Assembly (NCBI GenBank): GCA_025058595.1
Contig: JANXEK010000011.1
Coordinates: 1 to 40,186, forward strand
Direction: 5' to 3'
Length of the DNA: 40,186 nt
Origin: Candidatus Bathyarchaeota archaeon
GTDB lineage: Archaea > Thermoproteota > CALKCG01 > B24 > DRYS01
How positions within the stretch are numbered: position 1 is the stretch's first letter; the number at the start of each line of letters is the position of its first letter. Shown here one piece after another: positions 1 to 40,186 of the stretch. Under the pieces are notes generated by a model, which did not search any database, was not told where the DNA came from, and saw only the letters and a program-made list of their open reading frames with translations. The translations under genes and the position numbers were made by a program.

Positions 1-407
1 ATCCTCTTAGAGGGTTTAAAGTAATTAAGCTCTCTTTAAGGGAAGCTGAAGTCATCGTAGGTTCCAGCAGCGTAAACAGGATGTTATCTAAGCTTAGTGG
101 CATATCCGGTATAGTGGCTGTAACTGCCGGTGGCAGAGGGGTGTATGTAGCTTCAGGCTCGAATGCATTCCATATGCCCGCATACAGGACTAAAATCGTA
201 GATCCAACCGGTGGGGGTGACTGCTTCGTAGCAGGTTTAATCTACGGCTACATTAAAGGGGAGGATCTAACATGGTCTACAGCTTTAGGATTAGCTTCCG
301 CTTCATTCGTAGTAGAAGGTTATGGGCCATCAAATCTCGGAGGGTTAAACGAGGTTTACGAGAGAGCTTCGCTCCTTATAGATAAAGCTCGTAGGATTAA
401 CCTATGA
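1..407 (+). CDS. PfkB-family sugar kinase, C-terminal part (5' end outside window)
   Basis: This is the C-terminal part of a ribokinase/PfkB-family kinase, which phosphorylates a sugar or nucleoside with ATP. The frame is open from position 3 with no stop, so the gene begins outside the window; the first in-frame ATG at 81 is internal. The family's second signature, DPTGGGDCF, is present. In it the Asp of GGGD is the catalytic base and the Gly-rich stretch forms the anion hole. The preceding residues (LREAEVIVGSSS, then TAGGRGVYV) match the usual strand order before this signature. It ends seven bases before the convergent stop of the prolyl-tRNA synthetase gene. The substrate cannot be told without the N-terminal lid. 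The family is certain; the specific function is open. Confidence 0.85.
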   Translation, partial: PLRGFKVIKLSLREAEVIVGSSSVNRMLSKLSGISGIVAVTAGGRGVYVASGSNAFHMPAYRTKIVDPTGGGDCFVAGLIYGYIKGEDLTWSTALGLASASFVVEGYGPSNLGGLNEVYERASLLIDKARRINL

Positions 408-413
408 GACCCT

Positions 414-1865
414 CTAGTAGGATCTACCTATGTAGACATAATGCTTCGCAGGTCTACCGCAAACTATACATTTAGCTCCATCTGGAGGCTCCTCCTCCAC
501 GTCGATCCTTATCCCTCTAACCTCAGCCGAGTAAGCTTCCTTCAATTTCTCTCCGCATGGCTCACCATCATAATCTACCGAGCAGAAGGGGGCCTTCACT
601 ATCAAACCCTTCGATATAGACTCACCAACCTCCTCTATACTTAAAGCCTCTACTATCCTAGATTCAAGCTCTCTTTCAGCTTTAGATCTGAGATTATCGA
701 AGATTCTACGGGATAGATCCTCTACCGCATCTAGTAGAAGTTCGAGTTCGATCCTAACCCTTTCGAATGTATCCCTCCTACAGAGCGTTACACTTCTCGT
801 CTTTAACTCCATCGAACCTACCTCAGCTCTTAGAGGAACTCCTCTAAACTCCCAGAAGTAGAATTTAGCTCCAGGTGTAACATCTGGATCGCTATCTAAT
901 CTAACCCTAACCCCTCCACTCCTAAGTCTATCCTCTACTACCTTACAATATTTTATGAGCTCATCGTAGCTTACATCTTTAGATGGTATAGGTACTATTA
1001 CTACCTGTATAGGAGCAACATCGAACGGCAGGATTAAGCCGTGATCATCTCCATGTATAGATATTAGAGCCGCCAGTATCCTCCAGATACCTGGACCATA
1101 ACATGTTTGATATGGATACTTCCACGCCCCATCTCTATCTAGGAATTTTATCTCGAAAGCTTTAGCAAATCTTTGACCTAAATAGTGTGTAGAAGCTATC
1201 TGGTTGAATCTACCATCAGGCATAAGGCAGTCTGCCGCGAAGGTGTATTCGGCCCCCCTGAATTTATCCCATTGAGGTCTCTGGAAAAACATGAATGGTA
1301 TGGCTAGCTTACCGTAGATAACCTCCCTAGCTATCTCCATATCCTCCCTAACCTGTCTATACGCATCCTCTGATGTAGAGAATACATCGTGAGCTTCTAT
1401 CCATAAGAACTCCCTCCCTCTCAATAAGGGTTTAGTAGCTTTCGTCTCGTATCTGAATACAGAGCATGACTGGTACGCTTTGAACGGTAGATCCCTATAG
1501 CTTCTAATCCAGTAGGAGTACATGTAGTAGAACGCTGTCTCAGATGTTGGTCTGAGAGCTAGCCTCCTCGGGAGAAGCCTATCAGCTCCATGTGTAATCC
1601 AGAAAACCTCTGCTTTAAAATACTCTACATGTTCCTCCTCTCTACGTAGATTCTCCTCAGGTATAACTGTAGGGAATAATACCGGTTCATGTCCATGCTC
1701 TTCTAAGGCCTCCTCATAAATTCTATAGATCGTCTTCAGTATACGCATACCCCATGGTCTATGAACTACGAAGCCTTTGACGTTATATCTGTCGTCTACT
1801 ATCTCAGCCTCCCTTATAACCGTATTATACCATTCCGAAAAGTTTGACTTCTTATCGAGCTTCAA
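414..1865 (-). CDS. proS: Prolyl-tRNA synthetase, archaeal/eukaryotic type
   Basis: This class II aminoacyl-tRNA synthetase charges tRNA-Pro with proline in the cytoplasm. The 483-residue length is normal for the archaeal type, which lacks the bacterial insertion domain. Visible marks are the class II motif 2 region (RPTSETAFYYMYSYWIRSYR then CSVFRYETKATKPLLRGREF), the GIWRILAALISIHGDDHGL motif 3 stretch, an anticodon-binding domain from about residue 285, and a C-terminal zinc-binding domain with Cys428, Cys437, Cys466 and Cys469. The start is TTG at 1865. A GGGAGG ribosome site lies seven bases upstream (1873-1878) and a TATA-like box at about 1921-1930. It follows the G1P dehydrogenase gene on the same strand, but the promoter between them suggests separate transcription. 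Confidence 0.97.
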   Translation of the reverse strand: MKLDKKSNFSEWYNTVIREAEIVDDRYNVKGFVVHRPWGMRILKTIYRIYEEALEEHGHEPVLFPTVIPEENLRREEEHVEYFKAEVFWITHGADRLLPRRLALRPTSETAFYYMYSYWIRSYRDLPFKAYQSCSVFRYETKATKPLLRGREFLWIEAHDVFSTSEDAYRQVREDMEIAREVIYGKLAIPFMFFQRPQWDKFRGAEYTFAADCLMPDGRFNQIASTHYLGQRFAKAFEIKFLDRDGAWKYPYQTCYGPGIWRILAALISIHGDDHGLILPFDVAPIQVVIVPIPSKDVSYDELIKYCKVVEDRLRSGGVRVRLDSDPDVTPGAKFYFWEFRGVPLRAEVGSMELKTRSVTLCRRDTFERVRIELELLLDAVEDLSRRIFDNLRSKAERELESRIVEALSIEEVGESISKGLIVKAPFCSVDYDGEPCGEKLKEAYSAEVRGIRIDVEEEPPDGAKCIVCGRPAKHYVYIGRSY

Positions 1866-1920
1866 CCTCGCTCCTCCCAGGCATTCATACTCGAGAGGAG
1901 AAGTTTAACGTAAACCCCCT

Positions 1921-1930
1921 CATAAATACT
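1921..1930 (-). promoter_or_regulatory. TATA-like box for proS
   Basis: On the minus strand this reads AGTATTTATG. It lies 56-65 bases upstream of the TTG start, which predicts transcription start near 1898 and a leader of about 30 bases containing the GGGAGG ribosome site at 1873-1878. The call rests on position and composition only. Confidence 0.4.
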
Positions 1931-1953
1931 TCCGCTAAGAAGAGGTAACTATG

Positions 1954-3045
1954 CTATATCACTAACGCTTTCGTAAGTATATCTTCAGCTACTCCTCTAT
2001 CAGGTTTAATCTTAGATAGTATCGTGAAACGTTCAGGTCTTATCCTAGAAGCTTCGATAAGAGCTTCTACGAGATACTCTTCATCAATACCTAAAGTTTT
2101 AGAATCGACAGGAGCTTTCACCGATAGTAATAGGTTTCTTATCCGCATCCAATCCCCTCCATGGAGATACATGGCTACGATAGATCCCACACCACATTGG
2201 ACGCCATGGCTCCTAGGCTCGAAACCATGCTTAAACGATAGTAAATCTAAGGCGTGGCTGAATAGATGCTCTGAGCCGCTCGCAGGCCTACTACTACCAG
2301 CTATACTCATAGCTACACCGCTACCTATCAAAGCTTTAACTAGTACGCGTATACCGTATACACTCTTATCTTTTATGGAGGATGCATGCCTAGATGATAG
2401 ATTAGCACTCATGAGGCTCATAGATGCGGCATACTCGCTGTACTCCTCCCCCCTCTCTCTAACCGCTAACCTCCAATCCTTTACAGCTGTATACTTAGCG
2501 ATTAGATCGCCAAAACCTGCTACGACCATATGATAGGGTTCATCCTTTATCACATCTATATCGGCTACTATAGCCATCGGCGCTGATATCTTCACCTCCC
2601 CCTCACTACACATGGATAACCTATAACGTAGTAGGAAGCTTACAGCCGGTGAAGCTATGCCGTCATGGGCCGTAGATGTAGGTATACTTACAAACGGAGC
2701 GTTAAGCCATGACGATATAAGCTTAGCTGTATCCAGTACAGTCCCACCGCCTACACCGACTATAAACCTCGCTCCACCCTTCTTAGCATCCCTATATATA
2801 CTCCTGATCTCTTCTATGAATCCATCGCAACGTGGATTACCCGATACTATAACCGCAACTGCCTTGAAGCCCCCCTCCTCTAGTAGGCTTAAAACCTCTT
2901 CAGCTATTCTACGCGTAAAGGTTGAACCTGATACTATATACCCTAAACCTCTAAATCCTAGCTTAGAGCATACGCCTGGTATATGCTCTAAAGCTTTAGG
3001 GCCCATAACCACGTATCTAGGTATCTCCATGTAATCTAGGAGCAT
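1954..3045 (-). CDS. egsA: NAD(P)-dependent glycerol-1-phosphate dehydrogenase
   Basis: This enzyme reduces dihydroxyacetone phosphate to sn-glycerol-1-phosphate, the step that sets the stereochemistry of archaeal ether lipids. It belongs to the iron/zinc-dependent polyol dehydrogenase fold. The nucleotide-binding GVGGGTVLDTAKL motif (around residues 97-109), the SIPTSTAHDGIASP segment and two conserved metal-binding His regions (GSEHLFSHALDLL and HGVQCGVG) are all visible. The length of 363 is slightly over the family norm because of the start. ATG at 3045 gives MLLDYMEIPRYVVMG, while Met6 would match the usual N-terminus better. A TATA-like box at 3077-3086 fits a short leader. The gene is strong evidence that the organism is an archaeon. 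Confidence 0.96.
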   Translation of the reverse strand: MLLDYMEIPRYVVMGPKALEHIPGVCSKLGFRGLGYIVSGSTFTRRIAEEVLSLLEEGGFKAVAVIVSGNPRCDGFIEEIRSIYRDAKKGGARFIVGVGGGTVLDTAKLISSWLNAPFVSIPTSTAHDGIASPAVSFLLRYRLSMCSEGEVKISAPMAIVADIDVIKDEPYHMVVAGFGDLIAKYTAVKDWRLAVRERGEEYSEYAASMSLMSANLSSRHASSIKDKSVYGIRVLVKALIGSGVAMSIAGSSRPASGSEHLFSHALDLLSFKHGFEPRSHGVQCGVGSIVAMYLHGGDWMRIRNLLLSVKAPVDSKTLGIDEEYLVEALIEASRIRPERFTILSKIKPDRGVAEDILTKALVI

Positions 3046-3076
3046 CTCTGGTACATATGATAATAACTATAATATG

Positions 3077-3086
3077 CCTTTTAAAT
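3077..3086 (-). promoter_or_regulatory. TATA-like box for egsA
   Basis: On the minus strand this reads ATTTAAAAGG, centred about 37 bases before the ATG at 3045. It predicts a transcript start near 3055 and a leader of about ten bases. The call is based on sequence and spacing only. Confidence 0.4.
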
Positions 3087-3213
3087 CCTTACATGAAGCC
3101 ATACAGCTTAACCGTTATGAGGTATCTAAACATTAAAATAGGAGGTTAACCGCTCATGTATAGCTCGGGGTTTTAGACTCCGGGATAGATTCCGTAGAGA
3201 TGGTGTATTCTGG

Positions 3214-3891
3214 GTGGTAGAGTATATGAGACGTAACAACGTATACGAATATATGAAGACAGGTACTACTACGATAGGCCTCGTATGTCGTGATGGGGTG
3301 ATAATGGCTACAGATACTAGGGTTACTATGGGGTCGTATATAGCTCATAGGAGAGGTAGGAAGCTCTACCCGATAGATAGACATGTAGCTATGACTATAG
3401 CCGGTATAGCAGGCTACGGTCAGAGTATAGTCGAACTATTGAGGGTTAACGCTAAACTTTACTTCGCTAGGATGGGTAGATTGATACCTATCGATTCTGT
3501 AGCTAAGCTCGCATCGAATATGCTATTCAGTCAACGCCCTTATGTACTTCTAGTCGAAGCTATAATAGGCGGCTACGATGATGAGGGCGCCAAGCTATTC
3601 GTAATAGATCCGTTCGGAAGCGTGACGCGTGAAGTATATGTAGCTACAGGTTCCGGTTCACCTATAGCTCTAGGTATACTCGAATCAGAGTTTAAGGAAG
3701 GTTTATCGATTAACGAAGCTCTACCGATAATAGTTAAAGCGATAGTATCCGCTATGAGGAGGGATAGCGCTAGCGGTGATAGCTTCGATATAGCAGTCGT
3801 AGATGCTAGAGGCTATAGGGAGCTTACAGATGATGAGAAGAAGGCTCTCCTAGAATCGCTGGGGGTTAAAGTCTACGGTGGATTAGATTGA
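3214..3891 (+). CDS. psmB: 20S proteasome beta subunit
   Basis: This is the catalytic beta subunit of the archaeal 20S proteasome, an N-terminal-nucleophile threonine protease. The propeptide ends in Gly17 and the mature protein would start at Thr18 in KTG/TTTIGLVCRDGV. The ATDTRVTMG segment, carrying the catalytic Asp, and the conserved RR..K (33-region) follow, as does the C-terminal SGDSFDIAVVD stretch. The GTG at 3214 gives a 17-residue propeptide. The ATG at 3226 gives 13 residues and has a GGTGG about nine bases upstream, so it may be the true start. The gene overlaps fttA by four bases (TTGA), so the two are translationally coupled. The alpha subunit and PAN are not in the window. Confidence 0.97.
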   Translation: MVEYMRRNNVYEYMKTGTTTIGLVCRDGVIMATDTRVTMGSYIAHRRGRKLYPIDRHVAMTIAGIAGYGQSIVELLRVNAKLYFARMGRLIPIDSVAKLASNMLFSQRPYVLLVEAIIGGYDDEGAKLFVIDPFGSVTREVYVATGSGSPIALGILESEFKEGLSINEALPIIVKAIVSAMRRDSASGDSFDIAVVDARGYRELTDDEKKALLESLGVKVYGGLD

Positions 3892-5831
3892 CATCCACTC
3901 CTAAAGGTCTGCAAACTACGAATAGTATACTCGGCAAGGTTATGGAGGCTCTAGCTACCTTCATACCTAGCGATGTAGAGGTTACCAGAGTGCAGTTTGA
4001 AGGTGCTAAGATAGCTCTATACGCTAGGAAGCCTGAAATACTCCTTATAGATAAACCTTACATTGTACCATCTGTAGTTAACAGTATAAGGAAGCGTATA
4101 GTAGTTAGATCGGATCCATCGGTACGTAGGAGTGAAGCAGATGCGGAACGCCTTATAAGATCTATACTACCTAAGGAGGCGGGTATAACTAATATCGTCT
4201 TCGATCCAACCCTAGGTGAGGTTGTAATAGAGGCGAAGAATGTAGGATTAGCCGTAGGTAAGGATGGATCAAACCTCAACCGTATAATTCAGGAGACTAA
4301 ATGGATCCCTAGAGTTCTGAGAAGCCCGCAGATATCTTCCAGAACTATCACACAGGTTAGGCAGGTACTCTACTCTGAGAGCAAGGAGAGGGAGCGTTTT
4401 CTAAGATCGCTTGGTGAAGCTATATTCAGACCTTTAACGTTCGAAGGTAACGAAGTTATAACAAGGTTTCTTGGAGGATTCAGGGAGGTCGGTAGATCAT
4501 GTATACTCGTAGAGACTAGAGAGAGTAAGGTGATGCTGGATTGCGGTATAAATCCTGGTGCATCGAGGTTTCCAGAGATGTTCCCAAGACTTGATATAGA
4601 TGAGCTAGATTTGTCAGATTTAGATGCGGTCGTAGTTTCCCATGGGCATCTAGATCACTGTGGAGCTATACCGTTCCTATACAAGTACGGCTACGATGGA
4701 CCGATATACTGTAGCGAGCCTACGCTACCTATAATGACTCTCGTACAACTCGATTTCCTAGATGTTATGACTAAGAACGGGTACATACCTCCATACGATC
4801 AGAAGGATGTTAGAAGCATGATCGTTCATACCATACCGATCAGATATGGGTATGTCGTCGATATAGCTCCAGATATTAAGCTTACGCTATGGAATGCAGG
4901 TCACATACTAGGATCATCGATAGTTCATCTACATATCGGTGAAGGTTTATTCAACATAGTCTATACAGGAGATTTCAAGTATGGTAAGACTATGCTCTTC
5001 GAACCTGCTCATGCAAGCTTTCCCAGAGCTGAATCCCTTATAATAGAGTCTACGTATGGTGCACCTAAAGATTTGATGGCACCTAGAACGGAGGTTGAAG
5101 CTAGCTTCGTGAACATAGTGAATTCATGCGTGGAGAAGGGTGGTAAGGTATTGATACCGACCCCAGCTATAGGTAGAGCTCAAGAGATATTGATGGTAGT
5201 CAACGAGTATATGGAGAGCGGTAAGCTCGAAAAAATACCGGTTTACATAGAGGGTATGGTGAACGAAGCTACCGGTATACATACCGCCTACCCTGAATAC
5301 CTATCTAGGGATATAAGGGATAAGATACTGCATGAGAACGTTAACCCCTTTAAATCTGAATGGTTTATAGTGGTTAACGATGCTAGCGATAGGGAGGAAG
5401 CTTTAGCGCCTAATAGGCCTGCTATAATAATAGCTACGTCAGGTATGATGGAAGGGGGGCCTGTCATAGAGTACTTCAAGAATCTATGCGAAGATCCTAG
5501 GAATACGTTACTATTCGTTAGCTACCAGGTTGAAGGTACACTTGGACGTAAACTGAAGAACGGATTGAAGGAGGTAACCCTACCTGACGAGTATGGAAAG
5601 ATGCAGTTATACCAGGTTAAGATGGAGGTTTTATCGATCGAAGGATTTAGTGGGCATTCAGATAGGAGACAGCTTCTAAGATACGTAGGAGGTATGAAGC
5701 CTAAGCCTAGAAGGGTAGTCGTATGTCATGGAGAAGAATCTAAGGCCATAAACCTAGCTTCTACGATAAACAGGATGCTTAAGATCGAAGCATCCTCTCC
5801 GATTAACCTCGAAGCTTTAAGATTCATCTAA
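3888..5831 (+). CDS. fttA: FttA/aCPSF1: KH-domain beta-CASP ribonuclease, transcription terminator
   Basis: This is the archaeal CPSF73-like factor that cuts nascent RNA and ends transcription. It has 647 residues, the usual length. The N-terminal part holds the KH-like domains, with a GKDG loop at 124-127. The metallo-beta-lactamase domain carries the zinc motif HGHLDH at residues 252-257, then GHILGSS and YTGDFKYG. The beta-CASP part includes GRAQEIL and IIIATSGMMEGGP, and the late GHSDRRQL motif is present near the end. The TTG start at 3888 overlaps the psmB stop, with GGTGGA about eight bases upstream. The 3' end overlaps the convergent regulator gene by 15 bases. The nuclease residues are intact, so it should be active. 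Confidence 0.96.
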   Translation: MTSTPKGLQTTNSILGKVMEALATFIPSDVEVTRVQFEGAKIALYARKPEILLIDKPYIVPSVVNSIRKRIVVRSDPSVRRSEADAERLIRSILPKEAGITNIVFDPTLGEVVIEAKNVGLAVGKDGSNLNRIIQETKWIPRVLRSPQISSRTITQVRQVLYSESKERERFLRSLGEAIFRPLTFEGNEVITRFLGGFREVGRSCILVETRESKVMLDCGINPGASRFPEMFPRLDIDELDLSDLDAVVVSHGHLDHCGAIPFLYKYGYDGPIYCSEPTLPIMTLVQLDFLDVMTKNGYIPPYDQKDVRSMIVHTIPIRYGYVVDIAPDIKLTLWNAGHILGSSIVHLHIGEGLFNIVYTGDFKYGKTMLFEPAHASFPRAESLIIESTYGAPKDLMAPRTEVEASFVNIVNSCVEKGGKVLIPTPAIGRAQEILMVVNEYMESGKLEKIPVYIEGMVNEATGIHTAYPEYLSRDIRDKILHENVNPFKSEWFIVVNDASDREEALAPNRPAIIIATSGMMEGGPVIEYFKNLCEDPRNTLLFVSYQVEGTLGRKLKNGLKEVTLPDEYGKMQLYQVKMEVLSIEGFSGHSDRRQLLRYVGGMKPKPRRVVVCHGEESKAINLASTINRMLKIEASSPINLEALRFI

Positions 5832-6293
5832 CTCCTCAGCATATCTGGTTATCATATCGAGTATAATCTTCCTCTCTATACCGTAGCTTCTACATAGCTT
5901 CGATAATCCGTCTATATAGAGCTTTAAAAGCATCTTAACAACATCTATTACCTCCTCTCTACTCATAGTTTGAGGCGGTATAAGTAGGTATATTATCCAT
6001 CTGCCTATATCAGTAGCTTCATAACGTTTAACCCATTTAACCCTACTATCCTCCACTCTTTTCTCCATGCTCTCCGTTAAAACTCCTAGCTCTACAAGCT
6101 TCTTCAACGTCGAGATAACGGTCTTATTCGAATATGGAAGCTCCGATATAAGCTCCTTCTGATATTTTAAACCCTTGGAACCTATACATCTAAGTATATC
6201 CATAGATACATGGGAGCCTAGAACTACCATCAGAAATTCCACTTGTCTACTTCTATCTACCGGTAGCGGTAGTATGTAAGGCCATATCTCCAT
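5817..6293 (-). CDS. Winged-helix transcriptional regulator
   Basis: A 158-residue protein with a winged helix-turn-helix at about residues 28-85: VSMDILRCIGSKGLKYQKELISELPYSNKTVISTLKKLVELGVL. This is the ArsR/MarR-like arrangement of recognition helix followed by a wing (MEKRVEDSRVKWVKRYEATDIGRWI). The C-terminal half is helical and could serve for dimer formation. No metal or ligand motif is seen. It is divergent from the EamA transporter gene at 6412, and the space between them holds an inverted repeat (6362-6386). This fits a local regulator of that transporter and of itself. The exact family is not recognised and the target is an inference. Confidence 0.75.
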   Translation of the reverse strand: MEIWPYILPLPVDRSRQVEFLMVVLGSHVSMDILRCIGSKGLKYQKELISELPYSNKTVISTLKKLVELGVLTESMEKRVEDSRVKWVKRYEATDIGRWIIYLLIPPQTMSREEVIDVVKMLLKLYIDGLSKLCRSYGIERKIILDMITRYAEELDES

Positions 6294-6361
6294 AACGCTA
6301 CATCAGAATCTGCGTTCCAGACTGAAAAATATTACTTTGAAAATTCCTAGATCTAACCTTA

Positions 6362-6386
6362 TAATAACCTTTAATTAGGGTTATTA
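6362..6386. promoter_or_regulatory. Inverted repeat, candidate operator between regulator and EamA gene
   Basis: The repeat is TAATAACC, nine bases, then GGTTATTA: a perfect 8-bp inverted repeat with arm centres 17 bases apart. It lies 69-93 bases upstream of the regulator start and 26-50 bases upstream of the transporter ATG. It overlaps AT-rich, TATA-like sequence (TTTAATTA) that could be the core promoter of the transporter gene. It is placed for a repressor made by the divergent gene. Confidence 0.5.
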
Positions 6387-6411
6387 GATATGATAGTCAA
6401 TTCGCTACGCT

Positions 6412-7344
6412 ATGAAGGATAGAAGATATAGAAACCTGGCGTTATTCATATTGATGACTTTAACTTGGGGTTTAAACTGGCCTATAATGAAGTTAGGGCT
6501 TAGATACGCCTATCCGTTAAGGTTTACGGCAGATAGACTAGCTTTAGCATCGCCTGTGATACTAGCATACCACCTTATAAGGGATAAGAGGGGATATCTC
6601 GCTCTTAAATCTGCTATCGGCAACTTGATCGTATATAGTCTCGTAGTATCCCTCCAGTTTGCATCGTCAGGATTAGGCTTAAAATATCAGGGTGGAGGCT
6701 TAAGCTCCGTATTAACCTACACCCAGCCTATGATAGTCTTCATGCTTGCTGTGGTATTCTTGAAAGAGAAGCTACTATTATCGAGGTTTATAGGTACATC
6801 GATAGGTTTCCTAGGTGTAGCTGTACTGCTAGGTGGAGACGATACCTTTACGGTATCATCAGCTTCGCTCCTACTATTATTCGGGGCATTCCTATGGGCT
6901 GTGAGTACAGTATACTACAAGCTTAAGCTGGAGCTTATAGATCCTCTGATAGCTAACTTCATCCAGGCATCGATATCCTCCATCATACTCTACATCGTAA
7001 GCCTTCCTATCGAGCCTCAACCGGTAATCGACATCGAGTATCTAGCTATCCTACTATACTCTGGGCCTGTAGCCGTCGGAGTTGGAGCTACGATATGGCT
7101 TACACTGCTAGGGAGGATGGATGCATCTATGCTCTCAAGCTCAAGCCTCATAGTACCGTTGATAGCAGTAGTATCTAGCCACCTAATGCTCGGAGAGGAG
7201 GTAAACCTGAAAACTATCATCGGATCTACGTTGATCCTAGGAGGAGTCTACCTGGTAAACTATAGTCATGGTATATCTAAGCGGCTGCATAGCATCATAG
7301 AGGAAAAGGTATCATACCGAGAGATACGTAGCGATAGAAGCTAG
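6412..7344 (+). CDS. EamA/DMT-superfamily membrane transporter
   Basis: This 310-residue integral membrane protein has about ten predicted hydrophobic helices in two homologous halves, which is the drug/metabolite transporter layout. The first helix carries the typical TLTWGLNWPIMKLGL signature, and each half ends with the conserved EKLLLSRFIGTSIGFLGVAVLLGG or EEVNLKTIIGSTLILGGVYL pattern. Members export amino acids, metabolites or drugs, and the substrate cannot be read here. The ATG at 6412 is taken as start. A divergent winged-helix gene and an inverted repeat upstream suggest regulated expression. It converges on the hydrogenase ferredoxin gene with a 19-base gap. Confidence 0.92.
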   Translation: MKDRRYRNLALFILMTLTWGLNWPIMKLGLRYAYPLRFTADRLALASPVILAYHLIRDKRGYLALKSAIGNLIVYSLVVSLQFASSGLGLKYQGGGLSSVLTYTQPMIVFMLAVVFLKEKLLLSRFIGTSIGFLGVAVLLGGDDTFTVSSASLLLLFGAFLWAVSTVYYKLKLELIDPLIANFIQASISSIILYIVSLPIEPQPVIDIEYLAILLYSGPVAVGVGATIWLTLLGRMDASMLSSSSLIVPLIAVVSSHLMLGEEVNLKTIIGSTLILGGVYLVNYSHGISKRLHSIIEEKVSYREIRSDRS

Positions 7345-7363
7345 GTAGGAATTACATCCTATG

Positions 7364-7720
7364 CTACGTCTTCTTTTCGACCGGCCTTTTAAACTCGAAT
7401 ATGAGTTTGGATTTATCTGTAGATGCATATTCATATTCGTTCGTGAGGCTTATCGCGTTTACAGGGCAACTATCTGCACATTGACCGCAGAATGTACACA
7501 TGTAGAGATGTACCTTAAACTCTGCAGTTCTTCCTCTTCCTATCATCTCTATAGCTCCCGAAGGGCAATCTCTAGCACAAAGACCGCATCCGGTGCATCT
7601 AGTCATATCATACTCTATTCGTCCGCGGAATCCTTTAGGAGTTTCCCTCCTCTCGAATGGGTATAGTAGCGTGAAAGGTTTCTTAAACGCATGCTTCAAT
7701 AGCTCGGGTTCAAACGACAT
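7364..7720 (-). CDS. 2x[4Fe-4S] ferredoxin subunit of group 4 [NiFe] hydrogenase (HycF/NuoI-like)
   Basis: This small electron-transfer subunit has two [4Fe-4S] motifs: Cys42, 45, 48 and 52 (CTGCGLCARDCP) and Cys75, 78, 81 and 85 (CTFCGQCADSCP). This is the NuoI/HycF/EchF pattern. The 118-residue length fits the short hydrogenase version. Its first codons overlap the end of the large-subunit gene by 11 bases, so it is the third gene of a translationally coupled set. It should pass electrons between an external donor and the proximal cluster of the small subunit. No transmembrane segment is seen. Confidence 0.92.
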   Translation of the reverse strand: MSFEPELLKHAFKKPFTLLYPFERRETPKGFRGRIEYDMTRCTGCGLCARDCPSGAIEMIGRGRTAEFKVHLYMCTFCGQCADSCPVNAISLTNEYEYASTDKSKLIFEFKRPVEKKT

Positions 7721-9434
7721 TCAATCCGCCTCCAAACCTATCGATATACTCTATAGGCTTCGATATAGATCCTTTCTCCCTAAGCTTCCTATAAGCTCTA
7801 AGATCCTCCAAGCTCCACGTCCAAACTAAACCTTTAGATTCATCTATAAACTCCATCCTATCCTCACATGCCATACATGGATCTATAGCCGCGAAGACTA
7901 TAGGTATATCCGCTACGTTGCACCCTTCAAGCATTTTAGCTACGAACGGTATGTTAGCTAAGGTTGGGGTTCTAACTTTATACCTCTCCAGCTGTTCTCC
8001 ACCGCTACCTTTAAGATAATGTACTAGCTCCCCTCTAGGAGCTTCGATTCTAGCGATAGCTTCAACCTGTGGGACTCTCCTAGGAGCTTTAACCCTGTAA
8101 TCTCCGCTCGGCATATGCTCTAAAGCATACCTGACGATACCTGCGCTTTCAAGTATCTCTTTCGCTCTAACTATGAAGGTGCCAGCTACATCGCAGTTAT
8201 CGACGACTACCATCTCGAAAGGTATCTCACCGTAGGCTTCGTATGGGTCATCCTTACGTATATCCTTCCTCACCTTAAACGCTCTAGCCGTAGGGCCTAC
8301 AGCACATAGAGTTAGAGCATCTACAGTAGATGCTTTCCCCACCCCTACTGTTCTACGAGTGAAGCTTGGATCCCTCGATAATAGATCCATATACAGCTTT
8401 GCTCTACCCTCTACGTAATCCATAGTCTTAATTATCCTATCCTTTAGATCGTCAGGTATATCCCTCCTAACCCCTCCGATTACGTTTATAGAGTATGTAA
8501 CTCTATTACCGCTTATAGCTTCGAGTATATCCAGGACATATTCTCTATCGCGCCATGTATACATCAATACTGTATCGAAGCCTACTTCATGCCCGGCTAC
8601 ACCCATCCAGAGCATATGGCTATGTATTCTGTTAAGCTCGTTCATAACAACCCTTATGTACCTAGCTCTCTCAGGGATATCTAGATCTAAAGCGGATTCA
8701 ACCGCTAGGACGTAGCATTGGGTATGGGCCACGCTACAGATACCACATATACGTTCAGTAAGTATCAAATTCTGTATGTATGTTTGATTCTCCATAGCCT
8801 TCTCTATACCTCTATGATTATATCCTATCCTAGCTTTCACCTTAACTATATACTCGCCTTCGACTACGAACCTTAATCCTATAGGCTCCTTTAAAGCTGG
8901 ATGCTGGGGGCCTATAGGTATATATACTGCTCCCCTACCTTCTTCAACTTCTATCTGCGGAGCTCCGACCTCGTGTTCGATTATAATCTTCTTAACATCA
9001 TCGACCTTGTATACCTTCCTCAGAGGATGGAAACCCTCAGGCCAGCCGTCAGGTAATACGATGGGCTTCGGATACGGGTTACCTTCGAATGATACTCCAA
9101 ATAGATCTCTAACCTCGCCCTCATATAGTACCGCTCCAGGTATTATATCTGTTATACTTGGAAGTTTAGGATTATCGTAAGGGATATCTACTCTAACCGT
9201 GATGAGAGAACCCATACGATCTAGATGATATAATACTTCTAACCCTCTACCGGTATCTAAGCCTGTTATAGTCGATATATGCGTATATCCTTGAGATACT
9301 AACATGTTTACAGCATCTTTAACTATGCTTTTATCGATCTTCACGTAAATTCTCTTAGGTTTGATCGATCCATATTCAATGACCTTATCTCCAAGTTTCT
9401 CTTTTAGGAGATCGACTTCGATCGGTATGTCCAT
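7710..9434 (-). CDS. Group 4 [NiFe] hydrogenase large subunit, NuoC-NuoD-type fusion (HycE-like)
   Basis: A 574-residue fusion. Residues 1 to about 145 are a 30-kDa NuoC-like domain (VLYEGEVRDLFGVSFEGNPY, then PLRK). The rest is the catalytic NuoD-like domain. Both nickel-binding motifs are intact: ERICGIC with Cys230 and Cys233, and DPCMAC with Cys520 and Cys523. That makes it a real [NiFe] hydrogenase rather than a complex I subunit, in which these cysteines are lost. The fusion is as in HycE/HyfG of formate hydrogenlyase. The last residues lie beyond DPCMAC, so removal of a C-terminal tail by a protease is possible. It follows the small-subunit gene by two bases. No membrane subunits or hyp maturation genes are nearby. 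Confidence 0.95.
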   Translation of the reverse strand: MDIPIEVDLLKEKLGDKVIEYGSIKPKRIYVKIDKSIVKDAVNMLVSQGYTHISTITGLDTGRGLEVLYHLDRMGSLITVRVDIPYDNPKLPSITDIIPGAVLYEGEVRDLFGVSFEGNPYPKPIVLPDGWPEGFHPLRKVYKVDDVKKIIIEHEVGAPQIEVEEGRGAVYIPIGPQHPALKEPIGLRFVVEGEYIVKVKARIGYNHRGIEKAMENQTYIQNLILTERICGICSVAHTQCYVLAVESALDLDIPERARYIRVVMNELNRIHSHMLWMGVAGHEVGFDTVLMYTWRDREYVLDILEAISGNRVTYSINVIGGVRRDIPDDLKDRIIKTMDYVEGRAKLYMDLLSRDPSFTRRTVGVGKASTVDALTLCAVGPTARAFKVRKDIRKDDPYEAYGEIPFEMVVVDNCDVAGTFIVRAKEILESAGIVRYALEHMPSGDYRVKAPRRVPQVEAIARIEAPRGELVHYLKGSGGEQLERYKVRTPTLANIPFVAKMLEGCNVADIPIVFAAIDPCMACEDRMEFIDESKGLVWTWSLEDLRAYRKLREKGSISKPIEYIDRFGGGLNVV

Positions 9435-9436
9435 AG

Positions 9437-9931
9437 CTATTCTCCTCTAGCTATCTTATCTACAAGCTGAGCTATACCGTATATTATGGCTTCCGGTTTA
9501 GGTGGGCATCCAGGTATATACAAGTCTACAGGTATCACTTTATCGACCCCACCGATTACGCTATAGCAGTTCCTGAAAACCCCGCCTGAACATGCACATT
9601 GACCTACCGCTACTACGAATTTAGGTTCAGGAGTCTGATCGTATATACGTCTCACACGCTCCTTCATCTGCACCGTTATAGGGCCGGTTACGACTATAAC
9701 ATCCGCATGTCTAGGGCTTCCCCTGAGAAGTATTCCGAACCTTTCAACATCGTATCTAGGAGTTAAAGCTGCAACTAACTCTATATCACATCCGTTACAT
9801 CCACCGGTATTCAGATGGAGTATCCATGGTGATTTAGCTCTAGCCCACCTAACTATACGCTCTGATACAGACAATTCTAGACGCAAACCATAGTAGGATC
9901 TATTGGATAGATAAACGCTTAATCCTAACAA
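9437..9931 (-). CDS. Group 4 [NiFe] hydrogenase small subunit (NuoB/HycG-like)
   Basis: This is the electron-transfer small subunit. It carries one proximal [4Fe-4S] cluster bound by Cys45 and Cys48 (NTGGCNGCDIE), Cys112 (VGQCACSGG) and Cys142 (IPGCPPKPEAI). This is the short NuoB form without the extra clusters of other hydrogenases. It is the first gene of the three-gene operon. The TTG at 9931 is the longest start. Homologues usually begin closer to the ARAKSPWILHLNTGGC segment, so the in-frame TTG giving MSVSERIVRW may be the real start. An AT-rich stretch at 9934-9943 could be its TATA box. It docks on the large subunit next door. Confidence 0.94.
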   Translation of the reverse strand: MLGLSVYLSNRSYYGLRLELSVSERIVRWARAKSPWILHLNTGGCNGCDIELVAALTPRYDVERFGILLRGSPRHADVIVVTGPITVQMKERVRRIYDQTPEPKFVVAVGQCACSGGVFRNCYSVIGGVDKVIPVDLYIPGCPPKPEAIIYGIAQLVDKIARGE

Positions 9932-10091
9932 TTCGTAAATAACTGGAGATTATGTTAAGTAGAGGAGCTAGGAGCTGAGTGGATACGATAACCTTGGAAA
10001 CATATACTATTGATCGTAGGTTTAAGATGAGAAATAGAAGGGTTTTTGTCATCTCGAAGAGAGATGTTAAGTTTATATGGAGGTTTAGGTC

Positions 10092-10949
10092 TTGATCGAT
10101 TACCTTAAAGTTAAAGGTAGACTTCTTCTGCTAGCTTTAACCGTAGTATGGGCTACAAGCTTCCCGTTTACTAAGATAGCTGTAGAGGCTATAGGTTATG
10201 CGTATTATGTAGCTTTTCGTCTCGTCATGGCGTCTATACCTATGCTCCTCTACGGCGTCCTCAGATTGGATTTTAAAGCCATCCGGATATGTTTAGAACC
10301 CGGTATCACTTTATCTATACTGTTCCTCTTAGGTATCGCTCTGCAAGGTTTAGGTATGAGTTATACATCTGCATCGAACGCAGCCTTCATAACAAGTTTA
10401 AACGTAGTATTCGTATACTTGATCGAGATCTACTATGGTAGAAGCTCTCTAGATTCTAGGATAATATCGGCTATATGCTTAGCGATCCTAGGCGTATACC
10501 TGCTATCATCTACGGACACCATAACGTTCAACCCTGGAGATATCATAGTACTCATAGCAGCGTTCGTATGGGCTCTACAGATAGTCTATGTAGGCGTATC
10601 GTCTAGAAGATTCGCTCCATCAAATCTGCTATTCCTCGAGATAACGCTATCGTCAGCTGGCTCCATCCCCCTAATCCTTCTGCAACCTCCCCCAAACATA
10701 CACTTAATACTAACCTCCCTTCCATACATAGCCTATCTAGCGTTAGCATGCACAGTACTAGCTAACACTCTGCAGCTATACGGACAGAAGATTGTAGGAA
10801 ACGTAGAAGCCTCCATAATCTACATGATGGAACCGGTCTTCGCAGCTATATTCGCATATATAGCTATAGGCGAATATCCGGCCTTAAAGCAACTGGCAGG
10901 GTCGATAGCGATCATGACCTCCCTAGCTCTAACCATCAGAAAATCATAG
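10092..10949 (+). CDS. EamA/DMT-superfamily membrane transporter (second copy)
   Basis: A 285-residue, ten-helix drug/metabolite transporter. The first helix has the typical TVVWATSFPFTKIAV motif, and the last carries EYPALKQLAGSIAIMTSLAL. It is only distantly like the other EamA protein at 6412 and is not a recent duplicate. The TTG start is supported by GGAGG at 10079-10083, eight bases upstream. It is divergent from the hydrogenase operon across about 160 bases that include a small hairpin (CATCTC/GAGATG, 10050-10066). The rRNA promoter follows almost at once. The substrate is unknown. Confidence 0.9.
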   Translation: MIDYLKVKGRLLLLALTVVWATSFPFTKIAVEAIGYAYYVAFRLVMASIPMLLYGVLRLDFKAIRICLEPGITLSILFLLGIALQGLGMSYTSASNAAFITSLNVVFVYLIEIYYGRSSLDSRIISAICLAILGVYLLSSTDTITFNPGDIIVLIAAFVWALQIVYVGVSSRRFAPSNLLFLEITLSSAGSIPLILLQPPPNIHLILTSLPYIAYLALACTVLANTLQLYGQKIVGNVEASIIYMMEPVFAAIFAYIAIGEYPALKQLAGSIAIMTSLALTIRKS

Positions 10950-10950
10950 A

Positions 10951-10962
10951 AACCCTTATATC
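10951..10962 (+). promoter_or_regulatory. Likely rRNA operon promoter
   Basis: AACCCTTATATC contains a TATA-like box (CTTATATC, 10955-10962). It lies just downstream of the transporter stop and predicts a transcript start at about 10984-10986, exactly where the first hairpin of the leader begins. It is the best-placed promoter before 16S. No second promoter stands out. Confidence 0.5.
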
Positions 10963-10983
10963 ACACAGCTCATCATAAAGTAA

Positions 10984-11180
10984 TCGGAGCCTATAGAGGC
11001 TCCACCCGTAACAATATGGCGGCGGTCGACTCCTACGTTGACGGGTGAACCCCAGAGGATGAGGGGTTGAACCTCCGGTTACGGGTACAATAATGTAGGC
11101 CTAACTGAAAACCGATAGTTAGGCCTGAAGAAGGGGGAGGGAAACTTAGCAGTAGAAGAACCCCGCCGTAAGCGGCCGTA
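10984..11180 (+). ncRNA. Structured 5' leader of the rRNA precursor
   Basis: The leader folds into several parts that I can pair by eye. First is a hairpin GGAGCCT/AGGCTCC (10986-11003, loop ATAG). Next is a domain closed by ACCCGTAAC (11004-11012) and GTTACGGGT (11078-11086), with an inner AACCCC/GGGGTT hairpin near 11048-11068. A hairpin AGGCCTAACT/AGTTAGGCCT (11097-11126, loop 11107-11116) follows. Last is the 5' strand of the 16S processing helix (11136-11159). No ORF is convincing here. Confidence 0.6.
11136..11159 (+). other. 16S rRNA processing helix, 5' strand
   Basis: GGAGGGAAAC and GTAGAAGA in this segment pair with TCTTCTAC and GTTTCCCTCC at 12686-12710, past the 16S 3' end. This loops the whole 16S out of the precursor, as in archaea where the bulge-helix-bulge endonuclease cuts the stem. 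The inner TAGC/GCTA core is flanked by single unpaired bases rather than clean three-base bulges, so the cleavage motif is irregular. Confidence 0.75.
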
Positions 11181-12681
<1,501 letters not shown>

Positions 12682-12857
12682 AAAATCTTCTACCGCTAGT
12701 TTCCCTCCCTCTATAGATAACCTTCGACGCTTACACTTAGATGCAGTCTAGAAGCTCGACGCTTCTAGGCGAAGGGCTGAGCGGACCCGTTATTCATCGA
12801 TCCGCTGTGAGGCTACGTATAGGCTTACCTAGCGCATAATAGCCGCCGATCTAGAGT
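12682..12857 (+). other. 16S-23S internal transcribed spacer without tRNA
   Basis: About 176 bases. No tRNA is present: there is no T-loop GTTCRAATC and no cloverleaf. It holds the 3' strand of the 16S processing helix (12686-12710), a hairpin CTAGAAGC/GCTTCTAG (12748-12768) capped on an outer CCTTCG/CGAAGG stem (12721-12775), a second hairpin AGCGGA/TCCGCT (12780-12806), and the 5' strand of the 23S processing helix (12809-12846). Lack of a spacer tRNA is common in Thermoproteota, whereas many Euryarchaeota have tRNA-Ala here. Confidence 0.85.
12809..12846 (+). other. 23S rRNA processing helix with bulge-helix-bulge, 5' strand
   Basis: Positions 12809-12832 pair with 15955-15979 in a 24-bp helix with one bulged base. 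Next come a three-base bulge (AAA, 15952-15954) on the 3' side, a central CGCAT/ATGCG helix, a three-base bulge (AAT, 12838-12840) on the 5' side, and an inner AGCCGC/GCGGCT helix. This is the motif cut by the archaeal splicing endonuclease. The central helix is five pairs by my reading; four is canonical. Confidence 0.85.
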
Positions 12858-15930
<3,073 letters not shown>

Positions 15931-15939
15931 AAAAGGATT

Positions 15940-15980
15940 GGCGGCTATGCGAAACTAGGGTAAGCCTATACGTAGCCTCC
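15940..15980 (+). other. 23S rRNA processing helix, 3' strand
   Basis: This pairs with 12809-12846 as described there: GCGGCT (15941-15946), ATGCG (15947-15951), bulge AAA, then CTAGGG and the long outer strand to 15979. Cutting in the two bulges would release pre-23S and could leave a ligated spacer circle. Confidence 0.85.
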
Positions 15981-16021
15981 CTACAAGATTCTCAAAGATC
16001 TCACCGTAAGGCTTATCTCAG

Positions 16022-16057
16022 AGCCTACCCAGCCAATATATATTGGCTGGGTAGGCT
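16022..16057. repeat. Perfect 36-bp palindrome over the RNase P RNA 5' end
   Basis: The two 18-base arms are exact reverse complements and meet at the centre of AATATATATT. Each arm contains the nine-base TACCCAGCC or GGCTGGGTA. The right arm is also the 5' strand of RNase P helix P1, so a third copy of the left-arm sequence lies at 16350-16358. It is not a normal terminator because no T-run follows. Confidence 0.9.
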
Positions 16058-16360
16058 GGCGGATGGGTTTCCGGCCGATAGATTATGAGGCTGGAGGAAA
16101 CTCCTCCATGCAGACGGCGCTACGCCGCGGCGACGCGGAGGGCGAAAGCCCTGGCTCCGGTACAGAAAAGGAACCTGCCCTAGAGGTATGGGTATGAAGC
16201 TGGTGAAGCGGACGACTCTAGGATGCAGGGTGAAACTACCGCCCCGTAGGCATCAAGGCCGTATAAAGGCCTATGAGCTGCCGTCCGAGGCCTAGGTAGG
16301 CCGCATCAGTCGGATCCCATCTAGAACAAAAGGAGGGTTACGGCCAGCATACCCAGCCAT
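16041..16360 (+). ncRNA. rnpB: RNase P RNA, archaeal type A-like
   Basis: This is the catalytic RNA that removes tRNA 5' leaders. Helix P1 pairs GGCTGGGTA (16045-16053) with TACCCAGCC (16350-16358). P2 pairs GCTGGC (16055-16060) with GCCAGC (16343-16348). P4 pairs CCTCC (16103-16107) with GGAGG (16332-16336), and the flanking GGAGGAAAC (CR I) and TAGAACAAAAGG (CR V) are in their usual places. The conserved CAGGGTGAAAC segment lies at 16226-16236. A weak TATA-like GCTTATCT at 16010-16017 could drive it from about 16040; otherwise it is read through from 23S, whose processing stem ends at 15979. The ends are approximate. Confidence 0.9.
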
Positions 16361-16566
16361 AGCTAAGTATATTCCATCGTATACGATCATATATTGTCTT
16401 ATCCTTTTGAGCTGAAGAGCCCGTTCGTTACAAGGAATATCGGATTAGTATAACAAGTAAGTAGGAATGGTGTTCGAAGCCGATTCGATTCCATGAGCTG
16501 TCTACTCATCTATGCACACCTTTCGCTTCATAGCCTACATATTTTATGAGTTATACACTCATATAT
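16361..16566. other. Gap with no gene seen
   Basis: About 200 AT-rich bases between RNase P RNA and the nickel module. No tRNA, 5S or convincing ORF is seen. The right end has several TATA-like stretches (ATTTTATG, TTATAC, ATATATAT between 16540 and 16568) that probably hold the promoter of the gene at 16587. Confidence 0.6.
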
Positions 16567-16597
16567 ATGTGCACCTAAAGCTATAAATGGTGCACAT
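16567..16597. promoter_or_regulatory. Candidate NikR operator over the transporter start
   Basis: ATGTGCACC, 13 bases, then GGTGCACAT: a perfect 9-bp inverted repeat. Arm centres are 22 bases apart. This is the same spacing as the known E. coli NikR site, which has 6-bp arms and a 16-base gap. It abuts the ATATATAT stretch and covers the ATG at 16587. A NikR gene lies 0.9 kb away. The half-site sequence differs from the E. coli one, so NikR binding is an inference. Confidence 0.6.
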
Positions 16598-17120
16598 AAT
16601 GGTTTCTAGAACTCTAAGAGTTTCGATAGTAGCGGTATCCTCACCTCTATGGGCTCTACTCAACGCCTACGTAGGTCCGCTGGGGTTTCAGCTATTCAAC
16701 CTACCGATACTATGCGATCTCTCATCATACCTACCGTTGATAGTTGCTTCAGGTTTAGCCCGTATACCTGGAACAGCTATCTCCGTATCCCTCGTAGGCT
16801 CGCTTATACTCCTACTACTGAGACCAGGTGCTTTCCATATATTCGGGTTCGTAGCCTCATCGATATTATTCGAAGTTCTAGCCTTCACTGTACGCTACAG
16901 GTTTACCGGTAGATTTCTAAACATCACCGTAGCTTGCATAGCTACGATAGCTTCAGCCTACCTAGCCGGGGTATTGATAGGTATAGTGTTCATGGGTAGA
17001 AGTTTAGAGTGGGCTCTAGGATACTGGGGGCCTCTCCACGCTTCAGGAGGAATACTAGCACTCGTAGTAGGTCTACCCACTCTGAAGATTTTAGAGAAAG
17101 CTCTAAGGATCGAAACGTGA
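16587..17120 (+). CDS. Small multi-pass membrane protein, possible nickel transporter S component
   Basis: A 177-residue hydrophobic protein with about five or six membrane helices (SIVAVSSPLWALLNAYVGPLG, then LPLIVASGLARIPG, SLVGSLILLLLRPG, and so on). Size and helix pattern resemble ECF-type substrate-binding S components. Known nickel components of the CbiM/NikM type start with MHIPEG, which is absent here. The start could be ATG 16587 or ATG 16599; the candidate operator overlaps the first. The FmdE-like gene follows after six bases, and NikR lies beyond it in the opposite direction. A nickel role is inferred from this context only. No energising ATPase is present. Confidence 0.6.
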   Translation: MVHIMVSRTLRVSIVAVSSPLWALLNAYVGPLGFQLFNLPILCDLSSYLPLIVASGLARIPGTAISVSLVGSLILLLLRPGAFHIFGFVASSILFEVLAFTVRYRFTGRFLNITVACIATIASAYLAGVLIGIVFMGRSLEWALGYWGPLHASGGILALVVGLPTLKILEKALRIET

Positions 17121-17126
17121 TAAGGT

Positions 17127-17525
17127 TTGACCGATCTAAATCTTCTGATGTCCAGAGCTGTAAAGGTTCACGGACATAGAGGGCCCTTCCTAGCTTTAGG
17201 TATTAGAGCTTCTATAGAAGCTTCGAGGAGGCTTGGAGGGATAGATCTATGCATAGTATCGTGCCCACAGGTTAAACCCTACTTATGCATCCTGGATGGC
17301 ATTAGAACGATCCTCCCAGATACGATCGTAGAGGTAAGAGAATCGAGTAGTGGTCTCAAGATAATGTTTAGATCGGATAAAAGTGTACTATCGCTATCTG
17401 TTAGAAAGGAGATCCTAGAAAGGTATCTAGGTAGATCCTGGGATATACTACCTATACTTGCAGATGAGGTTCTATCCATGGGGTTCCACGATCTATTCGA
17501 TGAGGAATCAATCTATGGAAGCTAG
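17127..17525 (+). CDS. FmdE-like domain protein
   Basis: A 132-residue protein whose N-terminus (KVHGHRGPFLALGIRASIEA) matches the core of the FmdE family, first described in formylmethanofuran dehydrogenase operons. Typical members read HGHLCPG, with a metal-binding Cys; here that position is Gly (HGHRGPF). Other cysteines (CIVSCPQVKPYLC) remain. The listed TTG start at 17127 has little room for a ribosome site; the in-frame ATG near 17149 would give a more usual N-terminus. It is co-directional with the membrane protein and overlaps the convergent NikR end by 18 bases. The function is unknown. Metal handling is plausible. Confidence 0.7.
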   Translation: MTDLNLLMSRAVKVHGHRGPFLALGIRASIEASRRLGGIDLCIVSCPQVKPYLCILDGIRTILPDTIVEVRESSSGLKIMFRSDKSVLSLSVRKEILERYLGRSWDILPILADEVLSMGFHDLFDEESIYGS

Positions 17526-17915
17526 TATTACGAGCTTAATATTCTCTAAATCCCTGAGGTTTCTAAGCTTAGATACATATTCATCGATCTTTCCCGCAGC
17601 TCCTTTCACGAATACCGTCTCCAAGCATATATCCCTGGTTAAATGTATATGGAATGTCGATACGATTAGATCCATATACTCATGCCCTATACTTCTAAGC
17701 TCCTCCTCAAGCCTGGCAGATCCATCTATATAGATGTATGCTACCAACCCTGCGATAACTCTACCCGAATCTAGACGCCATACATTCTCGGATATGAAGT
17801 ATCTTATAGCTTCAGCTACGGCGTGGCTTCTACTTTTATATCCTAGCCTCCTGGATGTTCTTTCAAACTCTTTAGCTAACTCATCTGGAAGGGCTACACC
17901 GAACTTCACTGTCAA
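17508..17915 (-). CDS. nikR: NikR nickel-responsive regulator
   Basis: A 135-residue regulator with a ribbon-helix-helix N-terminus (VKFGVALPDELAKEFERTSRRLGYKSRSHAVAEAIRYF) and an ACT-like nickel-sensing C-terminus. The four high-affinity nickel ligands are His78, His89, His91 and Cys97. Their spacing of +11, +13 and +19 is identical to His76, His87, His89 and Cys95 of E. coli NikR. The DNA-binding strand and nickel site are thus intact. NikR represses nickel uptake when nickel is bound. The likely target is the inverted repeat at 16567-16597. A palindrome at 17925-17946, just upstream of its start, could be its own control site. The ATG at 17915 gives the standard length. Confidence 0.95.
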   Translation of the reverse strand: MTVKFGVALPDELAKEFERTSRRLGYKSRSHAVAEAIRYFISENVWRLDSGRVIAGLVAYIYIDGSARLEEELRSIGHEYMDLIVSTFHIHLTRDICLETVFVKGAAGKIDEYVSKLRNLRDLENIKLVILASID

Positions 17916-17924
17916 ATCTACCCA

Positions 17925-17946
17925 CCACCTATAAGCTTATAGGTGG
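17925..17946. promoter_or_regulatory. Perfect 22-bp palindrome upstream of nikR
   Basis: The arms are CCACCTATAAG and CTTATAGGTGG. It lies 10-31 bases upstream of the nikR ATG and overlaps the last codons and stop of the kinase gene behind it. Like the candidate operator at 16567, it has CACCTA on the left and GGTG on the right. It may be a NikR self-control site or a terminator hairpin for the kinase gene. Confidence 0.5.
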
Positions 17947-18885
17947 AGGCTGCCTCCTTATCAGATCTTCGATCTCGTTTAAAGTAGGGCACCCCTCCAT
18001 AGGCCCAAACTTAGTTACAGATAAAGCTCCGGCTGCGTTAGCGTATAAGCCTATTCTCTCTAGACTCCACCCTTTCGATAAACCTACGACGAAGCCTGCA
18101 TCGTACGTATCCCCGGCGCCTGTAGGATCGACTTCATCCACTTTGAAGGCAGGTACATAGATCTCCCTACCCCTAGTATATATCGTAGAACCCATACGCC
18201 CCATCTTAAGAGCTACTATCCCAGCACCCATAGATAGTAGACGGTCGCATGCATCCCTAGGATCATCCAAGCCAGTAAGCATAGTAGCCTCCTCACCGCT
18301 CGGTAGTATAAGATAAGCGTACTCTAATACAGGTCTACATATCTCACGTATCTTCTCCACGGGTAGGAGTTCAGGTCTAAGATTCGGATCGAGGGAGATT
18401 TTAACACCGCTATCAGATGCTATCCTCACAGCTTTGTAGCATGCATCCCTAGATGATGGGCTTACAGATAGAGCTGAACCCATTATATGCAGGAATCTAG
18501 CTGAAGCTATATAGTCTCTATCTACATCATCCGGGGATAGAAGGGATGCAGCCGAGTACCTTAGATGAAATATAAATTTCCTAGACCCGGTAGAGCTATA
18601 GGCTACGAAAGCTATACCGGTCGTATACCCTTCGACAATCCTGAAATAGCTTAAATCTACGCCATCCATCCTAAGCCTATCAGCTATCATGAACCCGAAA
18701 TCATCGGATCCCACTACACCTATAAACCCGGGTCTAGCTCCAAGCCTAGCAGCAGCATCGGCGAATATAGCCGGAGCACCGCTAGGATATGGACCTAAAA
18801 ATTCAGCTGGAACCGTGAAAGGTACATCCCTAGATCTACGCATAATCTCGACTAAAGCCTCTCCGAGACTAACTATATCCGGCAT
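17929..18885 (-). CDS. PfkB-family sugar kinase, probably 2-keto-3-deoxygluconate kinase
   Basis: A 318-residue ribokinase-fold kinase. The substrate side shows SLGEALVEIMR and GAPAIFADAAARLGA. The DPNLRPELLP segment is typical of KDG kinases of the Entner-Doudoroff pathway. The catalytic DPTGAGDTYDAGFV motif has Asp259 as base. KDG kinase makes 2-keto-3-deoxy-6-phosphogluconate. It lies 17 bases after the pyruvate-kinase-C-like gene on the same strand, which hints at a shared carbon-metabolism role. The family is certain; fructokinase or another sugar kinase is the main alternative. Confidence 0.8.
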   Translation of the reverse strand: MPDIVSLGEALVEIMRRSRDVPFTVPAEFLGPYPSGAPAIFADAAARLGARPGFIGVVGSDDFGFMIADRLRMDGVDLSYFRIVEGYTTGIAFVAYSSTGSRKFIFHLRYSAASLLSPDDVDRDYIASARFLHIMGSALSVSPSSRDACYKAVRIASDSGVKISLDPNLRPELLPVEKIREICRPVLEYAYLILPSGEEATMLTGLDDPRDACDRLLSMGAGIVALKMGRMGSTIYTRGREIYVPAFKVDEVDPTGAGDTYDAGFVVGLSKGWSLERIGLYANAAGALSVTKFGPMEGCPTLNEIEDLIRRQPPPISL

Positions 18886-18902
18886 GGGATGATAATCCCT
18901 CC

Positions 18903-19484
18903 CTACCTAGGCATAGCTATAACCTCTCTAACCTTAAGCTTGAAAAACTCCCTACTATAGGTAGATGTAACGACTATAGCCGTATCAGCTCCGCTACCGG
19001 TTCCGGCCACCGATACTACATCCACCCCTGGAGGTATAAGCCCAGAATCCGTAGCCATCAATACGATCTCGACGGCAACCTTCATACCTTCAGAAAACCT
19101 CCTCAAAGCATCCGCTACTATACGTTCGACGGTGAACCCTCCTCCATACCTAGATCTAAACGAATCACCTACAGTCCATCCTAGGGTATGCGGGCATGTA
19201 AGGATTTTAGCCCAGGAGGATCTAAGCTTCTCAAGATCCTCAGCTTTATACTCTACAGCTCCTGCATGTGTAACTACGATAAGGTTAACCCTATCCCTTA
19301 AACCTTCTAGGAGCTCTAAAGCTTTGAAAGCTGTATAACCTCTAGTCGAAGCTACGATCATATAGCGTATCCCAAGCTCCTCGAGCCTAACCCTGGCAGC
19401 TTTCAGGGTTTCATCGGTATTCTCGGGTCCAGGTTTATCGAAGTATATAACCTCACGTCTCGACACAACTATACACCCATCCAA
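18903..19484 (-). CDS. Stand-alone pyruvate kinase C-terminal-like protein (COG1751 type)
   Basis: A 193-residue protein resembling only the C-terminal alpha/beta domain of pyruvate kinase (RYMIVASTRGYTAFKALELL, then LIVVTHAGAVEY, and the EIVLMATDSGLIPPGVDVVSVAGTGSGADTAIVV segment). It has no catalytic TIM barrel, so it cannot be a pyruvate kinase. In pyruvate kinase this domain binds the sugar-phosphate effector, so a small-molecule sensing or allosteric role is possible. Its biochemical function is not established. It sits directly upstream of the KDG-kinase-like gene and may share its mRNA. Confidence 0.75.
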   Translation of the reverse strand: MDGCIVVSRREVIYFDKPGPENTDETLKAARVRLEELGIRYMIVASTRGYTAFKALELLEGLRDRVNLIVVTHAGAVEYKAEDLEKLRSSWAKILTCPHTLGWTVGDSFRSRYGGGFTVERIVADALRRFSEGMKVAVEIVLMATDSGLIPPGVDVVSVAGTGSGADTAIVVTSTYSREFFKLKVREVIAMPR

Positions 19485-19650
19485 ATAAATAGCCCCCTAC
19501 CTAGTATATAGATATGCGGCTGTAGAAACCTGGAGCGCTACATCCCTAGTGTTGGACACGATCTTAGAGAACTATTCGTAGATAAGCTAGCCGTATTAGG
19601 ATACGATACTCAAGCCCGGTAGGATGCTAACATTAATATCTCTAACCAGG

Positions 19651-19660
19651 TCTATAAATT
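19651..19660 (+). promoter_or_regulatory. TATA box for PolB1, leaderless transcript
   Basis: TCTATAAATT lies with its centre about 27 bases before the ATG at 19682. Transcription should thus start at or next to the ATG, giving a leaderless mRNA as is common in Thermoproteota. No ribosome site precedes the ATG. Confidence 0.65.
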
Positions 19661-19681
19661 CTATGTAAGGATAGGGTTACC

Positions 19682-22345
19682 ATGCGTCTATTAACACTAG
19701 ATTCATTCTCTAAACGTGAAGAACCTAGAAGTAAGGATGTAGGTAAGGTAGATGATCTAGAAGTCGAGAAGGTGGGGAAGCTTCAAGAGGAAACCGAAGG
19801 ATACGTGAAACCTAAGCCTATAGCTCAAGATAGACGTCCAAGAAGCTTAGATACATCTATACTATTATCGGTAGACTACGATGGAGCCGAAGGCCGCGCC
19901 TACGCTAAACTATACTGTCTAGAGGATGGTATGGTCTACTTCTGGTACGATAATACAGGACATAAGCCATACTGCCTAACCGATACGAGCTTAGAGGATG
20001 TTAAACGTATACCTGAGATAGCATCCCATAAAGGGTTAGAAGGACTCGAGGAGGTTAAACTCTACGACGCCGTCAACGATGAAGAAAGAGTTATGACGAA
20101 GATCATAGCTAAAGACCCTCTATCGATAGGGGGTAAGCCCTCGGGTTCTATAAGAGATATACTCCAACCCAGGGTTTGGGAGGCTAACATAAAGTACCAC
20201 GACTGCTACATGTACGATACCGGAATCATACCGTGTATGCCATACCGCATATTAGATGGCAGGCTGATACCTGTCGAGGTGGATCTACCTAGGGAAGCTA
20301 AAGCTTTCATAGATTCGCTCGAAGGTATAGGTGGAGAGGAGAGGGACCTTATAGAGAGGTGGATGAAGAGGCTTGAATACCCTGTACCTAGGATGAAGCA
20401 TCTTGTACTGGATATAGAGGTTGCATCGCCATATCCTTCGCGTATACCAGATCCTAGAAAAGCTGAATACCCGATAGTAGCGGTAGCCCTCGTAGATTCT
20501 GAAGGCTCTAAGAGGATACTGCTACTCGAGATGCATGGTAAGCCTAGAGAAGATCTATCGATAGATGGCGTATCGGTAGAATTCTATAGGGATGAGAAGC
20601 TCCTCGTAGAAGAAGTTTTCAAAGCCATCGATAGATACCCTATAGTCGTATCGTTTAACGGTGACGACTTCGATCTAAGATACCTCTTCCATAGAGCCGA
20701 GCATCTAGGATTCCAGAGGAGCGATATACCTATAACGCTATCTAGAGATTCGGCTTCCGTCAGATTCGGTATACACCTAGATCTATACAAGTTTTTCTTC
20801 AATAGATCGATACAGGTCTATGCGTTCAGATCTAGATACTACGAGAATACGCTTGAAGGTGTAGCATCAGCTCTGCTAGGCGTAGGTAAGATATCCTTGG
20901 ATAAGCCTATATCAGATCTAAGCTACCGTGAACTCGCGGAGTATTGTCTGAGAGATGCTGAACTCACCTACGGCCTACTATCCTACGGAGGATGGCTTAC
21001 GTTCAACCTTATGGTTATACTATCCAGGATTACGGGTACGACTCTAGAAGATCTATGTAGGCAAGGTGTATCTGGATGGATAAGGAATATGCTTGAGAGG
21101 GAGCATAGAGCTAGGGGATGGATCATACCTAGAAGGGAAGATCTACTCAAGGTTAAAGGTGGAGCTACTACGAAAGCAGTTATAGAGGGTAAGAAGTATC
21201 GTGGGGGCCATGTGATAAAGCCTGAACCCGGTGTACACTTCCAGATAGCAGTCCTAGATTTCCAATCGATGTATCCGTCGGCTATGCAGAGATACAACCT
21301 AAGCTATGAAACCGTCCGATGTAGACATGAGGAATGTAGGTCGAATATCATACCGGGTACAGCACACTGGGTATGCAGAAGTAGGAGGGGTGTTACAAGC
21401 CTATTGATAGGATCGCTTAAGGATATACGTGTAAGATGGTATAAATCTAAAGCTAAGGATAAGAGTCTACCGTCAAACCTTAGAGATTGGTATTCAACCG
21501 TATCCGAAAGCTTAAAGGTTCTGATTAACGCTTCATACGGTGTATTCGGAGCTGAGAATTTCGCATTCTACTGTCCACCCGTAGCAGAAGCTACAGCCGC
21601 TATAGGTAGATACGCTATAGAGGAGACTATCAAGGAGGCTAGAAGGCTCGGGCTCCGCGTAATATATGGGGATACAGATTCTCTATTCATAGAGAAGCCA
21701 GATCCCGAGAAGATAGTTAGACTCGCTCAATGGGTTAAATCAAACCTCCTCATGGATATAGATGTAGATAAGGTATATAGGTATGCCGTATTCAGCGTAA
21801 GGAAAAAGAACTATATAGGCGTCTACGAGGATGGAAGCGTAGATGTTAAAGGGTTAACGGGTAAGAAGCGTAACACACCTGAATTCCTTAAAATAGCTTT
21901 CGCCGAGATGACTAAGCTACTAGGACAGGTGACTAACGAGAGAGAGTTTGAAGATGTTAAGAGGAAGATAAAGGATCTCGTCAGAAGATATTATTCGAAG
22001 CTTAAGAAGAAGGAATTAACCCTGGAGGAGCTAGCTTTCAAGATAATGCTTGGGAAGCCGGTCGAAGCGTATAAGAAGACTACACCCCAACATCTGAAAG
22101 CAGCCCTACTGCTAAAGAGTATAGGTAGGGAAGTTGATGTCGGAGATATAATATCCTACGTGAAGGTTGCCGGTAAGATCGGGGTTAAACCTATCGAGCT
22201 AGCATCGATAGAAGAAGTGGATATAGCTAAATATGTAGACCATCTAAGAACTACATTCCAGCCTATACTCGAAGCTCTAGATATCGACTTCAACGAGGCT
22301 ATAGGTTTATCACAGCTAGACTTCTACGGGTTCAGCTTCGCGTAG
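19682..22345 (+). CDS. polB1: Family B DNA polymerase, PolB1 (Dpo1) type
   Basis: This 887-residue replicative polymerase has proofreading. The N-terminal extension leads into SVDYDGAEGRAYAKLYCLEDGM and YDNTGHKPYCLTD, closely like Sulfolobus Dpo1. The exonuclease residues are intact: Asp244 and Glu246 (DIE), Asp331 (FNGDDFD), and Tyr421 with Asp425. Polymerase motifs are DFQSMYPS (Asp526), KVLINASYG, and YGDTDS (Asp664 and Asp666). The first residues (LLTLDSF) resemble a sliding-clamp-binding peptide, but this is a guess. The gene is monocistronic, with a TATA box placed for a leaderless start. All catalytic residues are present and no intein is seen. Confidence 0.97.
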   Translation: MRLLTLDSFSKREEPRSKDVGKVDDLEVEKVGKLQEETEGYVKPKPIAQDRRPRSLDTSILLSVDYDGAEGRAYAKLYCLEDGMVYFWYDNTGHKPYCLTDTSLEDVKRIPEIASHKGLEGLEEVKLYDAVNDEERVMTKIIAKDPLSIGGKPSGSIRDILQPRVWEANIKYHDCYMYDTGIIPCMPYRILDGRLIPVEVDLPREAKAFIDSLEGIGGEERDLIERWMKRLEYPVPRMKHLVLDIEVASPYPSRIPDPRKAEYPIVAVALVDSEGSKRILLLEMHGKPREDLSIDGVSVEFYRDEKLLVEEVFKAIDRYPIVVSFNGDDFDLRYLFHRAEHLGFQRSDIPITLSRDSASVRFGIHLDLYKFFFNRSIQVYAFRSRYYENTLEGVASALLGVGKISLDKPISDLSYRELAEYCLRDAELTYGLLSYGGWLTFNLMVILSRITGTTLEDLCRQGVSGWIRNMLEREHRARGWIIPRREDLLKVKGGATTKAVIEGKKYRGGHVIKPEPGVHFQIAVLDFQSMYPSAMQRYNLSYETVRCRHEECRSNIIPGTAHWVCRSRRGVTSLLIGSLKDIRVRWYKSKAKDKSLPSNLRDWYSTVSESLKVLINASYGVFGAENFAFYCPPVAEATAAIGRYAIEETIKEARRLGLRVIYGDTDSLFIEKPDPEKIVRLAQWVKSNLLMDIDVDKVYRYAVFSVRKKNYIGVYEDGSVDVKGLTGKKRNTPEFLKIAFAEMTKLLGQVTNEREFEDVKRKIKDLVRRYYSKLKKKELTLEELAFKIMLGKPVEAYKKTTPQHLKAALLLKSIGREVDVGDIISYVKVAGKIGVKPIELASIEEVDIAKYVDHLRTTFQPILEALDIDFNEAIGLSQLDFYGFSFA

Positions 22346-22397
22346 ATATAGGCTAACGTAGCATCGCGTATCGTATCCAGGATAATCCTACCAGAGT

Positions 22398-22423
22398 TTA
22401 ACGTTAATAAGGGGGGTTAACCC
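22398..22423. promoter_or_regulatory. Two adjacent palindromes upstream of R15P isomerase
   Basis: TTAACGTTAA (22398-22407) and GGGTTAACCC (22414-22423) lie 23-48 bases before the ATG at 22446. They overlap a TATA-like GTTAATAA. They could be a regulator site, or chance in an AT-rich gap. Confidence 0.35.
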
Positions 22424-22445
22424 AATACTCTATAGGTTTCTAGCT

Positions 22446-23429
22446 ATGCATTTCTCGGCTAAGCTTGAAGAGATAGCTAAAGCTATAGAGGAGATGCGTA
22501 TACGTGGAGCTACACCTATAGCTAGAGCTGTAGCTGAAGCTTTAACCTTAGAAGCCGAGGAGAGTAGAGCTTCAACCCCTGATGAATTCATCAGGGAGAT
22601 GGATGGAGCTGCACGTAGACTCCTATCGACTAGGCCTACAGCCGTATCGCTACCTAACGCTATCAGGTTCGTTATGCTTAGAGTGCTATCAGCTTATAGG
22701 AACGAAGCATCTCTCGATGAGCTTCGAAAGACGGCGATCGAAGCTGGAAGAGAGTTTCTCAGAAGGGTTGACGAAGCTAAGAAGGTGATAGCTAAGATAG
22801 GTTCTAGGAGGATAGTAAGCGGGGATACCATACTTACGCATTGTAACAGCTCAGCGGTTATAGCTATACTTACGGAAGCTAAACGGCAGGGTAAGGATAT
22901 AAAGGTTATAGCGACTGAGACTAGACCTAAATTCCAAGGTAGGCTCACCGCTATGCAGCTAGCAGAAGCGGGTATACCTGTAACTTTGATAGTGGATTCA
23001 GCTGCTAGATTCTTCATGAAGAAGATCGATAAAGTATTCGTAGGAGCTGATGCCGTGGCTTCCAACGGGGCTGTCGTCAATAAAGTTGGTACATCGATGA
23101 TAGCCCTAGCTGCTAAGGAGGCTAGGGTTAGAGTATTCGTAGCAGCTGAAACCTATAAATTTAGTCCTGAGACTATAATAGGCGAGCTTATAAAGATAGA
23201 GGAGAGAAGCCCGGAGGAGGTTGCCCCCAGAGATTTCCTGGAGAGGTATCCGTCGATATCTGTTAGGAATCCAAGCTTCGATGTGACGCCTCCAGATTAT
23301 ATCGATCTGATAATAACGGAGAAGGGCGTAATACCGCCTCAAGCTGCATACCTGATAATACAGAGCGAGATATCAGAGGTAGGATACGAGGATTACATGA
23401 AGTATACGACGTATCTAGAGGAAAGCTAG
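22446..23429 (+). CDS. Ribose-1,5-bisphosphate isomerase
   Basis: This enzyme turns ribose-1,5-bisphosphate into ribulose-1,5-bisphosphate in the archaeal AMP/RuBisCO pathway. It belongs to the eIF2B-alpha/methylthioribose-1-phosphate isomerase family. The catalytic Cys133 (ILTHCNSS) and Asp202 (VFVGADAV) fall at the same numbers as in the Thermococcus kodakarensis enzyme. STRPTAVSLPNAIR and ETRPKFQGR bind phosphate. The 327-residue length is normal. AMP phosphorylase and RuBisCO are not in the window. The 3' end overlaps the convergent thrS gene by four bases. Confidence 0.9.
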   Translation: MHFSAKLEEIAKAIEEMRIRGATPIARAVAEALTLEAEESRASTPDEFIREMDGAARRLLSTRPTAVSLPNAIRFVMLRVLSAYRNEASLDELRKTAIEAGREFLRRVDEAKKVIAKIGSRRIVSGDTILTHCNSSAVIAILTEAKRQGKDIKVIATETRPKFQGRLTAMQLAEAGIPVTLIVDSAARFFMKKIDKVFVGADAVASNGAVVNKVGTSMIALAAKEARVRVFVAAETYKFSPETIIGELIKIEERSPEEVAPRDFLERYPSISVRNPSFDVTPPDYIDLIITEKGVIPPQAAYLIIQSEISEVGYEDYMKYTTYLEES

Positions 23430-25360
23430 CTTCCACCGCTACGCTTCAGAGGTTTAGGAGCCCAAGCTACGAATCGAACTCTCTTGCTAAGCTCCTTAGG
23501 AACGTATAGAGGTCTATAAGGCATACCTCTAAATTCAGATCTAACCCTACCCATGAGATCCTCAATCTTAATCTCGACTATAACATCCCTATCGATCGTA
23601 GACTCCTCCCTAACGATAACCGGAAGCATACCTGTCTCCATCTCCCTATCTCCAACCACGATTATGTATGGTATCCATGAAGCTTTAGCCTCCATAACCC
23701 TCCTAGAAACGGTGAGATCTCTATCATCAACCCCGACCCTTATCGAGGATGATTCAAGCTTAGAAGCTATCTCTAGACAGAACTCTACATGCTTCTGAGA
23801 GACCGGTATAAGCCTAATCTGCTCTGGCGAAAGCCATACAGGGAGCATCGGAAGCCTACCCTCATCCATCCTAGATAGAGCAGATTCTATAAGCGCGTAG
23901 AGCGTACGCTCTAAGCTTCCAAGCGATGATGCGTGAAGTATTATACAAGGTTTAACGGATCCATCAGAATCCCTATAGACTATACCGAATCTCTCGCCAT
24001 TCTTCACATCGAATTGTACGGTCGATAGCTGAACGTTAGCTTCATCAGATCCTATAACCTGAAATTCATTTTTGAAAGCATAATAGTGCGTCATACGAGG
24101 CATAAGCTTGAAGAACGATGGAACTCCAACCTTAACGCATAGAGAGATAAACCAGTCTCTATACTTTTCGAAGAATTCTTCGACGCACTCCCATCCAAGA
24201 ATCCAGCTCCCACCAGCTATTATACGATCGAGTAGATCCCTAAACATAAGCGTCAGATTCTCGAACTCCCTCAAAGCCTCCCCTTCATCCCTACAGAAGC
24301 AGTGTTGATCAGTCATAGTGAAGTATCTAAGTCTCCTAAGACCTACTAGCTCACCTCTCTGCTCCCTCCTAAAGCATGGAACCTCCTCGTAAATTTTGAA
24401 AGGCATATGCCTATACGTCAATTGAAGCTTCTGAACATATGGGAAGGCTCCTGGATCTGAAGCGAATCTTAAAAGGAAAACATCATTCTCGATGGGTATC
24501 CTATAATCCCTCTCATGGAATTCACCCATAAGGTCCCTTATAGCCTTCACGCTCTCCCTATACAGTAGGGGGTTCTGTATCTTCACAGCACCCCATGGGA
24601 GAGCTACGTTGAAGAAAGCATAATCCTTCAGTAGATCGAATATCAGTACGCCGTTCGGGTATAGCTTGAAATGCCCGGCATCACTTTCAGGACAGTAGTC
24701 TACAAGCTCTAATCTACGCATATACTCTATATGCCTAGGCTTACCCCTACCAGGACTACCTTCTATCTCATTCCTAACGAATATCTCCAGAAGCTTATAT
24801 CTACGATCAGGTTTACCGAATATAGGGCAGCTTCTCCAATCCGATGGATCCAGCTCATACACCACCCCATCGATATCGACTACAAGGAATCTGTGAAACC
24901 TCCCCCTCCTCTCAGCTTCAACCCTGGCATAACCTTTACCGGTAACCTCCCTAGAAAGCTCTGAAAGCGGATGACCTTTAACTGTTAGAGAGAAGCTTTT
25001 ATACCATCCGAAAGGGGCTCTATGAACCTTAAACCCGACACTAGATAGCCTACTCCTAAACTTATCCAGTATCTCGATAGCCTTAGTCGGAGAAGATAGA
25101 TCAGACGATAGATGAGCGTAAGGATACAATACGATGCTATCCACGGATAGCCTACTAGCCACATCGCATACAGCTTCGACAGCCTCATCGACTACGCTAT
25201 CGATATTAGATTCATCCCTAGATTCAACCGTAGCGAACACTACTAAAGCCTCACCAGTAGAGAATACCCTAGAATCCTCGGCTACATCATCCCTCACAGT
25301 CGAAGCCGGCGTTAACACCCTATATTCAAACCTATCTACATGCAACAGTAGCAGCTTCAA
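23426..25360 (-). CDS. thrS: Threonyl-tRNA synthetase with archaeal editing domain
   Basis: This class II enzyme charges tRNA-Thr. Residues 1 to about 140 (MKLLLLHVDRFEYRVLTPAS) are the archaeal D-aminoacyl-tRNA-deacylase-like editing domain, which removes mischarged serine. The catalytic core shows motif 2 (VPCFRREQRGELVGLRRLRYFTMTDQHCF) and motif 3 (ILHASSLGSLERTLYALIE). The anticodon domain begins near LPVWLSPEQIRLIPVS. The 644 residues match the full archaeal type. Some Crenarchaeota instead split editing and catalysis into two genes, so this one is self-sufficient. The TTG start has GAGGAG just upstream. Confidence 0.97.
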   Translation of the reverse strand: MKLLLLHVDRFEYRVLTPASTVRDDVAEDSRVFSTGEALVVFATVESRDESNIDSVVDEAVEAVCDVASRLSVDSIVLYPYAHLSSDLSSPTKAIEILDKFRSRLSSVGFKVHRAPFGWYKSFSLTVKGHPLSELSREVTGKGYARVEAERRGRFHRFLVVDIDGVVYELDPSDWRSCPIFGKPDRRYKLLEIFVRNEIEGSPGRGKPRHIEYMRRLELVDYCPESDAGHFKLYPNGVLIFDLLKDYAFFNVALPWGAVKIQNPLLYRESVKAIRDLMGEFHERDYRIPIENDVFLLRFASDPGAFPYVQKLQLTYRHMPFKIYEEVPCFRREQRGELVGLRRLRYFTMTDQHCFCRDEGEALREFENLTLMFRDLLDRIIAGGSWILGWECVEEFFEKYRDWFISLCVKVGVPSFFKLMPRMTHYYAFKNEFQVIGSDEANVQLSTVQFDVKNGERFGIVYRDSDGSVKPCIILHASSLGSLERTLYALIESALSRMDEGRLPMLPVWLSPEQIRLIPVSQKHVEFCLEIASKLESSSIRVGVDDRDLTVSRRVMEAKASWIPYIIVVGDREMETGMLPVIVREESTIDRDVIVEIKIEDLMGRVRSEFRGMPYRPLYVPKELSKRVRFVAWAPKPLKRSGGS

Positions 25361-25431
25361 ATTCTCCTCATCCCTTCTATGAAGCTTACTATACGAGAAT
25401 AGGTCGGGATAAACGTTATATAAGATTATAC

Positions 25432-25761
25432 CTATATCGATGAACAGGGAAACTTATCCTCATAGATCCTCCTAATATACTCGATAGCTGTAAGGAAATC
25501 CTTACCCCTAACAGTTATAGATGGCAAACCTACAAGTTCACATAAAGCTGATACTATACTCCTTTCAACAAACCTAGCCCCATCACCAAGTATATCTACA
25601 AGAGCTTCATGAACTTTCAGTATATTAGACCCCATAGAACCCTTTCCGATACCATAGTTCCTATTCATAAAATAGAGTATAACCTCTCTAGTAACATTCC
25701 CTAAAATAGATAGTCCTCTATCCATAGCCTCTTCGAATACATCCTCAAATCTTCTACTCAA
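25432..25761 (-). CDS. Small NitrOD5-like domain protein
   Basis: A 109-residue soluble protein, mostly helical. The pattern (SILGNVTREVILYFMNRNYGIG, then ILKVHEALVDILGDGARFVERSIVSALCELVGL) resembles the NitrOD5 output domain found in archaeal signalling proteins. The match is from memory of the pattern, so it is tentative. The TTG start is well supported: TAGGAG lies a few bases before it, and a strong TATA box (TTTTATATAAAA) sits at about 25788-25800. It is followed downstream on the same strand by thrS and preceded by a winged-helix gene. Confidence 0.5.
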   Translation of the reverse strand: MSRRFEDVFEEAMDRGLSILGNVTREVILYFMNRNYGIGKGSMGSNILKVHEALVDILGDGARFVERSIVSALCELVGLPSITVRGKDFLTAIEYIRRIYEDKFPCSSI

Positions 25762-25787
25762 CTTCTCCTACGCTATTGTTAACTAGA

Positions 25788-25800
25788 ATTTTATATAAAA
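25788..25800 (-). promoter_or_regulatory. TATA box for the NitrOD5-like gene
   Basis: On the minus strand this reads TTTTATATAAAAT, one of the clearest TATA boxes in the window. It predicts a start near 25770, just ahead of the AGGAG ribosome site at 25765-25769. Confidence 0.55.
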
Positions 25801-25830
25801 CTTTCCTTCTAAACTACTCAGAGATAAGAG

Positions 25831-26079
25831 CTAACAGTTAGTATCAGAAGAATTCTTCCTAAACAATTCATACTCTTCTAGTAAAATCTTACCCTTAGCA
25901 CTGGTCACATACACACTTCTACCCTCAACATCGCGAACTTCTAACAAGCCAAGCTCTAAAAGCATAGGTACAAGCTTACTGGCATCAACATCTAGAGAAA
26001 CTAGAACCTCATCTAAACCATCTATAGATTTCGAAAGTATAGTCGAGATTATATCTAGGAGTGGTCTACCGCTAGCCAA
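25831..26079 (-). CDS. Small winged-helix protein
   Basis: An 82-residue protein that looks like a single winged helix: LLDIISTILSKSIDGLDEVLVSLDVDASKLVPMLLELGLLEVRDVEGRSVYVTSAKGKILLEEYELFRK. It has the recognition helix, a short wing and the common GKILLEEYE end helix. It is probably a DNA-binding regulator. The TTG start at 26079 has no clear ribosome site, so the true N-terminus may differ. It lies between the NitrOD5-like gene and the tandem regulator on the same strand. The target is unknown. Confidence 0.6.
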   Translation of the reverse strand: MASGRPLLDIISTILSKSIDGLDEVLVSLDVDASKLVPMLLELGLLEVRDVEGRSVYVTSAKGKILLEEYELFRKNSSDTNC

Positions 26080-26172
26080 TACTAGAAAGTTGATAGCTCA
26101 TAGATACCTATATTAGTCTAAATCGGAAAAAACGTAAACCTAAACCAAGAAGGTCTTGTGAAAAGAGAAAAA

Positions 26173-26180
26173 TTTAATAA
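26173..26180 (+). promoter_or_regulatory. TATA-like box before a possible micro-ORF
   Basis: TTTAATAA on the plus strand predicts a transcript start near 26203, about 40 bases before the micro-ORF at 26244. Confidence 0.3.
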
Positions 26181-26243
26181 CCTAACCACAACATAGTATC
26201 CATTCAGAAATAAACACCCCTAACCTAGGGGGAGGTGTATCGT

Positions 26244-26285
26244 ATGCTCGGAATACCTATCGGCGCACCTATACCGATAGCTTAA
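26244..26285 (+). CDS. Possible 13-residue micro-ORF
   Basis: ATG to TAA encodes MLGIPIGAPIPIA. It has a seven-base match to the 16S anti-SD sequence (GGAGGTG, 26231-26237) six bases before the ATG, stronger than most real genes here. The site is partly folded in a CCCCTA/TAGGGG hairpin (26217-26231). A CTATCGG/CCGATAG hairpin lies inside the frame. It is antisense to the gap between two minus-strand genes, so these hairpins may simply be a terminator of the tandem regulator. The peptide has no known relative that I recognise. Confidence 0.3.
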   Translation: MLGIPIGAPIPIA

Positions 26286-26295
26286 GATTAACGAT

Positions 26296-27486
26296 TTACC
26301 CGATCAGGGAAGAGATTCCAGATGTACCCGCTAATTCTGTTAGTTTAGAGTATTCTTCCTTAATAATCTGTAACGTTTTATTCAAATCGAACATCCATCC
26401 ATCATCATACATTTCATATGGTATAGTGTAGGATTGAGATTTCTTTGCATCTATTATTTCATATTCAAGGTTTCTCCTCAGCGATGCTATCCTTCCAGCT
26501 ATATATTCGAGTATAGGTACGATGTACTGTGTAGGTATGAGCATGTATGATGTATAGGTTATCGGATACTCGGAGATCGTATCTCTTATGACGAACGGTA
26601 TCTTCTCCATAACACTTCTAACTCTATCTACCATATCCCTGTTAACATCTTTAAACTCGACTATGATCGTTCTCATATCTTGGTAATTCCACCCAACTAG
26701 CACTATATACCTCTTTATTATCCCCTGCTTAATTACATGCTCTTTATAATGATACAGTACCTTCTTCGGCTCACACATAATCCGCTTAGCTATATCTGTC
26801 GGTGTAAGATAGGCATCCACTTGATTCCACGCTATTATCTTTAGATCTATTAGATCTATCCATGGATCGGTACATACATCCTCCTCTATAGATATCTCAA
26901 ACCCATCTCTATCGATATCATAACCGTTATCTAACGGTATATTCCATACCCTCCTCTCAAAATCGTAAAAATTAACGTCCATAGACAAGTACCTTATGGA
27001 GGTTATCCTCTCCATAGAGTACCGTTCTATAATTCCATCTTCCATAATCTTATCTAAGAATATCCTGTACTTCAACTCCAAACCTGGTGGTAACGCTACT
27101 TCGCATATATACTCCCATTTAGGTATCGTTCTCCCATAATAGTATAGGTATCCTACCTCGGCCAGTTTATCCAGTATTTTAGATGCATACAATTCTATCT
27201 CTGGGTTGAATCTTAATCTTAGTATGTATCTGGCTAATCCAAGTTTACCGTAGTCTATGTGAGCGTATACCTTTACACCCTTATTTCTTAATTGCGTATT
27301 TATCTTGTATCTTACGGTTTCTACAGGTATACCTGTTATCCCAGCTATAGCTGTATAGTTTCTAGGACCGAATATATGTATCGCTTTGATTATCTTCGAA
27401 AGACTATCCTTCTCCCCCTCTACAGCCTCTACTACTTTTTCTCTCGATAGCGGATCTCTTAGTAACGCTCCTTTACTGTATACCAT
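26296..27486 (-). CDS. Tandem Lrp/AsnC-like transcriptional regulator
   Basis: A 396-residue protein with two helix-turn-helix units, each followed by an alpha/beta segment. The first HTH is at about residues 31-70 (PRNYTAIAGITGIPVETVRYKINTQLRNKG), and the second at about 211-258 (LTPTDIAKRIMCEPKKVLYHYKEHVIKQGIIKRY). A normal Lrp protein has one HTH and one ligand domain in about 150 residues, so this looks like an internal duplication or fusion. No ligand can be read. It sits in a more AT-rich stretch than its neighbours. Its downstream gap holds two hairpins and a T-rich run on its strand, which could end its transcript. Confidence 0.7.
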   Translation of the reverse strand: MVYSKGALLRDPLSREKVVEAVEGEKDSLSKIIKAIHIFGPRNYTAIAGITGIPVETVRYKINTQLRNKGVKVYAHIDYGKLGLARYILRLRFNPEIELYASKILDKLAEVGYLYYYGRTIPKWEYICEVALPPGLELKYRIFLDKIMEDGIIERYSMERITSIRYLSMDVNFYDFERRVWNIPLDNGYDIDRDGFEISIEEDVCTDPWIDLIDLKIIAWNQVDAYLTPTDIAKRIMCEPKKVLYHYKEHVIKQGIIKRYIVLVGWNYQDMRTIIVEFKDVNRDMVDRVRSVMEKIPFVIRDTISEYPITYTSYMLIPTQYIVPILEYIAGRIASLRRNLEYEIIDAKKSQSYTIPYEMYDDGWMFDLNKTLQIIKEEYSKLTELAGTSGISSLIG

Positions 27487-27551
27487 AACTCTTAATTTAA
27501 GAGATGTTATGATCGAGTATTTTAATATTTTGTTTACTAGCTTAGAAGATT

Positions 27552-27716
27552 CTATCTAAGTAGGAACTCATAGCTACACCTGGGACATTTAACATAACTA
27601 CAATGTAGATCTTCTATGAGTACAGGGCATGATCGACAGCTATACGCTCTAGCATATGTTAGATCGAAGCTATAGCCGCATTTAGGACATGATATCAGTC
27701 TACCTCGCCCTGTCAC
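27552..27716 (-). CDS. Small zinc-ribbon protein (54 residues)
   Basis: This short gene fills the 330-base gap between the tandem regulator and the amidohydrolase. From GTG 27716 it encodes a protein with three CxxC pairs, CPKC, CRSC and CPRC, plus an extra Cys (LHCSYVKC), ending in SYEFLLR. This pattern fits one or two zinc ribbons. The GTG at 27716 has GGAGG about eight bases upstream; a GTG at 27731 would give 59 residues. The frame is stopped further upstream by TAG. It lies about 65 bases upstream of the tandem regulator gene on the same strand, and the two could share a transcript. The function is unknown. Confidence 0.7.
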   Translation of the reverse strand: MTGRGRLISCPKCGYSFDLTYARAYSCRSCPVLIEDLHCSYVKCPRCSYEFLLR

Positions 27717-27817
27717 CTTCAAATCCTCCACCTCATCGAATAAGATCCCCCTCTACTAATTAAGTGTTATATGGTTGTAGTGATAAACGTTTTTCAGGTA
27801 GATCTCTATGATGGTGG

Positions 27818-28705
27818 TTGGATTGCCATGTTCATAGTATAGGATCGGAATCTATCGATACCATCCTCAAAGGTATGGATTCGGCTGGTGTTGATAAGGC
27901 CGTAATAATTTCCCCTTATCCATCGGAATCTCGCGGAACAGATACATTCCCCCTCCCTAAACCTAGGATTGGCGTAACCAGGTATATGGAGTTTACATAT
28001 CCTGATGTAACCGTTGAGAAGCAGAAGGAGGTCGTAGAGTTTATAGCGAATCTCCAGAGGGAGGCTCCCGATAGGGTAATAGGTTTCGTATGGCTTGAAC
28101 CTAGGCTTAAGGATGCTGTCGAGATCTTAGAATGGGCTGTAACCTCTAAGGAGGTTAAAGGTGTTAAGATGATACCTGACCATTGGTATCCATACGATGA
28201 ATTCATGTATCCGGTTTACGAGAAAGCTGAGAAGCTCGGCGTACCTATACTATTCCATTCAGGTATCCTATTCGGTTTCAAAGACTCGTCCAGATTCTGT
28301 AGACCCGTAAACTATGAGGTGCTCTTAAGCTTCCCAGATCTTAAGTTCGCTCTAGCTCATATAGGCTGGCCTTGGGTTGATGAGTGTATAGCTCTATGGG
28401 GTAGATTCAGATCGTATACCCTTAGAGAGCTTGGAAGGGGTAGAGAGGATATACGTATGTTCATAGATATAACTCCTGGTACACCTCTAATCTACCGTAG
28501 AAACGCCCTCCAGAAGCTTATAGTATACGGCGTCGAAGACTATATGCTCTTCGGTACAGATTGTAGAGCTAGCAGGCTTGAATATGCGAAGCAGCATATC
28601 GAAAGGGATACAGCGATCCTAAGACAGCTTATAGGTGCATCCGAGGAAACCATAGAGAAGATAATGAGTAGGAACGCTCTAAGATTCTTAGATATAAAGC
28701 TTTGA
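27818..28705 (+). CDS. Amidohydrolase-2 family metal-dependent hydrolase (start possibly frameshifted)
   Basis: A TIM-barrel hydrolase of 295 residues. The metal-binding residues are HxH at the very N-terminus (DCHVH), the His of PILFHSG, the His of FALAHIGWPW and the Asp of LFGTDCRAS, as in amidohydrolase/decarboxylase enzymes of this family. The substrate is unknown. The open frame can only start at TTG 27818. Just upstream, ATG 27808 has AGGT in front of it and would encode MMVV, but it joins DCHVH only if one G at 27820-27821 is removed. This suggests a one-base insertion, either an assembly error or real. Confidence 0.85.
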   Translation: MDCHVHSIGSESIDTILKGMDSAGVDKAVIISPYPSESRGTDTFPLPKPRIGVTRYMEFTYPDVTVEKQKEVVEFIANLQREAPDRVIGFVWLEPRLKDAVEILEWAVTSKEVKGVKMIPDHWYPYDEFMYPVYEKAEKLGVPILFHSGILFGFKDSSRFCRPVNYEVLLSFPDLKFALAHIGWPWVDECIALWGRFRSYTLRELGRGREDIRMFIDITPGTPLIYRRNALQKLIVYGVEDYMLFGTDCRASRLEYAKQHIERDTAILRQLIGASEETIEKIMSRNALRFLDIKL

Positions 28706-28714
28706 ACGAGGCTC

Positions 28715-28730
28715 TCGATCTTAAGATCGA
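28715..28730. repeat. 16-bp palindrome after the amidohydrolase gene
   Basis: TCGATC TTAA GATCGA lies ten bases after the stop. It could fold in RNA as a short terminator-like hairpin, but no T-run follows. Confidence 0.4.
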
Positions 28731-28832
28731 CTCGCCATCCATACGTTTGTATTTGTTCGATCCCCCTATCATCCATCAGAGGGGTCTACCTTAGAAGTTT
28801 TATACAGCTTTCCGGTACCCTAATACTGTCGT

Positions 28833-28841
28833 CATATAATA
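28833..28841 (+). promoter_or_regulatory. TATA-like box for the nuclease gene
   Basis: CATATAATA is centred 24 bases before the ATG at 28861, so the transcript would be leaderless. Confidence 0.45.
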
Positions 28842-28860
28842 GTATCTCGGTGGCTCGAAG

Positions 28861-29547
28861 ATGGTTATAGCCGACCCTCGTCTACCATTGATAGCTAGAG
28901 GCTTCTTGAAAGCTACTAGGGATAAAGATGAGTTCACTTTAGAAGAGTTATCAGAATCTACACGTATACCTCTAGATGATGTACCCCTCCTCCTCGAATC
29001 CTTGTATGAAGTTGTCGAACTAGAGAATTCAAGCGATCTAAAATCTTCGAGGTTTAAGATATTCATATTCCTTGCGAAGCATTCCCAAAATCTAGAGGAT
29101 ACCGCTTCTCTATTAAGGTGGAGAGAATTCGAATACTTCACATCCATGATCCTATCTAGCCTAGGTTTCGATACGATCTCGAGCTATAGGTTTAGATCCT
29201 CCGGTAGAAGGTGGGAGATAGATGTTCTAGGTTTCCGAGAACCTATAATCCTAGCCGTAGATTGTAAGCATATGAAGAGATGCTACCGTAGCGTACTAGG
29301 TGAGGTTGTGGATAGACATAAAGCTAGGGTCGAAGCCTTCGCTCCTACGGTTAGACGTAGCTTCCATATGATCGTTAAGAGATGGAAGACTATCAGGATA
29401 GTACCTATCATAGTTACCTTGAGGAGGAGTGGATATACGATCATAGACGGGTTCCCCGTAGTGTATATATCTGCTCTCAGAGATTTCATAGATTCAGCTC
29501 TACCCATACTAATGCTGGATGGTAGGCTAAACATATCGGAAGCCTAG
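28861..29547 (+). CDS. Winged-helix plus PD-(D/E)XK nuclease-like protein
   Basis: A 228-residue protein. Residues about 10-55 look like a winged helix (FTLEELSESTRIPLDDVPLLLESLYEVVELE). Residues about 88-200 have the restriction-endonuclease fold pattern: helix Glu91 (EFEYFTSMILSSLGF), Asp121 (WEIDVLGF), and Asp134-Cys-Lys136 (LAVDCKHMKR) as the D-x-K pair. This resembles the Mrr/type IV or Holliday-junction-resolvase-like group. No methyltransferase or helicase is nearby, so it is not a classic restriction system. It overlaps the convergent DUF354 gene by four bases at the stops. The function is open: DNA repair, defence or RNA cleavage. Confidence 0.7.
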   Translation: MVIADPRLPLIARGFLKATRDKDEFTLEELSESTRIPLDDVPLLLESLYEVVELENSSDLKSSRFKIFIFLAKHSQNLEDTASLLRWREFEYFTSMILSSLGFDTISSYRFRSSGRRWEIDVLGFREPIILAVDCKHMKRCYRSVLGEVVDRHKARVEAFAPTVRRSFHMIVKRWKTIRIVPIIVTLRRSGYTIIDGFPVVYISALRDFIDSALPILMLDGRLNISEA

Positions 29548-30626
29548 CTAGCTCCTAGATCTGATGCTATACTTCTAGATATGATTTCGCTAGGATCATC
29601 CATAGCTTCCAATATCCTAGCAGCCTTTCTCTTAAGCCTAGGTTTAAGAATTCTCCAATTTCCAGCTAGGTATCTAAGCTTATCGACTGCCTCCTCGAAC
29701 GTATATGCAGCCTCCAACAGCCCTCTACGTTCCAGGTACCTCTCCGTATAGTATGACCCGTAGAATCTCAGGCTTAGGGTTGGCACTCCTAGAAGGCTTG
29801 CCTCGCATGTCATCGTCCCACCGAATCCTACGAAGATCGATGCATAGTATAGTAGGTTAGCGGCTTCTACGGGTTCCCTACATACGATAACCCTACGGTT
29901 TAGATCTTCTAAAGCATCCATCTGATCTTCGTATCTAGGTATAACCACGATCTTCAACTTACTATCCTCTCTTAGTATACGTTCGATCAAAGCCGGTAAG
30001 GGGGATGATTTAGAGTCTCTAAGAATATAAGCAGATTTAGACTCCTCGAACCTAGCTACCAATATAGGTTCATCAAGGTTTAAACCAAGCTTATCGATAG
30101 TCTCGGTAGACGGCTTAAACCGTTTAAGCCATGCCGCAGGATCCAGGGCGTTATACCTAACTATCTGCGAAGATCTCAAACCATATCGAATCCACATCCT
30201 TATAGGTATAATCTTAGGCGTATATAGCTTCCTAGCTAATGGTAGCGTAAGCTTCGCTACAGCTTCAGCATGGGGGGAATCGTTAGCTATATATAGCGGT
30301 ATAGATAAACCGAAAGCTACCCTAGAAGCTTCTGGTGATGAGAAGCATAGGACTGCATCTGGATCCACCTCTTCGAATAACCTAAGCATATCCAAGCATC
30401 TATCCAAGCTAGCTTTAAGCTTACCCTTAAGCTCTCTACCTCCGTAGACACCTATAACCCTCGCATCTATACCCCTACGCTCTATAAGCCATAAGGTCTC
30501 CCTGAAGCTCCTAGTAGATACGTAAACCTTGAAACCTATAGATCTAAGCTTATCGATCACAGGCTCGAAGAATAATACTTGTTTAGGTGTAAGTATATCT
30601 ACGAGTATCTTCCTACCCTTATACAT
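29544..30626 (-). CDS. DUF354 family protein, GT-B glycosyltransferase-like
   Basis: A 360-residue protein of the DUF354 family. The N-terminus (ILVDILTPKQVLFFEPVIDKLRSIGFKVYVSTRSF) and the middle segment with ANDSPHAEAVAKLTLPLARKL are typical. The C-terminal half (VVIPRYEDQ, then ASIFVGFGGTMTCEASLLGVPTLS) has the nucleotide-sugar-binding GGTMTCEA stretch of GT-B enzymes. It may act on a sugar-linked substrate, but family members have no confirmed reaction that I know of. It lies nine bases after the isoleucyl-tRNA synthetase gene on the same strand and may be co-transcribed. Confidence 0.8.
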   Translation of the reverse strand: MYKGRKILVDILTPKQVLFFEPVIDKLRSIGFKVYVSTRSFRETLWLIERRGIDARVIGVYGGRELKGKLKASLDRCLDMLRLFEEVDPDAVLCFSSPEASRVAFGLSIPLYIANDSPHAEAVAKLTLPLARKLYTPKIIPIRMWIRYGLRSSQIVRYNALDPAAWLKRFKPSTETIDKLGLNLDEPILVARFEESKSAYILRDSKSSPLPALIERILREDSKLKIVVIPRYEDQMDALEDLNRRVIVCREPVEAANLLYYASIFVGFGGTMTCEASLLGVPTLSLRFYGSYYTERYLERRGLLEAAYTFEEAVDKLRYLAGNWRILKPRLKRKAARILEAMDDPSEIISRSIASDLGAS

Positions 30627-30635
30627 AGCCTAAAA

Positions 30636-33600
30636 TCAGCCTTTACCTATATGCTTAACGGCTATAGTATAGCTCTCACCATCTATATCCCACTCCCTTA
30701 CATACCCGTAATCTATCCTACCAGCAACCGTAACGTCGAGTAGCTTAGCTCTAGTCTCGCTAGCTATAAACCCCTTATATTCTTCGATCATCTCTAAACT
30801 TTCCGTATTGGGTACGGATACTCTAACTTCTATATAGTCTTCGACAGGTAGATCCATCTCTTTACGCATATACTGTATTCTCCTGATAAGATCTCTAGCA
30901 AGCCCCTCAGCTGCAAGCTTCTTATCGACGATTCTACTTAGAAGTATTCTGCCACCCTTAAAATCACCTACAACCCAACCCTCAGAGATCTCCTCGTAGA
31001 ATTCAACTTCCCCAGTTTTTACTTCGACTTCGCTATCTTCTATGTATAGCTTGATAACCCCTGTCGATTCAAGCATACGTCGAGCATCAACCCCATCCAT
31101 CATCTCTAAAGCCTCCATCACATCCCTCGCTCGCTCCCTAAACCTAGGTCCAAGCATCTTAGGCACCCCCCTAACCCTAAGCTTAGCTATCGCGTAAAGC
31201 TCATCTAAACCTATAACCTTAACATCCTTAACGTTAAGTCCTGAAGCTAATACATCCCTAAACACCTCCACGGCTTTAACGATTTCAGGATCCTCCGTAT
31301 AGATCAGGCATGATGCTAGAGGCTGTCTAAGCTTAATACCTACTCTATTCCTTAAACTTAACCCCTCCTCCATAATCGATCTACATACCTCCATACGATT
31401 CTCCAGATCATCGTCGATCCAGCTGCTATCAGCTTCAGGCCAACTCTCCATATGTATACTCTCAGGTCTACCAGGCTCAGCATACCTGAACATATCCTGG
31501 TATATCTTCTCAGCTAGGAACGGTGTATATACGGCTAGTATCCTGAGACATGTATCTAAAACTCTATATAACGTCGCGTAAGCTGTAACCTTCTCTATAG
31601 ACTCCTCCTCCACCCAGACTCTCCTCCTTATAAGCTTAGCATACCATCTACTTACATCCTCGACTAGAAGCTCTCTAACAGCTCTCAGAGCTTCATGTAG
31701 TAGGTAGGATTCTAGAGCTTCGGTTGCCTTCACAACTATCTTCTGAGTCTTAGAGAGTATCCATCTATCCTCAGGTCTAAGCTCCTCCCTCAAATCTTCA
31801 AGCCTATATCGATACGGCTGGAATCTATCTAGATTCATGTAAAGCGAAGCGAATAAGTATAGATTCCATATGAGGTTAAGCGTCCTATAGGCTTCCTCCA
31901 CGCCTCTCCACGAGAATCTTAGATCCTCCCACGGGGTAAATTGAAGCTCGTAGAATCTAAGCGTATCCCTTCCATACCTCTCTATAACCTCCTCAGGAGC
32001 TACGAAGTTCCCCCAGGATTTATGCATCTCCCTGCCGGTTTCATCCAGGGTGAACCCATGCATCAAAACAGCTCTGTAAGGTGTGGAATCGAAGGCTACG
32101 ATCGATGATGCAAGCTGACTATAGAACCATCCCCTAGTCTGATCGTGCCCTTCGAGTATAAAATCCGCAGGCCACCATCGCTCGAATTCATCGCCAAGTC
32201 TAGGGTAGCCTAGACAGGCCCACGAAGCTACACCTGAATCCATCCATACGTCAGCTACATCCTCAACCCTATGCATAACACCCCCGCATGAATCGCATCT
32301 AACCTCTACACGATCTATCCACGGTCTATGCAGATCTGTGATATCTTCAGGGTTCAAGGCTTTAGATCTAAGCTCATCCTTAGATCCGATGATAACCCTA
32401 CGACCGCATCTACCGCAAACCCATATAGGCAGAGGTATACCCCAATACCTCTGCCTAGATATAACCCAGTCTCTAACACCTTCAAGCCAGCTTTTAAACC
32501 TACTCTCACCAGCCCAGCTTGGAACCCATATGATCCCCTTATTCTCTTCTAGGAGTCTATCTTTAACCGCCGTAATCTTGAGAACCCACTGCCTAGTGGC
32601 TCTAAGTATAAGCTTACTCCTACAACGCCAGCAGTGGGGGTATCTATGCCTAACCGTCGATGCGTGTAGTAGAAGACCTTTACGTCTAAGATCATCCACT
32701 ATAACCTGGTTAGCATCCCATACGGTCAAGTCTGCATACCTGCCAGCGGTATCGTCGAATACACCCCTAGAATCTACAGGGCATAAAACAGGTAGACGGT
32801 ACCTGAGACCTATCTCGAAATCCTCCTCGCCATGACCTGGAGCCGTATGTACACATCCAGTCCCTTCATCCATAGATACATACTCCCTACTCAGGATGAC
32901 TATATGCGCATCCTTCATACTTCTCTGTATACCCACCTCCTCAAGTAGCGGAGGTTTATACCTTAATCCTTCAAGCTTAGATCCTGGGAAAACATCTAAA
33001 ACCTCGTATTCGAGTTTAAGCTCCTCCCCGAGTACAGGTTTACACCTCGCTTCAGCTAGTATATAGACTTCCTCGTTAACCTTAACCCTAACATAGTTTT
33101 CATCCGGGTGAACCATAACCGCTACGTTAGCAGGTAGGGTCCAAGGAGTAGTCGTCCATATTAGTATGTATTCCCCGCTCCTCCCCTCGATGGGTAGTTT
33201 AACATAGATCGACGGATCCTCGACCTCTCTATACTCCTGCGATACCTCATACCCGGCTGCTAGAGCCGTCTCGCATCTAGGACACCAATGGGTTACACGC
33301 AACCCCTCTTCGAGTAGCCTCTTTTCGTCGGCCCTCTTTATGAGCCACCATACAGCTTCTATGAAATCGTCGGATATAGTCATGTAGGGATTATTCCACT
33401 CCATCCAGACTCCCAGATTCTTAAACTGCTCTGTAAGTAGCTTCATATGTTCTAACGCATACCTTCTACACTCATCTACGAATCTATCTACGCCGATAAC
33501 CTCTATATCCTTCTTACTCTTCAAGCCTAGAAGCCTCTCAACCATAACCTCTATAGGTAGTCCGTGCATATCGAACCCAGGCTGATCCCTAACCTCGTAT

Positions 33601-33845
33601 CCACGCATCCTCCTATACCTTAAAACCACATCTTTCATTATCTTATTCCATGCAGTCCCTACATGTATCGAAGCAGTTACGTATGGAGGCCCATCTAGAA
33701 AATAAAATCTACCCTTAACACCGCTCCTAGATCTAACCCTCTCGTAGACCCCCCCTTCAAACCACCACCTAAGAATATCCTCTTCGAAAGCTTTAGGATC
33801 GTAACGTTTAAGCGATAAACCTCCAACCATATGCTTATACTCCAT
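30636..33845 (-). CDS. ileS: Isoleucyl-tRNA synthetase
   Basis: A 1069-residue class I synthetase that charges tRNA-Ile. The HIGH motif is HVGT at 61-64 in DGPPYVTASIHVGTAWNK. The KMSKS counterpart is EMHKS at 606-610 (TGREMHKSWGNF), the usual archaeal/eukaryotic form. The editing CP1 domain (ILIWTTTPWTLPANVAV, GTGCVHTAPGHGEEDF) is intact, so valine misacylation should be corrected. Cysteine pairs (CRRCGR-like CGRCG, CDSCGG) bind zinc. The ATG at 33845 or Met6 may be the start. Length and all domains are normal. Confidence 0.98.
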   Translation of the reverse strand: MEYKHMVGGLSLKRYDPKAFEEDILRWWFEGGVYERVRSRSGVKGRFYFLDGPPYVTASIHVGTAWNKIMKDVVLRYRRMRGYEVRDQPGFDMHGLPIEVMVERLLGLKSKKDIEVIGVDRFVDECRRYALEHMKLLTEQFKNLGVWMEWNNPYMTISDDFIEAVWWLIKRADEKRLLEEGLRVTHWCPRCETALAAGYEVSQEYREVEDPSIYVKLPIEGRSGEYILIWTTTPWTLPANVAVMVHPDENYVRVKVNEEVYILAEARCKPVLGEELKLEYEVLDVFPGSKLEGLRYKPPLLEEVGIQRSMKDAHIVILSREYVSMDEGTGCVHTAPGHGEEDFEIGLRYRLPVLCPVDSRGVFDDTAGRYADLTVWDANQVIVDDLRRKGLLLHASTVRHRYPHCWRCRSKLILRATRQWVLKITAVKDRLLEENKGIIWVPSWAGESRFKSWLEGVRDWVISRQRYWGIPLPIWVCGRCGRRVIIGSKDELRSKALNPEDITDLHRPWIDRVEVRCDSCGGVMHRVEDVADVWMDSGVASWACLGYPRLGDEFERWWPADFILEGHDQTRGWFYSQLASSIVAFDSTPYRAVLMHGFTLDETGREMHKSWGNFVAPEEVIERYGRDTLRFYELQFTPWEDLRFSWRGVEEAYRTLNLIWNLYLFASLYMNLDRFQPYRYRLEDLREELRPEDRWILSKTQKIVVKATEALESYLLHEALRAVRELLVEDVSRWYAKLIRRRVWVEEESIEKVTAYATLYRVLDTCLRILAVYTPFLAEKIYQDMFRYAEPGRPESIHMESWPEADSSWIDDDLENRMEVCRSIMEEGLSLRNRVGIKLRQPLASCLIYTEDPEIVKAVEVFRDVLASGLNVKDVKVIGLDELYAIAKLRVRGVPKMLGPRFRERARDVMEALEMMDGVDARRMLESTGVIKLYIEDSEVEVKTGEVEFYEEISEGWVVGDFKGGRILLSRIVDKKLAAEGLARDLIRRIQYMRKEMDLPVEDYIEVRVSVPNTESLEMIEEYKGFIASETRAKLLDVTVAGRIDYGYVREWDIDGESYTIAVKHIGKG

Positions 33846-33979
33846 ACCTACGCTAATCCTCCCCTATACGCTCCGTAACGTCTCCTCGATCAGGAGAGTA
33901 TCTATACGCGTCGTATTTAAGAATTAAACCCGTAACGGTTAAGTATAGCTCAGGGTTTCAAGATATATCGCTTAGAGTA

Positions 33980-35110
33980 TTGTCGAAGAAAGCAGTCCTC
34001 TGCATGGTTAAAACGAACCCTCACGATCACGAACTATACAGGTTTAAGCTAGAGGAGCTTAGAAGATTAGCTGAAGCCCTAAACTATAGTGTAGTCGGAG
34101 AGCTGATCCAGGTTAGGGTTAAACCAGCTGTAGACTACGTTTTCGGATGGGGTAAAGTCGTAGAGCTTAAATCTATAGTATCGTCTACGGGTGTTGATAC
34201 CGTCATATTCTACAATACCTTGACGGGTAAGCAGAAGTTTAACCTGGAGAGATTCCTAGGTCGTAGGGTTATAGATAGGTATGAGCTTACGCTAGAGATA
34301 TTCAGCTCCATGGCTTCAGACGAGGTATCGAAGCTTCAGATAGAGGTAGCTAGACTGTCGAAGAGTTTCACATACGATAGGATAATCTTAGCCGAGAAGT
34401 ATAGGATCGGGAGGGAGCATCCAAACCTTAGAAGCCGTGGAGAATATATATACAGAAATCAGATAGGGAGTTTGAAGCGTAGGTTATCCAAGCTTAAAGA
34501 GAAGATGGATAAGTATCTGGAGATGCAGAAGATGCAGCTCGAGAAGAGACGTAGCTTAGGTCTACCGCTAGTATGCATAACCGGATACTATAATGCAGGT
34601 AAAACCACACTGTTTAACGCGTTAACAGGTCTTAGAAAGCCTGTAAGCCCTCTACCCTTCACGACGCTCTCGAGCAAATACTATCTAGCTCAAGGTATAG
34701 CCAGACGCTTCTTCCTAGTAGATACCATAGGGTTCGTATACGATCTAGATCCTATGATGATAGAAAGCTTCAAGTTGACGCTCAACGATATAGTTCAATC
34801 AGATCTAACCCTACTCGTAGCAGATATATCTGAAAGAGAAGATGTATTGAGATTCAAGGTGGAGACTGTAAGCAGTATATTAGAGGATACTCTCGGGGTA
34901 GATGAATCCAGGATAATCCTCGTCCTGAATAAGGTAGATCTAGTAGACCCGGTAACCCTATCTAAGAGGCTATCGTCGATAGCGGATTATAGTAGGAGGT
35001 ATCCATCGGTAGTGGTATCCGCTAGCAAGGGGTACAATCTAGAGTATCTGTTGAGATTCGTAGAAAGTAGCCTCGAATCTATACGGGATACTATCTACGC
35101 TAAATTTTAA
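33980..35110 (+). CDS. hflX: HflX-family GTPase
   Basis: A 376-residue GTPase. The N-terminal domain (VDYVFGWGKVVELKSIV, TVIFYNTLTGKQKFNLERFLGRRVIDR) and the coiled-coil linker (LKRRLSKLKEKMDKYLEMQKMQLEKRR, about 165-195) precede the G domain. The P-loop GYYNAGKTT spans residues 202-210. Other G motifs are DTIGFVYD and LNKVDL, followed by VVSASKG. HflX proteins bind the 50S subunit and can split stalled ribosomes. The TTG at 33980 fits the family start. It is transcribed divergently from ileS. Confidence 0.93.
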   Translation: MSKKAVLCMVKTNPHDHELYRFKLEELRRLAEALNYSVVGELIQVRVKPAVDYVFGWGKVVELKSIVSSTGVDTVIFYNTLTGKQKFNLERFLGRRVIDRYELTLEIFSSMASDEVSKLQIEVARLSKSFTYDRIILAEKYRIGREHPNLRSRGEYIYRNQIGSLKRRLSKLKEKMDKYLEMQKMQLEKRRSLGLPLVCITGYYNAGKTTLFNALTGLRKPVSPLPFTTLSSKYYLAQGIARRFFLVDTIGFVYDLDPMMIESFKLTLNDIVQSDLTLLVADISEREDVLRFKVETVSSILEDTLGVDESRIILVLNKVDLVDPVTLSKRLSSIADYSRRYPSVVVSASKGYNLEYLLRFVESSLESIRDTIYAKF

Positions 35111-35176
35111 AAACAAATTAGCACATATATCTACAGATCGATCTTAAGCCTTCTATAGGATGTAGGGTGTTCAGCG

Positions 35177-36139
35177 TTGGTATCTATTGATGAAGATGTA
35201 CTAGCTAAGCTCGTTAAAGATAAAACTTTAGAGAAGGTTCTATACTATATAGCTGAAGGTAAACCTCTATCGATACACTACGACCTAGAGCATGGATACC
35301 ACTATCCTCAGATAGAATCTGAAGCAGAGATACTACCAAGCGAATCTGCACGTATACTATCCGATCTAGCATCCCTAAAGATACTATCCGAGAAGATTTT
35401 ATTCCTATCGGTTATATGCCCTACATGCCATTCGACGAATATAGCTGTAGTATATAGATGTCCTAGATGCGGTTCTGTAGCTATCAGGAAGGATCTATTG
35501 ATGGAGCATATCCCATGCGGCTATATAGGGTTTAAACCCTCCTTCGAGGAGAAAGGTTTAGCTGTATGCCCTAGATGTGGTAAAACCGTCTCCGAGGATG
35601 TAAGGATAGTAGGCGTATGGTTTGTATGCTCATCATGCGGCTCACGCTTTCCGGAACCTGGGCATAACTTGTTCTGTAGGATTTGTAAGGAATTTTTCAC
35701 CGTGAAAGATAGTTCTATGGAGTTTATCGTAGAATACTATGTTAGCGATGAGGTTTCAGCTACGCTTAGGAAGCTTATATTTCCTTCACGTATAAAATCC
35801 ATCCTGGAGGATAGCGGCTTCAGAGTGGAAGAGAATATAGCTGTAAAGGGTAAATCCGGCGTGGTGCATCCATTCGATTTTATAGTTAGAAGGGATCCCG
35901 GTAGAGCCATCGCATTCCTGATAGAGAATACTTTAAAGCCTATAACGGAAGCTAAAGTTATAGAATGGTATACGAGATCCGTAGATGTAGGTATGGACGT
36001 AGTCTACGTTACGGCAGCGTATATATCTGATGGAGCTAGAAACCTTATGAAATTCTACGATCTCTCCGTCGTGGAAGCTGAAGACTCTAGGGATGCTGAA
36101 GCTAAGGTTAGGAAGATTGTCGAAGCTCTCAGAGGGTGA
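35177..36139 (+). CDS. TackOD1-like zinc-binding protein with C-terminal nuclease-fold-like domain
   Basis: A 320-residue protein. The middle (about 60-175) is rich in zinc pairs: Cys81/84, Cys95/98, Cys114, Cys131/134, Cys151/154 and Cys167/170, with HIPCGYIGF between. This resembles TackOD1, an output domain described in TACK archaea. The C-terminal part (about 190-320) has HPFDFIVRR, then AIAFLIEN. That looks like a PD-(D/E)XK core, but the Lys after Glu is an Asn, so it may be inactive. The TTG start has AGGGTG seven bases upstream. It follows hflX after 66 bases. The function is unknown. Confidence 0.6.
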   Translation: MVSIDEDVLAKLVKDKTLEKVLYYIAEGKPLSIHYDLEHGYHYPQIESEAEILPSESARILSDLASLKILSEKILFLSVICPTCHSTNIAVVYRCPRCGSVAIRKDLLMEHIPCGYIGFKPSFEEKGLAVCPRCGKTVSEDVRIVGVWFVCSSCGSRFPEPGHNLFCRICKEFFTVKDSSMEFIVEYYVSDEVSATLRKLIFPSRIKSILEDSGFRVEENIAVKGKSGVVHPFDFIVRRDPGRAIAFLIENTLKPITEAKVIEWYTRSVDVGMDVVYVTAAYISDGARNLMKFYDLSVVEAEDSRDAEAKVRKIVEALRG

Positions 36140-36149
36140 AAGAATCTAT

Positions 36150-36995
36150 CTACAGTAGGTATCTGAATGTAACATAGACCGCCGCCATCAATGCTATCGT
36201 ATGTTTAACCCCAGCTTTAACGGCCCCCTCAGATACCTTACCTATAGATAATCCTCCGAATATAGATTCTATGATAGCTAGATCGAGCATAGCCGTCTTG
36301 AGCCATAGCTTATCTACAGCTGGGAGTATCTGTAGGGTCGTCCCCCCTACGGCTATAACCTCTATGAATCCTTTGAAGAGTATAGCCGTTATTGCTAGGA
36401 GTAGGATTATCGATATATAGAATACGATTACGTAAGGTCTAAGCCTCCTCCACCTCTCCCTCCTAAGATCGTTTATCCTCCTAACGAATTCGGCAGTACC
36501 TGTGAATACAGTTCTAAGATCTCCACCGTACCTTACGGCTTCGGCTACCAGAGCAGCGATCTTTCTAGATAGAGGTGTTATAGCTCTAGCTTTGAAGATC
36601 TGTAGAGAATCTTCCACCGTAAACCCCCATTGAATCCTGGCAACCATATACCTTATATCACCCGTTAAAGCTCCATAGCTCCTACCGGCAGCCTCTTCTA
36701 AAGCTCTAATCATAGATATACCTGATAGCTGAGCGTCGGCTAGATCGATAAGGAATTTCTCTAGATTCTCATCGATCTCCGTACATAATCTGGAATCTAC
36801 AGTCTGGAGGACTGCTATAGGTATGAGCGATACCGCTAAAGCTAAAGCTACATTCAACCTGAATTCGTAGGTTAAACCTAGAGCAAGATACAACGTTATA
36901 GCGGAGATCGCCGCTACGGATATCGACGTTATATGTACGATAGGCTTAACCTTCACCCATACATACGTTCTCCCAGGCTTCCTTAAAGCCTCCAT
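36150..36995 (-). CDS. Type II secretion/pilus F-family membrane protein (second copy)
   Basis: A 281-residue membrane protein of the GspF/TadC-like platform family. It has N-terminal membrane helices, a cytosolic helical part (LEKFLIDLADAQLSGISMIRALEEAAGRSYGALTGDIRYM), and paired C-terminal helices. The segment after DAQLSG matches the T2SF domain. It starts at ATG 36995, overlapping the upstream platform gene by 13 bases, and is the last gene of the pilus operon seen here. Two platform proteins per operon are common in TadBC-like systems, which may form a heteromer. Confidence 0.85.
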   Translation of the reverse strand: MEALRKPGRTYVWVKVKPIVHITSISVAAISAITLYLALGLTYEFRLNVALALAVSLIPIAVLQTVDSRLCTEIDENLEKFLIDLADAQLSGISMIRALEEAAGRSYGALTGDIRYMVARIQWGFTVEDSLQIFKARAITPLSRKIAALVAEAVRYGGDLRTVFTGTAEFVRRINDLRRERWRRLRPYVIVFYISIILLLAITAILFKGFIEVIAVGGTTLQILPAVDKLWLKTAMLDLAIIESIFGGLSIGKVSEGAVKAGVKHTIALMAAVYVTFRYLL

Positions 36996-37927
36996 CTCGA
37001 TACCACCATATCTACCAGTATAATGAACACTAGCGATGCGAATGGTACCACCACGTAGACCGTTATATCTACGAGCTGTCTAGGTGTTAGAGGTCCTATA
37101 TACCCTCCGGCTAAACCTATCAGTATGGCTACGACGACTATTACTATAGGCATAACGATGAACAGGGTTAGGTAGAATTCTGAGAGGAAATCTAGCGTTT
37201 CGGTTAGATCCTCGATAGAATTCCTATACTTGGAAAATACCTTCTCAGAGAATCCGAGCATATAGCTTTTCATATCGCCGCCGCTCTTGACAACGGTACT
37301 CATACCTCTAAGGAATGTTTGATACATCTTAGATCTAGTCCTATCAGCCTCTCCATCTAGGGCGTCGAGTATATTCAGACCTAGAAACTCTACGCTTCTA
37401 ACTATATTAAGGGCGCTGAACCTTACGTTGTATACATCGCCGATTATAGCTAGCGATGCGAATATCCTCTCTACAGGTATACCCGCCGTGTAGAGTATCG
37501 ACATATATCCGAGCGTATATATGAGGTCGGATTCAAGCCTTCTAGAAAGCTCGCTCGACAAGTATACAGGGTATAGGTAGATCGTAGAGAAGGTTATCGT
37601 AGATGCTACTAGCATCCATACGATTAAAGCTATAATCGAAGCTACTGTACGATCGAACCCTATATGGGAGAGAGGCTTCGCTATAGAGCCTATAAGGATG
37701 GAGGATATGGAAGCTATAGGCTCTACACCTAGCGTCAACCCTGTAGCGAGCGTTATAGCTATGATCGTAGATGCTATCGAAGAGTATAGTATCATGGAGG
37801 CCGTATAATCCCTAGAACTCATATTCATATATGCTCTATCGAGGTTCCTCTGCACGATCCTATTGAACCTACCGAGCCTATCTACCACCGGTTTAAGTAT
37901 AAGGTAGCTAGACTTCATCTTACGCAC
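36983..37927 (-). CDS. Type II secretion/pilus F-family membrane protein (first copy)
   Basis: A 314-residue polytopic protein of the GspF/TadB-like family. It has several helices at 45-125, a cytosolic T2SF segment (SDLIYTLGYMSILYTAGIPVERIFASLAIIGDVY, then GGDMKSYMLGFSEKVFSKYRNS), and C-terminal helices. It forms the inner-membrane platform on which the ATPase acts to assemble a pilus or archaellum-like filament. Its start overlaps the ATPase gene end by eight bases and its end overlaps the second platform gene by 13 bases, so the three genes are coupled. Confidence 0.85.
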   Translation of the reverse strand: MRKMKSSYLILKPVVDRLGRFNRIVQRNLDRAYMNMSSRDYTASMILYSSIASTIIAITLATGLTLGVEPIASISSILIGSIAKPLSHIGFDRTVASIIALIVWMLVASTITFSTIYLYPVYLSSELSRRLESDLIYTLGYMSILYTAGIPVERIFASLAIIGDVYNVRFSALNIVRSVEFLGLNILDALDGEADRTRSKMYQTFLRGMSTVVKSGGDMKSYMLGFSEKVFSKYRNSIEDLTETLDFLSEFYLTLFIVMPIVIVVVAILIGLAGGYIGPLTPRQLVDITVYVVVPFASLVFIILVDMVVSRWRL

Positions 37928-39485
37928 CTATCCTAGCATACCTTAGTATAGATTCAGGATCGTATACATACCTCCTTATAATCTCGGCTACATCGCCGAA
38001 CCCCCTCTTCCCGGTCTTACACATCCATTCGATAACCATCCTCCTCCTCCTAAGCTCCTCCTCGATTCTATCCATAGTATACCCTATACGTGCCGCTATA
38101 CCTTCAAGCGATAAGCATCTACCAGTGTAAGCGAACGTATCGCTCTCAGGCTTCCACCGATAGATTACATTCAGCTCAACCTGATCCCTACCTCTATCGT
38201 AGTCTGAAACCTCTGCTAGAACCTCGGTTCTCCTTATAGGTGTTCCATCCCTCTCGGCTCTACGCTGCACCAGTATGACATCTAGCATAGATATCATACT
38301 CCTAGGTATATTCATAGGTGGGGATTCAAGCCTCATCAAAGCTGATTCTATAGATTCAGCGTGTAGCGTACACATACCTAGATGACCTGTAGCTATAGCT
38401 TGGAATAACGTGTAGGCCTCCTCTCCTCTAACCTCACCTATAATTATATAATCTGGCCTCTGCCTCATAGCCGTTCTAAGTAGATCGTAGACTGTTATCT
38501 CTCCTCCATACATGGTTCTAGGTCTCGTCACAGATCTAACCCAGTTTATATGGTAGAGTTGAAGCTCAGGTGTATCCTCTATGGTAACAATCTTAGCGTC
38601 GGGGTGTATGAAGTTTGAGAGGCAGTTTAGCATAGTGGTTTTACCTGAAGCTATACCACCGCATACGAGTACTGATACCCTATTCTCTACAAGGAACCAT
38701 AGTAGAGCAGCCATATCGGATGTAAGGGTTCCTAGATTCACTAGATCGACTATAGTTAATAGGTCCTTCCTAAACTTCCTTATACTGAAGCTGCTACCAT
38801 GCCTAGTAACCTCGCTACCCAGAGTTAGATGTATACGTGATCCATCTGGTAGGGTAGCCTCTAGTATAGGATCTGCGTAGGTTACCATTCTACCACTCCT
38901 ATAGGCAAGCCTGATTACGAACGAATCTAGTTCACCTGTATCGTAGATTATATTCGTAGGTATGGATTCATAGCTTCTATGCCATACATACACAGGCCTC
39001 CCAGGCCCGCTACAAGATATATCCTCTATACCTGGATCTTTCATCAAAGCATCTATCCTACCGTAACCTAATAGATCCCTGATCAGATAGTACTCTATCT
39101 TCCATAAACCTAAACCTGGATCTACGCCTCTTCTAGCAAGTATACCTCTAACCCTACCCCTCAAATATTCTATAGTCTTCTCGTACCCTCCTATCTCATC
39201 GATAGTCCTATCGATAACTTGTAGAAGCTCCGATCTAACTAGATCCATAATAACCTTCTCCCTATCGGTTAAAGTCGGCTCGATAACCTCGTAGCGTATC
39301 TCGCCGGTTATAGGATTCCTAACTATCATGCCGTATGCATGACCATGTTCAAGCTCGTATACATCCAATACATCCCTACCCTTATACTCCTCGATCAAGC
39401 TGAAGCTAGAAGTCTCGGATGGAATATTAACCTTCCTTCTATACCTCAAAAACCTGGCTAAGACACCGGCTATACCCTTAAACAT
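37920..39485 (-). CDS. GspE/TadA-type secretion ATPase
   Basis: A 521-residue hexameric-type ATPase that powers pilus assembly. The Walker A motif is GGIASGKT at 276-283. The Asp box follows (KIVTIEDTPEL, about 298-308), then Walker B DYIIIGEVRGEE (about 345-356) and the His box GHLGMCTLHAES (about 367-378). The N-terminal region is long and charged, as in archaeal FlaI/TadA relatives. The sensory and catalytic residues are intact. It lies two bases after the upstream gene, and its end overlaps the first platform gene by eight bases. No pilin or prepilin peptidase is in the window. Confidence 0.94.
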   Translation of the reverse strand: MFKGIAGVLARFLRYRRKVNIPSETSSFSLIEEYKGRDVLDVYELEHGHAYGMIVRNPITGEIRYEVIEPTLTDREKVIMDLVRSELLQVIDRTIDEIGGYEKTIEYLRGRVRGILARRGVDPGLGLWKIEYYLIRDLLGYGRIDALMKDPGIEDISCSGPGRPVYVWHRSYESIPTNIIYDTGELDSFVIRLAYRSGRMVTYADPILEATLPDGSRIHLTLGSEVTRHGSSFSIRKFRKDLLTIVDLVNLGTLTSDMAALLWFLVENRVSVLVCGGIASGKTTMLNCLSNFIHPDAKIVTIEDTPELQLYHINWVRSVTRPRTMYGGEITVYDLLRTAMRQRPDYIIIGEVRGEEAYTLFQAIATGHLGMCTLHAESIESALMRLESPPMNIPRSMISMLDVILVQRRAERDGTPIRRTEVLAEVSDYDRGRDQVELNVIYRWKPESDTFAYTGRCLSLEGIAARIGYTMDRIEEELRRRRMVIEWMCKTGKRGFGDVAEIIRRYVYDPESILRYARIGA

Positions 39486-39487
39486 CG

Positions 39488-40186
39488 CTAACCCTTCACT
39501 CTACCGATGAATATATTCCCTCTACGGGTTATAACTTTAACCTCGACCAGATCGTCTGGCACCTTATCGATGATCACATAGCTTTCACCAGGGCGTAGAG
39601 CTATGCATACATCCCTTCTAACCCTGAATCCGGATCTGTACACCTCCCATAAACCTACTATATCCACGGTTACATCACCCGTATTCTGCACCTGGATAAA
39701 GCCTAAACCGTATATACGTCCTGTAAACCTAGCTTCGAAGCTTAAGATACGTATAACGAAGGACTGATTACTCCTAGCGTGTAGTCCTACACGTATAGAT
39801 CCATCCGGATATATGTATGCGGCAGGGTTTGCTACGGTATAGGGTCCGTAAACCCTATCTGAACCAGATACGTTTATACATGCTAGGATACTGCTACCCC
39901 CATCAGATCTTAGCAGGTAGATCGTATGCTCAACCGTTCCGCCTAGATAGACGTATCCCCTATAGTATAGGGCTAGATACCTAGCGGTATACCAATCCAG
40001 CTCGATCCTAACGGATAGGTTAGCTTCATACAATCCGGTCTCCTCGGAGATCACAGCTTCGATAGTCCTATCGACCATGTAAACTATCCTATGCTGAGAA
40101 TCAGCTTCATCCAATCCTGGGAATACTATCCTCTCCCTAGATCTAAGATCCTCCCTCCACCTAACCTCCGTATAGACATCGTAGAA
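39488..40186 (-). CDS. Unknown protein of the pilus operon (5' end outside window)
   Basis: The frame stays open to the window edge at 40186, so the N-terminus is missing; the TTG at 40114 is probably internal. The visible part is beta-rich, with segments such as LSVRIELDWYTARYLALYYRGYVYLGGTVEHTIYLL and GFIQVQNTGDVTVDIVGLWEV, and a final beta run VKVITRRGNIFIGRVKG. The QNTGDVTV stretch looks like an immunoglobulin-like domain that is common in archaeal pilus and surface proteins. No transmembrane or class III signal peptide can be seen in this part. It is coupled to the ATPase gene (two-base gap). It could be a pilin-like or cap protein; this is an inference from position. Confidence 0.5.
   Translation of the reverse strand, partial: FYDVYTEVRWREDLRSRERIVFPGLDEADSQHRIVYMVDRTIEAVISEETGLYEANLSVRIELDWYTARYLALYYRGYVYLGGTVEHTIYLLRSDGGSSILACINVSGSDRVYGPYTVANPAAYIYPDGSIRVGLHARSNQSFVIRILSFEARFTGRIYGLGFIQVQNTGDVTVDIVGLWEVYRSGFRVRRDVCIALRPGESYVIIDKVPDDLVEVKVITRRGNIFIGRVKG

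Follow-up and report, generated by a model that had tools for sequence, protein, structure and literature searches.

A predicted NikR-controlled operon for a putative nickel importer and an FmdE-like protein in uncultured Thermoproteota

In 2009, a survey recognized only three types of nickel/cobalt transporters in archaea, with CbtX additionally predicted to transport cobalt (PMC2667541). In delta-proteobacteria, GTGTTAC-[N13/14]-GTAACAC serves as the NikR signal for nickel-transport operons (PMC545781). A core-domain FmdE protein was found to bind mixed zinc/nickel via His15, His17, Cys19, and Cys55, and most genes of its family (PF02663) adjoin metal transporters (PMC2954224).

Many archaea of the phylum Thermoproteota need nickel for hydrogenases. 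We analyzed a stretch of 40,186 nucleotides from a Candidatus Bathyarchaeota archaeon (hereafter, the window), in which a gene for a small membrane protein (MP) and an FmdE-like gene face a nikR gene (Table 1); the MP module is a testable candidate for the missing importer of such archaea. On balance, we favor the reading that MP represents a new S-component-like family of nickel importers that is not recognizably related to CbiM/NikM, has its own Cys-Asp/His site and an FmdE-type acceptor, and is, for many uncultured Thermoproteota, the principal importer under NikR control, and that the specificities of NikR and its operator were switched together in the genus of the window.

Table 1 Features of the window.
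Feature	Position	Strand	Basis
Group-4 [NiFe]-hydrogenase genes (ferredoxin-like, large subunit, small subunit)	7364..9931	-	PF00374, PF00346, PF00329, PF01058
TATA-like stretch CATATATATG	16560..16569	+	sequence; directly upstream of the operator, touching it; presumptive
Predicted NikR operator TATGTGCACC-N13-GGTGCACATA	16566-16598	none	inverted repeat; conservation in sister and relatives
MP, 173-aa membrane protein, putative ECF S-component-like nickel importer	16599..17120	+	homology-set start, remote profile matches
FmdE-like putative metal-binding protein (PF02663)	17127..17525	+	profile match; 6 bp after MP, same operon
NikR	17508..17915	-	PF08753 and RHH_1; convergent with the MP-fmdE operon

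The operon, its regulator, and the inverted repeat

The product of nikR matched PF08753 (E = 3.5e-19) and RHH_1 (PF01402; 2.3e-4), both above the Pfam cut-off, and its best PDB match was P. horikoshii NikR (2bj1; 6.5e-22). Like the NikR proteins of P. horikoshii and E. coli (2bj1 and 1q5v), it combines RHH and NikR_C domains, and alignments placed H78, H89, H91, and C97 in the spacing of the E. coli nickel ligands (H76, H87, H89, and C95), which bears out an earlier reading of the sequence alone (the sequence-only reading) that all four ligands are exactly spaced. Its scores fell under the NCBIfam NikR cut-offs (e.g. 93.4 versus 111 bits) and, therefore, we regard it as a divergent member. This was the sole NikR match found in the window genome (G000). 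The nikR gene overlaps the end of the FmdE-like gene tail to tail, and starts about 1.3 kb from the operator. Just upstream of the operon, 16S rRNA, 23S rRNA, and RNase P RNA genes follow one another on the plus strand (11181-16352; Rfam); it may be unusual for RNase P RNA to lie 120 bp downstream of 23S rRNA.

The exact inverted repeat with a 13-nt spacer described in the sequence-only reading was found again, with perfect arms of 10 nt (16566-16575 and 16589-16598), one more than previously given. When 9-nt arms are taken, the centre-to-centre distance is 22 bp, the same as that of E. coli GTATGA-N16-TCATAC, as had been noted. The core, GTGCACC-N13-GGTGCAC, occupies 16569-16595. The repeat had been thought to cover the start of MP; however, homology sets this start at ATG 16599, so that the repeat abuts the start codon, and it is the ATG at 16587 that falls inside the repeat. 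In the whole 1.45-Mb genome, this was the sole such site at up to three mismatches, no second copy being found. Degenerate one-mismatch matches in the window and sister genomes were read as scattered chance matches.

By itself, the repeat is only modestly significant, because dinucleotide shuffling of the local 241 bp produced a perfect 10-nt-arm repeat with a spacer of 8-20 in 14 of 3000 trials. In the sister genome (Bathyarchaeota isolate JZ_bin_32; JAGTQC010000002, locus L004), the arms TGTGCACCTA and TAGGTGCACA were kept exactly at the same place and most of the spacer had diverged, which is the pattern of a protein-binding site. This comparison of sequences is strong evidence for an operator, and it gives the conservation in relatives that the sequence-only reading had proposed as a check.

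NikR boxes upstream of MP in related archaea

A search of 398 genomes of the phylum with a two-sequence MP profile yielded MP homologues in about 50 genomes (approximately 1 in 8). Within the class of the host, only the sister genome had MP besides the window; thus, the module is scattered over many families. Among 49 MP loci analyzed, the window included, FmdE was found in the neighborhood of 31, and NikR within about 6 kb of MP in 24, being the immediate divergent neighbor in 16. At six loci (L080-L083, L095, and L099), feoA, feoB, and a DtxR-like regulator were judged by eye to be near MP, which seems to sit in wider metal-uptake islands.

Within 170 bp upstream of MP, GTRTTAC-N13/14-GTAAYAC was present at no more than two mismatches in 28 of 48 loci, whereas dinucleotide shuffles gave an expectation of 0.13. 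When either arm orientation was accepted, with one mismatch at most and the arms 13-14 bp apart, the box was present at 34 of 48 loci versus 0.05 expected. Nearly all boxes lay 33-60 bp before MP, and most had an A/T-rich TATA-like stretch just upstream (about 5-15 nt before the box). By its sequence, the box upstream of MP in most relatives is the published GTGTTAC-[N13/14]-GTAACAC NikR motif (PMC545781).

At 16 loci, the box lies in an intergenic region common to divergent nikR and MP, which would also fit nikR autoregulation, or a site of another regulator, with MP as an unrelated bystander. We consider this highly improbable. With a spacer of 15 also allowed, a near-perfect box preceded MP at 35 loci, 17 of which had no NikR within about 6 kb; hence, the box goes with MP and not only with nikR, and these 17 loci rule it out as a control element of nikR only. 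Moreover, nikR of the window is convergent with its start far from the box, and elsewhere the same box precedes cbiM and an unlinked fmdE.

Specifically, the box preceded cbiM/nikM and downstream transporter genes in two genomes (G390, L145; G188, L151), cbiM in another (G351, L147), cbiM beside a second nikR in G304 (L146), and the unlinked fmdE in G224 (L148), whose MP locus is without fmdE. In G387 and G280 (L074 and L075), the gene order was nikR, the box (GTAACAC-N14-GTGTTAC), cbiM, a small nikN-like gene, MP, and fmdE; such one-box operons indicate that MP may occur with a classical nickel ECF transporter gene as well as without one. With these boxes before canonical nickel genes, the data set contains its own positive controls, which link MP and FmdE to nickel. 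The sequence-only reading had also suggested looking for the site before nickel genes of relatives, and it was found there, before nikM/cbiM as well as before MP at the orthologous place. Given that nikM/cbiM and an unlinked fmdE follow the same box and that cbiM-MP-fmdE operons exist, we conclude with high confidence that MP-fmdE is a NikR-controlled nickel operon.

Helicobacter NikR can activate as well as repress. Such activation would be compatible with MP exporting nickel, for which there was nothing direct. Export is, in our judgment, very unlikely: the box is placed for repression, downstream of the TATA-like element and ahead of the gene, and nikM/cbiM, which encode importers, have it too and would be turned off at the same time as MP.

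In the window and sister genomes, GTGCACC-N13-GGTGCAC was found at the orthologous place, its spacer being within the standard 13/14. No standard GTGTTAC-type box was found near MP in either, nor anywhere in the two genomes at up to one mismatch with N14. The size and symmetry are those of the delta-proteobacterial NikR box (PMC545781), but the half-site is GTGCACC instead of GTGTTAC, and this form was seen only in the genus of the window. The N-terminal DNA-contact strand of NikR in the window and sister genomes is VKFGVALP, whereas relatives including order-mates have VRFSVTVP, VRVGVTFP, and similar strands, and the P. horikoshii and E. coli proteins have VR[FV]S[VI][TS][LF]P. The residues that differ presumably align with Arg3 and Thr7 of the E. 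coli protein, both of which contact bases. In one order-mate, a near-standard box was found near nikR. Since the NikR strand is changed and the order-mate box is near-standard, we read the GTGCACC half-site as a derived, lineage-specific variant of the known motif, not as an independent motif. The half-site, which the sequence-only reading had described as different from the E. coli one and as possibly new for archaea, is on this reading a variant of GTGTTAC-[N13/14]-GTAACAC and not wholly new. That both the box and the contact strand are changed in this genus suggests co-evolution, and the genus would offer a natural example in which a regulator and the site it recognizes have changed in concert.

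The NikR beside MP in G347 (L109:6277-6690) has R, Q, Y, and M in place of the ligands H, H, H, and C. The MP gene there keeps a near-perfect NikR box despite this ligand-less neighbor, and we counted the case against the favored reading.

MP as a candidate nickel importer

Profile searches gave no Pfam match for the MP of the window, and MP falls outside all Pfam and NCBIfam families. Neither its sequence nor its profile matched a PDB entry, and a structure model based on the window and sister sequences only was too poor to use (pLDDT 45). In the literature reachable to us, which included few subscription papers, we found no published description of the family. MP had been described from its sequence as a transporter not of the CbiM/NikM type, and this agreed with the absence of PF01891 among the Pfam matches of 32 MP members. 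Homology to CbiM was not significant in a profile comparison (probability 5.8%). Taken together with its predicted regulation, the sequences suggest that MP is probably a nickel importer of a family absent from Pfam and NCBIfam.

A comparison with ECF S-component profiles, also proposed at the outset, gave a mixed outcome. Remote matches were obtained for about half of the members, namely weak matches to the FolT family TIGR04518 in 16 of 32 (best 2.8e-4) and matches to MptD/Trep_Strep (PF09605) in 13 of 32 (best 1.5e-4), but these were below the curated cut-offs, and the MP of the window itself matched an S-component profile with E = 0.67. MP resembles FolT (TIGR04518) and MptD/Trep_Strep (PF09605 and TIGR02185) in length and in being hydrophobic throughout. 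FolT carries a vitamin, whereas MP is under predicted NikR control. From these likenesses, we lean toward MP being of the S-component type.

The ECF part of this assignment has a rival that is less likely but deserves attention, namely that MP is a small stand-alone nickel permease unrelated to ECF transporters. This would be in line with the remoteness of the ECF similarity and with the finding that no EcfA or EcfT gene consistently adjoined MP across 49 loci. On the other hand, EcfT (PF02361) was present in all 40 MP genomes tested, the window genome having two matches, with EcfT encoded away from MP, and the S-component matches extend to about half of the MP members.

The need of the host for nickel is apparent from its hydrogenases. 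The large subunit encoded at 7710-9434 keeps RICGICS and DPCMAC, the nickel Cys pairs, and another contig encodes a further [NiFe] large subunit in which both pairs are present. The group-4 large subunit is a fused NuoC/NuoD-like protein with both nickel Cys pairs kept. Of the two importer types searched for, CbiM was not detected in the window or sister genome (the window genome being about 92% complete), and NicO was found in none of 40 MP genomes tested, the host included. With two [NiFe] hydrogenases to supply and neither CbiM nor NicO detected, the host most likely takes up nickel through MP.

Across the phylum, full-length CbiM was missing in 30 of 50 MP genomes, among them that of the window; it was present in 20 of 50, compared with 97 of 348 other genomes (p = 0.10). 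Replacement of CbiM by MP would have been evident from an anti-correlation of the two, but none was seen phylum-wide. PF00374 matches occurred in 48 of 50 MP genomes versus 220 of 348 others, in a comparison uncorrected for ancestry and with a profile that also takes complex I subunits.

The co-occurrence with CbiM in 20 of 50 genomes means that MP would be an addition to a nickel importer in some hosts, not a replacement. This, the shared operon with cbiM in two genomes, and the remote matches to FolT (folate) and MptD/Trep_Strep families but not to CbiM would suit a NikR-regulated S-component for a nickel chelate or for another cofactor needed in step with nickel. We regard this as rather unlikely, because the box upstream of MP is a nickel box, 30 of 50 MP genomes are without full-length CbiM, including the present host with its two [NiFe] hydrogenases, and the invariant Cys-Asp and His of MP suit a metal.

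These residues belong to an invariant set that includes P36, C39, D40, G83, F84, H147, G150, and G151. Compared with NikMNQO/CbiMNQO (PF01891), MP is of similar size, has the same NikR box upstream in these archaea, and sometimes shares an operon with it (L074 and L075). In contrast, MP is without the N-terminal MHIPDG and without dedicated Q/O genes adjoining it, and its candidate ligands are Cys-Asp and a late His.

The FmdE-like protein, the proposed pathway, and other box-associated genes

The sequence-only reading had placed an FmdE-like gene between MP and nikR, and its product indeed matched PF02663 (E = 6.4e-5; 23.5 bits versus a gathering score of 22.9). All 22 relatives matched this profile at E ≤ 0.01. 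H15, H17, C54, and D57 are invariant in the family, whereas the FmdE metal site, FHGHxC plus Cys55, is incomplete: Cys19 is replaced by Gly in 22 of 22 sequences (HGHxGP). The protein thus resembles Desulfitobacterium FmdE (2glz), which was bound to Zn/Ni, in keeping the two His and the second Cys, in consisting of the core domain only, and in being encoded beside a transporter gene; it differs in having Gly for the third ligand, Cys19, in lacking an fmd operon, and in its predicted control by NikR. On the simplest reading, the FmdE-like protein would be a cytoplasmic nickel acceptor, and the module would give part of this conserved family a likely nickel-handling role.

We think it likely that the locus is a nickel-uptake operon under NikR repression, in which MP imports Ni(II) and the FmdE-like protein handles the metal. 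When nickel is sufficient in the cytoplasm, Ni-NikR would occupy the repeat, which separates the TATA-like element from the start codon, and block transcription of MP-fmdE; when nickel is scarce, MP and fmdE would be expressed. MP would then bring in Ni(II), probably as an S-component docking on a shared EcfT/EcfA module, and Cys39-Asp40 and His147 may serve as its ligands for the metal. The FmdE-like protein (HGHxGP...C) may hold the metal in the cytoplasm or pass it toward [NiFe]-hydrogenase maturation.

Two tiny membrane proteins of about 100 and 115 aa are encoded next to NikR boxes in five genomes (L142:2971-3637, L143:5404-6077, L144:5634-6380, L149:5812-6477, and L152:6448-7201), in two cases beside nikR as well. 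They carry the motifs LW.G and DH / EHxxHGExVPxPPF and belong to no Pfam family, and they are possibly another nickel transport or handling pair.
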